Part shown: positions 1 through 64,000 of the stretch, piece after piece
Position numbering within the stretch: the stretch's first letter is position 1
Layout: each line of letters begins with the position of its first letter
Source: Dyadobacter sp. 676
GTDB lineage: Bacteria; Bacteroidota; Bacteroidia; Cytophagales; Spirosomataceae
DNA: 64,000 nucleotides
Assembly (NCBI RefSeq): GCF_040448675.1
Contig: NZ_CP159289.1
Coordinates: 2,294,001 to 2,358,000 of the forward strand
Direction: 5' to 3'
Notes under the pieces: generated by a model
The model's database searches: none
The model's input: only the letters and a program-made list of their open reading frames with translations
Told to the model about the DNA's origin: nothing
Position numbers and translations under genes: made by a program

Positions 1-285
1 TACATGGTGCAAGGCGGTGGCACGGCGGTGGAAAACAAATATCCGACCAACCCGGACGCACTCGGTACCACCAGCAAATATCTTCCGGTATTTGGATCCT
101 TCCATGCCCTGTTACCAACTTATGAATCGACGAAGAACCTTCCATGGAATGGCGAGGCATTCCCCGGATACAGTTTAACATACGTATTCAATGCAGGCGG
201 CTATCCGAAAACCATTACCGCAACTCCCAGCATGGGCGGTGTTTCTCTTGTGACGAGCCGGACATACACCACGCCCGGACTGTAA
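1..285 (+). CDS. C-terminal part of a secreted lipoprotein-family protein (partial at window edge)
   Basis: The reading frame is open from the first base and ends at 285, so only about the last 94 residues are present. The segment YLPVFGSFHALLP aligns with YLPYFGKFSDVLV in the next gene and YLPIFGKFNDLLV in the one after, which makes this the first of three tandem paralogues. The following Tyr-rich strand and a Gly-Gly-Tyr-Pro turn also recur. No enzyme motif is visible. The likely family is a Bacteroidota-specific, beta-rich cell-surface lipoprotein of unknown role. The start and any signal peptide lie outside the window. Confidence 0.75.
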   Translation, partial: YMVQGGGTAVENKYPTNPDALGTTSKYLPVFGSFHALLPTYESTKNLPWNGEAFPGYSLTYVFNAGGYPKTITATPSMGGVSLVTSRTYTTPGL

Positions 286-422
286 TTTTGACTAATACCC
301 CCTCTAAAGACCAAAAATTTATCCATTTGAGCCTTTCACCTATCGGATTTCCAAAGTGTTCTGCGACAAGATTAAGTTTGATTCCATTTTTAATTCAATT
401 CACACATTTAAATTTAAGCATT

Positions 423-1295
423 ATGAAAAAACTACACATCGCAGGAAATTTATTAAAAGGCTTATTCGTAGCAGGAATATTAACGGCCTGCCAGAACGAA
501 AACGCATTAGTTCCGCAAACGCAGGATAATGCTATTGTCGAAACAGGCTCAAAGACAAATGCGGAATTAAAACTGATCAAAGACGGGTATAGCCAAATCC
601 AATACATTAAAAGCGGAAGGTTTCTCGGTAAAATTTCAAAGATTTCCGGGCCAACTCACTACACGCAATATTCCTATGATGACAGCACGGGAGATCTGTG
701 GATTACCAGTAAAGAATATTACAAATCGACAAATCAACTATCCAAAGAAATCAGTTACCAAATCAAAAACGGAAAGTGTATTAAAAGCATTAACAAAACA
801 AATAACAACACTCGAGAATACAAATTCAACGAGCTAGGGTACCTCTATGAAATCATTTCGACAGGGCCCGGCTATTCTCAAAAAAAATCATTTAACTACA
901 TGCAGGTTTCCAACGGTCTCGGCAATGTACGCCTCGATAACATCACAAGCTCCAATTCCGCGGGAGAATTTGAACGCATCAATTTCTTCTATGAATACAA
1001 TGGAAGCCCTGCAAAAGCCGACAAATATTTTCTGAATCCCGAGCACACGTCGATCGACCCGTATTTACCATATTTCGGTAAATTCAGCGACGTTTTGGTT
1101 CAACGCGTACAAATTACGCCGCTTCCGTACAACGGACAAACTAAGCCATTCTATCAATTTTTCTATGGAATCAATGCGGACGGATATGCGTCGTCGCGCC
1201 ATCGGGAGTATTACCCGCTTGGTTATGGCAATGATGCCGGTAAACAAGCTTTTTATAGCAGTTTAGAATATTCGACCTACTGGCAAGGAATTTAA
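423..1295 (+). CDS. Putative lipoprotein, second of three tandem paralogues
   Basis: This encodes 290 residues with unknown function. I chose ATG 423 over the longer upstream frame because it opens a textbook lipoprotein signal: MKKLHIAGNLLKG, a hydrophobic stretch, then a lipobox LTAC with Cys about residue 20. The acylated protein should sit in the outer or inner membrane. The body is rich in Tyr, Asn, Lys and Ser, with repeated short beta-strand-like units such as YTQYSYDDSTGDLWI and YKFNELGYLYEI, reminiscent of YD-repeat or DUF4595-like beta-rich surface proteins; that assignment is tentative. It is followed by a Rho-independent terminator, so it is probably transcribed apart from the third copy. 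Confidence 0.8.
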   Translation: MKKLHIAGNLLKGLFVAGILTACQNENALVPQTQDNAIVETGSKTNAELKLIKDGYSQIQYIKSGRFLGKISKISGPTHYTQYSYDDSTGDLWITSKEYYKSTNQLSKEISYQIKNGKCIKSINKTNNNTREYKFNELGYLYEIISTGPGYSQKKSFNYMQVSNGLGNVRLDNITSSNSAGEFERINFFYEYNGSPAKADKYFLNPEHTSIDPYLPYFGKFSDVLVQRVQITPLPYNGQTKPFYQFFYGINADGYASSRHREYYPLGYGNDAGKQAFYSSLEYSTYWQGI

Positions 1296-1311
1296 GAAGA
1301 GATCCTCTGAT

Positions 1312-1350
1312 AAAACCAGGCTTGTCTAAATGAATGCCTGGTTTTTTTTT
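1312..1350 (+). terminator. Rho-independent terminator after the second lipoprotein gene
   Basis: The stem AAACCAGGC (1313-1321) pairs with GCCTGGTTT (1336-1344) and is followed by a T tract to 1350. It lies 17 bases after the stop codon of the upstream gene. Confidence 0.85.
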
Positions 1351-1464
1351 GCTCAAAACTCGCAAATCATTCACATGCCCCTCCGGCTCATCCATTTTCA
1401 TAATATTTACGATTTATACTAAGTTTAAATCGCAAATATTAAATCAATTATCTATTCACACTTT

Positions 1465-2324
1465 ATAAAACAATTTAAATTAACAGGAAAACTATTTAAG
1501 TGTCTCGCACTAGCAGTTTTTTTTTGGCAGCATGTAACAATGATCAGGTCATTCGGCCGACGGAAAATTCGATTACGGAAATTAGTAATCAAAAACTATC
1601 GGCATTGACGCGGCTCGTAAAAGACGGAGGAATTACGCCTCAATATGTAAAAAGTGGAAAATTCTTTGGCAGGGTATCCAGAGTAGATGAGTATGGTGGT
1701 TACGCTACCTACGCGTACGATGACAATAATCCCGCGGGTAATCTCTGGATTACTAAAAAGTGGTATAATACTAACGGAAACGGGTTGGGCAAAGAATACA
1801 AATTTCTGGTTGTGAACGGGCGATGCATATCCAGTACATCCAAAGACTTTGTTACTAACGATGTATTAAACTACATCTACACATACAACGCACAAGGCCA
1901 ATTGGAAGAAGCCAAGCTAAGCAACGGGAACGCATATAAGTATTCTTATAAGTTCTACCCAGCGACAAACTCATACCAATTGGACAAGCTCATTATCGTT
2001 TTCGAATGCAACCTTATTGGGGAAGCCGCATTCAAATATAATGCTCTCGCAAATAAATACTCCATTGGCAATAATTATGGAAATATAGAAAAGTACCTGC
2101 CTATATTCGGCAAGTTCAACGACTTGCTTGTCGATGCCACCGAAGAATTTCAATACAGCCCGCCTGACGTTATCAGTACTTCGAAATTCACCTACACGCT
2201 TGATAGTGATGGTCTCCCAACAAATATTATGACTCTACACGACACGAAAGAGAATGGTGTCAGTAAAAAAGTGGAGACTGAAAACAGGATATACAAGTAC
2301 TCCGACAACTGGCAAGGTATTTAG
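1465..2324 (+). pseudogene. Third tandem lipoprotein paralogue with a disrupted signal peptide
   Basis: The body (KDGGITPQYVKSGKFFGRV onward) aligns along its length with the preceding gene, and both end WQGI. The open frame can only start at GTG 1500, giving just nine residues before LAAC, too short for a signal peptide. In the other frame, bases 1465-1525 read IKQFKLTGKLFKCLALAVFF, a complete lipoprotein signal that would join LAAC if the T9 tract at 1517-1525 had ten bases. The codon aligned with the paralogue's ATG is ATA at 1465. So there are two lesions, a start-codon substitution and a homopolymer frameshift. It is either real decay of the last copy or a sequencing error plus a non-standard start. 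Confidence 0.7.
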
Positions 2325-2348
2325 AAACAAATTGTTGACCTAACTTCA

Positions 2349-2372
2349 GGGCCGCCCAAAGCGGCCTTTTTT
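2349..2372. terminator. Terminator between the convergent lipoprotein and M48 genes
   Basis: GGCCGC (2350-2355) pairs with GCGGCC (2361-2366) around CCAAA and is followed by six T. It serves the plus-strand gene. The symmetric stem may also limit read-through from the minus-strand gene, whose stop lies at 2372. Confidence 0.75.
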
Positions 2373-3466
2373 CATTCCCCACCCCTATATCCGCGGTCGA
2401 TCTCCGCCCACTTCCGCTCCAACTCCACATCTTCCTTCACCCCCTTTTGACCCTTCATCTTCACTTCCGCCACTCTTAGCCGGTCCGCCGTCAGCGGGTG
2501 GGTGCTGAGTAGTTTCAGGCTGGTCATGTCGCCGTGTTCGCTTTTGAGCATGGTAAAGAGGTCTACGAAGCCTTTCAGGTTAAGGCCTTCGGATTGGAAG
2601 ATCGTCATCGCTTTTTGGTCGGCTTCGGTTTCCAGTTCGCGGGAGTAGGTGAGGTTGGCGAGGGCGTTGGAGTTGTCGGCGAGGACGGTGACGATGCCGT
2701 TGATGTCGTTCAGAAGGACGGACAGGAACAGGTACCCGCCCAGGCTGCGGATCACGTTGCGTAGCGAGTGGCGGTAGTGGACGTGCGATACCTCGTGCGC
2801 GAGCAGCGCGGCGAGCTCTTCCTTGGTGGTCATCCGGCGGAGAATACCGTCGAATACCACGATGCGGCCGCCGGGCAATGCGAATGCATTTACATCTCTT
2901 TCCCGCACGACCGTCACACGGATGGGATATTGCGTTTTGAAATCGATCGATCGCGCGAAATCGTTCACTTTGACGGTAAGTGTGGAGTCGACATCGTAGC
3001 CGTGGAGGAGGTTTTCGTACATCGTGTCGCCCATTTCGATTTCGGCGCTCATAGGAACGCGCGAGGCGACTGCGCTTGCCACCAGCGGTAGCCCATACCA
3101 GTAAGCCACACCGAGAATAGCGATCAGTAACACAGCCAGGCCGGCGATCGTGGCATTGGTGAGCTTAAAAAGCCGGTTAATGCCTTTTTTAAAAAATACC
3201 TTTCCAGGATAATGCTGCGCGAGAGCGATAGGCAGTTGCTGGTCCTTGCATTCAATCGTTTGCTGGGGAAACCCGCCATACCGGAAAATAAAGAGGCTAC
3301 TGAAATTCTCGTCTGTTGCAATGCCAGCCAATGTCCATCGCACCGACGTTAGCTCACCCGAGGGGTCACGATAATGAATGAGCCAATGATCGGGCATGAG
3401 TGTGAGCGTCGCATCGTGCGCGATGGACATTCTTCCGTCGTGATAACGGACATCAAAATTGTACAT
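2372..3466 (-). CDS. M48-family zinc metallopeptidase, membrane-anchored
   Basis: This encodes 364 residues. An N-terminal region of about 100 residues with a beta-rich, PH-like look is followed by one membrane segment (about 105-128, AGLAVLLIAILGVAYW) and a catalytic domain. The zinc-binding motif HEVSH is at 224-228, with the general base Glu225, and the third ligand lies in SRELETEAD around 277-281, as in M48/Oma1/HtpX-type peptidases. The STHPLTADRL segment near the C-terminus is also typical of the family. The peptidase domain is probably periplasmic and used in protein quality control. It sits 17 bases downstream of the DUF898 gene, so the two probably form an operon. The same pairing of DUF898 and M48 genes occurs elsewhere in bacteria (from memory). 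Confidence 0.9.
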   Translation of the reverse strand: MYNFDVRYHDGRMSIAHDATLTLMPDHWLIHYRDPSGELTSVRWTLAGIATDENFSSLFIFRYGGFPQQTIECKDQQLPIALAQHYPGKVFFKKGINRLFKLTNATIAGLAVLLIAILGVAYWYGLPLVASAVASRVPMSAEIEMGDTMYENLLHGYDVDSTLTVKVNDFARSIDFKTQYPIRVTVVRERDVNAFALPGGRIVVFDGILRRMTTKEELAALLAHEVSHVHYRHSLRNVIRSLGGYLFLSVLLNDINGIVTVLADNSNALANLTYSRELETEADQKAMTIFQSEGLNLKGFVDLFTMLKSEHGDMTSLKLLSTHPLTADRLRVAEVKMKGQKGVKEDVELERKWAEIDRGYRGGE

Positions 3467-3483
3467 AAAGGTGACAGGGTCTG

Positions 3484-4443
3484 TTAAACAAGCCCAATAT
3501 CGATCATATCCGCGAGATCTTCACCAGTCGCGTCGGTGTAATCGGCCTCGGTTTGCGTGATGGCATCCAAATTGAGCGGCCCGTCGATATGAATATTGGA
3601 GAATACAAATTGCATTGCCCTCACAACAGCCCAGGGCGTCGCCAGACCGAGGCTAAGTACAATGATCAGAACATTTACCACAATCAGTTTGAAATATTCC
3701 CCGACGGTGGCCGTCGAGCGGAATCGAAGGCGGGTTTCTCCCTGATACATACGAATGTTGTTCACATAATAGGCAAAAAGATCTTTCGCCCACCAGAAAG
3801 AATAGATTCCCAGGGTCAAAATCGAAAGGAGGTAGCCTTTTATATTAAGCCAGAAGAAAGCGGCCCCTTCTCCTTCATAAGAAAAAGTAAGGTTTCCAAA
3901 ACGAAGATGCTTGAAAATGTATCTCCGTATATCGATGACAAGCCACGCACTGTAAATACCCAATGTACAAACGGATAAAATACTTCCGGTTACGAACATT
4001 TTGAGAAACTCCTTGCGGTCGCCGCGATAACCGAAATGAATTCCCCTCCAAGATGAACGGGACGTCCGGTAACGGAGCGCGCCGTGAATGGCGATCGGAA
4101 CCAGGAGCGCCAAACCAATAAAGAAGATGGCAAAACCAATAAGTTTCACCACGGCACTATCCGACAGCGTGCCAGCGATCAGAAAACAATAAAGCCCTAT
4201 AAATATCCCTACGGCTTTAATAAAGCCGATAAACATTTCCCTGCCCGTACCATGAAATGTGAAACGGCTTCCTTCAAGTTCCGATTCCTCATACATGTAT
4301 TTCAGCAGCGCCGCTTTTGCCCACGGGTAATAGAGCCCGAATGTAACGAGTGTGAGCAGAAGGTTGACAATGTAAATACCAAATAGTTTGGCGCCTTCAC
4401 CATGGAAGGTAAGTTGCCGGGTTTCTTTGTAATGCTGTTCCAT
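3484..4443 (-). CDS. DUF898 (YjgN-like) multi-pass membrane protein
   Basis: This encodes 319 residues with unknown molecular function. It contains three recurring units of the kind FxGxGxxxFxxxxxxxLLTLxTxGxYxPW: about residues 13-50 (FHGEGAKLFGIYIVNLLL then FGLYYPWAKA), 62 onward (FHGTGREMFIGFIK) and 185 onward (YEGEGAAFFWLNIKGYLL then LGIYSFWWAKD). This pattern is diagnostic for DUF898. Seven or more hydrophobic helices are visible. It is the first gene of a pair with the M48 peptidase and presumably supports the same membrane-associated process. Confidence 0.88.
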   Translation of the reverse strand: MEQHYKETRQLTFHGEGAKLFGIYIVNLLLTLVTFGLYYPWAKAALLKYMYEESELEGSRFTFHGTGREMFIGFIKAVGIFIGLYCFLIAGTLSDSAVVKLIGFAIFFIGLALLVPIAIHGALRYRTSRSSWRGIHFGYRGDRKEFLKMFVTGSILSVCTLGIYSAWLVIDIRRYIFKHLRFGNLTFSYEGEGAAFFWLNIKGYLLSILTLGIYSFWWAKDLFAYYVNNIRMYQGETRLRFRSTATVGEYFKLIVVNVLIIVLSLGLATPWAVVRAMQFVFSNIHIDGPLNLDAITQTEADYTDATGEDLADMIDIGLV

Positions 4444-4617
4444 TAGCCAGGTTTCTTATTGTGAATAAATCGGATACAAAGCAATCAAATATAAAGATTT
4501 CAATCCGCGATTGGACACACTCGTCGGAAATCGGATTTAAAATGCAGGAGAAACTTATCTTCCGGCACAATTATTTTACCTGATTAATTACATTGATTCA
4601 TCAAACAACTGGAAATC

Positions 4618-4878
4618 ATGGACATTTATCAATTGGCTAACGAGTATTGGGAGGCTTCCAACGGGGGTGGCGACCCCGGCGACCCGAACGAAACGCCCCC
4701 GTTCGATCCGCGTCCCGAAGTACCCGTTCCCGATGTTCCCGAGGAAACGCCGCCACACGAAAAGGACCCTGAGACGCCGCCGGTCGAGCCGGAGCCCGAG
4801 TTACCGCCTGTCGAACCTGTTGTCCCCGAAGTAGAGCCATTGCCCGGTGAACAGCCCGGCATACCTGCGTTCAAGTAA
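4618..4878 (+). CDS. Small Pro/Glu-rich hypothetical protein
   Basis: This encodes 86 residues. After about 15 ordinary residues (MDIYQLANEYWEAS) the rest is low complexity, dominated by Pro, Glu, Asp and Val with repeats of the type PEVPVPDVPEETPP. There is no signal peptide or membrane segment. The composition suggests an extended acidic polyproline chain, not a folded enzyme. It stands alone, with upstream AT-rich DNA and the ATG at the end of a typical Bacteroidota spacer. The codon pattern is regular for this genome, and the plus frame is the only one that makes a natural start. Function unknown. Confidence 0.6.
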   Translation: MDIYQLANEYWEASNGGGDPGDPNETPPFDPRPEVPVPDVPEETPPHEKDPETPPVEPEPELPPVEPVVPEVEPLPGEQPGIPAFK

Positions 4879-5012
4879 AAAGCGCGTTACCGGTTTTAAG
4901 TATATGCCGGAAACAGAAACTATCTTCATGAAAGCCATTAAAAACTTCTACAAACATTGTAGCTAAGTTTGAATTTCGTCGTATCTTCAAGAAATTTTTG
5001 TGGACCCGACGA

Positions 5013-8000
5013 ATGATTAAAATCTTTACGCTTTGTTTCTTCATTATCTCCTTCTCTCTTCAGGCTCAGCTACTTCCCGGAAAGATCGAAGCAGAAGACT
5101 TTACGGCCATGAACGCCATCGGTACCGAACCGACCTTGGATGCCGGCGGTGGTCTTAATGTAGGCTGGATCGGGGACGGCAGCTGGATGGATTACGCGGT
5201 TCAAACCACATCGGCGGGTTACTACACATTTAGGTTCCGTATTTCAAACGGTTACAGCCCGGAAGCGACACTCGTGCTTCAATCTGCTGCGGGCATCACA
5301 CTGGGACATATCGTACTTCCGCAAACCGGCGGGATGCAGGGCTGGCAAACGGTCTCCTTTGTCGCTTTGCTGCCACAGGGAAATCAGACGATCCGCGTTC
5401 TGGCCGGGAAGGGAGGCTGGAACTTCAACTGGTTCGAAGTGAGCGCTTCCCGCTTGCTTGCTTTTGGCAAGGTCGAAGCCGAGAGTTTTGATGCCATGCT
5501 GGATGTGCGCACGGAGGAAACCAGCGACGAAGGCGGGGGACGGAACGTCGGCTATATAGACGATAACGACTGGATGGATTATAACCTCGACCTCGCCGAA
5601 GCGGGAGATTATAAAATCCGTTTCAGGGTCGCCAATCAATATGGAAACGGTGTTATCCGGATAGAAAACGCCCCGGGTATGGTACTGGGCCAGGTAAATG
5701 TGCCTCAGACGGGCGGATGGCAAAGTTGGGTAACGATCGGCACGACCGTGTCCTTGCCAGCCGGCAGCCAGGTTATCCGTATTTTTGCCGTAAGCGGTGC
5801 TTTCAATCTCAACTGGTTCGAACTAATTCCTGGCTCCGCCCGGGATCAATCCGTCATCACTTTCGCCCCGATTCCGGACAAAAACCTCACCGACGCTCCA
5901 TTCAATCTGACCGCTACCAGCACCAATCCCGAAACACCCATTCAATTCACGTCTTCGGACCCGTCCATCGTCTCGGTTTCAGACATTAGCGGTATCTGGA
6001 AGGCTTCTATCCATTCTTCAGGGCAAGCGACTATCACGGCTTCACAAGCGGGTAACGACAATTATCTCGCGGCCGAAAGCGTTGCCAGAACATTCGTGGT
6101 TTCGGACAATTCGAATCCGCCTGCCCCCGCGCTTGGTGCCAGGATCCCCATCGATCCGAAGCGCTGGTACCAGCTTACTAATGCGGCCAATGGGCTGGAA
6201 GGACTTTTTGACGGCAACACGCAGGAAAACGTATTCACGGGGTGGGGAAAAGTAATCAACAACTACGAGGCTTACTATCCGCTTAAAGACGGCGAACAAA
6301 TCACGCTTAACGGGGTTAAATTCTTCGATTTTACAGGAACAGCACAGGATTTCCCCATGGTTCTTTCGGTAATTACCGACCAGTGGGAACGCATTCCGGT
6401 TGCTACTTTCACCGGCGAAGTTTATAATGGCTGGGTAGGCCCCTACCCCGACCGTCAACTTTCCGGCGATGCACAGTTCAGACTGGATCAGCCGATGAAC
6501 AATATCCGTTATCTGGTGATAACGATGTCCAATACATTGCCTACCGAGATCGAATTTTACGGAAGCTACACGCCGGGCACCGAACCTGCCAAACCGGCGC
6601 GAACCAGGCACATTAAACTGAACGATATGCTCGGTGTAAACGGCTACGAATGGTATTTCCAGGACGGCATACATACCGAATCGCTCGTCGAGGCCAAGGT
6701 ACAGGTCGCCAAAAGTTTCACCGGTCTGCGGCATTATATGGATTGGGAAAAACTCGAATCGTCCGAAGGCGTGTATTCCTACAATCCGACATTGAGCGGT
6801 AGCTGGAATTACGACCTCATATACGAGCGTTGCAGGCAGGAAGGCATCGAGGTCCTGGCCTGCCTTAAAACGCAGCCGGGCTGGATGCGGGAAACTTACC
6901 CCCAAGACCAGCGTGATCCCGAGAATGTGCCTGTCCGCTACAGAAAGAATTTCACGGATCCGCTATCCTACATCGAGCAAGCGAAAGTGGCATTCCAATA
7001 CGCGGCCCGTTATGGAAGTAATCCCAACGTAGATCCTTCGCTATTGAGCGTTTCGACAACTCCGCGCTGGACCGGCGACCCGGTTAACACGATCAGGATC
7101 GGCCTCGGTTTGATCAAGTACATTGAGTGCGATAACGAGCGCGATAAATGGTGGAAAGGCCGCAAAGGCTATCAAACCGCCCGCGAATACGCCGCCAATA
7201 TGTCGGCTTTTTACGATGGGCATAAAAATACGATGGGACCGGGTGTCGGTGTCAAAAATGCGGACCCCAATATGAAAGTTGTCATCGCCGGATTGGTCAC
7301 AGGCCCCGACTTTGTAAAAGGAATGGTCGACTGGTGTAAGGAATTCCGTGGTTATAATGCTGATGGGACTGTGAATCTCTGCTGGGATGTTGTGAATTTT
7401 CACCTTTATACCGACAATGCATCGTCGAATCAAAGCGGGACGTCCACACGTGGCGCGGCACCCGAGGTTACCAATGCAAAGCAGCTTCTCGAAGATTTCG
7501 TGAGGGTAACCCGCGAAGTTTCCAACGACCTGCCTGTCTGGAATACCGAATCGGGGTATGACGTGCATCAGGACAGTCCCTTGAAAGCCATTCCTATCGG
7601 CAACAAATCGGCGTTGCAAACCCACGCCGACTGGGTTTTGCGTACCGCGTTATTCTCCGCCCGCAACGGTATCGAAAAACTGTTCTTCTACCAGATGTAC
7701 GACGACAATGGCAGCGGGGGAATGTTCGCATCGTCCGGCTTTGTAAACAACGATTTGACCCGCCGGCCATCCGCAGATTACTTTCTGCAAACGCAGAGGC
7801 TTTTCGGACAATATGAATACAAGGAAACACTGAACAGCGATCCGATCGTAGATCGCTACGAGTTGAACGGCCAATCGCTTTACATTCTAACGGTTCCCGA
7901 CGAAACAGGCCGGACGGCGGAATACACCATCGACCTGAATCAACCGGGTATCGCCCGGATATACACGCCGACAGCCGGGGCTGACCAAATGACCATGACC

Positions 8001-8396
8001 GAACTGCCGATTGTCGACGGAAAAGTAACGGTTACGGCAGGGGAAACGCCCATTTTCGTTCTGGCCGCCGAAAACCCCAACGCAAGGCAGGCAGCAGCTG
8101 AAACCGTGACGCAGGTCGGAAAAGCAAAAATGCAGCTGCATACCGATGTAAATGTTTATCCCAATCCCGCATCCGACTTCGTCAGCATCCATTTCGCAAA
8201 TGACAATGCCGGTCAAATCGAAATCCGGATTTTCGATGCCAAATCGGGAACGCTTTATGAAAACAGGAAGGTCAACAAAACCACCGGCCGGTTTGCACAC
8301 CACCTGAACATTACTTCGTTTCCCAGCGGTGTGTACATTGTGGAGATACGGCAGGGAGAAGACCGGGCGTTCCGGAAAATCGCCAAAACCAACTAG
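5013..8396 (+). CDS. Secreted multidomain glycoside hydrolase with two CBM6 modules and a T9SS sorting domain
   Basis: This encodes 1127 residues. I chose ATG 5013 because it starts the signal peptide MIKIFTLCFFIISFSLQAQ; an in-frame TTG lies five codons upstream. Domains in order: two CBM6-like modules (about 22-145 and 150-275; each has KxEAExF, GG(G/R)xNVGxIxDxxWMDY and FNxNWFE), an Ig-like linker (about 280-370), a discoidin-like segment, then a (beta/alpha)8-like catalytic domain (about 540-960). There, ECDNERDKWW and WNTESGYD look like the acid/base and nucleophile glutamates of a clan-A hydrolase; the GH family is not certain. The last 80 residues (YPNPASDF to the final lysine-rich strand) are a type A T9SS C-terminal domain, so the enzyme should be displayed or released. 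Substrate unknown. Confidence 0.85.
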   Translation: MIKIFTLCFFIISFSLQAQLLPGKIEAEDFTAMNAIGTEPTLDAGGGLNVGWIGDGSWMDYAVQTTSAGYYTFRFRISNGYSPEATLVLQSAAGITLGHIVLPQTGGMQGWQTVSFVALLPQGNQTIRVLAGKGGWNFNWFEVSASRLLAFGKVEAESFDAMLDVRTEETSDEGGGRNVGYIDDNDWMDYNLDLAEAGDYKIRFRVANQYGNGVIRIENAPGMVLGQVNVPQTGGWQSWVTIGTTVSLPAGSQVIRIFAVSGAFNLNWFELIPGSARDQSVITFAPIPDKNLTDAPFNLTATSTNPETPIQFTSSDPSIVSVSDISGIWKASIHSSGQATITASQAGNDNYLAAESVARTFVVSDNSNPPAPALGARIPIDPKRWYQLTNAANGLEGLFDGNTQENVFTGWGKVINNYEAYYPLKDGEQITLNGVKFFDFTGTAQDFPMVLSVITDQWERIPVATFTGEVYNGWVGPYPDRQLSGDAQFRLDQPMNNIRYLVITMSNTLPTEIEFYGSYTPGTEPAKPARTRHIKLNDMLGVNGYEWYFQDGIHTESLVEAKVQVAKSFTGLRHYMDWEKLESSEGVYSYNPTLSGSWNYDLIYERCRQEGIEVLACLKTQPGWMRETYPQDQRDPENVPVRYRKNFTDPLSYIEQAKVAFQYAARYGSNPNVDPSLLSVSTTPRWTGDPVNTIRIGLGLIKYIECDNERDKWWKGRKGYQTAREYAANMSAFYDGHKNTMGPGVGVKNADPNMKVVIAGLVTGPDFVKGMVDWCKEFRGYNADGTVNLCWDVVNFHLYTDNASSNQSGTSTRGAAPEVTNAKQLLEDFVRVTREVSNDLPVWNTESGYDVHQDSPLKAIPIGNKSALQTHADWVLRTALFSARNGIEKLFFYQMYDDNGSGGMFASSGFVNNDLTRRPSADYFLQTQRLFGQYEYKETLNSDPIVDRYELNGQSLYILTVPDETGRTAEYTIDLNQPGIARIYTPTAGADQMTMTELPIVDGKVTVTAGETPIFVLAAENPNARQAAAETVTQVGKAKMQLHTDVNVYPNPASDFVSIHFANDNAGQIEIRIFDAKSGTLYENRKVNKTTGRFAHHLNITSFPSGVYIVEIRQGEDRAFRKIAKTN

Positions 8397-8444
8397 TGCT
8401 CATCCGGTTAAGATAAAACCCGAACCAACACGGTCCGGGCGTCG

Positions 8445-9491
8445 TCAGTCGAGGTAAGAAGCGCCGCTCATGCGACGGTTCCAACGCCCGCCCGTTTCCA
8501 GCCGGGCCATATTGAACTTGTCGCGGTATTCTTTGGGTGTGACCCCGGTACTTTTTTTGAACAACTGCCGGAAAGATTTCAGATCGTTATAGCCCGAGTT
8601 GAGCATTACTTCGAGCACGCTCTGATCCGTTTGTGCCAGCAACTTTTTGGCCGCTTCGATGCGTGTACGCTGCAGATATTCGATCGGCGTGACCCCGATA
8701 GCCTGTTTGAACCGCCTTACCACATTGCGCCGGCTCGCGGGAATGTCCTGTATCAATACCTCGATAGTGCTTCCTTCCTGATATTCCTTTTCAATTTTTT
8801 GTTGCGCCATATTCACCAGCCCGTCACCATGGTTTTGTGGCGGCGCGAAAGTCCCGAAGTAAGTCTGCTGTTCCCGGTCCATATCGATCGCAAACATTTT
8901 GGCAGTCCTCAATGTGAGGTCTTTCCCGCAAAACCTTTGGATAAGATACAGCATCAAATGGAAACTGCTGGTGGCGCCGCCGCTGGTGTAGATCCCTTTG
9001 TCTTCTGTCACCACTGCATCGCTTTTCATGATGACATCCGGAAAATTCGATGCCAACGATTCTGCGGCATCGATATGCGTGGTCGCATGCCGGCCATTCA
9101 GCAGGCCCGCCGCTGCCAGAAGGAATGCTCCGGTACAAAAACTGGCCAGTTCGGCGCCCTGCTTATATTGCTCCCAAAGCCAGGGAATACAACTCTGGTT
9201 ATTTCTGATGGAAAGCTGTACGTCGCCCGCTCCGAATGCCGGCACAAGCACAAGGTCCTGTTTAACGAACTGACTGATCGGCTGCATCGGATAAGCCCCG
9301 TAAAACTGCCCTGGCTCCGGATCGGGAGAGAAAAGTGTAATATTGAAGAAATGCGGCTGATTTGCCCGTTCATAAAAGTTGTTTACCGATTCAAATACAT
9401 CGAGGATCGCTGCTACGCTCAATAAGCGATGCCGGTTGGTAATCAATAGACCTAATTGTAGCATGTTGTTGATGTGGTTAATCTTTGACAT
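8445..9491 (-). CDS. GlxA-type AraC-family regulator with a DJ-1/PfpI-like domain
   Basis: This encodes 348 residues. The N-terminal half (about 10-205) resembles the class I glutamine amidotransferase/DJ-1 fold: LVPAFGAGD, ELASFCTGAFLLAAAGLL with the nucleophile-elbow-like Cys, and YTSGGATSSFHLMLYLI. The C-terminal about 100 residues are an AraC HTH pair; the second helix-turn-helix signature is SVLEVMLNSGYNDLKSFRQLFKKSTGVTPKEYR. GlxA-type proteins sense small metabolites through the amidase-like domain and are usually transcription activators. It is divergent from the DUF1579 gene at 9650, a likely target. A second Met 9 codons in is an alternative start. Confidence 0.88.
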   Translation of the reverse strand: MSKINHINNMLQLGLLITNRHRLLSVAAILDVFESVNNFYERANQPHFFNITLFSPDPEPGQFYGAYPMQPISQFVKQDLVLVPAFGAGDVQLSIRNNQSCIPWLWEQYKQGAELASFCTGAFLLAAAGLLNGRHATTHIDAAESLASNFPDVIMKSDAVVTEDKGIYTSGGATSSFHLMLYLIQRFCGKDLTLRTAKMFAIDMDREQQTYFGTFAPPQNHGDGLVNMAQQKIEKEYQEGSTIEVLIQDIPASRRNVVRRFKQAIGVTPIEYLQRTRIEAAKKLLAQTDQSVLEVMLNSGYNDLKSFRQLFKKSTGVTPKEYRDKFNMARLETGGRWNRRMSGASYLD

Positions 9492-9649
9492 TCAAACCAA
9501 AGCGGGCACCAATATAAAAATTTTTGTCCCAAAACCCCCTTGCGATTGGTATAATAGACTGGCGGTTAAGTCTGATTTTTGTTAAACTTTGAGTTTGTAT
9601 ATTAATAATATCGTCAAAAAACACGTAGCAGCTATTAAATCTAAATCCC

Positions 9650-10147
9650 ATGACCAAATCGAAGTTTGAAACATCTCTGGAGTCGGGCGTTCATCACCGG
9701 CTTCTGGCAATGACCGGCAACTGGCGGGGCATTACCAAAACCTGGTTCGAGCCGAACGTTCTTGCCGACGAGTCCGAAATGAAAGGCAATATCAGATCCA
9801 TTCTCGGCGGCCGCTTCCTCATCCACGAATATCAGGGTAGCCTGAACGGCAAGCCGTTCGAAGGCATTGCAATTTACGGTTTCGATATCCCGAACAACAA
9901 CTTCCAGTGCGCGTGGATCGATAGTTTTCACATGGGGACCGGTACCATGCTCTCCAACGGCATTCCCACCGAAAACGGCTTTTCGGTTTTAGGCCAATAC
10001 AGTGTTCCGGAATATCCCGAACCATGGAACTGGCGCACCGTGGCCGAACTGAAAGATCCGGATACGTTGATCATAACAGCCTATAATATCTCTCCGCAGG
10101 GCCAGGAGGATAAAGCAACCGAAACTATTTACAAGCGCATCAGCTAA
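9650..10147 (+). CDS. DUF1579 family protein
   Basis: This encodes 165 residues. The pattern HHRLLAMTGNWRGITKTWFEP, then GRFLIHEYQGSLNGKPFEGIAIYGFD and a DSFHMGTGTM segment, matches DUF1579, a small calycin-like beta-barrel family. There is no signal peptide, so it should be cytoplasmic. The molecular function is not known. It is transcribed away from the GlxA-type regulator, with about 158 bases between the two starts, and may be regulated by it. Confidence 0.82.
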   Translation: MTKSKFETSLESGVHHRLLAMTGNWRGITKTWFEPNVLADESEMKGNIRSILGGRFLIHEYQGSLNGKPFEGIAIYGFDIPNNNFQCAWIDSFHMGTGTMLSNGIPTENGFSVLGQYSVPEYPEPWNWRTVAELKDPDTLIITAYNISPQGQEDKATETIYKRIS

Positions 10148-10868
10148 TCAGGGCCGCAATTGCGCGAGTTCATTCTGAATAAAATCCCGCAACTCCTCCT
10201 TGCTGGGCAGGTTTACCACATATTTACTAACGAACAATTGCATATCGCTGTCCGCAACCGCATATTCGACCAAAGCCCGGTTCTGGTCGGTCACCAGCAC
10301 CCGGATCGGGGCTCATTCCCGACCGCTCGTAATATAGCGTATTGATCTGCCTTTTCAACTCCTCGACACTCCAGTTACTCATCACACAATGACGTTTGTA
10401 AAAAGCCCTTTTTTCCGGTTCGTGTAATGGAAGTAATAAGGTGAGATGTGAAAAGGAAAAGTTTAGATAGTAGTATTTCCGGATCAATTGAAATCGGCCC
10501 TCCTTCCGGATTCTCAGTGTTAGCGGCTATCACACGCCTCGCTGATAGGTTGCCAAACTCTTTAATTTTAACATTTCCCAATTGTGCAGACACCGTCTGC
10601 ACAATTGGAGGATAGGCCAAATAGAACTGCCTGAACAATTTGAGGTTTCCGGAACTCAACCCCGCTATATGCAATGCGTGGGCTAATTCATCCACCAGTC
10701 GCTGACCATACCGCGCCCTGTCCTCTCACTTCTGTTCAAATTCGACGATATAAAAGCCGATCAGCCAGTTGCGAATGGTTAAATGCGGTTTATAGCCTTT
10801 GCTGCACTTTGCCGGAGTGTAAAATTGGTTTCACGAATTGTCGTTACCAGCGTGTTGGAATCAGTCAT
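10148..10868 (-). pseudogene. Decayed DUF1016 (YhcG-type, PDDEXK nuclease) gene
   Basis: Pieces of a DUF1016 protein can be read in order across frames: RETNFTLRQSAAKAINR, then HLTIRNWLIGFYIVEFEQK, RARYGQRLVDELAHAL, NLKLFRQFYLAYP, ILLSKL/SFSHLTLLLPLHEPE, RAFYKRHCVMSNWSVEELK, and finally ALVEYAVADSDMQLFVSKY with NLPSKEEL near the end. Lesions: a frameshift near 10785, an in-frame TGA at 10726-10728, a frameshift at the A4 tract 10457-10460, and an out-of-frame internal deletion near 10310. The deletion removes about 100 residues, including the whole PDDEXK active site. Family members are DNA-repair or defence-associated nucleases of about 340 residues. Unlike the homopolymer lesions elsewhere, this gene is clearly dead. 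Confidence 0.8.
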
Positions 10869-10985
10869 AGCTGATGAAGTTTTTAAATTGAAAGCTGAAA
10901 TAACCGACAATCTTCCCAGCCTGGTCCATTCCAGTTCCCCAGTGGCACGACTTTGTTACCTTTCGGCCTGCAAAAGTCATCAGCA

Positions 10986-12158
10986 ATGAAAATCCTGAAA
11001 AAGCTGCCGGTAATTGCGTTAGCTATGATACTTTTTAAGGCCTGCAAGCCGGTTCCGGTATCGCATTGGTTTCCGGTTACGCCGCAGGAGCGTTACGAGC
11101 GGGAATTGCTGAAAGCCGGGCTGGAAAAGACGGCGGCCGGTCAAACGTGGTTCCGGATGAGCACACAGGTATTTTCGGATTCGTTGTTCACGACCGTACC
11201 ATATCAGGAACGTATATTTTTAGGAGATTCATTGCCCGTCCGGGCATTCAAATTTACAGTGCCGGAAGGCCGCAGGTTGGTAATTACCCCCGCCCGGACC
11301 GATTCGGCGGCCTTGCTTTTCGTAGAGCTTTTTAAAGTTAAGCGGAATGGAAAACCGCAGCGACTGAAATACCTGGAAGACGAAGGCGCCGTTCTCACCT
11401 ATTCAAGCGACGAAAAGGATACATTGTTGCTCAAACTCCAGACCGGCCTGCTTCAACAGCTCAACGTAACGGTCTCCTTTTCCACTGAACCGACGTTGGG
11501 ATTTCCAGTGGCCGGCCATCACATGTCCAGCGTAATGAGTCATTGGGGTGCCGCACGGGACGCCGGTGCGCGCATGCACGAAGGCATCGATATCCGTGCA
11601 AAGCGCGGAACACCGGCCGTTGCAGCGCAAAGCGGGATTATTACGCAGGCTGGCACGAACCATCTGGGAGGGAAAGTGATTTTCCTTTCTTCCCCCGACA
11701 GCCCCTATTCGCTTTACTATGCCCATCTGGATAGCCAGCTGGTTTCGGCCGGCCAATGGGTAAAAGCGGGTGACACGCTCGGGCTTGTCGGTAACACAGG
11801 CAATGCGATCACCACCTCACCGCATTTGCATTTCGGTATTTACACAAAAAGTTACGGCGCAGTAGACCCGCTGCCCTTTGTCGACGATCGCCCCGAGAAA
11901 TTACCCGGCCTGCCGGCAACTTCGGGGTGGTTAGGCGACACGGTTATAATCCGCAAAAAAGTGAATTTATACAGCACCCCACAACCCGGTCGAAATCAAA
12001 TTATCCGATTGCTGCCGGCCGATACAGCCATACGCATCGTCGGCGAAACGGCCAAGGGGTACAGGGTCCAAACGGCCGATGGCATAAACGGCTACATTCC
12101 TGCCGTGCCGCTTCAATGGTTCCGTCAGGAACCACCCCGCATGGACAGGGCCGATTAG
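10986..12158 (+). CDS. M23 peptidase lipoprotein with a C-terminal SH3-like domain
   Basis: This encodes 390 residues. I chose ATG 10986 because it starts a lipoprotein signal, MKILKKLPVIALAMILFKAC, with the acylated Cys about residue 20. A beta-rich N-terminal domain leads to an M23 endopeptidase domain (about 170-290): RMHEGIDIRAKRGTPAVAA gives the first His and Asp zinc ligands, and SPHLHFGIY gives the HxH. The remaining residues (about 315-385, VNLYSTPQPGR and YRVQTADGINGYIPA) look like a bacterial SH3 domain. It probably cleaves peptidoglycan cross-links or edits septal wall from the membrane surface. The two zinc-ligand motifs look intact, so I expect activity rather than an EnvC-like inactive role. 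Confidence 0.88.
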   Translation: MKILKKLPVIALAMILFKACKPVPVSHWFPVTPQERYERELLKAGLEKTAAGQTWFRMSTQVFSDSLFTTVPYQERIFLGDSLPVRAFKFTVPEGRRLVITPARTDSAALLFVELFKVKRNGKPQRLKYLEDEGAVLTYSSDEKDTLLLKLQTGLLQQLNVTVSFSTEPTLGFPVAGHHMSSVMSHWGAARDAGARMHEGIDIRAKRGTPAVAAQSGIITQAGTNHLGGKVIFLSSPDSPYSLYYAHLDSQLVSAGQWVKAGDTLGLVGNTGNAITTSPHLHFGIYTKSYGAVDPLPFVDDRPEKLPGLPATSGWLGDTVIIRKKVNLYSTPQPGRNQIIRLLPADTAIRIVGETAKGYRVQTADGINGYIPAVPLQWFRQEPPRMDRAD

Positions 12159-12181
12159 CGCCGTTTCATTCTGAACGCGAC

Positions 12182-12214
12182 AAAAAAGACCACCGGTTTC
12201 CCCGGTGGCCTTTT
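12182..12214. terminator. Bidirectional terminator between the M23 and desaturase-family genes
   Basis: CCACCGG (12190-12196) pairs with CCGGTGG (12202-12208). There is a T4 run on the plus side and an A6 run on the other (T6 on the minus strand), so it can stop transcription from both convergent genes. Confidence 0.8.
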
Positions 12215-12220
12215 GCGCAT

Positions 12221-13291
12221 TTAAGCGACTGCAACAGTAGTATCAGGTTTAAGCGTAACGGTTTCCTCATTCGGGACGGCGTCGCCGACCATCGGGCCGT
12301 TCTGCGACAGCTCACTACCTTCTTTTTTGGATTTGAAAATGGGCCACATAAACTGGGCGTACCATTCTTCCTCGTGATAATGCTTGATGCCATACGACGT
12401 CGGGTATTTTCGGGTGATTATGCCGGTTCCGAAAATAATGTCCCAAAGAAAGAACATATTCCCGAAGTTCCCTTTATAATATCCCACCCCGTCGTCGCTT
12501 GTATCCGCGTGGTGTGCATGGTGTGTGGCAGGCGTCGAAATAAGTCTCTCGAGTACCCAACCGATCGGTTGAAGCCATTTCTTTTCATAAAATGGCTTGT
12601 CCCATGGAATGCTCGAATGCGCGCCGGTCGTAATGAACGACTTGATCACCTTCACAAACAATGCTGCGTAACCCAATCCCAGGTAAGTCAAGGCGACAGT
12701 GAGGTAAGTTTGCGAGAAAAACAATGTGTAAATCACATTCTGGCGGCTGGCCATAGCCATGCCCATATACGGCGCGGAGTGGTGGGTCCGGTGGAAACGC
12801 CACAGCCACGGTAGCTGGTGGTGCAGGCGATGGTACCAATATTGTGTAAGATCGTCGGCCACGGCGATAATCAGAAACGCCCACCAAAAGGGCACCCAAT
12901 CGAGTATATTTTTAGCATCGGGCAATACTACCGGGAGAAATTTCAACCCGAAATAGGCCACGAACGGGCGGATCACCAGCTTGGGTACAATAAAGCAGAC
13001 TATATCGAGGGTCCGCTCGTTCTTCGTCCATTTGTTTTCATACAAACCTGCCGCGAACTCGATCACGCCCAGGACGAGGACAATGACCGGCAATCCCCAG
13101 GAACTCAGGTTTTTGAATACGTTTTCAATGAATGCGGGGGCTTTGAAAGGAAATTCATTGGCTCCCTCCCACGGCCGGTAGCCGAAAATCTGGAAGCTTG
13201 CAAACATCAAAACAATCGGTGCGATGTACAACAGTACACTCAGCAGGCCGTCGCGGGTAATTTTCCGGGCCGTTGCATTGTCCAATTTCAT
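12221..13291 (-). CDS. Sterol desaturase / fatty-acid hydroxylase superfamily membrane enzyme
   Basis: This encodes 356 residues with at least five hydrophobic segments. The di-iron histidine clusters of the superfamily are present: HRLHH (about 155), HRTHHS (about 168) and HHAHH (about 260). Members use O2 to hydroxylate or desaturate lipid chains at the membrane. The substrate cannot be read from the sequence. Sulfonolipid or other unusual lipid modification is a plausible Cytophagales role, but only a guess. It lies 33 bases after a 40-residue membrane protein, downstream of a long leader with Cys-rich short ORFs. Confidence 0.88.
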   Translation of the reverse strand: MKLDNATARKITRDGLLSVLLYIAPIVLMFASFQIFGYRPWEGANEFPFKAPAFIENVFKNLSSWGLPVIVLVLGVIEFAAGLYENKWTKNERTLDIVCFIVPKLVIRPFVAYFGLKFLPVVLPDAKNILDWVPFWWAFLIIAVADDLTQYWYHRLHHQLPWLWRFHRTHHSAPYMGMAMASRQNVIYTLFFSQTYLTVALTYLGLGYAALFVKVIKSFITTGAHSSIPWDKPFYEKKWLQPIGWVLERLISTPATHHAHHADTSDDGVGYYKGNFGNMFFLWDIIFGTGIITRKYPTSYGIKHYHEEEWYAQFMWPIFKSKKEGSELSQNGPMVGDAVPNEETVTLKPDTTVAVA

Positions 13292-13324
13292 GCGTGATTT
13301 GATTTTTATGGTGAAAATGCGATA

Positions 13325-13447
13325 TCAGTTAAACAGCCGCCAGGCAAGCCAAATACCTCCGGCGATGAGGATAAAGGGAATAATGGTCAACAAAATGCCT
13401 ACCGCAATCTTGCGCGCCAGCAACACGAGGTCCGAAAATGTGATCAT
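13325..13447 (-). CDS. Predicted 40-residue single-pass membrane protein
   Basis: The ATG at 13447 opens MITFSDLVLLARKIAVGILL and continues through a strongly hydrophobic segment ending GGIWLAWRLFN. A single helix of about 25 residues with a positively charged N-terminal side is obvious. Its start codon overlaps the stop of an upstream short ORF by four bases (ATGA), which suggests translational coupling, and it lies 33 bases before the desaturase-family gene. It may be an accessory subunit of that enzyme. No family was recognised. Confidence 0.5.
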   Translation of the reverse strand: MITFSDLVLLARKIAVGILLTIIPFILIAGGIWLAWRLFN

Positions 13448-13572
13448 GTCTTGAAAAGCAATAATACCGGTCTACTATAAACGCAAAAGGAATATCGGTA
13501 CGGAAATACCCCGGGACAGCACAGCTGGCAACTGAAATCGCCAACCACCGAAAATCTCAGATGATCAGCCAT
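13444..13572 (-). CDS. Possible 42-residue leader ORF overlapping the small membrane protein
   Basis: The frame reads MADHLRFSVVGDFSCQLCCPG onward for 42 residues with four Cys, including an adjacent pair at residues 18-19. Its TGA overlaps the ATG of the small membrane protein. There is no hydrophobic core or known domain. It could be a translated coupling peptide in the leader or a chance ORF. The overlap geometry is the main support. Confidence 0.3.
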   Translation of the reverse strand: MADHLRFSVVGDFSCQLCCPGVFPYRYSFCVYSRPVLLLFKT

Positions 13573-13620
13573 GACTGTCGGGCGGGATATTTCCGGAAAA
13601 TGTCAGAGATAGTCACCGCT

Positions 13621-13722
13621 TCAACAGCAGCAACCTGAATAAACCAGGGAGAAACAAAGGGGGAAAGTATGCCCACCCACTCGCCCCGATGGGGACTTGC
13701 AAAGTAAATTAACCGCGCTCAT
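13621..13722 (-). CDS. Candidate cysteine leader peptide (uORF ending SGCCC)
   Basis: The ATG at 13722 opens a 33-residue ORF ending LVYSGCCC directly before TGA; the Cys codons are TGC TGC TGT. Two more Cys lie upstream. It sits about 70 bases inside the leader predicted from the promoter at 13792-13809. Placing three consecutive rare-residue codons immediately before the stop is the classical arrangement for ribosome-stalling attenuation. A second, similar case precedes the SusC gene at 27.7 kb. If transcription starts at the inner TACTTTGC box (13699-13706), the ATG would be lost and only GTG/CTG starts would remain. Function is inferred. Confidence 0.4.
   Translation of the reverse strand: MSAVNLLCKSPSGRVGGHTFPLCFSLVYSGCCC
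13699..13706 (-). promoter_or_regulatory. Possible inner -7 element TACTTTGC
   Basis: TACTTTGC on the minus strand matches the Bacteroidota -7 consensus TAnnTTTGC, with a TTG about 18 bases upstream at the -33 position. It lies inside the upstream uORF, so it may be a second promoter for the membrane-protein/desaturase operon. Confidence 0.4.
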
Positions 13723-13791
13723 ATCAACGATGCCTGGATTAATACTCGGCTCAGGGTGGTTCAGGAGCCTCGCTTTTTAATAGTATACTTA

Positions 13792-13809
13792 TTTGATAGA
13801 CAAAGTAAA
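13792..13809 (-). promoter_or_regulatory. Promoter of the long leader upstream of the desaturase-family operon
   Basis: The minus strand reads TTTACTTTGTCTATCAAA, containing TACTTTG (-7). The same 18-mer recurs exactly at 19920-19937, and its core TTTACTTTGYCTAT recurs before SusC. An expected start near 13793 gives a leader of roughly 345 nt before the small membrane gene. A TTG lies about 21 bases upstream of the box. Confidence 0.5.
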
Positions 13810-13849
13810 TTTAATGTTTTCGAAAAAACAATAGCTTGCCCGATTTTTC

Positions 13850-13893
13850 TTAAATAAAAAACCGTGGCGGCAGTAACGCGCTGTCGGCCACGG
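13850..13893 (-). terminator. Terminator for the operon 15302-13948
   Basis: On the minus strand CCGTGGC (13887-13893) pairs with GCCACGG (13862-13868), followed by TTTTTTATTT. A smaller imperfect hairpin at 13901-13926 lies between this and the stop codon at 13948. Confidence 0.65.
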
Positions 13894-13947
13894 ATCAGAC
13901 AGAAAAGGCGTCAATGACACCTTTCTGTCGATTTTATATAAACCAAT

Positions 13948-14853
13948 TTATTTCAACTCGGCAAGCCATTGCTGTGCGAATGCACGGGCTGTGTTGGTAG
14001 GCGTGGCGCCCATGCGGTAACAGAATTTCCACACATCGCTTTTCCCTTCGTAAGCCGCATTCACGAACTTCTTTCGTCCGTTCACTTCCTTTGTCTGCGC
14101 CGCGAAATCGACCCCTTTGCTCTGGTTCAGGAAATCGGTGAGGCGGGCCACGAGTACCTTTTTGGGATCTTTCAGTCTTTCGTATTCATCCGCATTGCTC
14201 TTTGCATTTCGCGCCATTGTCTGCTCCGATTGACGGATTTCGTCATTGGCGAGATATTCGGCGTATTGTTTTTTGAATTCCTCCATATCGGTTTTCAAAA
14301 GCGGTTTAATCTTTTTGAAGAAAGCCGCATTGCGCTTACCCTCTTCGATCTGCTTCTTGAAATCCGCCCGTTGCTCGGCCGGCAGGCTGCCGAGCATGCT
14401 TTCCATTCCCGCGAACGTCTCGGCCGACTGGATCTGAATATCCACAATCGGCTCCATATCCTTCGCCTGCAATCCCTGCACCCCTTTCAGGCGGTTGGCG
14501 CGGATTTCCTGCTTGCGTTGCTCGCTGACGGTCGTTTCCAGCTTCGGATAACGCTTCGCTATCGATTCGGTGTAGCGTTTCTGAAAGTCTTCCGAATTGA
14601 AATACATTTTCACGAACGCTCCGGCCTTTTTAATCGCGGTCGCCTGCGCTTCCGGCGCCAACGAGCGGCAGGCCGACTTTACCGGGCTACCGAAATACGG
14701 CACGGTTACCGACGGCGCCTGTAAACCATTCCACAGACGGTTTTGAATGTCCTTCTGGCTGATTCCGTATTCTTCGAACTCGTCGCTGAACGTAAAATTG
14801 AGGAATGCAATGCAGCAGGCGTAGAGGAAAAAGGGTACTAATTTATTTTTCAT
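13948..14853 (-). CDS. Exported protein of unknown function
   Basis: This encodes 301 residues. ATG 14853 (MKNKLVPFFLYACCIAFLNF) begins a signal peptide; a longer frame begins seven codons upstream. The mature part is Lys/Glu/Ala-rich and largely helical, with probable coiled-coil stretches (SEQRKQEIRANRLKGVQGL and PAEQRADFKKQIEEGKRN). There are two Cys, at about 60 and 275 (VKSACRSL, WKFCYRMG), that could form a disulfide. No catalytic motif was seen and no family recognised. It follows a small lipoprotein gene by 29 bases, so the two are probably co-transcribed and act together in the envelope. Confidence 0.75.
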   Translation of the reverse strand: MKNKLVPFFLYACCIAFLNFTFSDEFEEYGISQKDIQNRLWNGLQAPSVTVPYFGSPVKSACRSLAPEAQATAIKKAGAFVKMYFNSEDFQKRYTESIAKRYPKLETTVSEQRKQEIRANRLKGVQGLQAKDMEPIVDIQIQSAETFAGMESMLGSLPAEQRADFKKQIEEGKRNAAFFKKIKPLLKTDMEEFKKQYAEYLANDEIRQSEQTMARNAKSNADEYERLKDPKKVLVARLTDFLNQSKGVDFAAQTKEVNGRKKFVNAAYEGKSDVWKFCYRMGATPTNTARAFAQQWLAELK

Positions 14854-14882
14854 GGCTATCACAATTGTAATCAAGGTAATGC

Positions 14883-15302
14883 TTATTGTTTCTCGGCAAT
14901 CATATCGAGTTCCTCACCCTCGAACACGACGAAAATATTCAGTTTGTTATCCTTCACAGTGCCGACCTTATCGGTACCCTCGTAAATGTCGATACCGGAG
15001 CTTCCCGCGTTCTTCAGGTTCAAAGTTCCGAGATCTTCGTCGGGCTCGCGGTCGCCATCGATCGTCGCTTTCAATTTGCCCGTCACAACTTCCGAGGTAA
15101 ATTTGTCAAGCTGAATGATAATGGTTGCGTCTTCCAGCGAACGCTCGTCACCGTCAACTTTAAGCTTCGTCACTTTATAGCTTCCCGCCACTTTCGAGCT
15201 CAATTCCGGGGATACGTCCTTGTCCTTGTCTTCGCAGGCGAACATCAATGTGCTGAGCAACAACAGAGCGAAAATGTTTCTCAAAAATGTAATCTTTTTC
15301 AT
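14883..15302 (-). CDS. Small lipoprotein, lipocalin-like
   Basis: This encodes 139 residues. The signal MKKITFLRNIFALLLLSTL is followed by a lipobox MFAC and an acidic Glu-Asp-Lys tail, which in Bacteroidota often marks surface lipoproteins. The remaining about 110 residues have alternating polar and hydrophobic strands (GSYKVTKLKVDG, GTLNLKNAGSSGIDIYEG, LNIFVVFEGEELDMIAE) consistent with a small calycin/lipocalin-like beta barrel. Function unknown. It is the first gene of an operon with the 301-residue exported protein and has a good promoter about 60 bases upstream. Confidence 0.78.
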   Translation of the reverse strand: MKKITFLRNIFALLLLSTLMFACEDKDKDVSPELSSKVAGSYKVTKLKVDGDERSLEDATIIIQLDKFTSEVVTGKLKATIDGDREPDEDLGTLNLKNAGSSGIDIYEGTDKVGTVKDNKLNIFVVFEGEELDMIAEKQ

Positions 15303-15359
15303 GGCTGTATCTGATTTGAAATGGATAATGGATGAGATAATTTTTGCCTTTCGACCTTA

Positions 15360-15367
15360 CAAAGGTA
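15360..15367 (-). promoter_or_regulatory. Promoter of the lipoprotein operon (TACCTTTG)
   Basis: The minus strand reads TACCTTTG, matching TAnnTTTG, with a TTG about 21 bases upstream. Transcription would begin near 15353, leaving a leader of about 50 nt before the start at 15302. Confidence 0.5.
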
Positions 15368-15504
15368 GCCTCCCCGGGAGCGGGAGATCAATCCTATAAA
15401 TGCATGATTTTTCGAAAATCATATGTTTATAGGATATTATTAAAAGGTTTTATTTCAGACTTTTGCCACTGTAATTTTCCAGTCCATTCTACTCTCCGGG
15501 TCCG

Positions 15505-17436
15505 ATGAAATTATATTTGAGAGCACTCTTACTTACCTTTTTTTACAGCGCGGCATTTGCACAAAACCCAGATCCCGCTGCCATTCTGAAACGCATTCAG
15601 ACCAGCAAGCAAGACACTAACCGGGTGCTTGCCTACATTGAATACGGGCAATATCTCGAGAATCAGAACCTGGACAGCGCCGGTAAATATTACCTCAAGG
15701 CCGACGCCCTGAGCGAGCAGCTGAACTACGACACGGGCCGGTTCAAGTTCCGCTCCAACTACACTTATATCCTCAACTTGCAGGGGAAATTCGAAGAAGG
15801 ACTGAAACTGAACCGCGAGAGCCTGGAAATCGCCAGAAGAATGAAGCATCAGGTCAATATCGGCAAGAGCCTTGCCAATATCGCCGCGAGTTACACCTAT
15901 ATGGGGAACTTCACCGAGGCTATCAAATACTACCAGCAATCGGCCAGTCAGTTCGACAAGCTGGGGATGAAGGAGTTCCTTCCAAGGCTTTACATCAGCA
16001 TTGGAACGGCATTCGAGCATGCCAATCTTTTCAACAAATCATTGGTATACAAGCAGAAAGCATTGCAGCTCGCGCGACCGATGAAGGATAGCCTGCAACT
16101 TGCGGATATCCTGACGAACATCGGCGGTTGCTATTTCAATCTGAAAAGGTACAACGATGCCCTCGCGCATTTCAAGGAAGGTCTGAAAGTGGCTGAAAAT
16201 ATCCGTTCCGACATCTTCGTCACCCAGGCTTACGCCGGCCTCTGCCGCACAAACCGCCTCTTGAAGAACCTCGACGCAGCATGGGAATACGGCCGGAAGG
16301 GGCTTGACCTTGCCCGGAAAACCGGCAATGTTTTTCTCGAACTCGACTGTCTGCGTGCTTTGATGTTCCTCGCGGAGGACAGCAAGAAAATCGATTTATC
16401 GGCCAAATACACGAAAGAAGCGCTCACCATCGCCGAGGCGAACAACATGACCGACCACCTGGTAGAACTTTATGAAGATTACGCGACCGACCTCGCCCGG
16501 CAGAATAATTATAAGGGTGCTTACGATTACCTGATGAAATATTCGATCCTGAACGACTCCATCCAGGGAATAGACGTGCAAAAGCAATTACAGGAGCTCG
16601 ACACCAAATACCTGACCGCGCAGAAGGAAAAGCAGATCGTAACGCTTGAAAAAGAGAAACAAACCCGCAACACCCTGATATATGGCCTCATTGCCGGGCT
16701 CGTTGGCCTGCTCGTAATCGCGATATTGGTTTACCGCAACATCGCATTTCGCAAACGCGTGGCCGAACAGGAAGTACTGCGTTTGCAGCAGGAAAAACAA
16801 TTGGTCGCCACCAATTCCATTCTGAAAGGGCAGGAAGAAGAACGTACCCGCGTGGCCCGCGACCTGCACGACGGCCTGGGCGGATTATTATCTGGTATCA
16901 AACTAACTCTGAATTCCGTGAAAGGAAATGTAATCCTGCCCGAAGAAAGCGCTATGACGTTTACCAGGGCCCTGACGCAACTCGATGGCGCCATCAGCGA
17001 AATGCGCCGCGTAGCCCACAGCATGATGCCCGAATCGCTTGTGCGGTTCGGATTAATCGACGCGCTGAGCGATTTTTGCGACGGCATCAGCGCTTCCGGC
17101 CGGTTGAAAGTAAATATGCAGGCCTTCGGCTTTGAAGACAAACGCCTCGATTCGCAGGTGGAAGTCGTCCTTTACCGGATCATCCAGGAGCTGCTCAACA
17201 ATGTGCTCAAATACGCCGAAGCCACCGAAGCGCAGGTGCAGCTTACTTGGGTTGAAAACCACGTGAGTGTAACCGTAGAAGACAATGGAAAGGGCTTCGA
17301 CGTCAAAAACCTCGAACAAAACAAGGGTGCCGGCCTCCGCAACGTCCAGGCCCGCGTGGACTATCTGAACGGTACGCTCGACATCCAGTCGAAGCCGGGC
17401 GAAGGAACCTCGGTACTGGTTGAAGTCGTACTTTAA
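15505..17436 (+). CDS. TPR-containing sensor histidine kinase (HisKA_3 type)
   Basis: This encodes 643 residues. A signal peptide (MKLYLRALLLTFFYSAAFAQ) precedes about seven TPR repeats (residues 30-370; for example NIGKSLANIAASYTYMGNFTEA), so the sensor is periplasmic. One membrane helix lies about 395-413 (LIYGLIAGLVGLLVIAILVY), followed by a coiled coil. The HisKA_3 phosphoacceptor is His455 in RVARDLHDGLGG. The HATPase has the N box ELLNNVLKYAEA and G1 box DNGKGF. It should phosphorylate the LuxR-type regulator 50 bases downstream. The signal sensed is unknown. Confidence 0.92.
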   Translation: MKLYLRALLLTFFYSAAFAQNPDPAAILKRIQTSKQDTNRVLAYIEYGQYLENQNLDSAGKYYLKADALSEQLNYDTGRFKFRSNYTYILNLQGKFEEGLKLNRESLEIARRMKHQVNIGKSLANIAASYTYMGNFTEAIKYYQQSASQFDKLGMKEFLPRLYISIGTAFEHANLFNKSLVYKQKALQLARPMKDSLQLADILTNIGGCYFNLKRYNDALAHFKEGLKVAENIRSDIFVTQAYAGLCRTNRLLKNLDAAWEYGRKGLDLARKTGNVFLELDCLRALMFLAEDSKKIDLSAKYTKEALTIAEANNMTDHLVELYEDYATDLARQNNYKGAYDYLMKYSILNDSIQGIDVQKQLQELDTKYLTAQKEKQIVTLEKEKQTRNTLIYGLIAGLVGLLVIAILVYRNIAFRKRVAEQEVLRLQQEKQLVATNSILKGQEEERTRVARDLHDGLGGLLSGIKLTLNSVKGNVILPEESAMTFTRALTQLDGAISEMRRVAHSMMPESLVRFGLIDALSDFCDGISASGRLKVNMQAFGFEDKRLDSQVEVVLYRIIQELLNNVLKYAEATEAQVQLTWVENHVSVTVEDNGKGFDVKNLEQNKGAGLRNVQARVDYLNGTLDIQSKPGEGTSVLVEVVL

Positions 17437-17486
17437 TTATCGCTCCCAACGCCAGAAATGGCTTTAATCCCAATAAAAAAGAACTT

Positions 17487-18104
17487 ATGAGTGTCAGAAT
17501 CCTCATCGTCGACGATCACCCGCTGGTATTGGAAGGACTGAAGTCGCTGCTCGCCGACGCGGAAGGCGTACAGGTCGTAGGAACGGCCACCAATGCCATC
17601 GAGGCCATTGCATTCCTGAAAAACAATGAAGTGGACATCGCATTCCTCGACATCAACCTTCCCGACATCAGCGGCATCGACCTTTGCAAAAAAGTAAAAG
17701 ACCAGTTCCCGGAGGTCAAAACGCTCGCATTAAGCACATTCAACGAACGCGCCTACGTATCGCGCATGATCCAAAATGGCGCCTCAGGCTATTTGATCAA
17801 GAGTTCCGGCAAGGAAGACATCCTCGAAGCCATCGCACAGGTGCAGGCCGGCGGGTATTTTATGAATGTGCAGTTCGATCAGGTAACGCCGGCCACGGCG
17901 CCGAAAACCGTTCCTTTTTTGACAAGGCGGGAAAAAGAAGTGCTCTTATTAATCGCGGAAGGACTTACCAACCCGCAGATTGCCGAACAGTTATTCGTAA
18001 GCGTAACAACGGTGAACAGCCATCGCCAGAACTTGCTCATCAAGTTCGAGGTATCGAATACGGCTTCGCTCATCAAGCTGGCTGCCGGCCTGGGGTTGAT
18101 CTGA
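17487..18104 (+). CDS. NarL/FixJ-type response regulator
   Basis: This encodes 205 residues. The receiver domain has the acidic pair in VDDHP, phosphoacceptor Asp55 in AFLDINLPD, Thr/Ser at ALSTFNE and Lys in GYLIKSS. The C-terminal GerE/LuxR HTH is EKEVLLLIAEGLTNPQIAEQ followed by LFVSVTTVNSHRQNLLIKF. It is the cognate partner of the upstream kinase and is probably co-transcribed with it. Its regulon is unknown. Confidence 0.93.
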   Translation: MSVRILIVDDHPLVLEGLKSLLADAEGVQVVGTATNAIEAIAFLKNNEVDIAFLDINLPDISGIDLCKKVKDQFPEVKTLALSTFNERAYVSRMIQNGASGYLIKSSGKEDILEAIAQVQAGGYFMNVQFDQVTPATAPKTVPFLTRREKEVLLLIAEGLTNPQIAEQLFVSVTTVNSHRQNLLIKFEVSNTASLIKLAAGLGLI

Positions 18105-18205
18105 CAATGCCGCTTGTGAGTGAACGCAATGTCCGAATGTCATCGGGACCGGATTTTCGGGTGTTGCCGTCTTCGGTCTTTTTGACAGCGTCCGAAAGCA
18201 TCCTG

Positions 18206-18240
18206 CCCCGATCCTCCGCGGATGGATCGGGGCTTGTTTA
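18206..18240. terminator. Terminator after the response regulator
   Basis: CCCCGATCC (18206-18214) pairs perfectly with GGATCGGGG (18224-18232) and is followed by CTTGTTTA. It lies between convergent genes and may act in both directions. Confidence 0.7.
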
Positions 18241-18243
18241 AAA

Positions 18244-19690
18244 TCAGTTCGTTGCCAGGCTTCCAAACGGGAAAATAGCCGAGGAGACATGCGCCCGGTT
18301 CATAATCTGACCTAATTCTCTGGCCTTTTCTGGGAATTGCGGGGTCAGATTATTTTTTTCCTGCGGGTCTTTTGAGAGATCATAGAGCTCAACCAGCGCA
18401 TCCGGATTACCGGCGGCTTTCAACCGGACCGCCTTCCAGTTGCCCTGGCGCACCGCCTGCCTGCCGCCTTGCTCGTGGAATTCCCAGTACAGATAATCAT
18501 GCTTTTTCTGGGTTGGCTTGCCCTTCAATGCGTCGGTAAATGAAATGCCGTCGATATTGCGGGGCGCGGACGCATTTGCCAGCTCTGCGAAAGTGGGCAG
18601 AATGTCCCAGAAGGCGCCGATGTAATCGCTTTTGGAACCCGGCTTGATGACAGCGGGCCAACGAGCGGCGAATGGTTCACGAATACCACCCTCATACAAA
18701 TCGCGCTTCACGCCGCGGAAGCCGGCACTGCTGTCGAAAAAATTCGGGTCCGCCCCTCCTTCGATGTGCGGGCCATTGTCGCTGGTGAAAATGACCAGCG
18801 TATTCTTATCCAGTCCTTTTTCCTTCAATTTATCCATCACCTGCCCCACGTACAGGTCCAGGCGTGCCACCATGGCCGCAAAAGTGGCGTGAGGAAATTC
18901 CTGCGATGCATAACCGCCACCGGTAGCCCCGGGGCCATAGTCGGCACCCTTGTATGGCTTTTCTCCGAATTTACCTTTATAGAACCTGAAAAGGCTGTCG
19001 TCCGGCACAACCAGCTCTGCGTGCGGCAGAATGTAGGGCAGGAACAAGAAGAACGGCTGCTTTCCGTCCTGTGCCTCCAGAAAAGCGATCGCCTTTTTCT
19101 GGATCAGGTCGGGGGCGTATTCCTTGTTGTTGATCAGCCCTTTATTTCCTTCCAAGAGTATTTTTTTGCTGTTATCCCAAAGGTGTTCGGGATAATAGCG
19201 ATGTGCCAGGCTCTGGCAGTTATAACCAAAAAAACGGTCGAATCCCTGCTTGTTCGGGTCACCCTCCGAACCCACCGGGCCCAATCCCCACTTCCCGAAA
19301 GCGGCCGTTGTATATCCCGACTTTTTTTAGTATTTCCGCCAATGTGATCACCGAATCGGCAATGGGTTGCTGGCCTTCCGGTTCCACACTTTTGTTGCCG
19401 CGAATGTAGGTATGCCCCGTGTGCTGGCCCGTCAGCAGCGACGACCGCGAAGGCGCGCATACGGAGGTACCCGCATAGAATTGACTGAAAATCATCCCTT
19501 CCCGCGCGAGACGATCGATGTTGGGTGTTTTAATAAGTTTTTGCCCGTTAAAACCGACATCGCCATAGCCGAGGTCGTCGGCCAGGATAAATACGATATT
19601 CGGACGTGCCGGTTTAGGTGTTTGGGCTGGGGAATGATGGCAAAGAAACGACGTGGCAAAGAGGGCAACCAGCAAAAAGTACTTTTTCAT
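18244..19690 (-). CDS. Secreted S1-type sulfatase, frameshifted at an A7 tract
   Basis: This should encode about 481 residues. Signal peptide: MKKYFLLVALFATSFLCHHS. The metal-binding DD is in NIVFILADDLGYGDVGF, and the sulfatase signature CAPSRSSLLTGQ contains the Cys converted to formylglycine. Downstream, FTSDNGPHIEGGADP supplies the second metal-ligand region. The frame breaks at 19322-19328 (seven T on the plus strand). Removing one base restores LKKSGYTTAAFGKWGLGPVGS, a perfect sulfatase segment, so the gene is probably intact in the organism. It hydrolyses a sulfate ester, probably from a glycan. It has its own leader promoter (19920-19937) and is separated from the SusC-SusD-sulfatase operon by two toxin-antitoxin modules. 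Confidence 0.88.
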
Positions 19691-19769
19691 TATGGAGTAG
19701 ATTAATACACTTCAGAAAGACATTGCAATCCCGGGAATACTTGGATTTAACTTGGTAGCTGTATCTTTG

Positions 19770-19868
19770 TTTCCGATACCCTACGACAGCCCGGACGACC
19801 GGCATGAATTGACAACCACCGAAAATTCCGGCAAGTCGCGCCTGGACTGTCTCTTAGGGTATCGGAAA
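19770..19868. repeat. 99-bp inverted-repeat element / long hairpin in the sulfatase leader
   Basis: TTTCCGATACCCTA (19770-19783) and TAGGGTATCGGAAA (19855-19868) are perfect 14-bp inverted arms. The adjoining inner bases (CGACAG and CTGTCT; CGGAC and GTCC) also pair, leaving a loop around ATTGACAACCACC. On the minus strand this lies in the leader of the sulfatase. On the plus strand a -7-like TATCTTTG ends at 19769, directly before the first arm. It could be a structured leader RNA, a small RNA or a MITE-like repeat. No protein-coding frame in it is convincing. Confidence 0.5.
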
Positions 19869-19919
19869 GCAGATATGTTTCTGAATATTGCTAATCGGGA
19901 GATCGACGTAATCTACTTG

Positions 19920-19937
19920 TTTGATAGACAAAGTAAA
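19920..19937 (-). promoter_or_regulatory. Promoter of the frameshifted sulfatase gene
   Basis: The minus strand reads TTTACTTTGTCTATCAAA, identical over 18 bases to 13792-13809, with a -7 TACTTTG. A TTG lies 17 bases upstream (TTTGCTTGTT region). It predicts a leader of about 230 nt containing the 99-bp hairpin. The box is itself half of an inverted repeat, CAAAGTA (19929-19935) with TACTTTG downstream. Confidence 0.5.
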
Positions 19938-20003
19938 GATAAATACTTTGAACAAGCAAATGCTAATAGAAAGAATTTGCGATTTTACCGGTGATTTCTG
20001 AGA

Positions 20004-20373
20004 CTATTTTAGCAGTCTGACAGAATAATTGTCAAATTTCCCGTCGTCGGTCAGCAACCACAAATCTTCCACTTGTGATTGCGCAATCAGCAACTGTCGA
20101 AAGGTTCTTTATGAATCAATGGAAGCTGCTGATACACACCCAATGCGGGATTTTGATATCGATCAGTTGAACTTCCGCTGGCACCAGACGATCAATGGGA
20201 TTGGGAATAGTAAGTTTCAGTAAGCCAGCTTTAATGGCGATTTCCCAAAGTGAACCCATACTGAAAAACAGCTCGTTTTGCTTGTTTTCGATCAGGTCGA
20301 TTTGCGTTTGGCTAAGCCTTTCGTCGTCAGTCAGAAACCAAAGAAGGATGTGAGTGTCAAGAAGTATTCTCAT
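20004..20373 (-). pseudogene. VapC-type PIN-domain toxin with two frameshifts
   Basis: The N-terminal 80 residues are a normal PIN domain (MRILLDTHILLWFLTDD with catalytic Asp; SMGSLWEIAIKAGLLKL with Glu). The frame is lost after KIPHW. Adding one base near 20145 and one near 20095 restores YQQLPLIHKEPFD, then LLIAQSQVEDLWLLTDDGKFD, giving a normal-length VapC of about 123 residues. As sequenced, the C-terminal acidic residues of the nuclease site are missing. PIN toxins cleave RNA. The start overlaps the antitoxin stop by ATGA. It may be an inactivated toxin or a doubly miscalled sequence. Confidence 0.75.
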
Positions 20374-20618
20374 TCGAGCGCATTAAAATCCGTTAGTTCA
20401 TCCGTGAAGTTATCGGGAACGCGAGATATAATGCCTTTGCCTGAGCCTCTTTTCAATTCAAGTTTCGCTGCATTCGAAGACTCCTGAAACAGGTGATAGG
20501 CCCATTCCAGCTTATCCTTGAAATCCTTGTCGTGCAAGGCTTCCAATTGCTTTTTAAGCAATTCGTTTTCCCTCTTCAATGCGTCGAAATCTTTTTGAGA
20601 AATAACAGGAGTACCCAT
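20370..20618 (-). CDS. Antitoxin partner of the VapC-like toxin
   Basis: This encodes 82 residues. The middle is a probable coiled coil (FDALKRENELLKKQLEAL), followed by a segment ending SRVPDNFTDELTDFNALE. This resembles small Bacteroidota antitoxins of the DUF2281/VapB-like kind, with an acidic C-terminal tail suited to block a PIN nuclease. Its TGA overlaps the toxin ATG by four bases, the usual order for VapBC. If the toxin is truly broken, this would be an orphan antitoxin. Confidence 0.72.
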   Translation of the reverse strand: MGTPVISQKDFDALKRENELLKKQLEALHDKDFKDKLEWAYHLFQESSNAAKLELKRGSGKGIISRVPDNFTDELTDFNALE

Positions 20619-20680
20619 GGCTTTTGAATTTACATATGAGTAAATTTAAGATAAGTATCCCTGAAATACAACATCACTTT

Positions 20681-20980
20681 TTAGCGACTCGGAAAGGCGG
20701 TAATCTTGCCGATGTTTTGCACACGTCCGCTGGCCCTTACTTTCCAAATGTCATATTTTTTCTGCATATCCAGCCAAAATTCGGCACTCACACCAAACCC
20801 TTTCTCCAACCTGACCGCCATCTCGGCCGATATGCCCGCCACCTCATTGACCACTTCGGAGAGCTGCTTGCGGCTAACATTCAATTCCTTTGCGGCGCGG
20901 GTTACCGAAATCTTCATTTCTTTTAATATATCCTCGCGCAACACCGCGCCCGGGTGCACAGGTTTCATTTCACTTTCCAT
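20681..20980 (-). CDS. higA: HigA-family antitoxin (XRE HTH)
   Basis: This encodes 99 residues from ATG 20980. The longer open frame upstream overlaps the toxin and is not needed. It starts MESEMKPVHPGAVLREDILKE and has the HTH SVTRAAKELNVSRKQLSEVVNE, then AEMAVRLEKGFGVSAEFWLDMQ, the hallmark of HigA antitoxins. It binds the HigB toxin and represses the operon. It overlaps the HigB coding end by 11 bases, toxin first, as in canonical higBA. Confidence 0.88.
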   Translation of the reverse strand: MESEMKPVHPGAVLREDILKEMKISVTRAAKELNVSRKQLSEVVNEVAGISAEMAVRLEKGFGVSAEFWLDMQKKYDIWKVRASGRVQNIGKITAFPSR

Positions 20981-21266
20981 AACGTTCAATGATAATCGAC
21001 GTAGTCGATTTGTATACATTACCATCTTCAAACCTGAACAGCACCCGATAATTCCCGGTGATCCAAACTGACCAAAAGCCTTCCAACCTACCTGAAAGTG
21101 AATGCAATCGATATCCGGGAATGGCTCTGACAGGTTCAAGGTTTTTGGCCGTGTTTAAAACCGAGAGGATACGTTTGAGCTTCTCGATTTGCTCAGGTGG
21201 CAACTTCGATGCATCGTCCTTTTCCCAAAGCAGCCTGAGCCCTTTGTGGTTGAAAGTCTTAATCAT
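20970..21266 (-). CDS. higB: HigB-type RelE-superfamily toxin, altered C-terminus
   Basis: This encodes 98 residues in the current frame. MIKTFNHKGLRLLWEKDDASKL, then the core IPGYRLHSLSGRLEGFWSVW and GNYRVLFRFEDGNVYK, matches HigB mRNA interferases. Normal members end in an acidic DYxDYH tail. Here one extra A in the run at 21009-21011 would restore KIDYVDYH plus stop, giving about 92 residues and leaving a standard gap to higA. As written, the last about ten residues are replaced. It is probably functional if the indel is an error. Confidence 0.82.
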   Translation of the reverse strand: MIKTFNHKGLRLLWEKDDASKLPPEQIEKLKRILSVLNTAKNLEPVRAIPGYRLHSLSGRLEGFWSVWITGNYRVLFRFEDGNVYKSTTSIIIERYGK

Positions 21267-21345
21267 ATTAAAGATAGTACGTAACCTCGAAGGTTACAAA
21301 TTTATCAACAGCAATATGATCGTTGTTGCTGATAAATTCCATCTT

Positions 21346-22785
21346 CTATTTCCGAACGGCACGCCCTATCTCCCGAACGTTCTTCCCTGTCTTATGCTGC
21401 AAATCATCACCCATGTCTTCACGGGCTGCATCGGCGATCTTTTCGAGTTCCGCCACTATTTCCGGGTTCTGTTCCAGCACGTCATACCGCTCGGACGGAT
21501 CGCGGGCGAGGTTGTATAATGCCTTCGGGTATTGATGATCTTCCGGCGCCGGGCCGGGCTGACCGTTTTTACCCGGCAATGACCCCTCGTACGTGCGGCC
21601 GGGATGCGCGAACACGAGTTTCCAATTGCCTTTCCGAACAGCTTCGAGGCTGTTTTTGCGGTAGTAATACAAAAAGGTTTCCCGCGGCGTCTGGCTTTCG
21701 TCGCCTTTGAGCAATGCGCTGAAATCGACGCCGTCGATTTTTTCTTTCGGTAATTTCGCGCCGGTGAGTTTGACGATCGTCGGGAGGACGTCGAGTGTGG
21801 ACAAAAGCTTGTTGGAAACCCTTCCGGCCGGAATAACGCCCGGCCAGCGCATAATGCAAGGTTCCCGTTGCCCGCCTTCGAAGGAGGTTCCTTTACCTTC
21901 GCGGAAACCTCCGGCAGAACCGGCATGGTCGCCGTAATTCAACCACGGACCGTTGTCGCTGGTAAAAATTACAAGGGTGTTATTATCCAGGCCCTGCGCC
22001 TTCAACTCCTTCATGATCTCCCCTACCGACCAGTCGAGTTCCATCATCACATCGCCGAAAATACCTCTTTCGCTTTTACCGCGGAACTTCGCGGACGCGG
22101 CCAGGGGCACATGTGGGAGCGGATGCGGCACGTACAGGAAGAAGGGTTTGCTTTTGTTTCTTTTGATAAACGAGATGGCCTTTTCGGTGATTACGGGCGT
22201 CAGTTCACTGGCATCTTCCAGGTTTTTGATCTCTTTTACCTGCTTGTTACCGTCGATCCAGTGAAGCGGCGGATATTTTGCGCGCTCCTGCCACGGGTGC
22301 AACGGCCACATGTCATGCGAATAAGGCACGCCGTAATATTCGTCGAAGCCCTGTTGGAGCGGTAAAAATTCCTGGTCGCTGCCCAGATGCCATTTACCGA
22401 AAATACCGGTTGCGTAGCCCTGCGCCTTCACGAGTTCGGCAATGGTCTCTTCTTTGGGGTTAAGCCCAAGCCCCGCATTCGGCCCGAACGCCCCTGATAT
22501 GCCCAGGCGGTTGGGATAACAACCCGTAAGTAATGCGGCACGGGAGGCGCTGCAAACCGCCTGCGCGGCCATAAAATTGGTGAACCGGGTACCCTCCATG
22601 GCCATTTTGTCGAGATTAGGCGTCTTATAGCCTAATGCGCCGTTTACGGAAAGGTCGCCATAGCCGAGGTCGTCGATGAAGAACAGGACGATGTTGGGTG
22701 TTTTCGCCGCCGGTTTGCCGGATTGAAAGGCCATCAGAAGGCAAAGGCCCGTTGTGACCAGCAGCAGGGAGAGTATTCTAAGCAT
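21346..22785 (-). CDS. Secreted S1-type sulfatase of the SusC/SusD operon
   Basis: This encodes 479 residues. Signal peptide: MLRILSLLLVTTGLCLLMAFQSG. The metal site is in NIVLFFIDDLGYGDLSVNG. The signature is CSASRAALLTG, where Ala replaces the usual Pro (C-x-A-S-R), a known variant that still carries the formylglycine Cys. FGKWHLG and FTSDNGPWLNYGDHAGSAGG complete the active-site set. It lies 89 bases after susD, with a strong hairpin in the gap. The gene is probably co-transcribed with the transporter, so sulfated oligosaccharide import and desulfation are coupled. Formylglycine maturation must come from a gene outside the window. Confidence 0.92.
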   Translation of the reverse strand: MLRILSLLLVTTGLCLLMAFQSGKPAAKTPNIVLFFIDDLGYGDLSVNGALGYKTPNLDKMAMEGTRFTNFMAAQAVCSASRAALLTGCYPNRLGISGAFGPNAGLGLNPKEETIAELVKAQGYATGIFGKWHLGSDQEFLPLQQGFDEYYGVPYSHDMWPLHPWQERAKYPPLHWIDGNKQVKEIKNLEDASELTPVITEKAISFIKRNKSKPFFLYVPHPLPHVPLAASAKFRGKSERGIFGDVMMELDWSVGEIMKELKAQGLDNNTLVIFTSDNGPWLNYGDHAGSAGGFREGKGTSFEGGQREPCIMRWPGVIPAGRVSNKLLSTLDVLPTIVKLTGAKLPKEKIDGVDFSALLKGDESQTPRETFLYYYRKNSLEAVRKGNWKLVFAHPGRTYEGSLPGKNGQPGPAPEDHQYPKALYNLARDPSERYDVLEQNPEIVAELEKIADAAREDMGDDLQHKTGKNVREIGRAVRK

Positions 22786-22812
22786 CTTGCAAGGTTTGGT
22801 TTTAGGTAATAT

Positions 22813-22858
22813 CAGCGCAGTATGGCGCCAAGCTCCCGCCTGGTACCGTACTGCGCTG
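22813..22858 (-). promoter_or_regulatory. Intercistronic hairpin between susD and the sulfatase gene
   Basis: CAGCGCAGTA (22813-22822) and TACTGCGCTG (22849-22858) are perfect 10-bp arms, with further pairing inside. There is no T tract, so it is more likely an mRNA-stabilising or processing hairpin that sets the transporter-to-enzyme ratio than a strong terminator. Confidence 0.5.
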
Positions 22859-22873
22859 TTTGCTCAAAATTAA

Positions 22874-24469
22874 TTACCAGTTCGGATTTTGTTTCAGGTT
22901 CGGGTTCAAATCGCGCTCCTTTTGCGGGATCGGCCAGAGGTAATGGCGGCTCGCATCAAAAACACGGTCCGAAGAGGCAGCCTGCACCGTAACCAGCTTG
23001 CCGCTGGCATCCGGGTAAGTAATGCCGAACACCGGACCATTCATTACCTGCTCCCCGATTTTCCATCGACGGATGTCATACAACCGCTGTCCCTCGAAAG
23101 CCAGTTCCACCGTCCGTTCGCGCCGGACGATTTCGCGCAACGCAGCCTGGGCGGTTGTCGTTACCGAAGGCTGTTTCACATCGGTACGGCCGTTTCTTAC
23201 CTGATTAATGGCCGCCAGCACGCTCGCATCGATTTGCCCCAGCTCGATTTTCGCTTCGGCATAAGTCAGCAGCACCTCCGCGTAACGTAGCAGGATAATG
23301 TTGATGCCGCTATTGCCGGGATTCGCGAAATCTTCGGCATTGATATACTTTTTAATATTAAAACCAGTGGTAGAAGCGATGTAAGTGCTTCCGATCGCAT
23401 CGGCGGTGCCACTGGTCGGGCGGGGCTGGAAAGTAATACCGCTGGGTAATGCGTCGCCTTCGAGGAATACCGAAAATTTCAGGCGCGGGTCGCGATTGAC
23501 ATAAGGTTTCGCCGGATCGTAGCCGCTCGAAGGATCGGTGATTTTCTTGCCTTCGAGTGTTTCATAGGTGTCTACCAATGCTTTTGTCGGCACATAGGTA
23601 CTTTGCGCATTTTTCTGGCTGTACGGGGCGAGCAAGTTGAAGACGTTGTTCGGATAAACATCCTTCAAATACTGTTTGTCCAAAAGCACTTCCTTGTTGT
23701 TCTCCGCGGCGTAGCTATACAGTTTTTCATAGGACTCATTCAAACCATACACTCCGAGCTTGATCACCTGATCGGCGGCATCGGCAGCTTTCTGGTAACG
23801 TCCCGCGTACAGGTCCGCACGCGCGAGCAAGCCTAATGCGGCACCTTTCGTAAACCGGCCTTTATCTGCGGCACCGTAAGTAGCCGGCAACAATGCAGCA
23901 GCTTCGGTCAGTTCTTTTTCCACAAAATTCCAGATTTCCTCGACCGGTGTGTTGGTCAATGCGCGGCCTTCATCGATACTGATCGACGACGTTACCAGCG
24001 GCACCGGACCAAACAATCCGGCGAGTTTCAAATAATGGTAAGCCCGTAGCGCCTTTGCTTCGCCTTTGAGCTGATTGATCAATGCAGCATTAGTGCCCGG
24101 CACTTTATCGACGTTTTCAAGGAAATAATTTACGCCGCGAATGCCCCGGTAAGCCCTTTTCCACTCTTCATATATCACCGAACTCGTAGCGTCATAACTT
24201 CCGGCCTCAACGTAAGCGGCCACGTTGAAGCTCTGGTTGGTGTGCGCGAGATCGGTAATGCCGTCCCAGGTTACGGCGGTCGTGCTGTCCAGATCGGTGT
24301 AGAGGGAGTTAACGGCAAGTTTGGCGTCGTTTTCGGTTTTCCAGAACAAATCTTCTGAAAGCCGGTCGTTGGGAACGGTTTCGAGCAGGCCCGAATCGCA
24401 GGAGGACAGACCAAGCATCAATGCCGTAATTCCTGCGTAAATGGTATGTTTAAATGTACTTGTTTTCAT
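22874..24469 (-). CDS. SusD/RagB-type outer-membrane glycan-binding lipoprotein
   Basis: This encodes 531 residues. I chose ATG 24469 because it opens the lipoprotein signal MKTSTFKHTIYAGITALML with lipobox LSSC; the frame is open 33 codons further upstream. SusD features: LLETVPNDRLSEDLFWKTEND near the N-terminus, TPR-like helices with GEAKALRAYHYLKLAGLFGPVPL, and the C-terminal RRERTVELAFEGQRLYDIRRW and YLWPIPQKERDLNPNLKQNP. It works with the SusC transporter encoded eight bases upstream to capture oligosaccharides. Ligand specificity is unknown, though the operon's sulfatase suggests a sulfated glycan. Confidence 0.93.
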   Translation of the reverse strand: MKTSTFKHTIYAGITALMLGLSSCDSGLLETVPNDRLSEDLFWKTENDAKLAVNSLYTDLDSTTAVTWDGITDLAHTNQSFNVAAYVEAGSYDATSSVIYEEWKRAYRGIRGVNYFLENVDKVPGTNAALINQLKGEAKALRAYHYLKLAGLFGPVPLVTSSISIDEGRALTNTPVEEIWNFVEKELTEAAALLPATYGAADKGRFTKGAALGLLARADLYAGRYQKAADAADQVIKLGVYGLNESYEKLYSYAAENNKEVLLDKQYLKDVYPNNVFNLLAPYSQKNAQSTYVPTKALVDTYETLEGKKITDPSSGYDPAKPYVNRDPRLKFSVFLEGDALPSGITFQPRPTSGTADAIGSTYIASTTGFNIKKYINAEDFANPGNSGINIILLRYAEVLLTYAEAKIELGQIDASVLAAINQVRNGRTDVKQPSVTTTAQAALREIVRRERTVELAFEGQRLYDIRRWKIGEQVMNGPVFGITYPDASGKLVTVQAASSDRVFDASRHYLWPIPQKERDLNPNLKQNPNW

Positions 24470-24477
24470 AAATGTGA

Positions 24478-27400
24478 TCAGAATGAGAGGTTCAAACCAA
24501 ATGTGTACAATGCGGTTTGCGGGAAATAAACGGCACGGCCGGACGGTACTTCGGGGTCGAGGTTCCATTCATTCAGCTTGGAAAATGTCAGCAGATTGGT
24601 AGCCGAAGCGTAAACACGGATGCGGCTTACCCTAAGCTTGCTCACGATGTCCGCCGGAATATTGTACGCGAGCTGCACGTTTTTCAGGCGCAGGTAAGAA
24701 CCGTCGATCACCAGCCGGTCCGAAGTCGCCACATTTCGAAGGTCGAACTTCACCGGGCGAGGGAAACGCGCCCCGGGGTTTTCGGGAGTCCAGTAATTAT
24801 TCGTGTAAATCTCATGGGTGAAACCTTCCTGGTTGCCCATTTCCGCGAGTGCACCGGCCAGGCGTGCATCTACTTTCGCCGCTCCCTGAAACAATATGCT
24901 CAGGTCGAAACCCTTGAAAGAGAAATCGCCGTTCAGGCCAAATGTGTATTTCGGGAATGAGTTACCGATCACGGTCATGTCGTCGGCGTTGATCTTGCCG
25001 TCGCCATTCCGATCCACATATTTTACGTCGCCGGGCTTGGTATTGGCGACGTAGGTTGCCTTGTACTCGGTAATTTCCTGCTGGGACTGGAAAAGTCCGT
25101 CGGTCTGATAACCCCACAGTGTGTTGATCGGCAGGCCTTTGGCGATGATATAACGCGGGTCGATATCAGAACCGGTGATGTACGGACCGGTGCCTTTCAA
25201 ATCCACGACTTTGTTTTCATTAATACTCAAATTTCCTCCCAAACCATACCGGAAACCTGACGCACTCGCAGCGCCACGGTAGTTCAGGCTAAACTCCCAG
25301 CCTTTATTCTCTACCGAACCTGCATTCTGCGGCGGTGCTTTCAAGCCTATCGTGGCAGGGATGTCGAGGTTCAAAAGAATATCGTCGGTGAGCTTGCGAT
25401 AGTAATCGGCGGTTAACGCCAACCGCTTGTTCAGAAATACCGCATCGATACCGAGGTCGAGTTGCGTGGTAGACTCCCAGCCCAGGCCGGTATTAGCCAG
25501 CGTCGTAGGGCGGTAGCCTTGCACCGGCACACCACCGAAGCTGTAACCGAGGGCCGTCAACGCCGAATAGTAGCTATACAAATCCACCGACTGGTTTCCG
25601 GTAATCCCCCACGAGCCGCGGAGTTTCAGGTCATTAACCGCTTTTTCCAGCCCTTGCCAGAAATTTTCCTTCGAAATGCGCCATCCCGCCGAGAATGAAG
25701 GGAAGAAACTGTATTGTTTTGAGCCGGTGAATTTGGAAGAACCGTCATAGCGGCCATTCGCCTCGAACAGGTATTTCTCTTTGTAATCATAATTTACCCG
25801 TCCGAAATACGAGCGCAGGCCATATTCGGCGTCGTTGCCGGAATTGCTTTTGGTACCGTCATTCGCGCCCTGACCGATCGACCCGATGTCATTGTTATAA
25901 AACCGCTCACGGTAGGCCGACAGGAAAGTCTGCGTATTGCCGATTTGCGAGTAACCCACCAACGCCTTCAAACCATGACTGCCAAAGCTTTTTTCGTAGG
26001 TCAGCAAATTATTGATCGTATACTCGCGCAGCGTGTTCCTGACTTCCGTGAGCGAATTGATGGCGACTGTTTTGGTAACGTTGGTATTCTTGTCGGTGTT
26101 AGTATATGAGTTGGTAAAGTTTTTCTGGTTGGTAAATGTGCCCCGGCCAGCGATTTGCGTGGAGAACGTCAATCCTTCCACAATGTCGAATTCAGCCTTG
26201 ACATAACCCGCCAGGTAATCCGTCACTTGTCTTGACTGCCCCCCCGATTTCATTAAACATCAATGGGTTATTCCCCTGCGTGCTCAATCCATAAGTACCA
26301 TCCGGATATTTGGGAACCGCCCACAATGTGCCGTGAAAGAAGTGATTCAAGGGTTGTGGGTTCTGTCCGGAATTGTTCACGGTGGGGTTCAATGCGCGGG
26401 CATAGCGGTAGTTGATGTCGCCGCTGACGCGAATGCGTTTCGAGACATTGTAGTCGGTATTCAAACGGAATTCGCCGATTTTATTGGAATAACCGGCAAT
26501 TACCCCCTGCTGGTCCTGGAAACGGGCGCTCAACCGGGTGCGGATCATGTCAGTTCCGCCGGCTACCGAAATGGTGTGATTTTGCTGGGGAGCGGAGCGA
26601 AGCATCGTTTCGAACCAGGTATTCGGCATCGGGTATTTCTCCCGGTCGGTCGCATGAACGTACGCTTGAATGGATTCCTCTGTAAAACGCGCCGGAACAG
26701 CCAGGCCGGCATTCGTGTACGCAGCCACCTGCTCGCGCATGTAAGCCTCGATCCCCATCATTTTGGGCACGTTGTTGGATTTCTGAACGGCATAATAACC
26801 GTGGTAATCCACCTGTACCTTGCCGCCTTTGGCACGCTTCGTAGTGACGAGAATGACGCCATTGGTTGCGCGGGAGCCGTAAATGGCTGTCGAAGAGGCA
26901 TCCTTCAAAACGGAAATCGACTCGATATCGTCCGGGTTGATATCGCTCAAACGCTGCTCGATGCCATCCACGATCACCAATGCATCGTTTTTGCCGAGAT
27001 CATACCCGCTGGTACTGCTGCCGTTGATATTGAACGTGGTGATACCCCGGACCCGGATATTGGTATTCGACTTCCCCGGCGAACCACCTTGATCGAGCAC
27101 GGTCACACCCGGCATCAGTCCCTGCATCGACTGCTGGATATTCGATACCGGCCGTTTGGTAATTGCTTCACCGCTGATCTGGGACACCGAGTTCGTGAGG
27201 GCATTCCGTTTCTGGGTGCCGTAACCCACCACTACGACTTCCTCCAACTGCTTCGTATCCGCAGCCAGCTTGATATCGATCGTGGCGCGGCCGTTCACGG
27301 CCACCTCCTGGGTAACGTACCCGATCCCGGAGAAAACAAGAATACCGTTCGATGGTGCATTGATTTCGTACTTACCGTCGGCGTCCGTGGAGGTACCGGT

Positions 27401-27574
27401 AAGCGTGTTTTTGACTACAATATTGACGCCTGGCACCGAACCATTGTCGGTTGCGGACGTTACGGTGCCTTTCACGGCGATGTTCTGGGCGAAGGCGCCG
27501 AGGCCAGGGAGCAGCAAAGCCGCAATCAGCAGGCCTCTGCTCAGGAGAGCGTTTCTGGATAGATTTTGGAACAT
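24478..27574 (-). CDS. SusC/RagA TonB-dependent outer-membrane transporter, frameshifted at a G7 tract
   Basis: This should encode about 1031 residues. Order: signal peptide (about 1-29), a carboxypeptidase-regulatory-like beta sandwich (VKGTVTSATDNGSVPGVNIV), the TonB-box region and plug (EEVVVVGYGTQKRNALTNSV; GVTVLDQGGSPG; DASSTAIYGSRATNGVILVTTK), then the 22-strand barrel ending TALYTFGLNLSF. The frame breaks at the C7 run (plus strand) 26239-26245. Deleting one base restores NEIGGQSRQVTDYLAGYVKAEF without a gap. The total length and flawless flanks favour an error over a dead gene. It transports large oligosaccharides using TonB/ExbBD. It is first in the SusC-SusD-sulfatase operon. Confidence 0.9.
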
Positions 27575-27677
27575 AGTAATTAGTTAAAATGGGGCTGGGT
27601 TCAGACAATCGGGTACGTGCAAACGCAGTGCGGTCAGCGGGCCGCCGGAATCATTAAAGAAGAACAAATCGGAAATG

Positions 27678-27708
27678 GCTGTTACCGGCTAGCAGCGGCA
27701 ACAACAGC
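27678..27708 (-). promoter_or_regulatory. Leader hairpin overlapping the Cys codons of the SusC-operon uORF
   Basis: In the minus-strand transcript GCTGTTGTTGCCG (27708-27696) can pair with CGGTAACAGC (27687-27678), with one 3-nt bulge and a G-U pair. The 5' arm holds the Cys codons of the leader peptide and the loop holds its TAG. A ribosome paused on these codons would block the hairpin. There is no T tract directly behind, so the output may be on Rho access or downstream folding. Confidence 0.42.
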
Positions 27709-27730
27709 GGAATAATTGGGAAAGATCCAT
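27689..27730 (-). CDS. Cysteine-rich leader peptide MDLSQLFRCCCRC upstream of susC
   Basis: This 13-codon ORF begins at ATG 27730 and ends at TAG 27689-27691, encoding MDLSQLFRCCCRC. Four of its last five residues are Cys. It lies about 60 nt inside the leader from the promoter at 27798-27805 and about 115 nt before the susC start. The pattern resembles polycysteine attenuator peptides known from mycobacteria (established there, by memory). Here it stands in front of a transporter operon containing a sulfatase, so a logical role is to raise expression when cysteinyl-tRNA is short, that is, when sulfur is scarce. Translation is not proven. Confidence 0.5.
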   Translation of the reverse strand: MDLSQLFRCCCRC

Positions 27731-27797
27731 GCGGCGGTTCAGGTTGGTGGTTGTCAATGGGCAAATCAATAAACTATAAATTCTATTAAACATATAG

Positions 27798-27805
27798 GCA
27801 AAGTA
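27798..27805 (-). promoter_or_regulatory. Promoter of the SusC-SusD-sulfatase operon (TACTTTGC)
   Basis: The minus strand reads TACTTTGC, an exact TAnnTTTGC -7 element, with TTG motifs 14 and 17 bases upstream. The following CTATATG shares the core TTTACTTTGYCTAT with the promoters at 13.8 and 19.9 kb. It predicts a leader of about 215 nt. Apart from the leader peptide and its hairpin, the 27575-27917 gap holds nothing else recognisable. Confidence 0.6.
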
Positions 27806-27917
27806 AAATAGCGAATCTGCAACAAGCAACCCGGGTTTACTTATTTTGAACAAATCGGGCGATTTTTAAAGATTACTGCTATTAATCATGTAAAAAATAC
27901 AAAGGCGGCGATTATAC

Positions 27918-29126
27918 TCACCGCCCGTAGATCGTTTGCAGGTATTGCTTTTGCAAGGTCGAGAAATACAACACGCCGCCGATCAGCACCGCCCAGATAA
28001 GGAAAAGCAGCGTGGGGTGCGGGAAATAATGGTAAGCCGTAATGAACACCAATGCGCCGCGGGCGAATTCGAGGTAAAACACCCAGCGGCGCTGTTCGAG
28101 AATGGCGCCACAGTTGATGAGTGTCACAAATAGCACCAGTGCGACCATCACTTGCAGAAAAGTTTCTTCCTGATGCTCGAAAAGAAGCAGGAAAAACAGC
28201 GTGGTCACGGTAACGATGAACTGCACCAAAACATACCGCCTGAATTTCTGTGACCGTACGCGCACTTTGTTTTTGGACAGAAAACGCTTTTCGACAATGC
28301 GTCTCACAGCCGGGTCGAAATCGGCCGGACTGCCGAAAATGACTTTCAGTTTCGCAGCAATGCCCTTTTGCTGCTGGGCGTAATACCAGATTTCAACGAG
28401 AAAATGGAAATGTTGCCATAGAAAGCTATAACTGTCGAGCTGCCTGGTGAGGCCGTAAACGGGCTCCTCTTTTTCCTCCGCGAATGTGCCGAAAAGTTTG
28501 TCCCAGATAATGAACATGTCCCCGAAATTCTTATCGAGATATGCCTCGTTGCTCGCGTGGTGCACGCGGTGGTGCGAGGGTGTCACCAATATGTATTCGA
28601 GAATGCCCAGCTTGCCGATCACCTGCGTATGTGTGAAAAAGGGATATAATCCGTGCACGATAAGCATTGTCGTGATCATCTGCGCCGGGAAGCCGATCAG
28701 CGGCAGCACCGACCAGAAGGCCGTTCGCACCACCGCCTGAAAAATCGTTATGCGTGTTCCCGCCGTATAGTTGAACTCCTCGCTCGTATGATGCACGACG
28801 TGAAAGCCCCAGAAGAGGTTGATCTTGTGCCCCGCGCGATGGTACCAGTACCAAACAAAATCGGTCGCGAGCAGCAATGCGATCCATACGAGCAATGTGG
28901 GGCGGATCTCGAACAACCCGTAATTCTTCTGGAGATAATCATAGAAAAAGAAGAACGAACCGGCCGTAAACATGTCGGTAAGCCGTTCGGCCACGCCTAC
29001 ATTCATATTGGCAATGGAGCTGTTGAAATTGAACAACTGCCGTCCAAGACGCTTTGAAACCCAATATTCAATCCCGATCAGCAAAAGGAACAATGGAACG
29101 GCCAATGCCATGTAATTCAGCGCCAT
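27918..29126 (-). CDS. Sterol desaturase / fatty-acid hydroxylase superfamily membrane enzyme
   Basis: This encodes 402 residues. Hydrophobic helices flank the histidine clusters HRAGH (about 95), HVVHHTSEEFN (about 110) and HRVHHASNEAYLDKNFG (about 185), the di-iron site of the superfamily. A C-terminal extension of about 130 residues with four more hydrophobic segments is typical of the larger bacterial members and of alkylglycerol monooxygenase-like proteins. The substrate is probably a membrane lipid. It is divergent from the LacI-type regulator and not obviously linked to the SusC operon. It is not a close copy of the 12.2-kb homologue. Confidence 0.87.
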   Translation of the reverse strand: MALNYMALAVPLFLLLIGIEYWVSKRLGRQLFNFNSSIANMNVGVAERLTDMFTAGSFFFFYDYLQKNYGLFEIRPTLLVWIALLLATDFVWYWYHRAGHKINLFWGFHVVHHTSEEFNYTAGTRITIFQAVVRTAFWSVLPLIGFPAQMITTMLIVHGLYPFFTHTQVIGKLGILEYILVTPSHHRVHHASNEAYLDKNFGDMFIIWDKLFGTFAEEKEEPVYGLTRQLDSYSFLWQHFHFLVEIWYYAQQQKGIAAKLKVIFGSPADFDPAVRRIVEKRFLSKNKVRVRSQKFRRYVLVQFIVTVTTLFFLLLFEHQEETFLQVMVALVLFVTLINCGAILEQRRWVFYLEFARGALVFITAYHYFPHPTLLFLIWAVLIGGVLYFSTLQKQYLQTIYGR

Positions 29127-29314
29127 AACCGATTCTTTTACTATATTTACTTAATAGATTATATATACAAATATTGAATGCGGGATTGTATTTGCCAAAA
29201 ATTTGACTGAAAACCATTAAATAAAATCTAAAACCCTTTTATTCGTGGTTTTACAACGCGGGCAACGTCTGCCTGCCTGAATTTGATACTGATACCAAAA
29301 TCTCCCTTTTCCGG

Positions 29315-30372
29315 ATGGAAAAAGAAAATACCTATTACGGGGTGAAAGAAATCGCCCGTCGTGCCAATGTCTCCATCGCAACCGTCGACCGTGTGCTGCA
29401 CAACCGGTCGGGTGTTTCGGAAAAGACCAAAAAGAAGATCAACGATATCATCAAGGAGCTCGACTACCAGCCGAATATCCTTGCCAGCCGTCTCGCTTCG
29501 AAGAAAATCATTTCATTGGCCGTCCTCATTCCACGCGTTTCGGAGGAAACAGATTTTTGGGAAGCTCCCATGAAAGGCATTACGCGCGCGGATGCGGAGA
29601 TCAGAAAATATGGCGTACAGGTCACGACCTTCTACTTCGATCTCAACGATCCCGCTACATTCAACGAGCAGGCTGCGGCCATTCTCGACGGCCATTTCAA
29701 AGGCGTATTGCTCGCCCCTTCGTTTATCGAAGAGTCCCGGAAATTCGTCCGCGCCTGCCGGGAAAAAAAATACCCTTCGTCTTCATCGATTCCGACCTGC
29801 CCGACGAGGATAACCTCTGCTACATTGGGCCGCATTTATTCCAGAGTGGTTACGTGGGCGCCAAACTTTCGACTTACCGTTTGAAAGAAAAGCATAAAGT
29901 GGCCGTCGTAAATATCTCGAAGGAAACCGACAGCTACAACTACCTCCAAATCGAAGAAGGTTTTCGCAGTTATTTTAAAGACCGTAACCTGCCGATCGAG
30001 ATCGTCCGGATCGATATCAAGGATACCGACAGCCTGTCCGTCGCCCGCGACCTTACGCGCGCATTGCATGAGCATGCCGACATCGAAGCAATTTTCGTCA
30101 CCAACTCCCGCGTTTTCTCCGTCGCCGCTTTCCTCGAAAAGAACAAGCGTTCCGACATTTCGCTCATCGGTTATGACTATTTGAAAGAAAATATCGCCTA
30201 CCTGAACAAGGAGCTGATCGACTTCCTGATTTGCCACAAACCCGAAGAGCAGGGCTACCGCGGATTAATGGCCCTTTACCAGACGCTCGTCCTCGGCGCG
30301 CCGGTGGAAAAGACGCATTTCATGCCGATCGACATTGTGACGAAGGAGAATCAGGCGTTTTATCAAAACTAG
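29315..30372 (+). CDS. LacI-family transcriptional regulator, frameshifted at an A8 tract
   Basis: This should encode about 352 residues. The LacI HTH is YYGVKEIARRANVSIATVDR with hinge region YQPNILASRLASKK, followed by a periplasmic-binding-protein-like sensor domain. The frame breaks at the A8 run 29763-29770. With nine A the protein reads CREKKIPFVFIDSDLPDEDN without interruption, so a one-base loss or miscall is likely. The gene is first before a large co-directional amino-sugar cluster and probably represses or activates it in response to a sugar. It is separated from the next gene by a 420-bp REP-rich gap. Confidence 0.87.
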
Positions 30373-30446
30373 CGGGGGCCGACTCCGGTTTCGTTTGATT
30401 TATTGTTAAATTCCTACGGAATTGAGAATACCCGATGGCTATCCCG

Positions 30447-30595
30447 ATTTCTACCGATATTACATCGCTACGCGATTCCGATGCTGTTGGAAGTTTGAAA
30501 AGATAATGCCGCCAGGCATGTAATATTGGTAGCAAACAATCATTCAGGAGCATTCCGGCAATGCCGTCAGGCGTGTAACGATAATGTTGGCGCAA
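30447..30595. repeat. REP-like palindromic repeats between the LacI gene and the oxidoreductase
   Basis: The 30373-30791 gap has no gene. It holds ATTTCTACCGATATTACATC followed by GCTACGCGATT at 30447-30477, a form I associate with intergenic repeats in this phylum. It also holds two copies of AATGCCGYCAGGCRTGTAAY (30504-30523 and 30560-30579), each with an imperfect GCC-GGC stem. The two copies are 56 bases apart. Confidence 0.5.
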
Positions 30596-30791
30596 CTACA
30601 CGTTAGCAAACCATGCAGCACCGACGTTTCCATCAAACGCCATATTTACTTCCCCGCATCATCCCCGACGCAAAATTTCTTGTAAACAATATCCTCAATT
30701 ACTTGTAAATTAAATTATGTGTGTATATTTACGGGTACGTACCCGAAATCAAAACGGGCTCACTATTCCTGAACTCTTTTCCCTTTGTTTT

Positions 30792-31796
30792 ATGCATTCG
30801 CTTAGCAGACGAAAGTTTATTTTCCAATCGGCCGCCGCCGGTGCCGTTCTGGGTTTGATAGATCATTTGCCGGCACTGGCGCGGCCTGCCGAGGGCAAAA
30901 GAGTCGGGATTATCGGGTTGGACACTTCGCATGCCATCGCATTTACAAAAGCCCTGAATGCCGAACAGCCTGACGCGATTTATGACGGTTATAAAGTGGT
31001 AGCCGCATATCCTTATGGAAGCAAAGACATCGAGTCGAGCACCAAGCGCATTCCGGGTTATATCGAGGAAGTAAAGAAGATGGGCGTCGAGATCGTCGGT
31101 TCTATCAAGGAGTTATTGGGAAAAACCGATGTGATTTTACTCGAAACAAACGACGGCCGCCTGCATTTGGAACAGGCGCTGGAAGTTTTTAAAGCGGGAA
31201 AAAGAATGTTTATCGATAAACCCGTCGCCGCTTCGCTTTCGGATACTCTGAAAATTTACGAAGCTGCCAAAAAATACAATATCCCCGTTTTCTCGGCCTC
31301 TTCGCTACGCTACATCAAAGGCATCGAAAGCATCGACAAGAAAAAGGTGCTCGGCGCGGACACGTATAGCCCCGCCGTTCTCGAAAAAACACACCCGGAC
31401 TTCTTCTGGTACGGCATTCACGGTGTGGAGACGCTTTACACCGTCATGGGTACCGGTTGCAAGAGCGTCACGCGGGTGAGCACACCGAATACCGACATCG
31501 CGGTGGGTATCTGGGCCGATGGCCGCACCGGCACGTTCCGCGGCACACGTACGGGCAAGCACGACTACGGCGGCACCGTCTTCACCGAGGACGGCAACAA
31601 GGTTTTAGGTCCTTACGGTGGCTATGAGCCACTTCTGGTGGATATTATCAGGTATTTCAAAACCGGGGAAGTACCGGTGACACCCGAAGAAACGATTGAA
31701 ATTTTCGCTTTCATGGAGGCTGCCGACGAAAGCAAACGCCAGGGCGGCAAGAGCGTGACGCTGGAAAGCGTACTCGCCAAGGCCGGCAAAAAATAG
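30792..31796 (+). CDS. Tat-exported Gfo/Idh/MocA-family oxidoreductase
   Basis: This encodes 334 residues. ATG 30792 opens MHSLSRRKFIFQSAAAGAVL, a twin-arginine signal (SRRKF); the frame is open 25 codons upstream, but that lacks a signal. The Rossmann region is KRVGIIGLDTSHAIAF, slightly unusual because GxGxxG is reduced to GLDTSH. MFIDKPVAAS supplies the EKP-like motif, here DKP, with the conserved Lys. NAD(P)-dependent oxidation or reduction of a sugar in the periplasm is likely, with the cofactor carried out folded by Tat. It is followed by a Tat-exported aminotransferase, a pairing like NtdC/NtdA. Confidence 0.85.
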   Translation: MHSLSRRKFIFQSAAAGAVLGLIDHLPALARPAEGKRVGIIGLDTSHAIAFTKALNAEQPDAIYDGYKVVAAYPYGSKDIESSTKRIPGYIEEVKKMGVEIVGSIKELLGKTDVILLETNDGRLHLEQALEVFKAGKRMFIDKPVAASLSDTLKIYEAAKKYNIPVFSASSLRYIKGIESIDKKKVLGADTYSPAVLEKTHPDFFWYGIHGVETLYTVMGTGCKSVTRVSTPNTDIAVGIWADGRTGTFRGTRTGKHDYGGTVFTEDGNKVLGPYGGYEPLLVDIIRYFKTGEVPVTPEETIEIFAFMEAADESKRQGGKSVTLESVLAKAGKK

Positions 31797-31829
31797 ATTT
31801 CCCGACATCAACCCATAACCCGTTGTCCC

Positions 31830-33221
31830 ATGAAAGCATTCAGCTCCCGATTGTCGCGAAGAACGTTTATCAAACAGAATTCACTGGCGGGGCTGGGTGT
31901 GGCCCTTGCTTCCTCATCGGCGACGGCGTTGCCGGTGATCGGATCGAAACCGGCACAGGAACCTGCGATACTGGGCGGGCCCCCGGCCTGGGCAGAGGTA
32001 AAATGGCCGGTATGGCCGCAATGGAACCCTGAAACGGATGAAAAACTGCTGCTGGACGTGGTCCGGAGCGGAATATGGTCGCGGGCCGGCGTGGTGGCGC
32101 AGTTCGAAAAGGAATGGGCGGCGGCGTTGGGCGCTAAGCGGTGCCTCGCGGTCGTAAACGGTACCAATGCGCTGGTAACGGCCATTCACCAGCTTGGCAT
32201 CGGGGCGGGCGACGAGGTACTGGTGCCTCCCTATACGTTCATCGCATCGGTTTCTTCCATTCTTTCCAATGGCGCGATGCCCGTTTTTGTAGACATCGAC
32301 GCGGAGACTTTCCTGCTCGATCCCGCCAAAATCGAAGCGAAGATTACGCCCCGCACCAAAGCCATTCTCGCCGTGCACATTCTCGGGCTACCCGTGGATA
32401 TGGACCGCGTTATGGCCATTGCACGAAAGCACAAGCTACTCGTGATCGAGGATGCCTGCCAGGCGCATTTGGCCGAATATGATAACAAGAAAGTCGGTAC
32501 GATCGGCGATGCGGGCTGTTTCAGTTTTCAGAACTCCAAAAACCTGCCGATTGGCGAAGGAGGCGCGATTGTGAGCAACAAAGACCATTTTATAGATCTT
32601 TGCTTTTCGTATACTAACTTCGGCAATCCATACGGTACAGCCGTAGGTGCGGTAGGTACGGGGGCGGTGATGCAGGGTACTAAGCTCCGGTTTTCGGAAT
32701 ACCAGGCGGCCATCGGCATTGCCCAGCTGAAACGCCTCGACGCACAAACCACCACACGCAACGAAAATGCCGAATACCTGAAATCGCAGATCAAGGACAT
32801 TCCCGGTATCGTTCCCTATAAATTATACGACAAGGTCACACGCGGCGCATTCCATTTATTCCCGTTCCGCTATCAGAAAGAAGGTTTCAAAGAGCTTTCG
32901 AGGGATGCATTTCTCAAAGCATTGCAGGCGGAAGGCGTTCCCTGTTCGAGCGGGTACGCGACTCTGAATACCCAACCTTATCTGAAAGACACATTCGAAT
33001 CGGAGAATTACCGGAGAATGTATCCGAAGGAAATGCTGGATATCAACCGCTACAACGAACAGAACAAATGTCCGGTTAACGACAAAGTCTGCCATGAGGA
33101 GGCTGTCTGGTTTACCCAAAATATGCTCCTGGGCACGAAGGACGACATGAAAGCGATTGCTTCGGCCATTGAAAAGATCCACCACAACGTCGACAAGATC
33201 AAAACGCTGGGACAGAAATGA
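31830..33221 (+). CDS. Tat-exported DegT/DnrJ/EryC1-type PLP aminotransferase
   Basis: This encodes 463 residues. The signal MKAFSSRLSRRTFIKQNSLA carries SRRTF, so export is by Tat, fitting a cofactor-loaded enzyme. The fold-type I aminotransferase body has AVVNGTNALVTAIHQLGIGAG, the EDACQAHLAEYDNKKVG segment with Asp binding the pyridine nitrogen, and FSFQNSKNLPIGEGGAIVSN with the PLP-binding Lys. DegT enzymes transaminate keto-sugars. The upstream oxidoreductase could make the keto group, as NtdC does for NtdA in kanosamine synthesis (known system). Here the location points to periplasmic catabolism or conversion of an amino sugar. It overlaps the next gene by four bases. Confidence 0.88.
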   Translation: MKAFSSRLSRRTFIKQNSLAGLGVALASSSATALPVIGSKPAQEPAILGGPPAWAEVKWPVWPQWNPETDEKLLLDVVRSGIWSRAGVVAQFEKEWAAALGAKRCLAVVNGTNALVTAIHQLGIGAGDEVLVPPYTFIASVSSILSNGAMPVFVDIDAETFLLDPAKIEAKITPRTKAILAVHILGLPVDMDRVMAIARKHKLLVIEDACQAHLAEYDNKKVGTIGDAGCFSFQNSKNLPIGEGGAIVSNKDHFIDLCFSYTNFGNPYGTAVGAVGTGAVMQGTKLRFSEYQAAIGIAQLKRLDAQTTTRNENAEYLKSQIKDIPGIVPYKLYDKVTRGAFHLFPFRYQKEGFKELSRDAFLKALQAEGVPCSSGYATLNTQPYLKDTFESENYRRMYPKEMLDINRYNEQNKCPVNDKVCHEEAVWFTQNMLLGTKDDMKAIASAIEKIHHNVDKIKTLGQK

Positions 33222-34585
33222 GGATAGCCATTGCATTGTCGTTATTGCTTTTGGGAGTTCTCCCCGCCGGTGCGCAGGGCTGGAAAGCGGGCGTGGCCAA
33301 AGTGGCCATTACCCCGGCCGAACCGATGTGGATGGCCGGTTTCGCGGCGCGTACGCATGCGTCCGAGGGAAAACTGCACGACCTCTGGGCGAAAGCACTG
33401 GCCATTCAGGATGCCGACGGAAAGCAGGCCGTGCTCATTACGACAGATTTGCTGGGTTTTCCGAAAGCAATGTCCGACACGATCCGGGCAAAACTCAATG
33501 ACCGTTACAAACTTTCCAAAGCGCAGATTATCCTCAACAGTTCGCACACACACTCCGGGCCCGTGCTGGGGGCTGCGCTGTCGGATATATATCCTTTAAA
33601 TGAGGGAGATCAAAAGAAAATAGACCAGTATTCGGCCAAACTGATCGACCGGATCGTGAACCTGACCGGCGATGCATTAAAAGCCCTGCAACCGGCCACG
33701 ATCGACACGCGGAATGGTGTGACCCGCTTTCAGGTGAACCGCCGGAACAACGACGCGGCGACTTTGGAAAGGTTGACGGAAATCACCGGTCCCGGCGACC
33801 CGGCTGTACCCGTGCTGAAAGTTTCGGACGCCAAAGGCAAAATCATCGCAATCGCATTTGGTTATGCATGCCATCCAACGGTTTTGGACGGTTACCAATG
33901 GTCGGGCGATTACCCCGGCTGGGCGCAGATCGAACTGGAAAAGTTGTATCCCGGCGCTACCGCCTTGTTTTTTCAGGGTGCCGGCGCCGATCAGAACCCA
34001 TTACCCCGGCATACAGTGCCACTTGCCATTCAATACGGCAAAACACTTGCCGCGGCTGTCGAACGGGTATTGAGCGAGGAAATGAAGCCATTGGCGCCCC
34101 GCCTGTCGACGGCCTATAACGAGGTATCGCTTTCATTAACGACCGCTCCTACGCGCGAGCAACTGTCAGCGATGGCCGAAAAAGCCACCGGTTTCCAGCA
34201 AAGATGGGCCCGGCGGATGATCGCTCAGATCGACGCGAAGAAGCCATTCCAAACCTCCTACCCGTTTCCCTTGCAGGTATGGAAGCTCGGCGACCAGGCC
34301 ATTATGACGCTGGGCGGTGAACTGGTGGTGGATTATGCGATTAATCTGAAAAAAATATTTGGTCAGGATACGTTTGTAATGGGTTATTCCAACGACGTGA
34401 TGACCTACATTCCCAGCACCACCATCCTCCGCGAGGGCGGGTATGAAGGCGAAGTAGCCGCCATTGTGTACGGCCTGCCGGCAACCTGGGCGTCGGACGT
34501 CGAAATTGAAATATTGAACGGGATGGTGCAACTGGCTAAGGAGGCCGGGGTCGTCAAACCGGAATCCAGGGTGATCAAGAATTAA
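33218..34585 (+). CDS. Neutral/alkaline ceramidase-like N-terminal domain hydrolase, secreted
   Basis: This encodes 455 residues. Signal peptide: MRIAIALSLLLLGVLPAGAQ. The domain is that of neutral non-lysosomal ceramidases: GVAKVAITPAEPMWMAGFAAR, LNSSHTHSGP with zinc-binding His residues, GYACHPTVLDGYQWSGDYPG and QGAGADQNPLP. The C-terminal ceramidase Ig-like domain is absent. Proteins of this shorter type are common in Bacteroidota sugar clusters and probably hydrolyse an amide such as an N-acyl amino sugar rather than ceramide; this is inference. Its ATG overlaps the aminotransferase stop (ATGA), so translation is coupled. Confidence 0.85.
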   Translation: MRIAIALSLLLLGVLPAGAQGWKAGVAKVAITPAEPMWMAGFAARTHASEGKLHDLWAKALAIQDADGKQAVLITTDLLGFPKAMSDTIRAKLNDRYKLSKAQIILNSSHTHSGPVLGAALSDIYPLNEGDQKKIDQYSAKLIDRIVNLTGDALKALQPATIDTRNGVTRFQVNRRNNDAATLERLTEITGPGDPAVPVLKVSDAKGKIIAIAFGYACHPTVLDGYQWSGDYPGWAQIELEKLYPGATALFFQGAGADQNPLPRHTVPLAIQYGKTLAAAVERVLSEEMKPLAPRLSTAYNEVSLSLTTAPTREQLSAMAEKATGFQQRWARRMIAQIDAKKPFQTSYPFPLQVWKLGDQAIMTLGGELVVDYAINLKKIFGQDTFVMGYSNDVMTYIPSTTILREGGYEGEVAAIVYGLPATWASDVEIEILNGMVQLAKEAGVVKPESRVIKN

Positions 34586-34611
34586 TATTTACTCCAAGTG
34601 CGCCTCTACCC

Positions 34612-35931
34612 GTGAACAGTATCGATTATTCCATCAACTTTGAACCATTGGCCGGGCCGAAACCTTTGATCGCAAAACATTACTATTCGGGCTTCCCGCG
34701 GGCGCACGACACGTACAATGCGGTCTCCGCGGCGAGTGACGGGAAGATTTACTACATTCTGTCGTCGGACAATCATGAAATCGGCGGGCAGATGTTTGTC
34801 TACGACCCCGCGAGCGACACGGTTCGCTTCCTGGGCGATCTAACGGAGATCTGTGGCGAACAGGATCTGAAGGCCATTCCGCAAGGCAAAAGCCACGTGC
34901 GCTTTTACGAAAGAAACGGAAAGCTGTATTTCTCCACGCACATCGGCTACTACCAGCTTATCGACGGCACGGACCGCCTTCCCGAGCAGGCGCCCGAGGG
35001 TTACGCATTGTACCCCGGCGGGCATTTCCTTTCCTACGACCTTCAAACCGGCGTATTTGAAGACCTGGCCGTCGTTCCGAATGGCGAAGGAATGGTATCG
35101 ATGACTATGGACCGCGACCGCGGGCATTTGTACGGCATTACCTGGCCATACGGCAATTTTATCCATTATGATACCGAAAAAAGACAGCTCCGGGACCTCG
35201 GGCCCGTTTCGCACAAAGGCGAGGCGGGCACACCCGGCACCGATTTCCGTTCGCTTTGCCGGTCGCTGTTTGTGGATGCCGAACTAGGCGATGTGTATTT
35301 TTCGGTGGCCGACGGCGATATTTTTACCTACAATCCTGAAACCCGAATCCTGCACAAGCTCGAAAATGTGGATTTGCGCCTGGACTATTTCGGTAAATAT
35401 GATCCCACACGTCCCGGCAGCATGTGCTATAACTGGCGGAAAATTTTCTGGCATCCCAAAGAGCAGGTGGCTTATGGCGTGCATGGCAATTCGGGTTATC
35501 TGTTCCGTTTTGATCCCCGCCAGGAGAAAATCGAACTCGTGGAGCGCATTACGTCGGAACCTTCGCGAAAAAGCGGGATGTTCGACCAGTTCAGCTATGG
35601 TTACCTCGGCTTCCAGCTCGGGCCGGACGGCGAAACGATCTATTACCTCACCGGCGGGCCCATTTACGAGGATGGCAAGCGGGTCAAAGGGGAAGATCAG
35701 ATCGCCAAAGGAGCCGCGCGCGGACTGGAAAATCTGCATTTAATTACATTTCATTTACCAACTCATACATATAAAGACCACGGACCGGTCTTTTATGAAG
35801 ACGGCGGGCGCCCTACGTACGTCAACTCGATTGCCGTCGGCGCCGACGGAACTGTTTATACATTGGCCCGCTTCGAGCATGAGGGCAATATTATCCAGGA
35901 CCTGGTCAGGATACCGAACCCGTTTCAATAA
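34612..35931 (+). CDS. Beta-propeller protein of unknown specificity
   Basis: This encodes 439 residues from GTG 34612; no better start was found. Repeating blade-like units occur: DGKIYYILSSDNHEIGGQMF, RNGKLYFSTHIGYYQLIDGT, DRGHLYGITWPYGNFIHYDT, LGDVYFSVADGDIFTYNPET and QVAYGVHGNSGYLFRFDPRQ. This gives about seven blades of a WD40/NHL-like or oligogalacturonate-lyase-like propeller. There is no clear signal peptide, so location is uncertain. It sits in the middle of the amino-sugar cluster, 26 bases after the ceramidase-like gene, and may bind or cleave the sugar substrate. Confidence 0.7.
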   Translation: MNSIDYSINFEPLAGPKPLIAKHYYSGFPRAHDTYNAVSAASDGKIYYILSSDNHEIGGQMFVYDPASDTVRFLGDLTEICGEQDLKAIPQGKSHVRFYERNGKLYFSTHIGYYQLIDGTDRLPEQAPEGYALYPGGHFLSYDLQTGVFEDLAVVPNGEGMVSMTMDRDRGHLYGITWPYGNFIHYDTEKRQLRDLGPVSHKGEAGTPGTDFRSLCRSLFVDAELGDVYFSVADGDIFTYNPETRILHKLENVDLRLDYFGKYDPTRPGSMCYNWRKIFWHPKEQVAYGVHGNSGYLFRFDPRQEKIELVERITSEPSRKSGMFDQFSYGYLGFQLGPDGETIYYLTGGPIYEDGKRVKGEDQIAKGAARGLENLHLITFHLPTHTYKDHGPVFYEDGGRPTYVNSIAVGADGTVYTLARFEHEGNIIQDLVRIPNPFQ

Positions 35932-35958
35932 TCAACCAGATATTAACCTTTTTTCTCA

Positions 35959-37356
35959 ATGGAAAATCTAAACCCCAATAATTCCAACAACGACCGCCGC
36001 GATAACGACCGCCGCGGTGACGACCGCCGCGACTTCCTTAAAAAATCACTCGCCGGAAGCGCATTGCTTGGTTTTGGCGGCGTATTGCCCGGTTTCAGTC
36101 CGAAAAGCTACGCCAAAATCCTCGGCGCAAACGAAAAAGTGCGCGTGGGCATCATGGGCGTCAACAGCCGCGGCCTTGCATTGGCGACTAACTATGCTTT
36201 GCAGCCGAACTGCGAGGTCGTATCCATTTCCGACGTCGATACCCGCGCTGCCGAAAAATGCATTAGTGTGGTGAACGACACCCAGAAATCCAAACCCGCG
36301 AACATCCCCGATTTCCGCAAGGCGCTCGAAAACAAGGATATGGATGCCCTCGTAGTGGCCGCACCAGATCACTGGCATGCGCCGGCGGCTATTCTGGCTT
36401 CCAAAGCAGGTAAGCACGTATATCTCGAAAAACCTTGCAGCCACAACCCGCACGAAGGCGAACTGCTCGTGGCTGTCGCGAAAAAATATAAGAATGTGAT
36501 CCAGATGGGCAACCAGCGCCGTTCCTGGCCGAATGTAGCCGCGGGCATCAAGGAAGTGCATGACGGTGCCATCGGTCGGGCATATTTTGCCAAAGGCTGG
36601 TATACCAATAACCGCGCATCCATTGGAATAGGTAAAGAAACCGCCGTGCCGTCCTGGCTCGACTACGAATTGTGGCAAGGCCCTGCGCCGCGCCGCCCAT
36701 TCAAGGATAATCTGGTGCATTACAACTGGCACTGGTTCTGGAACTGGGGCACGGGCGAGGCGCTCAACAACGGAACGCACATGCTCGACCTCATGCGCTG
36801 GGGCTTGCAGGTCGACTACCCCACCCGCGTAACGTCGTCGGGCGGCCGGTTCCGCTACAAAGACGACTGGGAAACACCCGATACGCAAGTCATCAACCTT
36901 GAATTTGCGAACAATACCGCCATGACCTGGGAAGGCCGGAGCTGCAATGGCCGTACGATCGAAGGCGCCAGTGTAGGCGTGATATTTTACGGAGAGAAAG
37001 GCTCTTTGCAAATCGGCGAGGGCAATACCTACAAGATCTACGACCTCGACAACAAGCTCGTGAAGGATGTCAAAAACGATTTCAAAATCGACCCGCTCAA
37101 TAAAATGAACCCATCGCAGGGGCTGGATGCATTACATATCCAGAATTTCTTTGAAGGCATCAAGAAAGGCACGACCGTAGCGGCGGAGATCGTAGGCGGG
37201 CACCAGAGTACATTACTGGCGCAACTCGGCAATATCGCGATCCGCTCCGGCGAAACGCTCAATATCGATCCGACGAACGGGCATATCAAAGGCAGCAAAG
37301 CCGCCGAAAAATTCTGGAAGCGGGAGTATCAAAAGGGCTGGGAACCGACGGTTTAA
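35959..37356 (+). CDS. Tat-exported Gfo/Idh/MocA oxidoreductase, GH109-like
   Basis: This encodes 465 residues. The N-terminus is unusual: a hydrophilic stretch with three DRR units (RRDNDRRGDDRRDFLKKSLA) before the hydrophobic Tat core. The Rossmann motif is VRVGIMGVNSRGLALA, and HVYLEKPCSHNPHEG has the EKP Lys and substrate-region His residues. YNWHWFWNWGTGEALNNGTH is the aromatic/His segment seen in exported members. Many such proteins act on sugars by transient 3-oxidation, and some are NAD-dependent glycosidases (GH109, established). A GalNAc- or GlcNAc-directed role fits the nag neighbours but is inference. Confidence 0.85.
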   Translation: MENLNPNNSNNDRRDNDRRGDDRRDFLKKSLAGSALLGFGGVLPGFSPKSYAKILGANEKVRVGIMGVNSRGLALATNYALQPNCEVVSISDVDTRAAEKCISVVNDTQKSKPANIPDFRKALENKDMDALVVAAPDHWHAPAAILASKAGKHVYLEKPCSHNPHEGELLVAVAKKYKNVIQMGNQRRSWPNVAAGIKEVHDGAIGRAYFAKGWYTNNRASIGIGKETAVPSWLDYELWQGPAPRRPFKDNLVHYNWHWFWNWGTGEALNNGTHMLDLMRWGLQVDYPTRVTSSGGRFRYKDDWETPDTQVINLEFANNTAMTWEGRSCNGRTIEGASVGVIFYGEKGSLQIGEGNTYKIYDLDNKLVKDVKNDFKIDPLNKMNPSQGLDALHIQNFFEGIKKGTTVAAEIVGGHQSTLLAQLGNIAIRSGETLNIDPTNGHIKGSKAAEKFWKREYQKGWEPTV

Positions 37357-37500
37357 ATGGAGCAATTATCGGCTTTCCGTCCACTCACGTCAACGGGAAT
37401 AGACTACCGTAGCGAGAAACAGCTAGTTCCGTAGCTCCGGCCCGGTGAGTCTTAACTTTCTCGCGACTTCGACCCAGGCCAGTTTCAACTTCCCGGCCTT

Positions 37501-37644
37501 CCGTCGACTAAAGTCGACGGTAATAGGTTACAGTAGCTGGACGCGACCCGTTTCCGGCCAATTAAAATCTAATACCGTCAGATAAATCTGACGGAAAGAC
37601 TAATTAGAGACTAAACTCTTTCCACCAGGGGTTGAAACCCCTGG
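37501..37644. repeat. Cluster of 20-bp perfect palindromes upstream of the transporter gene
   Basis: The 37357-37668 gap contains no gene. It has three 20-bp elements with 9-bp arms: CCGTCGACTAAAGTCGACGG (37501-37520), CCGTCAGATAAATCTGACGG (37575-37594) and CCAGGGGTTGAAACCCCTGG (37625-37644). The first two share the outer CCGTC/GACGG while the inner four base pairs differ yet still pair. These are REP-like elements and may also end transcription of the upstream operon. Confidence 0.65.
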
Positions 37645-37668
37645 CCTTAGCCAAACCCTGAAAGCTCA

Positions 37669-38991
37669 ATGAAAAGCGAAGCCATTGCCATCAAAGTAGA
37701 AAACCTGACGAAGCGGGAAACGACGATCTCGATTTTCCTGATCGGCCTGATGTTCTTTATTTTCGGTTTTGTGTCGTGGGTCAACTCTATTTTGATCCCC
37801 TATTTCAAAATCGCCTGCGAACTGACAAGCTTTCAGGCATACCTCGTTGCATTTGCGTTTTACATTGCCTACTTCGTGATGTCGGTGCCTTCTTCGTATT
37901 TGTTAAAGGCTGTTGGGTTCAAAAAAGGTATGATGATCGGCTTCTGGGCGATGGCTTTGGGGGCATTCATATTCGTGCCGGCTGCCATGTCGCGGACTTA
38001 CGAGATATTCCTCGCCGGCCTTTTCACGATTGGAATCGGTCTTGCCATTCTCCAAACGGCCGCTAACCCTTACATTACCATCCTAGGCGCCAAGGAACGT
38101 GCGGCGCAGCGGATCAGCATGATGGGCATTTGCAACAAAGCCGCCGGCATCCTCTCGCCGATCGTCTTTGCGGCGGTGATATTGAAGCCCACCGACACCG
38201 ATCTTTTCGCCCAGCTCGGCACGATGAGTGACGCCGAACGCGCCGCCGCGCTGGACGAGCTCATCCGTCGGGTGATCAACCCTTATATTGGCCTCGGCAC
38301 ATTCCTGTTTGTATTGGGTTACCTGGTATTCAAATCGCCGCTACCCGAAATCGACACCGAACATGAAAGCCAGGAAATCGCGTCGGCCAATGCCGGCAAA
38401 AAGAGCATTTTCGATTTTCCACACCTCATTCTCGGTGCGCTGGCGATCTTCCTGCACGTAGGCACGCAGGTGATCGCGATCGATACCATTATCGGTTACG
38501 CCAATTCGATGGGCATAGACCTGCTGGAAGCGAAGGTATTTCCCTCCTATACGCTGTTCTGCACCATTTGCGGGTATCTGATCGGCATTGCATTGATCCC
38601 GAAATTCATCAGTCAGGTAAATGCGCTGCGGATCTGCACGATTTTGGGGACCGTTTTTACATTGCTCATCATCTTCGCGAAGGGGGAGGTCAACTTCCTG
38701 GGGCATACTGCCGATATTTCCATTTGGTTCGTCGTGCTGCTCGGCCTCGCCAACTCACTGGTGTGGGCAGGCATATGGCCGCTGGCGCTGGATGATCTGG
38801 GCCGCTTCACCAAGCTGGGCGCGTCGGTGATGATCATGGGCCTTTGTGGGAATGCGATTATGCCGCTTTTCTACGGGCATTTTGCGGATACGGTGAATGT
38901 GCGCGAGGCTTACTGGGTATTGTTCCCTTGCTATTTGTATTTGGTTTTTTATGCGGTGAAGGGGCACAAACTGCGCAAATGGGGCTTTTAA
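37669..38991 (+). CDS. nagP: FucP/NagP-type sugar:proton symporter (MFS)
   Basis: This encodes 440 residues with 12 hydrophobic helices. FucP-family signatures: FIFGFVSWVNSILIPYFKIA in helix 1, FVMSVPSSYLLKAVGFKKGM, and LQTAANPYITILGAKERAAQRISM. The position directly before nagA and nagB suggests N-acetylglucosamine uptake across the inner membrane, as for NagP of Shewanella and other bacteria. The gene symbol rests on context, and fucose or glucose transport is possible. Confidence 0.82.
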   Translation: MKSEAIAIKVENLTKRETTISIFLIGLMFFIFGFVSWVNSILIPYFKIACELTSFQAYLVAFAFYIAYFVMSVPSSYLLKAVGFKKGMMIGFWAMALGAFIFVPAAMSRTYEIFLAGLFTIGIGLAILQTAANPYITILGAKERAAQRISMMGICNKAAGILSPIVFAAVILKPTDTDLFAQLGTMSDAERAAALDELIRRVINPYIGLGTFLFVLGYLVFKSPLPEIDTEHESQEIASANAGKKSIFDFPHLILGALAIFLHVGTQVIAIDTIIGYANSMGIDLLEAKVFPSYTLFCTICGYLIGIALIPKFISQVNALRICTILGTVFTLLIIFAKGEVNFLGHTADISIWFVVLLGLANSLVWAGIWPLALDDLGRFTKLGASVMIMGLCGNAIMPLFYGHFADTVNVREAYWVLFPCYLYLVFYAVKGHKLRKWGF

Positions 38992-39027
38992 AAATGCGCC
39001 ATCCATTAATTAATCATAATCGATGGT

Positions 39028-39117
39028 CTACAAATCTTACGGTGCTCTGCACTCTACAAATCTTGTGGTGCTCTGCACCTTCATCGGTAAGGTGCGGAGC
39101 ACCGTAAGACTTGTAGA
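39028..39117. repeat. REP-like inverted repeats (TCTACAAATCTTACGGTGC type)
   Basis: Two direct units TCTACAAATCTTRYGGTGCT plus CTGCAC (39028-39053, 39054-39079) face one inverted unit GGTGCGGAGCACCGTAAGAC plus TTGTAGA (39091-39117). They form a strong hairpin between the transporter gene and nagA. The same family recurs at 48.0-48.2 kb. Confidence 0.75.
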
Positions 39118-39152
39118 TTTGTTGATTTGTTAACCGCAATAATTGTAACGAA

Positions 39153-40343
39153 ATGCGATTAAAAATTGTAAACGGCACGATAATCACCCCCTACCGCTAC
39201 ATTCGTAACGGGACGGTTTTGGTTGAAAATGGGGTGATTGTTGGGATTGAAATGCGGGATGTGGAATTTCCGGATGCGGAGGTGATTGACGCGGGAGGAC
39301 ATTACGTCGCGCCGGGCTTTATCGACCTGCATATCCACGGCGGCGGTGGGTATGATTTCATGGATGGCAGCATGGAGGCGTTTTTGAAAATTGCTGAAAC
39401 ACATGCGCAATATGGTACTACGGCGATGGTACCGACTACCTTGACGGCCGAAAAAGAGGATTTGCTCGAAACGTTGGATTGCTATGAAAAGGCGAATGCA
39501 GCGAATGTAAACGGCGCCCAATTCCTCGGAATGCATTTGGAAGGGCCCTATTTCGCATTGAGTCAGCGGGGTGCGCAGGACCCGCGGTACATCCGCAATC
39601 CCGATCCTGCCGAGTATGAGTCAATTTTGGCATATTCCAAATCCATCATCCGTTGGAGCGCCGCGCCGGAGCTGCCGGGGGCTATTGATTTTGGTAAAAG
39701 GTTAAAACAAAAAGGCATTCTGGCCGCGGTGGCGCATACGGATGCTATTTATGAAGATGTGCTGGAAGCGTTCGAGAATGGCTACACGCTCGCGACGCAC
39801 CTGTACTCGGCCATGTCGGGCGTGACGCGCAGGAATGCGTTCAGGTATGCAGGCACGATCGAAAGCGCGTTTTTGCTGGATATGGATGTGGAAATCATCG
39901 CCGACGGCGTGCATTTGCCCGCGCCGCTGTTGAAACTCATTTATAAAATCAAAGGTCCGGACCGCATTGCGTTGATTACCGATGCCATGCGTGCCGCCGG
40001 AATGCCCGAGGGCGAAAGTACGCTCGGCTCGTTGAAAAACGGGCTGAAAGTGATCGTCGAGGATGGCGTAGCGAAACTGCCCGACCGCACTTCATTCGCC
40101 GGAAGCGTTTCCACGGCCGACCGGCTCGTGCGCACGATGGTGAATATGGCCGACGTGTCGCTGCTCGACGCCGTTCGCATGGCTACCGCCACGCCCGCAC
40201 GCATTATGGGCGTACACGAGCGCAAGGGCACATTAGTGGCCGGCAAGGACGCCGATATCGTCATTTTCGATGAGGACATCCGCATTCAGAGGACCATTAT
40301 CAAGGGAAAAACCATTTACCATAACGCTATACCCCAAATTTAA
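39153..40343 (+). CDS. nagA: N-acetylglucosamine-6-phosphate deacetylase
   Basis: This encodes 396 residues. It is an amidohydrolase-superfamily barrel: GFIDLHIHGGGGYDFMDG holds the HxH metal site, HLEGPYFALSQRGAQDPRYI is the NagA substrate loop, and VAHTDA and THLYSAMSGVTRR carry metal-ligand His residues. LITDAMRAAGMPEG has the catalytic Asp. It removes acetate from GlcNAc-6-P to give glucosamine-6-P in the cytoplasm. It is followed after 12 bases by nagB, so both steps of the pathway are co-expressed. Confidence 0.95.
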   Translation: MRLKIVNGTIITPYRYIRNGTVLVENGVIVGIEMRDVEFPDAEVIDAGGHYVAPGFIDLHIHGGGGYDFMDGSMEAFLKIAETHAQYGTTAMVPTTLTAEKEDLLETLDCYEKANAANVNGAQFLGMHLEGPYFALSQRGAQDPRYIRNPDPAEYESILAYSKSIIRWSAAPELPGAIDFGKRLKQKGILAAVAHTDAIYEDVLEAFENGYTLATHLYSAMSGVTRRNAFRYAGTIESAFLLDMDVEIIADGVHLPAPLLKLIYKIKGPDRIALITDAMRAAGMPEGESTLGSLKNGLKVIVEDGVAKLPDRTSFAGSVSTADRLVRTMVNMADVSLLDAVRMATATPARIMGVHERKGTLVAGKDADIVIFDEDIRIQRTIIKGKTIYHNAIPQI

Positions 40344-40355
40344 CCAACACAAAAA

Positions 40356-41132
40356 ATGAAAGTCGACCAACTGGAAATCAATATCTCCGAAAACCGCCAG
40401 CAAATGGGCGAACGTGCGGCCAGGGCCGTGGCCGCTCAAATCCGCGATATTCAGGATACCCAGGAATTTGTGAACATCATCTTCGCCTCGGCGCCTTCAC
40501 AGAACGAGTTCCTGGCGACGTTGAAAGACGAGCCGGGCATTCAATGGGAAAAAATCAATGCATTTCATATGGACGAATACATCGGCATCGCCGCCGATGC
40601 GCCGCAGAGTTTCGGGTATTTCCTGAAAGTACGGCTGTTCGATCATGTGCCGGTGCGTTCGGTCTCATACCTCGACGGTAACGCTACCGATCCGCAACAG
40701 GAATGCGACCGCTATGCGAAGCTGCTCCGCGAGAACCCGATCGACATTGTGTGCCTCGGCATCGGCGAGAATGGGCATCTGGCGTTCAACGACCCGCATG
40801 TGGCGTTTTTCGATGATCCATTGGAAGTGAAAGTGGTGGAGCTCGACGATGCCTGTCGCCAGCAGCAGGTGAACGACGAGTGCTTCGACACGTTCGACGA
40901 AGTGCCGCAAACCGCATTGACCCTCACTATTCCGACCCTCATGAAGGCCAAATATGCCTTCTGCATCGTGCCCGGTGAGAAAAAGGCGCAGGCCATTTAC
41001 CACACCTTGGCCGAGGACATCCAGGAAGCCTACCCGTCGACCATCCTCCGCAAGCACCCGCACGCGATCTTGTTCATCGACCGGGCGAGTTCAGGGAAGC
41101 TGAAAGAAATTTCGTCATACTCGCAGGCATAG
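40356..41132 (+). CDS. nagB: Glucosamine-6-phosphate deaminase
   Basis: This encodes 258 residues. Signature: FHMDEYIGIAADAPQSFGYF with the catalytic Asp, and DIVCLGIGENGHLAFNDPHV with the Glu/His relay. FASAPSQNEFLATL is the phosphate-binding segment. It converts glucosamine-6-P to fructose-6-P and ammonia. It is slightly shorter than E. coli NagB (266) and lacks obvious allosteric-site residues, as in many non-enteric forms. It sits directly after nagA. Confidence 0.95.
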   Translation: MKVDQLEINISENRQQMGERAARAVAAQIRDIQDTQEFVNIIFASAPSQNEFLATLKDEPGIQWEKINAFHMDEYIGIAADAPQSFGYFLKVRLFDHVPVRSVSYLDGNATDPQQECDRYAKLLRENPIDIVCLGIGENGHLAFNDPHVAFFDDPLEVKVVELDDACRQQQVNDECFDTFDEVPQTALTLTIPTLMKAKYAFCIVPGEKKAQAIYHTLAEDIQEAYPSTILRKHPHAILFIDRASSGKLKEISSYSQA

Positions 41133-41178
41133 TTCCGCACCGGAGCTATCTTGCAATGTATTACCTCAACCCATTCAA

Positions 41179-42564
41179 ATGAGAAAAGAACTCTTGACAA
41201 TCGCTTTATTGAGCGCAATGGTATTCAATCAGGGATGTAATTCGAAGAAGGAGGAGGCGAAGAACGAGGAGAAGAAACCGCTGAGCCTGATCGTGGTGGA
41301 ACCCGGCCACTTCCATGCGGCGCTGGTGCAGAAATCGATGTATGACGATGTGGATTCGGTCGTGCACGTATACGCGTCCGAAGGCCCGGATGTGAAGGCT
41401 TACCTCGACAAGGTGGAGAAGTACAACACCCGCGCCGAAGACCCGACGCATTGGAAAGAGGAGGTTTACACCGGCCCCGATTTCCTCGAAAAAATGCTTT
41501 CCGAAAAGAAAGGTAACGTGGTGGTACTGGCCGGAAATAACCAGAAAAAGACCGATTTCATCAAAAAATCCGTCGACGCAGGCCTGAACGTGCTCGCCGA
41601 CAAACCGATGGCGATCGACGCGGCGGGCTTCGACAAGCTGAAAGAAGCATTCGCCAGCGCCGAAAAGAACAAGGTGCTGCTCTACGACATCATGACGGAG
41701 CGTTACGAGATCACCAACACCCTGCAACGCGAACTTGCATCGCTGCCCGAGATCTTCGGCGAACTCCAAAAAGGAACGCCTGAAAACCCCGCGGTATCGA
41801 AAGAAAGCGTTCACCACTTCTTCAAATACATTTCCGGCGAGCCGCTCGTACGCCCTACCTGGTTCTTCGACGTAAACCAGCAAGGCGAAGGCATGGTGGA
41901 CGTGACGACCCACCTCGTGGACCTCGTACAATGGAGCTGTTTCCCGAATGTATCCCTCGATTATCAAAAGGACATTCAACTCCTTTCGACCAAGCGCACC
42001 GCTACCCAGCTTACGCCGTCGCAGTTCAAGCTCGTGACCAAAAGCGAAACCTACCCTGACTTCCTCAAAAAGGACATTAAGGACACTTTGCTGAACGTGT
42101 ATTCCAATGGCGAACTAAACTACACCCTGAAAGGCGTACACGCGAAAGTATCCGTGATCTGGAACTTCCAGGCTCCCGAAGGCACCGGCGACACGCATTA
42201 CTCGATCATGAAGGGCTCGAAATCGAACCTGATCGTCCGCCAGGGCAAAGAGCAGAAGTACAAGCCTGTGCTTTACATTGAAACTACGGACAAGAGCAAG
42301 GCTTATGAAGACGCCGTGGCGACTGCATTCAAAACCGTACAAGACAAATACCCCGGCGTAGAGCTGAAAAAAATCGCCGCCGGCTGGGAAGTAGTAATCC
42401 CGGCGAAATACGATACCGGTCACGAATCGCACTTCGCGCAGGTGGCTAATGCCTATATGGGCTATCTCAAAGCAGGCAAGCTGCCCGAATGGGAGGTGCC
42501 GAATATGATTGCGAAGTATTGGTTGACGACGTCGGCTTTGAAGCAGGCGAAGGAGAAAAAATAA
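41179..42564 (+). CDS. Lipoprotein Gfo/Idh/MocA-like oxidoreductase with a long C-terminal domain
   Basis: This encodes 461 residues. MRKELLTIALLSAMVFNQGC ends in a lipobox Cys, followed by a Lys/Glu-rich linker, so it is membrane-anchored outside the cytoplasm. The N-terminal domain has SLIVVEPGHFHAALVQKS, a weak Rossmann start, and VLADKPMAID with the conserved Lys. The C-terminal half (from about residue 170) is the putative oxidoreductase domain with WFFDVNQQGEGMVDVTTHLVDLVQW. It is the last gene of the cluster and is closed by a strong terminator. Its substrate is presumably the same sugar class handled by the two Tat-exported relatives. Confidence 0.83.
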   Translation: MRKELLTIALLSAMVFNQGCNSKKEEAKNEEKKPLSLIVVEPGHFHAALVQKSMYDDVDSVVHVYASEGPDVKAYLDKVEKYNTRAEDPTHWKEEVYTGPDFLEKMLSEKKGNVVVLAGNNQKKTDFIKKSVDAGLNVLADKPMAIDAAGFDKLKEAFASAEKNKVLLYDIMTERYEITNTLQRELASLPEIFGELQKGTPENPAVSKESVHHFFKYISGEPLVRPTWFFDVNQQGEGMVDVTTHLVDLVQWSCFPNVSLDYQKDIQLLSTKRTATQLTPSQFKLVTKSETYPDFLKKDIKDTLLNVYSNGELNYTLKGVHAKVSVIWNFQAPEGTGDTHYSIMKGSKSNLIVRQGKEQKYKPVLYIETTDKSKAYEDAVATAFKTVQDKYPGVELKKIAAGWEVVIPAKYDTGHESHFAQVANAYMGYLKAGKLPEWEVPNMIAKYWLTTSALKQAKEKK

Positions 42565-42605
42565 ATCTATTGCCGTCGTCTTAAAGACGACGGCAATAGA
42601 TTTTT
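42563..42605. terminator. Terminator ending the amino-sugar cluster
   Basis: A near-perfect 20-bp stem (42563-42582 with 42584-42603, one-base centre) is followed by TTTTT. Its core CCGTCGTCTTAAAGACGACGG is one base over the 20-bp palindrome form seen at 37.5 kb and has the same CCGTC/GACGG ends, so a REP-like element appears to serve as the terminator. Confidence 0.82.
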
Positions 42606-42676
42606 GGGGACGAGTGGTGCTTTGCTGCTCGTCCTTTTTTGTTTTTTAGCCTGCGAAAGCAATTACGAAGCCACTG

Positions 42677-43150
42677 TCAATGCGCTTCCTCGTCGCTAAT
42701 GCTCTTCAACGCTGCTTGAATCTCGTCGTTCCTCGCCCCTCTCGTCAAATCCAAAATGACGACCGTTTCAATTTCAAAATCATCGTCGTGTGCAGCTACT
42801 ATTGAAAACCAAATTCCATCAGCGAAATCATGATGAAAAGTAGTCATAATATCATGCTTCGGTAAATACAACGGCTCAATATCCACTTGGCGAAAGGCAA
42901 TCTCCTCGTCAATCAGGTCATGTACTAATTCACACTGATTTCCAATGGTTGCGACCCAGCCCACGTCCTTTCCGATGATCTTACTGATTACCTCGTCCAG
43001 ATACCGTCGCTCGCAGTCGTCGCTGACTAATATGCACAGCCAGTTGGCATTGGGAAGACTGCTCGACCAATTCATGGCAGTATCGTATTCAACGAGAATT
43101 ACCCTGCGCCCATAAAGAAAGTAGTCTGGCTTCATGATTGTATATTTCAT
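42677..43150 (-). CDS. Hypothetical protein, partner of the 2H phosphoesterase
   Basis: This encodes 157 residues with no signal peptide or membrane segment. It has an acidic, mixed alpha/beta look with YGRRVILVEYDTAMNWSSSL at the start and FEIETVVILDLTRGARNDEI near the end. No catalytic motif or family was recognised with confidence. Its ATG at 43150 directly follows the stop codon of the 2H phosphoesterase gene with no gap, so the two are transcribed and probably translated together. Confidence 0.7.
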   Translation of the reverse strand: MKYTIMKPDYFLYGRRVILVEYDTAMNWSSSLPNANWLCILVSDDCERRYLDEVISKIIGKDVGWVATIGNQCELVHDLIDEEIAFRQVDIEPLYLPKHDIMTTFHHDFADGIWFSIVAAHDDDFEIETVVILDLTRGARNDEIQAALKSISDEEAH

Positions 43151-43738
43151 CTAGGAGGTTGGCCCGGATTTGAAGCCCGCTCCCAGCATTGGGAGCTCAA
43201 CAACGACATCAAACTGCTTTCTATCGTCGTTGAATTTCCGAATGGCGAGTGAGTCGCACCAAAACTTGGCGTTAAAATCTTTAAAAAGCGAGTAAGCTAT
43301 ATCGATCCAATGCGGTTGCAGCCGCCTGCCGATGGTCATATGTGGGGTATCGAACATCTCTGTCCATCCTTCTATGTGGATACTTAAAATCTCGGGACTC
43401 AGTACCTGCCGGAACCGGATACACCGCTCGATAATTGATCTTGACGAATGGCTGGTCAGATGCACGTAAAATGCTCCGCTCGCTAAGAAGTGATTAAAGC
43501 CATGAAATTCCAGCTCGAAAGGATCCAGCATTCCTACCGCCCTCGTTAATTCTTTAACCATTACCGGATAATGCTCATCATAAGCATAAAATTCAAAAAG
43601 CGTGATATGCGCTTCTGAATTGACGCTATTGTAGAATCCGCCAATGGCCTTCTTCAAGGCCTGCTTCATTTCTTTGACCTCCGCGATGATGTCTACGGGT
43701 GGGCGGATGGCGATGATATAGCGGATTGGCTGGTTCAT
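43151..43738 (-). CDS. 2'-5' RNA ligase / 2H phosphoesterase family protein
   Basis: This encodes 195 residues. Two HxT motifs are present, HITLFEF at about 43 and HMTIGRRL at about 132, giving the paired catalytic histidines of the 2H superfamily. Members cleave 2',5' or cyclic phosphodiesters, and some remove cyclic-nucleotide second messengers. It is cytoplasmic. It is divergently arranged against the zeta-like toxin gene, with 98 bases containing three repeats. The island context suggests a link to toxin or defence signalling, but this is speculative. Confidence 0.85.
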   Translation of the reverse strand: MNQPIRYIIAIRPPVDIIAEVKEMKQALKKAIGGFYNSVNSEAHITLFEFYAYDEHYPVMVKELTRAVGMLDPFELEFHGFNHFLASGAFYVHLTSHSSRSIIERCIRFRQVLSPEILSIHIEGWTEMFDTPHMTIGRRLQPHWIDIAYSLFKDFNAKFWCDSLAIRKFNDDRKQFDVVVELPMLGAGFKSGPTS

Positions 43739-43740
43739 TT

Positions 43741-43808
43741 GTTAAAAACACTTATTTATTGTGAAAAGTAATTATTTATTGACTGTTTTCGTGAAAAGTG
43801 ATTATTTA
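43741..43808. promoter_or_regulatory. Direct repeats in the divergent promoter region (possible operator)
   Basis: GTGAAAAGTAATTATTTA (43761-43778) and GTGAAAAGTGATTATTTA (43791-43808) are 30 bases apart with one mismatch. A looser copy, GTTAAAAACACTTATTTA, lies at 43741-43758. The 20- and 30-base spacings keep the copies on roughly one helical face, as expected for an autoregulatory binding site. Confidence 0.45.
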
Positions 43809-43836
43809 CGCTCCCACTGATGGTCGTGAAACGCTT

Positions 43837-44421
43837 ATGCCAAACAAGAACCTTTACATCATAGCCGGTTGCAATGGCGCAGGTAAAACTACCGCCTCCT
43901 TCACCATTTTGCCCGAAATTATTGAATGTAAAGAGTTCGTCAATGCTGATGAGATCGCAAAAGGTGTATCCCCATTTCAACCTGAAAAAGTGGCCTTCGA
44001 AGCCGGGCGAATTATGCTGAACAGGATTAACGACTTGCTGGCCGGCGATCAATGCTTCGCATTTGAAACAACGCTGGCGACCAGGAGTTACAAAGCCAAG
44101 ATTGAAGAGGCAAAGCGGAAAGGATACACCGCCACATTGATCTTTTTCTGGCTGGATAATGTTGACTTAGCCAAAGAACGTGTAAGAATCAGAGTGTCAG
44201 AAGGCGGCCATAATATCGAGTCTGAGGTAATTGAACGGCGGTATTTCAAAGGAATCAGAAATTTGTTCGATATTTACCTGCCGATTGTTGATGGTGCGTT
44301 CATATTCGATAACTCTTGGGGAAAACGCGAGCTACTAGCACAGAAGACAGTGGACGGCGGCATGAACGTTGTCAACGATCATAAATTCAATAAATTAAAG
44401 AGCTATTATGACCACGGTTAA
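43837..44421 (+). CDS. Zeta-toxin-like P-loop kinase
   Basis: This encodes 194 residues from ATG 43837; an upstream in-frame ATG at 43798 falls in the repeat region and is less likely. Walker A is GCNGAGKTT at about 10-18. FAFETTLATRSYKAKIEEAK is the zeta-family substrate/arginine segment, and FFWLDNVDLAKERVRIRVSEGGH follows, containing the arginines that stabilise the transition state. Zeta toxins phosphorylate UDP-GlcNAc and block wall synthesis; related cytoplasmic kinases act on other substrates. It overlaps the next small gene by 14 bases. Confidence 0.85.
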   Translation: MPNKNLYIIAGCNGAGKTTASFTILPEIIECKEFVNADEIAKGVSPFQPEKVAFEAGRIMLNRINDLLAGDQCFAFETTLATRSYKAKIEEAKRKGYTATLIFFWLDNVDLAKERVRIRVSEGGHNIESEVIERRYFKGIRNLFDIYLPIVDGAFIFDNSWGKRELLAQKTVDGGMNVVNDHKFNKLKSYYDHG

Positions 44422-44560
44422 AGAGCAAATGGAACTACGAGATAAGCTTCTTGCCGGCCTGGACAAGGCTTACGAAAAACTCATCGAATACAAGAAGCAG
44501 AAAAACAGCGTACTCGTGGTCATGAGAGATGGCAAAATCACGCACATTAAACCTGAGTAA
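44408..44560 (+). CDS. Small protein, probable antitoxin of the zeta-like kinase
   Basis: This encodes 50 residues. MTTVKEQMELRDKLLAGLDK continues through a Lys-rich helix to SVLVVMRDGKITHIKPE. It overlaps the kinase gene by 14 bases and is in the same direction, a common toxin-antitoxin layout. The helical N-terminus and short beta C-terminus suit a small binding partner. Its size makes it easy to miss in routine annotation. Confidence 0.65.
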   Translation: MTTVKEQMELRDKLLAGLDKAYEKLIEYKKQKNSVLVVMRDGKITHIKPE

Positions 44561-44810
44561 CGGCCTCCCCTCTCCCAACCCGCTCCACATTCTCAAAAAA
44601 CGCAATCAGCTCCTTAAACGAAAAGTAAGTATCGCAAAGGTCCGGCGCGTGGCCTTGTTCTTTGAGGGAGATGATGTAGCCGGTGAACATCGTCCAGAGT
44701 TCGTCGCGCCAGCATTCGGCGCTGCTGCTGCTCAGGAGCTTGCCTACCTCGCGGCCATAGGCCTGCAACGTCGCATCCGTGGGTTTGATAGGGTGTGTTT
44801 CTGTGTTCAT
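44547..44810 (-). CDS. Hypothetical protein
   Basis: This encodes 87 residues from the Met at 44810 (MNTETHPIKPTDATLQAYGR); a start 12 codons upstream is also possible. The sequence is soluble and mainly helical (SAECWRDELWTMFTGYIISL, FSFKELIAFFENVERVGRG), with no known domain. Codon use is like the chromosome rather than the AT-rich island genes. It overlaps the tail of the small antitoxin gene on the opposite strand by 14 bases. Confidence 0.55.
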   Translation of the reverse strand: MNTETHPIKPTDATLQAYGREVGKLLSSSSAECWRDELWTMFTGYIISLKEQGHAPDLCDTYFSFKELIAFFENVERVGRGEAVTQV

Positions 44811-44987
44811 GTTGTGGGTGTAAGAAGTGTGGGACAAACCGTGCATTTACGTTTTCCGTAAAGCACGCATTCCTCCAACCCGTACCCAACCCGCGCGCCC
44901 CGTAACTTACGCCGAAATACCTGTAAATTACCGGAACACTTCCCGAAGGATTTATATAAATTGCCTTTTCAACGAAATAGCCCCCGT

Positions 44988-45405
44988 ATGACACATACTA
45001 CCTCCAACCCGAAGATCCACGAAGGCCGCAACGTGAAACGGTTCCGCGAAATGCTCGGAATCAAACAGGACATGCTCGCCTTCGAGCTCGGCAGCGATTG
45101 GAACCAGCAAAGAATCTCCACGCTCGAACAGCGCGAAAAGATCGATTCCGACATTTTGGAACAAGTAGCAGCGATACTGAAAATACCTGTGGAAGCGATT
45201 CGGAATTTTGATGAAGAAAGGGCGGTGAATGTGATTTCAAGTACCTTCAACGACAATGCAGCCGTTTTTTAATAACAACCCGACCTTCCATCCTATCGAT
45301 AAGCTTATGCAGCTTCATGAGGAGAAGATTGCTCTGTACGAGCGGATGTTGAGGGAGAAGGATGAGATGATGGGGCGGTTGGAGCGGTTGATTGGAAACA
45401 AATAG
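44988..45405 (+). CDS. XRE-type HTH regulator, frameshifted at a T6 tract
   Basis: This should encode about 138 residues. The HTH is GRNVKRFREMLGIKQDMLAF with LGSDWNQQRISTLEQREKID. The present frame stops after AAVF at the T6 run 45265-45270. With five T it continues NNNPTFHPIDKLMQLHEEK through a coiled coil to LERLIGNK and TAG at 45405. The full form is a common Bacteroidota regulator with a C-terminal coiled coil. The stop directly abuts a GTG of the nucleotidyltransferase frame, so they probably form one transcript. Confidence 0.82.
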
Positions 45406-45414
45406 GTGAGAAAC

Positions 45415-45717
45415 ATGGACAGACTGCAAAAATACCATGCTGCCATTGTAAAACTTTGTAAAGCCCACAAAGTGAAGAGCTTGTATGCATTCGGGTCTGT
45501 TTTGAGCGATAATTTTAATACGGAAAGCGATATTGATCTGATCGTTGATTTCGATAGTATGGAGGTTGAGGATTATGCGGATAACTATTTTGACTTCAAA
45601 TTCTCGTTGCAAGAACTTTTTAAGCGACCGATTGATCTGCTGGAAGAAAAAGCTACTAAAAATCCTTACTTCCAACACAAAATAAATAAACAGAGGCGGT
45701 ATATCTTTTGCGACTAA
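45415..45717 (+). CDS. MNT-type minimal nucleotidyltransferase
   Basis: This encodes 100 residues from ATG 45415; GTG 45406 is possible. The motif is YAFGSVLSDNFNTESDIDLIVDF, that is GS-x(10)-DxD, with a third acidic residue likely in PIDLLEE. It is the size of MntA antitoxins, which AMPylate or oligoadenylate HEPN toxins. No HEPN gene follows here; the gap 45718-45956 is AT-rich and empty. Its partner may be missing or be the preceding HTH protein. Confidence 0.85.
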   Translation: MDRLQKYHAAIVKLCKAHKVKSLYAFGSVLSDNFNTESDIDLIVDFDSMEVEDYADNYFDFKFSLQELFKRPIDLLEEKATKNPYFQHKINKQRRYIFCD

Positions 45718-45956
45718 GAGCTAGAAAATTCTTGTCAGACTCGCTTAGAAATCATACTAATGAATCAGTCCGTTCTCACACACTAAGTCACATTTAGCTA
45801 ATCACAATGTGAGGCAAATGACAGCCATCTCCTTGGATTAAATAACTTTACCATCCTCTCCCTCCATATACTCGGATTAAAATGCTAGCACCCAATACAG
45901 TATATTTTGCCGTGGTTCACTTTGAACATTTAGCAAATAAATAACTATCATTTACT

Positions 45957-47804
45957 ATGAGCTTAAAAATCCTCCTAGAAGATCAAATCAACAAACTATT
46001 TAAAGACAATCCTGAACTAGCAAAGGTACCACGGAACCAATTTGAGGTGGCTGTCGCTTCGTTTGTAAACCTAAAATACCTAAATGGTATCGAATTCGAC
46101 GATTTGATCGACGGAATTATGGGCGAGGGAGGTGACGAAGGAATAGATTTGTGCTACGTATACTGTAATGGGACACTTGTAAAAGATGATAACCACCCAA
46201 TTACAAAAGACAGCAATGTCAAGGTAAAATTTTTTCAAGTAAAAAAAGAGGAGGGTTTTTCGACAGACGGGTTTAGAAAATTTAAAGAAGGAATCGAAGA
46301 AATTTTCAATCTTGACATCGATCTGGATAAGTTGACATCGATTGGGGCCAATAAAGATATCATTGAAATAGCCGATCTAATACGTAAGATATTCAGAAGA
46401 AGCCGAGTAGAGAGAGCCAAATTCTCTGTTGAAGTTTATTATATCACCTCATCGTCAGAAATCAGAATATCGAAAAAAATCAAACATTTGGAATCAGAAC
46501 TCCGTGAAAATTCAATGGAAATACCGTTCGATTTCGAATATTGGGGATCTCAGAAACTACTAGATTTAAATAAAAAGGTTGACGAGCAGATAGAAATCAA
46601 ATTTGAGTCTCAGCCATTAAACATCTCAGAGAAGGATATCGACACAACTGGTTATGCCGGTTTTGTTAATGGGAATGAGCTTTTGAAGTCGATGATTGAC
46701 ACTGATAAAAAATTCAAAAGCCATCTAACCGAAGGAAATGTGCGATATTTTCTAGGAGAAGACAAAAAAATCAATTCATCGATAATTGATACCGCACTAG
46801 ATGAAGTAAAAGCTGCCAACTTTTGGGCGATGAATAATGGATTAACAATAATTGGTGATAGCATAGCTCCACTAGACTCAAAGGGATACAGCATATCAAA
46901 TCCCCAAATTGTAAATGGCTGTCAAACCATACATTGTCTATACCACGCTTTCGCCAAGGACGACGCATTTGAACTACCACAAACGTTGAAGGTATTCGTC
47001 AAAATTGTCAAAACAGAAAATCCAGATACTCAGACCGATATTATCAGTGCGACCAATTCACAAAACCCTGTTCGTTCTGCAAGTCTGAAAGCGAATGATA
47101 ATATTCAAAGGAACATAGAAACACATTTAAGAGAGGCGGGAATTTTTTACGAAAGGCGAGATAACTATTACAAACGACAGGGTTATACTGGCAATAAAGT
47201 AATTGGCTTGTTAAAAATGGCCCAAATTGCTCACACAGTTATTAACAAAGAAGCTGTAATTGCAGTTAATGAGACTACAACACTTTTTGATACCGAGACA
47301 AAATACAATACGATATTTAGCGACAGAGCTGATTTTGATCTCTACAAGTTTTCAACAATTCTTTATCAAAAAATCTGGACGTTGAAGAATTCAGACTTGC
47401 GAACCAATGTATATCATCTTCAAGAAAAAGATTTGATTTCTAAGGGAGGATTTATCTTCCTTCATACTATGAGTTCGCTTATGATGTCTTATGCTAAATT
47501 TAAAGACGGAGAAGAAGTAAAAAACAACAAAATATCAAATTTTCTTATCGATACCTCATCAAGAAAAAATGATTTCACAAAAAGGAAAGATTCACTTTTT
47601 AAAATGCTGGAAGATGACTCAGTGGTCGAAAATTACTATAAGACGGCAAAAGTAATATTTGAAAGTGCCGCTAGCTCCTATACTCAAAGCATGGGAAGGT
47701 CTACCAACAGCTTATTTAAATACAGAAATTTTGATAGGGAGTATTTACGCCCGGCGATCGATCAATACCTAACTGAAAACCCGGAAGAGCTGTTATCAGT
47801 ATAG
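45957..47804 (+). CDS. AIPR-family abortive-infection phage-resistance protein
   Basis: This encodes 615 residues. The N-terminal region has GGDEGIDLCYVYCNG followed by VKVKFFQVKKEEGFS, which resembles a PD-(D/E)xK nuclease core (Asp, then Q-x-K). The AIPR core lies in the middle: FWAMNNGLTIIGDSI, QIVNGCQTIHCLYHAF, SATNSQNPVRSASLKANDN and FYERRDNYYKRQGY. Family members give phage resistance by abortive infection. The gene is visibly AT-richer than the chromosomal genes and stands alone with empty upstream DNA, so recent transfer is likely. REP-like repeats and a gene fragment lie directly downstream. Confidence 0.88.
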   Translation: MSLKILLEDQINKLFKDNPELAKVPRNQFEVAVASFVNLKYLNGIEFDDLIDGIMGEGGDEGIDLCYVYCNGTLVKDDNHPITKDSNVKVKFFQVKKEEGFSTDGFRKFKEGIEEIFNLDIDLDKLTSIGANKDIIEIADLIRKIFRRSRVERAKFSVEVYYITSSSEIRISKKIKHLESELRENSMEIPFDFEYWGSQKLLDLNKKVDEQIEIKFESQPLNISEKDIDTTGYAGFVNGNELLKSMIDTDKKFKSHLTEGNVRYFLGEDKKINSSIIDTALDEVKAANFWAMNNGLTIIGDSIAPLDSKGYSISNPQIVNGCQTIHCLYHAFAKDDAFELPQTLKVFVKIVKTENPDTQTDIISATNSQNPVRSASLKANDNIQRNIETHLREAGIFYERRDNYYKRQGYTGNKVIGLLKMAQIAHTVINKEAVIAVNETTTLFDTETKYNTIFSDRADFDLYKFSTILYQKIWTLKNSDLRTNVYHLQEKDLISKGGFIFLHTMSSLMMSYAKFKDGEEVKNNKISNFLIDTSSRKNDFTKRKDSLFKMLEDDSVVENYYKTAKVIFESAASSYTQSMGRSTNSLFKYRNFDREYLRPAIDQYLTENPEELLSV

Positions 47805-47899
47805 TTCAATCTATAACAATGCAGAGGTATATCTTCGTTAGATCTACTTCTGCGCTAAAACGTTATGCATTAATTCTGCCTGTCTTACCTCTATTCAGC

Positions 47900-48022
47900 T
47901 TAGATCCCAGCCTCGCAACACTATTGAAACCTGCAAGAGTTCCACAGGCTCCTCAATGCTCCACTTCAATGGACGAAGCCGACGATAACACCTATTTGCA
48001 ATATCCGTTGCCTCAATTTCTG
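47900..48022 (-). pseudogene. Remnant of a second FAD-oxidoreductase C-terminus
   Basis: On the minus strand the frame reads ATDIANRCYRRLRPLKWSIE followed by EPVELL. This aligns with the intact gene downstream (THITNGCYRLHPVEWSIGEAVGLL), and the DNA similarity extends over about 95 bases. No start or N-terminal part remains. It looks like the last trace of a duplicated copy, cut off by the repeats at 48.04 kb and the AIPR gene. Confidence 0.5.
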
Positions 48023-48040
48023 AAATTTATCAAAATCCAA

Positions 48041-48195
48041 TCTTACGGTGCGCTGCACCTCACATTGTCGATTATATAACCCGGTTCTACAAATCTTGCG
48101 GTGCTCCGCACCTTTTCCGAGATAGGTGCTGAGCACCGTAAGATTTGTAGAAAATGCGTTCGCAAAGATTTTCAAAGGTGCAGCGCACCGTAAGA
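48041..48195. repeat. REP-like repeat cluster (four units)
   Basis: Units: TCTTACGGTGCGCTGCACCT (48041-48060); one starting TTCTACAAATCTTGCGGTGC (48085-48112); an inverted unit beginning AGGTGCTGAGCACCGTAAGA (48124-48152); and AGGTGCAGCGCACCGTAAGA (48176-48195). The GGTGC/GCACC cores pair within and between units. AAAATGCGTT and AACGCATTTT further frame the last unit. Same family as 39028-39117. The rest of the 47805-48236 gap holds only the gene remnant. Confidence 0.75.
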
Positions 48196-48236
48196 ATTCA
48201 CGCAACGCATTTTCCAAAAATCAATCAATTAATACC

Positions 48237-49946
48237 TCACCCCTTCCACTCCAACTCAATCCCCTCCCCCCTAACAAACCCCTGAAACCCCGCCAACAAT
48301 CCCTTATCCTCCCTAACCTTCCGCGGAAGCACATTCCGAGAACCAGCATACTTCACCAACAACCCCACAGCCTCCCCAATACTCCACTCCACCGGATGCA
48401 GCCGGTAACACCCATTCGTAATATGCGTAGTCCCAATATTCTTATTGGCAGGCAAAATATTCTCCATCCTCACCGGCAGCAGCGCCCCGAGGGGAATCTG
48501 AAACGGCAGTGACCCAAAATCAATGTAATTATCCCCACCGGTACTCGGATGCAAGTCAATATGGTAATAACCAATCCCGACGCTATCTTCAAAAGCAGCG
48601 GCCTTCACGCCCGTCGATTGCCCGGTGATGGAGGCCCGTTGCTCGGCGCCTACGTGTTCTTCTTTGATGGTGAAGAGGGCTTTGATGCGCCGCGATTCGC
48701 GGACGTAGGGGTATTTGGCGAGGCCGTCTTCGGTGCCCATGATGTCTTTGCGGAGGCGGATGCCGGGCCAGCCTTTGCCGCCGTCGGGGCGTGGGGCCTC
48801 GGTTTGGAGCCAGTACAGGAGCGAGAGGCTGAGCTGCTTGCCGCGTTCGAAATGCTTGTCGAAGTCCTTTTCACTGGCGCCGATGAGGTTGCCGAGGGTG
48901 TAGTCGTTTTGCGGCCAGTTTACGATGGTAATGTCGCCGGCGTAGGTGCCGGGGGCGAAGTTGGCCTTGTTGATAATACGGCGATAGAGCCAGAGGTTGA
49001 GGTTATTGCCGGTCGGGATGCCTTCCGGGTGGAAGCCGAGCTGTTTCGGTTCGAGGGTTTTGGGATTGGAGTACGAGAGGTCCAGCAGCCTGCCCGACCA
49101 GGGTTTGATCATTTTGGGTACATAATTCTTCCAAAACTCGTATTCCCGCGGCTTTTCGATCACGTGGTTTTCGCCCGGGCGGTAGTCGATCGCGAAGCAG
49201 ACGGTGAATGCCTGCACATTGTTCGGGTCGGCTTTTTCGGGGGCGTGGAGTTCGCCGGTTTCGGCTTTGGATTCGGCGCCGGTGACGTATTCGGTGCCGG
49301 TCATGGGCAGCAGGTCGCCGAGCTCGGTAGCGTCCGCGAAATAGGGCGCGGTGAGGGTCAGCTGCGTTTTGTTACGGCGGTTAAGGGCGGTTAGCGATTG
49401 TACTTTGTTGCCTTTTACGTCGGCGGCCACGATTTTATGTTCCAAAAGCAATGTGAGCTTGCCGGAGCTGAGGTATGGGTTCAGCATGTCGGTGAGCACG
49501 GCTACGGCTACACGCGGTTCGTGGCAGAGCCGGGATACCGATCCGTCGCCCGGGTTGAGGTTTTCGCGGCTTCTGGCCTCGGCGGTGAGCGGATAATTTT
49601 TCTTATAATATTCGCGCACGGCGGTGCGGAATTGCCGGTAGGCCCTGGTGGCGCCGTGTGTCTCGATCCACTGGTGCTCGTCGGGCGGCACGCCTTGCTG
49701 CGAGAGCTGGCCGCCGATCCAGTCGGTTTCTTCGGTGAGGATTACCGAGAGGCCATTGCGCAATGCGGCCAATGCGGCCGCGCAACCGCCGAGGCCACCG
49801 CCGGCGATCACGAGGTCGGCGTTTAATGTGGCTTTTGCATGGGTTTCTTTGCCGGAGATTGCGTTCCCGGCTTCCGGTTTTTCGGAAGTTCCTGCCAGCA
49901 AGCTGCTACCGAATGCGACACTTCCTAAAAAATTACGGCGTTTCAT
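48237..49946 (-). CDS. Exported FAD-dependent oxidoreductase
   Basis: This encodes 569 residues. The N-terminus MKRRNFLGSVAFGSSLLAGT is a probable Tat signal (KRRNF). The FAD-binding dinucleotide fold is ADLVIAGGGLGGCAAALAAL, followed by VILTEETDWIGGQLSQQGVPPDEH. ATELGDLLPMTGTEY and the C-terminal NIGTTHITNGCYRLHPVEWSIGEAVGLL match the FAD_oxidored family found in polysaccharide-utilising Bacteroidota. It probably oxidises a sugar or related alcohol in the periplasm. The substrate is unknown. A decayed copy of its 3' end lies downstream. Confidence 0.88.
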   Translation of the reverse strand: MKRRNFLGSVAFGSSLLAGTSEKPEAGNAISGKETHAKATLNADLVIAGGGLGGCAAALAALRNGLSVILTEETDWIGGQLSQQGVPPDEHQWIETHGATRAYRQFRTAVREYYKKNYPLTAEARSRENLNPGDGSVSRLCHEPRVAVAVLTDMLNPYLSSGKLTLLLEHKIVAADVKGNKVQSLTALNRRNKTQLTLTAPYFADATELGDLLPMTGTEYVTGAESKAETGELHAPEKADPNNVQAFTVCFAIDYRPGENHVIEKPREYEFWKNYVPKMIKPWSGRLLDLSYSNPKTLEPKQLGFHPEGIPTGNNLNLWLYRRIINKANFAPGTYAGDITIVNWPQNDYTLGNLIGASEKDFDKHFERGKQLSLSLLYWLQTEAPRPDGGKGWPGIRLRKDIMGTEDGLAKYPYVRESRRIKALFTIKEEHVGAEQRASITGQSTGVKAAAFEDSVGIGYYHIDLHPSTGGDNYIDFGSLPFQIPLGALLPVRMENILPANKNIGTTHITNGCYRLHPVEWSIGEAVGLLVKYAGSRNVLPRKVREDKGLLAGFQGFVRGEGIELEWKG

Positions 49947-50040
49947 AAGGTTAAAAGGTATTTAGGTAAGTAATAAAAAGAACGCTCACTGTCAGGCCGT
50001 AGCCTCACAATGAGCGCGTATCAGGCTATCAGTCAATGCG

Positions 50041-50925
50041 CTAAACCACTTTGCCCATCACGTACATTTCCTCCATGGTCGGGGTCGGGTTGCCGCCTTC
50101 CTTTTCAAGGGTAATGGCGAACATGGCCGTGCCCGGTTTGGTATTTTTCATTTTAAGGACTTTGCCGGTAAATGCATTATCCAGCATGCCGATATCCACC
50201 GGAACGCCGTTTACGATGCTCCACAGCTGGTATTGCCTGCCCCGGGGCGGCGCCGGCAGGTTCTGTACGTCGATCAGCACCTCGTTCGTCTGCGGGTTCC
50301 AGAATGCCGAAACCGCACTTCCGGGCGATTTTTTCATACCGGCCAGGCGGACATGCCTGTACGAAGGACTGCGGAACAATGCGGCAAGCGCCTGGTTGTA
50401 TTCGTCCCGGCTTTTCATGGCGGCCATATCCGCCTGCATCGTTTCCACTTTCGCGGTCATTTCGTTGTTGCCGCGCTTCATATCGGTCATTTGCATGGCC
50501 GACCATCCTGCAAACAGCGCAAGCAATACCGCAGCCGCCACGGCCAGCTTGGCCCAGGTCGGTGTCACTACCCGCGTTTCCACGCGGTCGAATGCCTGAT
50601 CGATCACACGCCCTCCCGTACGTACGGGCGCGGCGACGTCGGTTTGGCTTACAGTATGCCGTTCTGCCGCATCCTCCGTTTTTGGTTCTTCGGCCGGGGC
50701 TTCAAAATTCATTTGCCCAAAAATAGACTCTTTCAAGGCAGGTGGCGGCGTTGCCTGGTGTTTCAGCGCATATTCTTCCAACGCGCTTTCGGTACGCAAC
50801 AGCTCTTCCTTGATCTCCGGGTAAATATGCGACATACACTCCACCTCCTGCTTCTCCTGGGGAGTAACAGTGCCCAATACATATTCCTCCAATATACCGG
50901 ACTCTATATAGGCTTGGATATTCAT
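50041..50925 (-). CDS. Anti-sigma factor (RskA-like)
   Basis: This encodes 294 residues. The cytoplasmic N-terminus (YIESGILEEYVLGTVTPQEK) is the zinc-free anti-sigma region. One membrane helix lies at about 143-160 (LAVAAAVLLALFAGWSAM), followed by a coiled coil and a periplasmic RskA C-terminal domain (NPQTNEVLIDVQNLPAPPRG; QLWSIVNGVPVDIGML). It inhibits the ECF sigma factor whose stop codon overlaps its start by four bases. Release probably needs proteolysis in the membrane. A pair of this kind usually controls envelope or redox responses. Confidence 0.88.
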   Translation of the reverse strand: MNIQAYIESGILEEYVLGTVTPQEKQEVECMSHIYPEIKEELLRTESALEEYALKHQATPPPALKESIFGQMNFEAPAEEPKTEDAAERHTVSQTDVAAPVRTGGRVIDQAFDRVETRVVTPTWAKLAVAAAVLLALFAGWSAMQMTDMKRGNNEMTAKVETMQADMAAMKSRDEYNQALAALFRSPSYRHVRLAGMKKSPGSAVSAFWNPQTNEVLIDVQNLPAPPRGRQYQLWSIVNGVPVDIGMLDNAFTGKVLKMKNTKPGTAMFAITLEKEGGNPTPTMEEMYVMGKVV

Positions 50926-51461
50926 ACTGCAAAGTATTGTTTTAACTCTTGTAATGCGGTCCGGATCCGCGATTTCACGGTGCCCAGCGGTATGCTCAGC
51001 TTCTCGGAAATCTCCTCATGCGTGTACCCCTGAAAATAGGCCATGTCGATGAGTATTTTCCGTTCCGGTCGGAGCATGTCTACAATCGCCTTCATCTCCG
51101 AACTGACAGTCTGTGAATCCTCGTACTGCTCATGTAGGGCCACCGCGCTGTCGATATCATCCATTACCGGCTTCCGGCCCTCCGCTCTCACTGCGTCTAT
51201 CGCGCCATTGCGCGCGATGTTCATGATCCATGTAAACAATCGTCCTTTCTCAGGATTATAGGAATCGATATTCTTCCATATCTTCAGAAAGCATTCCTGC
51301 AACACATCTGCGGCTTTCTCCTCGTCCCTCAGCGTTTTGGAAATGATATTAAACAAAGCTCCCGAGTAATGGTCGTACAGGAATTCGAAGGCGTTTCGCT
51401 CGTTTCTTTTCAGAGCCGACACCAATTCCTCTTCCGAGTATTTTACCTTGCTGGTCGCCAA
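50922..51461 (-). CDS. ECF RNA polymerase sigma factor
   Basis: This encodes 179 residues if started at TTG 51461 (ATSKVKYSEEELVSALKRNE). The frame stays open far upstream but has no ATG close to the domain, so the start is uncertain; one missing T near 51463 would instead join an ATG at about 51475. Region 2: AFEFLYDHYSGALFNIISK and LQECFLKIWKNIDSYNPEKG. Region 4: AYFQGYTHEEISEKLSIPLG with TVKSRIRTALQELK. It overlaps the anti-sigma gene by ATGA, so the two are made in equal amounts. Confidence 0.85.
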   Translation of the reverse strand: MATSKVKYSEEELVSALKRNERNAFEFLYDHYSGALFNIISKTLRDEEKAADVLQECFLKIWKNIDSYNPEKGRLFTWIMNIARNGAIDAVRAEGRKPVMDDIDSAVALHEQYEDSQTVSSEMKAIVDMLRPERKILIDMAYFQGYTHEEISEKLSIPLGTVKSRIRTALQELKQYFAV

Positions 51462-51700
51462 GAGTCGCTTAACATTTAATTGCGAATTACTTACTGGCAA
51501 TCTAGCAAAATTTCCCGTATGCCTGGCCGGGCCGTCGCAAATTATCGGCCTGGGCACGCGTGGGGGCCATATTACCCGGGAAGAAGGTGCGAAGGGCGTT
51601 GCCGGCCGCCTGTCCGAACTGGTCATGGCAGTGTGTTTCTGACCATATACGAGCAAATACACCGTGTCGGATCGCAACGCCGCGTTTATGGGACGGGCCG

Positions 51701-52429
51701 TTATTTGCGAAGGCTCTCCACGCGCCAGAGTGTCAGGAAGATGAAGAAGGTAATCAGGCTGAGCAGGTAGATCACATTGCGGGAGTCGACAAGCCCCTTG
51801 CCCAACGCCTGATATTGAACGTCCAGGGCTATACCGGACAGCAGGCTGGCTGCGAAACCATCCCCGAACATGCCGGAAACCGCATTGAAGCCAACATACC
51901 AGATAAATGCAAGAAACACGCCGACGATGAATGCGACGATCTGGTTGTCGTTCAAAGAGGAGGCCCATAGCCCCATTGCCACCAGCACACCGCTGAGCAA
52001 CAGCAGACCAAGGTACGACCCGGCCACAGCGGCCGAATCGACATCGCCCACCGGGTTGCCGAGTTGATAAACACTGTAATAGTAGATGAGCGTCGGCAGC
52101 AACGTGAGCACCACGAGCACCCAGTTGGCGAAGAATTTGCCGAGCACCAGGTCGATATTGCGTATCGGCTTCGTAAGAAGCAGTTCCAGCGTGCCGTTAC
52201 GCGACTCTTCGGCCAGCGAACGCATGGTAATGGCCGGAATGAGGAAAATCAGCACATAAGGCGCCAGGCCGAAAAACGAGCCGAGGTCGGCGTAGCCGTA
52301 ATCGAGGATATTGGAATCAGGAAAAACCCAAACGATCAGGCCGATGGCCGTCAGGAAGACCGCCATGACAATGTAGGCGATCAACGAGTTGAAAAAACTG
52401 GCTACCTCTTTTCGGAAGATTGCTAACAC
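51701..52429 (-). CDS. gldF: Gliding motility-associated ABC transporter permease GldF
   Basis: This encodes 242 residues with six hydrophobic helices. MLAIFRKEVASFFNSLIAYI, YVLIFLIPAITMRSLAEESR followed by NGTLELLLTKPI, and SSLNDNQIVAFIVGVFLAFI match GldF, the ABC-2 type permease of the GldAFG complex. The usual next gene, gldG, is not present: a 240-bp gap and the ECF sigma gene follow. Its role in gliding may be species-dependent. It may share a transcript with the two DUF4199 genes upstream. Confidence 0.88.
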   Translation of the reverse strand: MLAIFRKEVASFFNSLIAYIVMAVFLTAIGLIVWVFPDSNILDYGYADLGSFFGLAPYVLIFLIPAITMRSLAEESRNGTLELLLTKPIRNIDLVLGKFFANWVLVVLTLLPTLIYYYSVYQLGNPVGDVDSAAVAGSYLGLLLLSGVLVAMGLWASSLNDNQIVAFIVGVFLAFIWYVGFNAVSGMFGDGFAASLLSGIALDVQYQALGKGLVDSRNVIYLLSLITFFIFLTLWRVESLRK

Positions 52430-52465
52430 TATTCGGATGATGATTAAGTCCTTTTCAGGAATACA

Positions 52466-52981
52466 CTATTCGAAGACCGGCTTTTCCTTGCGCATGATTG
52501 CGGCGATAATCAGCGAAAAAATGAAGCCCATGATCAGGTACCCGAAAATCACGGAAACGAACATAATGCCCGGCGACATGAATTTTTGCGATACTTCCAG
52601 GGCCTGTTCGATCTGCGCGTCGTCCATGCCCTTTCTTTCCAGCTCCTCGCGCATCTGGTCGATTCCCTGGGTAAGCAGGTTGGGGTCGATAAATTGAATG
52701 TAAAAAATCGTAAATGCCGAACTTAGCAGTCCCAGCACCGCCGAAGTAAGGGAACCCAGTCCAAGTCCTTCGCCATAGCTGATAAACCCTCCGTTCTTTT
52801 CGCGAAACTCTTTCATCGCCAGTACAATCGCGACGATCAGGAAAGCGTACGAGAGCGACGCGAGTATGCGATTGCCGCCGAGCCCGGCGACGTACAGGAT
52901 CGTCGAATACACCATCGTGACAACGGCAACCAGGAGGCCGTATTTCAGGGCGACGCGGGCGGTAGAGGTTTTTTCTTCCAT
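52466..52981 (-). CDS. DUF4199 membrane protein
   Basis: This encodes 171 residues. Four hydrophobic helices are arranged as in DUF4199: ARVALKYGLLVAVVTMVYST; SLSYAFLIVAIVLAMKEFRE; GFISYGEGLGLGSLTSAVLG and the C-terminal SPGIMFVSVIFGYLIMGFIF. Between helices 3 and 4 lies a soluble helix rich in Glu/Met/Gln. The function of the family is unknown. It starts four bases after its paralogue, so they are co-translated. Confidence 0.85.
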   Translation of the reverse strand: MEEKTSTARVALKYGLLVAVVTMVYSTILYVAGLGGNRILASLSYAFLIVAIVLAMKEFREKNGGFISYGEGLGLGSLTSAVLGLLSSAFTIFYIQFIDPNLLTQGIDQMREELERKGMDDAQIEQALEVSQKFMSPGIMFVSVIFGYLIMGFIFSLIIAAIMRKEKPVFE

Positions 52982-52985
52982 GGGT

Positions 52986-53549
52986 TTAAGATTTGTTGTT
53001 TTGGAGAATGCTGTAATCCTGTTTTCTCAAAATAAGCGAGATAACCAGGATCGGAATGATCGCCATGACTGTCTTTTTACCTACTTCATCCATGATGATC
53101 TCCGAGGTAGCCATTTCTCCCACACCTTTATACATCTTCTGAAACTCGGCTTCCCCGATATTCTTGACGAGCTCGGCTTTGCCTTGCATCATCAGCTCCT
53201 TCATCTGGGCAATGTATGCTGTAAAAACAGACGGATCGATGTAAGTTACAAAAAAATAGATCAGCCAGCCGGCAATCAACGCACCGACCGTATTGACAAC
53301 ATAGCCGATTGTGAGCGCTTCCCACAAATGCAAAAGTCCCTTCCCTACTTTCTTGCGGTAATACCAGCAGGCACCGGCGATCAGGATGATGTGGATGCCA
53401 AAATCAAGCACCTTGTTGTTACCCAGCGGCACGATGTCCATCGTATACAGTCCCAGAAAAAACGCAAAGACCAATATGCCCAACGCCAGCCCGAAGAGTA
53501 GCGACAGTTTTAGAATAGGTTTATTAAAATAGGCTAAAATCGAATTCAT
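52986..53549 (-). CDS. DUF4199 membrane protein
   Basis: This encodes 187 residues from ATG 53549 (MNSILAYFNKPILKLSLLFG), which overlaps the stop of the dihydroorotase-like gene by four bases (ATGA); a start three codons upstream also exists. It shows the same four-helix plan as its neighbour, with EALTIGYVVNTVGALIAGWL and a soluble Met/Lys/Glu-rich segment. The two are divergent paralogues. Coupling to pyrC-like, gldF and one another suggests an operon 54835-51701. Confidence 0.85.
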   Translation of the reverse strand: MNSILAYFNKPILKLSLLFGLALGILVFAFFLGLYTMDIVPLGNNKVLDFGIHIILIAGACWYYRKKVGKGLLHLWEALTIGYVVNTVGALIAGWLIYFFVTYIDPSVFTAYIAQMKELMMQGKAELVKNIGEAEFQKMYKGVGEMATSEIIMDEVGKKTVMAIIPILVISLILRKQDYSILQNNKS

Positions 53550-54835
53550 TTGAACCACTCCTGTTTACCATTGTTGATCACCCCTCTTACCTTCCCTCTC
53601 AGCGTCTGTCCCAGGAACGGCGTATTCCTGGATTTGGAGTAGGTTTTACCAAACACCCATTCGGCGTGCGGATCGAAGAACGTCAGGTTGGCTACCGCGC
53701 CTTCTTCCACGCTTGCCGCCGGTAATCTCAAAATCCTTCTGGGTTGAACGGTCAGTTTTTCGATCACATCTTCCAGCACCAGGCCGCTATGCATGACCGA
53801 CAGCGCAAATGCCGTTTCCAAACCGGTAATACCAAAATCGGCGTGGTCGAATTCGAGGTTTTTGCTCTCCTCGTCGTGCGGGTTATGGTCCGAAACGATG
53901 GCATCGATGGTGCCATCCGCCAAACCTTCCCGTAATGCCGCATTATCCTCAGCCGACCGGAACGGCGGGTTCACTTTCAGGTTGGTGTCGAAACCAATGA
54001 GATCCTTATCCTCAAATGCCAGCTGGTGCGCGGCGATGTCGGCCGAAACCGGCAGCCCTTTCGCCTTCGCTTCGCGGATCAGCTCAACGCCCCGCACCGT
54101 CGATAGCAGCGAAACGTGCAATACCGGAGCGGACGTGTCGTAAGTATTTTTTTCCAATGCATATTCGAGCAGTTTCAGGTCGCGGATAAGCATCATTTCC
54201 TCGGCCAGCGCGGGCATTCCTTTCATGCCCACCAGCGTGCTCGCGACGCCCTCGTGCATTTGCCCGTAAAGCGTCAGCTGGCGGTCTTCCGGGCGGTTGA
54301 TAAGCAATGCATTCAGCGGGCGCAGGTACAGGATGGTTTTCAAAAGCAGGTCCGCATTCTGCACGGGATTTTCGCCGTCCGTAAATGCAATGGCACCCGC
54401 CTGGTGCAAATCCATCATTTCGGTAAAATCGACACCCTCCGCCTTCTTCGTTACCGCGGCTGCGGGATGCAATGTAACCAGACCACCGAAACCGCTGTGC
54501 CGAATATAATTGAGCGTATCCTTGGTATCCACCACCGGCTGGGTATTCGGGAGCAATACGATTTCCGTAAACCCGCCATGCGCGGCGGCTTCGCGTACGG
54601 ACCGCAAATCTTCCTTATGCTCGAAACCCGGGTCGCGCCCCTGCACGCGCATGTCCACCCAGCCTGCCGACACGTGCAAGCCGTTGCCGTCGATCACCCG
54701 CGCATCGCCTGCGTCGAGGTTGTCCCCAATTTGCCTGATTTTCCCGCCTTCGATCAGGATGTCTTTCACCTGGCCATTGAAAGGCGATTTCTTATCAATT
54801 ACCCGAACCGAGCTAACTAACAATTTCATATTCAT
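53546..54835 (-). CDS. pyrC: Dihydroorotase homologue lacking the HxH metal-binding motif
   Basis: This encodes 429 residues. It is a cyclic-amidohydrolase protein with GWVDMRVQGRDPGFEHKEDL where active dihydroorotases have D-x-H-x-H-R-(E/D)-P-G. Both His are replaced (Arg, Gln). NPPFRSAEDNAALREGLADG, DAIVSDHNPHDEESKN and the C-terminal composite domain remain. Such histidine-free forms occur as non-catalytic partners of aspartate carbamoyltransferase in some bacteria (established), so this may be structural or regulatory in pyrimidine synthesis. The gene symbol marks family, not proven activity. Confidence 0.85.
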   Translation of the reverse strand: MNMKLLVSSVRVIDKKSPFNGQVKDILIEGGKIRQIGDNLDAGDARVIDGNGLHVSAGWVDMRVQGRDPGFEHKEDLRSVREAAAHGGFTEIVLLPNTQPVVDTKDTLNYIRHSGFGGLVTLHPAAAVTKKAEGVDFTEMMDLHQAGAIAFTDGENPVQNADLLLKTILYLRPLNALLINRPEDRQLTLYGQMHEGVASTLVGMKGMPALAEEMMLIRDLKLLEYALEKNTYDTSAPVLHVSLLSTVRGVELIREAKAKGLPVSADIAAHQLAFEDKDLIGFDTNLKVNPPFRSAEDNAALREGLADGTIDAIVSDHNPHDEESKNLEFDHADFGITGLETAFALSVMHSGLVLEDVIEKLTVQPRRILRLPAASVEEGAVANLTFFDPHAEWVFGKTYSKSRNTPFLGQTLRGKVRGVINNGKQEWFK

Positions 54836-54873
54836 TTCAAACTATACACCGGAAATGCAGCATTGAACCGGTT

Positions 54874-54900
54874 TCAAAAAAAAGCTCCGGATGGAGCTTC
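54874..54900 (-). terminator. Terminator downstream of gcvH
   Basis: On the minus strand AAGCTCC (54899-54893) pairs with GGAGCTT (54888-54882) and is followed by a T tract. It lies 10 bases after the gcvH stop and separates it from the dihydroorotase-like operon. Confidence 0.82.
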
Positions 54901-54910
54901 AAACCTAATA

Positions 54911-55291
54911 TCAGGCACCTATTAATTCCTGGTACTTTTCTGCGGAAAGCAGGCCGTCTTCCTCACCGGGATTCGCCAGACTGATCTTTACCATCCATCC
55001 GCGACCGTAAGGATCGGTGTTGACGAGTTCGGGTTCGCCGTCGAGGTCGGGGTTTACTTCGAGCACCGTTCCGGCTACGGGGAGGAAAAGGTCGGAAACC
55101 GTTTTCACAGCTTCTACCGATCCGAAAACATCGCCTTTGCCAAGTGCTTCGCCTACCGTGTTAATGTCCACATACACAATATCACCTAATTCATTCTGGG
55201 CATGGTCGGTAATGCCGATAGTTGCCGTATCTCCTTCAATACGAATCCATTCGTGATCTTCTGTGTATTTCAGTTCTGATGGAAAATTCAT
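54911..55291 (-). CDS. gcvH: Glycine cleavage system H protein
   Basis: This encodes 126 residues from ATG 55291 ([20 protein letters not shown]); an upstream in-frame Met adds 24 unlikely residues. The lipoylation site is Lys63 in [35 protein letters not shown] and [18 protein letters not shown] complete the family. It carries the aminomethyl group between the P, T and L proteins of glycine cleavage in the cytoplasm. It lies 76 bases after the sprA stop. Confidence 0.95.
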
Positions 55292-55367
55292 GATAAAATC
55301 AGGTAAGTTGTGAACATCTTTGGAGCGCAAATTACACGATGTAAGCTGTATTTTCCAAATCAAAATG

Positions 55368-58300
55368 TTATTCAGCCAAATTGAACTTGAGCTGTACTCC
55401 TCCGGCGGTGCTGGCGCGGTAGAATGAGTTCGAAACGAGCGGGTCGTTGAACGTCCGGTCGAAATAGAATTGTACGCTCAAACGGTTATTGACCATGTAA
55501 TTGACCGTCGGACGAAGCTGGAAGTTGATATTTCCGGCGATCGGGATATTCTCGCCATCGAACTTCCGCTGGATCGACCGCGTGTCGCGGAACGTCATCG
55601 CGAGCTGCATTGTCATATCGTTTTTCAGCTTCTTCTTCACCCCGTTGATCTTGAACGGCAGCGGCACATTGTTTTTGGTAAAGCCAATGTTAACCGTAAT
55701 ATCCTGGTTAAAGAGCTCCGCCACCTGCGAGTTGGAAAGGTTCAATGCAATGGTGCGGTCGCGGTTGTACTCTACGCGCGCGGTCACACGGCTCTGCGTA
55801 CGCATCTCCACGCCCACCAGCGGCTGGAACTTCTCCGAAAGTGTAATGGTGCTCATCGCAAATACCGGCACATACTGGCCAAGGTCATTCAGCCTCGACG
55901 ACAACGGATAGCCCGTCACGGCCAGGTTCACATAAAGCGCTTCGTAATCGAGCGAGGACGTAAAGTTACCTACGCTGTAATTGGACATATACTTATGCCG
56001 CAATGTAAACGAACTGAACAACCGCTTGAACGCCGGTATCTGTGAAAGACCGGAATAGCTGAGATCCCAGTTAGGCATCGGGAATTTCAGGAACGGGTTG
56101 GTACGGACGGTTTTCGGGTCTTTGCCGGTATATGCCGCAAAGAACGCGGCAATCAATACGTCCTGCGATGTTTCGTTGTACTCGCCGCCGCTCTTATTCT
56201 CTGCATTCAGGCGATCGCGCAGGATGGCCCGGTAGGCGCGGAACTTGTCGAATACCGGCGAGGAATTGTCACGCCGCATTTTGGCAAAAGCCGTCCGGAA
56301 CGACATGAACGACATACTGAACTGACCATTCCGAAGCGGGCTTTGAGATACGAAATTCCCCGACGAATCCGGCCGGTAGAATTCCTGATAAGCGTCCTGC
56401 CGCGTCATGCGCGCCTCGATAATCAGCCTGAAATCCTTGAAAGGTTCCAGTGTGGTATTGGCCGAGAAGTTCTTGGCGATGGTCTGCTGGAATGGCATAT
56501 TCTGCTGCTGACTCTTCGTGATCCAGCCCTTTTCGGCCGCCTTCACCTGGAAATTCCTGTCCTGCTGCCCCAGCACGAAACCGAGCCCCGGCGCGTTGGC
56601 GTTATCGAGCCCGAAATACTTGGGAGCCCTCAAATAGCCGGGTAATGCGGTAGTTTCCAAAACCGAATAGCTGAAATTGATACCGCGCACGGTCATCAGG
56701 GCCCTCGTGAGATTTTTTACAATGTCGGTCGTGCGCATATCGATCTCCTCGATGTCACCGGGGCTGCGTGCAAAGTTCTTCCTGGCGGCCGACGGCGTAT
56801 TGGCAAATTTCAGATAGCGGAGCTTGTTGTAAAGCAACACAAAATCCACCTTCCCGGTAACGCCCCGCTCACGGCTGTTACGGATAATGTCCCCGAACGG
56901 CAGGCCTGTCGTGTCTTTCAAACCCAATGCATTGGCCTGATAGTTGTAGCCGATGGAATGCTTGTAATCTGCCGACATCCAGTCCAGAACCGGTATCTTG
57001 TCGAGCGGCAGGCGGTAAGTCAGGTCAATTTTCTGGTCGAAATTTTTGATACGGCCCAGTTTTTTGAAATTGTTCCACAGCGAATCTTTCTTCTCTCCTG
57101 TATTGATATCCCCTTCCGGTTCATCGACGATCGAGTTGGCCGTCGCGGAATAGGTCAGCGTCATATTGCGCGTCAGGTTCCAGCCAAAGTCGTAGTAACG
57201 GTTGAACCAGAAATATTTCTCATACAAGGGCTGCATGCCGTCGGTAGTCAGGTCCGCGTTACGGAGCTGGGTTTTCAGGAACCGGCGGTCTACGTCTGTC
57301 CGCAGCGAAACCATATTCGGCAGGAGCGTCACATTGAATTCCTTGATAAACTCCGCCCAACGGCCTGTCGCCTTCCATTTCTTGAATGGCTCGATCGCCT
57401 TCGGCTGGCTCGCATACATGTAGGAAATACCGGCTTTGTACATTCGCTGGTTATATTCCTGCGTCAGGATATTCCGTCGCTTGTCGTCGCTGAATGCATA
57501 GGTGAACGAGAAGTTTTCAAAGTCGTAAAAATGGTTTCTGGCTCCCGGCTTGGTCTTGACCTTTCGGACATTCGAGAAATTAAACCCTCGTTTAACTGCA
57601 TTCTCTTCCACCATCCGCCTGTAACCGTCCCTTTCTTCGTCCGTCTGGAGGTTCGCCAGCGACGTGCTTAACGGCGTGTCGGGATCGAGGGGGTCGAAAT
57701 GCGGTTTTACATTCCGCCGGTCGTAGCTCACAAACAGCGGGATCTGAAAGCCCCAGTTAGCCGGAAGCAGTTTGTCCAACGCGATATTGGAAGAAAACCC
57801 GTATTCGGCCGTAAAGTTGCGGGAACGCTCTCCGATACGCTGTTGCACAGAACCGAAACCGAATGTTTCGATCCGTCCCGAAGCAGTCAATGTCGCGAAA
57901 TCAGCCAACTTCGCATTCAGCTGCGCAATAGCCGCTACACCGCCCGTGTCGTCGAATCCTTCCACATGCATTTCATCTACCCAGATACAGAATGACTTCG
58001 ACCGTTCATCCGCCGATTTCGGATTCCTCATACCGATCATAAGTACTTTCACGGCACTCAGGTCCGGGTTTCCGACGACGGTAAGTTTGTAGCGTCCGTC
58101 GGCGGTGGTAATGGTGTAAGGTACGCTCAGGTTTTTATCGATCTGCCGGTTCCGCTGGGCTTTCGCCTCGATCAGGTCGGCAAGCGCAATATTGATCTCG
58201 TTACTTTCCGGCCAAACCTGGATGTCCTGGCTCTCACCGGGCCGGGTTGCTTTCAATGCCGAAAGGTCGATCTCGTAGTAGTTCTGGGTAAGGTCGGTAC

Positions 58301-61300
58301 CGATGCGCATGAAGGTCCCTACCATGTTGTCCTCGTTTTGCTCGTTCTGCATGTGTACATACATACGGAGGCGCTTGCGGAAAAGCAGGTCGAGGTTTAC
58401 GTTTTTAAACACAGCCCGTGAATCGCCGTCGCGCAGGTCGGTAACGCAAAGGCTCATCGACTGTTCGTTCAGCTGCAACGGCGGACGTTGGGTATTGTCC
58501 TGGTCGCGTATCCAGCCGGGAGGGATGGTATACACATATTTGTTGGCGCTCTGGTTATTCTGGCTGTTCTCTTCAATGCTTACCGTTCCGACTGTAAATT
58601 TCGCATCGTAAGGTTCGGGAACTTCCTGCAAGCCCGGCGCATCGAGGTTATAAGTGTATTTCCGGTATTGCTGGCCCACCATTTGCAGCTGGGCAAAACG
58701 GAGCACCACCGGTTGCTGGAAGTCGGTCAGGTACATTCGCATGAAACGGATCGATTTAAAACCGTTCATATTTCCTACTACCCCCGAAAACTCTTTAATA
58801 GGAACCCTGAACAGGTACCAGCTCTGACCGTCCTTTGTATTCACGGTTTTATCGACAACATAACCCTTCCCTACTTCAAGCTGGCCGGGTTTCAGGTCAA
58901 TCTCATATTCATAATAAGATTCATTGTCGTTGATGGTATTGTCGACGTTCATGTCCTCGGCATCCGGAACGTTGGTCGACGCCGGCGTTACATCCACGGA
59001 CCTTCCCTGACTTTCAGGAGAGTTGTTCTCCATCCCCAGGTAGTTCTTGTAACGTTGCAGCACTTTTATGTCTGCGCTGTCGAGTGAGGCCCCGAGGAAG
59101 AACTGGAAATCATCACCGGAAGGGTCTTCCAGGATTCTCGCGCGTGCGTCGGGAGTCAGGTTTGCCGGAAGGCGGTCGAGGAAATTTTTAAAGAAAACAC
59201 GTTCTTCTTCATTCGACAAACCATCCAGACCGACGTCCTGCTTCTGCCGCGCACCATTTTCATTACTGAATGCATTAATCAGGTATTGCGATTTCGTAGC
59301 ATAACCCCATGCCGTCGAGTCCACATTCACACCCACCTGTTTCGCTACCAACGGCAAGCCATTCTCAAAGTTGTAACGCTCGTCGGGAATAACATCTTCC
59401 GAAATATCACCGAGGTTGAACACCAGTTTTCCGCCGGTGGTATTAGATGTATTGGAAAACCCATCTCTGATCTTGCTTTTTTCGGTGCCATCATTAATAA
59501 ACGGATCCAGCATCCAGAATTCAATGCTTTCGATATTGGCGTTGTCAAAATCGTTATCCGAAGTAATAGCCCGGCTCAACGCCCCGAAATTGTTTCTCGG
59601 GTTCTTCATGCGGCCGTCCGGGTTCAGATCCGTATTATAGTTGTACATTCCCCGTTCGCTCGGAAAATACGCAATGTCAAGAATCTGCTGCGGATAAGTC
59701 ACCAACCCCGCGATGGGTCGGTTAGGAAAAATGTGGCTGGGGAGGTAAAGCCGCTCGTAATAGTTATTGCGATCGGCCTCGGTTATATTGGCCGGCGGCT
59801 GGTAACCTCCGCCAAGACCCTGGTCGCCACCGAAAATGTTATCGACCGTATAAGCTGAAATCTTGGCACGTCTATATCCGTATTTAAGGTCTTTGCCATC
59901 AAAACCATCCCTGAACTTTGTGGGTACTGCGCCCAAACGCCATTTTTGCGGCTGGCGGGAAAGATCATAAATGGTACGGGCAGCTTCAAAGTCATCCACC
60001 AGCGAGCGGTTATTCACATCCTTTGAAACACCGGGGAATAACTTGGCAAACTCGCCCTTGAACTGGATCGTCGACATTTCCTTCGTTTGGATGAGCGGCA
60101 AGGCGTCCAGCCATTTGGTCAGGAATGGTGCATCCTTACGGAAATTCACGTCGAATCCGAGCATCGTGTTGTTCACCGGCTCGTTACCGATGGATACCCG
60201 CGACAAGAAACCGGCCGTCCGCTCCCTGTACTTTATGGCCGTTAAACCCACACTCAGGTTCCGGTTTGCAACATAATCGAGGCGGGTTCCTACCAATGTC
60301 CTGATCTGGTTCTGGAACATATCCGGGCGCTCGTATTCGATCACGATTTCACGTCCCGAGTTGAGCACGCTGGTGTTCAAAATCCGCACGCGGCCAATCT
60401 GCGCTTCCACAATATAATCCGAGCCCGGCGCGAGCGGCACGCCTCCGGAAGTTACGGTTACCGAAGTTTCGAGTACGCCAAATGGCAGCTGTACTTCCGC
60501 ACCGCCACTCGACTGGTACGCTCCTTTGATGAAAAATTTATTGCGCTCTGAAACCTGCTGCGCATCGATCATCGTGGTACGATACAGCTCGTTGAAGACG
60601 TATTTGTTACGGTAAGCGTCCTCGCCGGGGCCAAATTTCCGGGAAAGGTTACTACCGAAGGGTTCCAGCACGGGAAAGATAATACGGCCGGTTTTACTGT
60701 CCACAGTAATGCCTTCCACAAAGTCGAAGTTACCATCGGGTTGAAGGTCGTTCACCGGATTCAAACGGTCTAGGCCCGAAAGGCGGATTAACGGCACGTT
60801 AGCAATGCTACTTTCCTGCAAGTTCGGGTTGTCGATACCTGTCTGGTCATCCTTATAAATAACCCTCAATTGAAACCCTTGCTTGTCGATCTGGCTGGTA
60901 CCGAGAGAATAGATGTTCTTCATCATCAAGTCCCACATCGGCAGCTTGGTATTGTTACGGATAGTTGAAGATTTAAGGAGTTTCAGCGCGATAACTTCGT
61001 TGTCCTGTCTCGCCTGATAATCCTCCGTTAACTCCCCCTACCTTGTAAGCCCGTCCGTTCAATGTATATTCATAGGAAACCGCCAGGACTTCGTCGTTAC
61101 GGAGCGCATTGGTAAGCGAGATATACCCTAATTGGGGATGGAAAGTATAATCACGGTCTACGATAAGACGCTTGGCGCCACGCAGCAACTCGTAATCAAC
61201 CGTTTTCTCGAGTCCCAGGCCGGTAATGGCGGTATTGGCATTGTCGACCTGCCGGAAAGCGTTGTTCTTGGACAAGGTCTGATAAAGGCCGTTCGCCTCG

Positions 61301-62598
61301 TTGCCGGCGGGCGAGGTCGAACGTACAGGTTGCAAATTGGGATTCCCCGCCCGGTAAGGTGCAGGCTCGCCCAGATCGGCGAAACCGACTACGTTACGAA
61401 GCGACTCGGTGGTGGTCGTGCGGTTGGTTACATACACTTCAAGCCGCGTTACGGTTACGCCCGAGGTAATGGTCGGCGTGTTTTGCAGCGAGCTTTCGTA
61501 GATATTCCGGAAATACTGGGAAAGGAAAAAGTTACGATTTTCGTCATAAGTATCCGCCCGCAATTCGAAGTCCCGGCTTTGCGCGCCCCCGCGCAGGGTG
61601 ATCCGTTCCTTGCTTGATTTTTGCTGGGAAGCGACGAAAGTGGCGCTCAGACGGCCGAACTGAAAATCTGTTTTCAAACCGAACAGATTCTGAACGCCCG
61701 GGATCAGCTGACTGTTAATGGCCCAGTTAATGTTACCGGCTTCGATCTTCCGTATAAAACTTTCTTCGGGATTCTTGTAATTCAGTTTGATCGCATTCTC
61801 GAAATTGAAGTTGGCCTTCGTGTCGAAATTCGTCTGGAAGCCCAGCATGTCGCCCAGTTTCGCATCGAAATTGATATTGATCTGCTCGTTGAAGATAAAT
61901 TGCGTATTCCGGCGCTGCCGGATCGGAATTGCCGGATTGTCGAGGAACTGATGCATTAAACCCAGGTCCAGCGATACAAAACCGGTCGGTTTGAAGTTTA
62001 CAAAGTTATCACCCAGCAGCTTCGACAGGCCCGGCGGCAAATCAAGTTTCGGCAGCAAGCCACGCGCACCGAGAGCACTGTTGCCATCCTGTCTGCTGGC
62101 GTACTCGCGCAGGAGGCTTCTGAATGCCCTGTCTTCCTGGATCTTGTCGTAAGTTTCGAGATCCATCCGCTCAGGTAAGCGGTAGTTTAATCCACCGCCC
62201 GGCGTGGAAACGCCCGGCGCGGCGACGCCCGGCGTAGTGACGCCCGGCGTGGAAACGCCCGGCGTTTGAATTTTCTCGGTCACCGTAATTTTACCGGCGC
62301 TGTCGAGAATGACGTTGGTGGAGATATTGTTCGGCTCGCGAAGGTAGAACGGCGACCGCGGCCGGGGTTCCGAGATGCGGTTGGAATAATAATCTTTCCA
62401 TCGCATGATCAACTGGGAGCCCGACCTGTCGATATTTTTCTTAACGGTATCTTCTCTAAGCGTATCCGCAAGTATGGCCCATTCTTCCGCCTGTTCCGAA
62501 TATGGTTCGCCCTTGCCGCCCGAAACGTTTACGAGGAACACCGCTCCGGCCGAAATGCTTAGTACCTTAAAAAGATAAGAGTAAATCGTTGATGACAA
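55368..62598 (-). CDS. sprA: SprA, T9SS outer-membrane translocon protein, frameshifted at a G5 tract
   Basis: This should encode about 2409 residues, close to the 2403 of Flavobacterium SprA (from memory). SprA forms the 36-strand barrel through which T9SS substrates pass. Recognisable parts: an N-terminal region with TPGV repeats, [20 protein letters not shown] and [20 protein letters not shown], then [30 protein letters not shown]-like and C-terminal FNLAE. The frame breaks at the C5 run (plus strand) 61034-61038. One base fewer gives [20 protein letters not shown], joining the halves perfectly. Because T9SS cargo is encoded in the window, the gene is presumably intact and the extra base an error. 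Confidence 0.92.
62196..62268. repeat. 15-bp minisatellite in sprA
   Basis: About 4.9 copies of CGCCCGGCGTGGAAA-like units (plus strand) encode [15 protein letters not shown] repeats near residues 112-135 of SprA. The unit length is a multiple of three, so copy-number change keeps the frame. Confidence 0.75.
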
Positions 62599-62697
62599 GG
62601 TAATATACTTATTTAGAGAAGGTTGTATTTACAAACAAATCTGTCAACACGATTTTAACATCGTAAAATTTTTCACCAAATATCATTGCGGTTCCGG

Positions 62698-63288
62698 TTA
62701 TCGTAACGCCAGTTTGATCAGATTTTCAACGCTAATAGACTGCCCCTCACGTTTGATGATGGCATCCAGACTTTTCTCCGCCGTGGCCTTGGGAATACCC
62801 AAAGTAACGAGCGCAGCCAACGCTTCACTCCGGAGAGTGCTTGACGACGTTTCGGCCGACCGGGTGCCTGTCGAAACGAGCTCTTCCTTACGAATTTTGT
62901 CTCTTAGTTCGAGGATTACGCGCTGAGCAGTCTTGGACCCTATGCCTTTGATCGACTGGATCAGGCGCAGGTCTTCATCAATAATTCCTTGCCGGATTTC
63001 CGAGGAGGAAAGAGAGGAAAGCATCACGAGCGCTGTCGACGGCCCGATCCCAGAAATGCTTGTCAGGTCCAGGAAAAGCTTTTTCTCATCATTCCCCCAA
63101 AATCCGTACAGGACGTGGGCATCTTCCCGTATATTGAGAAACGTTACCAGCTTGCACCGGGCACCAATGTCGGGGAGCGAAGTATAGGTCTGTAATGAAA
63201 TCCTGACCTCGTAACCCACTCCGTTGACATCGATAATAGCGTACGCTGGGTCTTTATAGGTTACAATCCCGTTAACGTAGGCAATCAT
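62698..63288 (-). CDS. ruvA: Holliday junction branch migration protein RuvA
   Basis: This encodes 196 residues. N-terminal OB fold: MIAYVNGIVTYKDPAYAIID with GVGYEVRISL. Two helix-hairpin-helix motifs: SISGIGPSTALVMLSS and IKGIGSKTAQRVILEL. The C-terminal domain III is EALAALVTLGIPKATAEKSL. RuvA tetramers bind Holliday junctions and load RuvB. It lies 33 bases after the LysM/transglycosylase gene and upstream of sprA, the same ruvA-sprA-gcvH order found in other Bacteroidota (recalled). Confidence 0.95.
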   Translation of the reverse strand: MIAYVNGIVTYKDPAYAIIDVNGVGYEVRISLQTYTSLPDIGARCKLVTFLNIREDAHVLYGFWGNDEKKLFLDLTSISGIGPSTALVMLSSLSSSEIRQGIIDEDLRLIQSIKGIGSKTAQRVILELRDKIRKEELVSTGTRSAETSSSTLRSEALAALVTLGIPKATAEKSLDAIIKREGQSISVENLIKLALR

Positions 63289-63321
63289 AAAAATAGTATG
63301 TGTATGTTGAAGCGTTAATTC

Positions 63322-64000
63322 CTAGGTAGAAATAATCAACTTTTGGCCGGGCTTGATCGAGTTGCCCCTGATCTTGTTCCGTTTTTTCAACTGACCGATT
63401 TCCAGACCGTAGCGCTGCGAAATAATCCATAATGTATCTCCTTTTTGTACGGTATGATAACGTTTCCGGGTATGACGCTGCTGTTTCGCCACCTGCTCTT
63501 CTTCCTCCTGCTGTGGCCTTGCTTTGGCTGCAATGCGGGTTGCGGGTACAATTTCCTTCACCTCTTTGTAGATCACCAGACGCTGCCCCCTGCGGATATT
63601 GTTGCGGCGGATGCGGTTCCATTTACGGAGCGACGCTACCGAAACGCCATACTTCCGCGCGATGCCCGCTACGTTATCGCCGCGCCTGACCGTGTAGGAT
63701 ACGCGTTTGGTGCGGGTACGCTGAACCGTTTCCTCGCCGCTATCTTCATCATAACCTTCGTCGTCCGACACATTCGATGCCAGCACATAAGGGAATGCGC
63801 CGTTTCCGGACAGTGAATCGGTCTGGGTGCTGTCGGCTCTGGCCACCATTACACCGGAAGAAAGGTATCTTCTTGTGCACGAATCCATGATCGATGCGCG
63901 GTTGCTCATCAGATAGGTGAACCGGACGCTCGGCACTTTCAAAACGAAGTCGCGCGTTTGTTCGGGAAGGATCGTCTTGGTAATATGCGGATTGAGCTTT
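63322..64000 (-). CDS. C-terminal part of an MltD-like lytic transglycosylase with LysM domains (partial)
   Basis: The frame is open to the window edge, so the N-terminus is missing. The visible start, LNPHITKTILPEQTRDFVLK, is the linker after an SLT transglycosylase domain in MltD-like enzymes (ELNP...LP...F.L.VP). Two LysM domains follow: YTVRRGDNVAGIARKYGVSV through GQRLVIYK, and YHTVQKGDTLWIISQRYGLE through GQKLIIST at the C-terminus. LysM binds peptidoglycan glycan strands. An Arg/Lys/Gln-rich linker separates them. The protein should act in the periplasm on cell wall. Confidence 0.85.
   Translation of the reverse strand, partial: KLNPHITKTILPEQTRDFVLKVPSVRFTYLMSNRASIMDSCTRRYLSSGVMVARADSTQTDSLSGNGAFPYVLASNVSDDEGYDEDSGEETVQRTRTKRVSYTVRRGDNVAGIARKYGVSVASLRKWNRIRRNNIRRGQRLVIYKEVKEIVPATRIAAKARPQQEEEEQVAKQQRHTRKRYHTVQKGDTLWIISQRYGLEIGQLKKRNKIRGNSIKPGQKLIIST

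Follow-up and report, generated by a model that had tools for sequence, protein, structure and literature searches.

The window studied here, i.e., the whole stretch of 64,000 nucleotides that was analyzed, comes from the genome of Dyadobacter sp. 676, a single contig of 7.28 Mb. It carries an operon with the gene order susC, susD and sulfatase, preceded by a promoter palindrome and a short leader open reading frame (ORF) (Table 1). The original prediction, made from the letters of this DNA, had proposed such an operon. Its gene order is confirmed, and it is found in 28 of the 28 fetched loci in which the N-terminal part of SusC is at least 72% identical (L197-L221, L230-L232). By this N-terminal part, the close named relatives are Dyadobacter fermentans and D. 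endophyticus (93%). The susC gene of the window is not intact, however: it is broken into two overlapping frames, where close relatives have one open frame of 1047-1115 codons. Sulfatase 2, further along the window, also consists of two overlapping frames. The split frames of both genes may result from decay or from assembly indels.

Table 1. Features of the window discussed in the text (positions are those of the window).
Feature	Position	Strand	Remarks
Promoter palindrome TTTGCCTATATGTTTAATAGA (TTTGYCTAY-N7-RTAGR)	27782..27802	-	susC promoter
ACAACCACCAA element	27744..27754	-	no clear hairpin at this copy
Leader ORF MDLSQLFRCCCRC	27689..27730	-	ATG at 27730, TAG ending at 27689; confirmed exactly
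Hairpin with Cys codons	27678..27708	-	arms 27708-27696 and 27687-27678; stop codon in loop
susC, 5' part	26192..27574	-	CarboxypepD_reg and Plug domains
susC, 3' part	24478..26253	-	beta-barrel; other frame than 5' part
susD	22874..24568	-	PF07980
Sulfatase	21346..22785	-	PF00884
Second palindrome copy	19912..19932	-	exact; ahead of sulfatase 2
Sulfatase 2	18244..19690	-	two overlapping frames, 19690-19259 and 19284-18244
Third palindrome copy	13784..13804	-	one mismatch; model R1 43 bits, E 1.1e-7 over window
5' hairpin GGCUC...GAGCC	13748..13769	-	AACCACC in loop
Second Cys leader ORF MSAVNLLCKSPSGRVGGHTFPLCFSLVYSGCCC	13621..13722	-	ends in YSGCCC and stop
FA_hydroxylase gene	12221..13291	-	PF04116; downstream of second Cys leader

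The leader ORF, MDLSQLFRCCCRC, stands between the palindrome and the operon, and its stop is separated by 114 nt from the start of susC. A -7-like sequence, TTACTTTG, lies upstream of it. The prediction that the Cys codons occupy the 5' arm of a hairpin whose loop contains the stop codon held up at this locus: the hairpin has a folding energy of -14.1 kcal/mol (z -2.7), and only 1 of 200 shuffles was equally stable. The entire 234-nt leader has no unusual structure (z 0.16, with 108 of the 200 shuffles equally stable). No hairpin at the ACAACCACCAA element was seen in the two orthologous leaders scored, nor by R1, a model of palindrome and hairpin. The susC leader of the window contains CCACC, a motif to which we return below; GGUGG is absent from it, and model R1 finds no 5' hairpin there.

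To assess the conservation of the leader, we aligned ten close susC orthologues, the window included. Six have the ORF at the same place (MNLSPIFSICCCRR, MNLSRSSPFCRCCR, MNLFNASPFPCCSR, MILYKIRPSSCCCR, the window's own and a shortened MKLFRTSPFNC), and the segment is absent from the other four, which still keep the promoter and ACAACCACCAA. Adjacent Cys codons (CC) are found in five of the six ORFs, the shortened one having a single Cys owing to an earlier stop. In other words, the ORF is lost or shortened in five of the ten. We then considered a larger set of 27 orthologues, 26 of them with a readable promoter, from which the distant relatives with longer N-termini (L058-L061) were excluded. 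Eight of the 26 have CC among the last six codons of an ATG ORF, where 0.14 would be expected from dinucleotide shuffles. No ORF ending in CC was found in the 30 examined upstream regions of other susC genes of the same genome (out of 56 matches). Hence, a leader peptide with Cys codons upstream of susC, as predicted, occurs well beyond chance, but the alignment backs adjacent Cys codons near the stop and not an invariant CCC. The helix around the stop is kept in five of the six ORF-bearing relatives, window included, but by one-sided changes only, and the consensus fold has an unfavourable covariation term.

A few observations concern other loci. In L035, L038 and L041, GC-rich repeats resembling GGTCAACGGTCGGCCGTC lie between the leader ORF and susC and make the leader longer. 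L058-L061 have no Cys leader; the sequence just upstream of them resembles, by eye, the end of an anti-sigma gene, which suggests ECF/FecR control. Among 80 contig loci with SusC relatives, only five, all from Dyadobacter, have the palindrome within the 1000 nt that precede the match. Three loci outside Dyadobacter have a CC-ended ORF and no palindrome, and were taken as chance occurrences.

The palindrome is better conserved than the ORF: it is exact at 21 of the 27 susC orthologues and has one mismatch at a further four. Together with the preceding TTAC it includes a sequence like the Bacteroidota -7 box, and at the window's susC it probably overlaps the transcription start. In the Dyadobacter sp. 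676 genome we identified nine exact sites, against none with a reversed-pattern control, and 48 Dyadobacter genomes together hold 371 sites, where the reversed pattern gives 81. With one mismatch allowed there is no enrichment in the own genome (29 sites vs 35 in the control), so such sites, including that of the second Cys leader of the window, count by context only. The exact sites precede the window's susC operon and sulfatase 2; a second susC-susD-sulfatase operon (with sulfatase and SusD domains); an operon of a PBP-like gene, whose match is below Pfam's cut-off, and a sulfatase; a 542-aa gene, by eye a sulfatase, and then a PF00884 sulfatase; a cysteine desulfurase-like gene, which scores under the equivalog cut-offs; an operon that combines a sulfatase with an FGE maturase; an ECF-FecR-SusC operon; and a gene for a 129-aa protein that fits no known family and is oriented divergently from a sulfatase gene. 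Targets elsewhere in the genus include redoxin and rhodanese-thioredoxin genes, and some have no evident role in sulfur metabolism (an OmpH-like gene and three genes without clear Pfam family). The target was taken as the first ATG ORF of at least 120 codons behind the palindrome, an assignment that is mistaken or doubtful at a few loci. The 129-aa protein (L247:7279-7668) is conserved, and six of the palindrome-anchored leaders that we read belong to its gene; its L247 and L331 copies have no Pfam match and the L331 copy no NCBIfam match. Outside the Spirosomataceae, four genomes that belong to a single genus also carry the palindrome in front of PBP relatives (39-42% identity), and no Cys ORF is found there between the two. 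The count of exact sites against the control and the targets, which are mostly sulfatases, SusCD and the cysteine desulfurase, show that the palindrome marks a sulfur regulon in the Dyadobacter of the window. As candidates for the protein that recognizes it, three Rrf2 regulators scored above cut-off, and the stretches around them contain no site.

One target gives a view of this regulon that does not depend on peptides. A SAM-I riboswitch (RF00162) lies directly behind the palindrome and ahead of the cysteine desulfurase-like gene in the own genome (L244:16880-16973), and in 12 of the 12 orthologous leaders fetched. These leaders have SAM-I instead of a Cys ORF, and the link of the regulon to sulfur is thus independent of Cys codons. 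At the gathering score, Rfam has no match in the window to a T-box or any other known leader, and RF00162 at the cysteine desulfurase is the only match in seven loci of the own genome. The leader of sulfatase 2 (around 19766-19870, minus strand) has no short ATG ORF; it contains long complementary arms, CTTTCCGATACCCTA and TAGGGTATCGGAAA, as well as TTTTCGGTGGTTG, a sequence also found after the leader stop of FA_hydroxylase.

To study how common the Cys leaders are across the genus, we read 130 of the 371 palindrome-anchored Dyadobacter leaders, 109 of which are testable, i.e., at least 60 nt long. An ATG ORF with CC among its last six codons is present in 39 of the 109, compared with 1.29 expected from shuffles, and ORFs containing CCC are present in 20, compared with 0.04; since the leaders come from related genomes and are not independent, these expectations overstate the significance. 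The Cys ORFs are unevenly distributed among targets: PBP-like 14/16 (e.g., MKSMDRYSSRSIIMPMVGFPGYSYALASCCCC), FA_hydroxylase 7/11, susC2-type 6/8, sulfatase-3 3/5, window-type susC 2/4, ECF 1/4 and rhodanese-thioredoxin 1/4, with five of the 39 in small or unassigned target groups. None was found for cysteine desulfurase (0/12), sulfatase 2 (0/11), redoxin (0/7) and the 129-aa gene (0/6). Twelve leaders of the sulfatase/FGE type, 24-67 nt from the palindrome start, are below testable length. The recurrence of palindrome and Cys leaders ahead of sulfatase, SusCD and sulfur genes bears out the suggestion that the susC leader of the window is connected to sulfur supply.

The predicted peptides have 13-48 codons, with their Cys codons directly at the stop or a little ahead of it. 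Over the 39 ORFs, 122 of 234 codons in the six final positions are Cys codons, compared with 18 of 949 in the remainder. Their start lies 76 nt (median) behind that of the palindrome, and the distance from their stop to the gene varies from 26 to 314 nt. In the runs, TGT prevails over TGC (86:36, compared with 100:101 in the main genes), so some constraint at the RNA level is possible. A genus-wide search for the pattern CCCRC-stop gave 25 matches, the window's own among them, against eight in the control. CCC codons as sole criterion proved too strict, the conserved feature being adjacent Cys among the last codons. Three further Dyadobacter PBP leaders, outside the 130, all have Cys runs. The PBP orthologue (62% identity) of two genomes from one genus in a different family has a leader that ends in PCCCCTCL and a stop, with a variant palindrome, GTCTATAGAATTACTAGAC, in front of it; of the remaining six PBP matches of that search, one of which is clipped by a contig end, none has a Cys leader. 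The own genome shows no Cys leader in front of cysH or metZ. In one relative, at L300:1574 onward, the beginning of the usual Cys leader (MKSMDVYSS...) runs in frame into the PBP-like protein, as if Cys run and spacer had been lost. Comparison of the leaders demonstrates a family of predicted ORFs with Cys enriched at their end.

Most of these leaders share further elements. CCACC is found near the 5' end in 36 of the 39 Cys leaders and GGTGG inside the ORF in 29, and both occur together in 29 of the 39, vs 7 of 75 other leaders. The FA_hydroxylase leader of the window has both GGUGG and the 5' hairpin. Of 30 GGTGG occurrences, 27 are read in frame 2. The first copy precedes the Cys pair by 31-50 nt, and by 34 or 37 nt in 23 of 29 cases. 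CCACC may be placed in the loop of a hairpin with a stem of at least six pairs in 41 of 66 distinct sequences, for 10.7 expected. Over the first eight positions of the arms, pairing is 0.708 in 63 unselected sequences, compared with 0.490 (sd 0.020) for shuffled arms and with 0.532 and 0.411 for slid-arm controls. An alignment of 43 hairpins, from which three more sequences were excluded, has many two-sided changes; it is biased, since its members were chosen for at least 5/7 pairs, and the unselected comparison is that of the 63 sequences. The comparison shows that the arms of the predicted 5' hairpin covary. RNAalifold on 15 whole PBP leaders (omitting the short L286 and L300) gave an unfavourable covariation term, yet the 5' hairpin appears in the fold. 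When model R1 was run with strict filters against 395 genomes of the class, the one genome matched at E 0.001 was that of the window itself; as no other Dyadobacter came up, the search tells little about the genus and indicates only that palindrome and hairpin together are uncommon in the rest of the class. Inspection by eye also raised a pairing between CAGCAG and the Cys run, which we abandoned because it is not conserved. The CCACC loop probably pairs with GGUGG inside most ORFs. The distance between GGUGG and the Cys run is about one ribosome length, suggesting that this pairing is tied to the position of the ribosome.

The region after the leader stop is less conserved. We could not find a conserved terminator there (T6 occurs in 6 of the 39 post-stop regions), and the Cys run together with the 60 nt that follow it shows no more structure than shuffled sequence across the 39 Cys leaders (mean z -0.19). 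The idea that the Cys-codon hairpin is the switch is thus not supported for the family as a whole, since this hairpin is seen in the close susC orthologues only; the structures that recur, the CCACC-loop hairpin and GGUGG, lie upstream instead. Post-stop regions have a mild bias towards C over G (0.231 vs 0.187, compared with 0.205 vs 0.211 in other leaders). No mutually exclusive antiterminator and intrinsic terminator were found, hence we do not class the leaders as trp-type attenuators. Cys codons just before the stop, the lack of a conserved terminator and the variable post-stop region argue against the trp type and fit a layout like that of tnaC, with the stalled ribosome covering the RNA behind the stop. 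Seliverstov et al. (2005, PMC1262725) described such a layout for Actinobacteria.

Two features expected of a leader-peptide attenuator are found: a short ORF between promoter and gene that is enriched in Cys codons, and targets that serve sulfur supply, with few exceptions, and not the biosynthesis of cysteine in the strict sense. Comparison of the leaders gives strong support to the reading that they sense cysteine and control sulfur scavenging, and the susC leader of the window very likely belongs to a family of cysteine-sensing leader peptides in the sulfur-scavenging regulon of Dyadobacter. Such leaders would probably let the cell switch on sulfur scavenging when cysteine runs short. Transcription would start at the shared palindrome, to which a sulfur-responsive regulator probably binds, and the transcript would first be translated into a peptide ending in Cys codons. 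When charged tRNA-Cys is plentiful, the ribosome would finish the peptide and leave, and downstream expression would be cut; when it is scarce, the ribosome would stall at the Cys codons, allowing expression of the gene that follows. We tentatively favour that the post-stop region would be exposed to Rho-type termination unless covered by the stalled ribosome, given the lack of a conserved terminator hairpin, the variable post-stop length and the mild excess of C over G. A ribosome queued behind the stalled one could cover GGUGG. In its most specific form, this would be a class of leaders of Bacteroidota in which a 5' hairpin with a 7-nt loop, RRCCACC, pairs with GGUGG in the ORF, and the stalled or queued ribosome decides on this contact and hence on the expression of sulfur-scavenging genes. 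Together with the palindrome, it would form a two-layer regulon in which a target has either a Cys leader or a SAM riboswitch, or lacks both. We put forward this full version tentatively, as possible rather than probable.

Other explanations have to be weighed. The control could be translational, with stalled or queued ribosomes rearranging the leader RNA and opening the main start codon. This is a serious contender, if short of probable: it would give a role to the conserved 5' hairpin and to GGUGG in the ORF, it agrees with the lack of a conserved terminator, and the excerpted text of PMC13236596 states translational attenuation for cysteine genes of M. smegmatis. It would less easily account for stop-to-gene distances as variable as those given above, nor did the 15 PBP leaders show conserved structure near the start codon of the main gene; they fold much like shuffles (mean z -0.25). 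Alternatively, the regulator of the palindrome alone might provide sulfur control, the Cys ORFs being remnants or by-products in this susC family. The susC orthologues by themselves might suggest so, as 25 of the 27 have the palindrome exact or one off, yet 18 of the 26 have no Cys-terminal ORF. The excess of such ORFs over unrelated targets, and their presence in another family, makes this explanation unlikely.

The Cys codons might also matter for another reason than the sensing of cysteine. If the UUGUUG/UGUUG repeats were a site of RNA-protein or RNA-RNA contact, their reading as Cys would be incidental, and the over-use of TGT and the hairpin at the stop in the close susC group could be understood in this way. 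The runs, however, close ATG ORFs in the right reading frame at a rate far above that of shuffles, they use both TGT and TGC, and interruptions (CCSCC, CCRCC) keep the frame, so that we regard an RNA site as quite improbable. It is more improbable still that the ORFs make functional Cys-rich peptides, for instance binding metal or sulfide, which do not act in cis. Peptides of this size, some with similar N-termini (MKSMDRYSS..), could be functional, but their sequence and length vary between targets, and what they have in common is the Cys end, GGUGG and the position. Cys-rich short ORFs were sought behind this palindrome promoter only and may also occur elsewhere.

If cysteine-sensing control of sulfur scavenging is true, cysteine-sensing leader peptides extend to Bacteroidota and to SusCD/sulfatase loci. 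These loci are usually discussed as systems of carbon acquisition (PUL); some of the sulfatase loci would then serve sulfur nutrition and be switched by the supply of cysteine. The set of motifs (palindrome, CCACC-loop hairpin, GGUGG and Cys run) makes the regulon and its regulator findable. In the open-access literature (PMC; top-ranked titles and abstracts) we found no Cys leader described for Bacteroidota.

Several known systems are comparable. Canestrari et al. (2020) reportedly described polycysteine leaderless sORF attenuators of mycobacteria, with cysteine-responsive control of operons. They resemble the present leaders by the polycysteine short ORF and by this kind of control. The mycobacterial sORFs are leaderless, whereas the Dyadobacter ORFs begin well past the palindrome and mostly behind a hairpin. 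In E. coli, TnaC senses free Trp through the nascent peptide. The likeness to tnaC lies in a stall point right where the ORF ends and in the possible masking of Rho loading; unlike TnaC, the runs of Cys codons in Dyadobacter suggest sensing of tRNA-Cys. Within the same regulon, the SAM-I riboswitch RF00162 is a second sulfur sensor behind the palindrome, which relies on a ligand-binding aptamer and no peptide.

In Rhodobacterales, the uORFC-8-2 motif ahead of cysS has tandem Cys codons and a proposed ribosome-mediated attenuation; according to the excerpted text of PMC8632094 it has an intrinsic terminator and Cys usually at positions 14-15, whereas in Dyadobacter we found no terminator and the Cys codons are at the end of the ORF. 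In Actinobacteria, leader peptides with Cys runs precede the cys operons and cbs (Seliverstov et al. 2005, PMC1262725). In the excerpts of that paper, no conserved terminator is reported, Rho is a weak suggestion by its authors and the tna operon is named as a comparison. The Dyadobacter leaders share with them a short ORF, a Cys run near the stop, the association with sulfur genes and the lack of a conserved terminator. They differ by phylum and by targets, which are cys operons and cbs there and sulfatase and SusCD scavenging genes here, and by the palindrome, the CCACC-loop hairpin and GGUGG, features of Dyadobacter that are not mentioned in those excerpts (PMC1262725). As the peptides are short, we take the kinship with the actinobacterial polycysteine leaders as an analogy only. 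The sensing principle is thus already known, while the phylum, the targets, the layout of the regulon and the 5' architecture differ.
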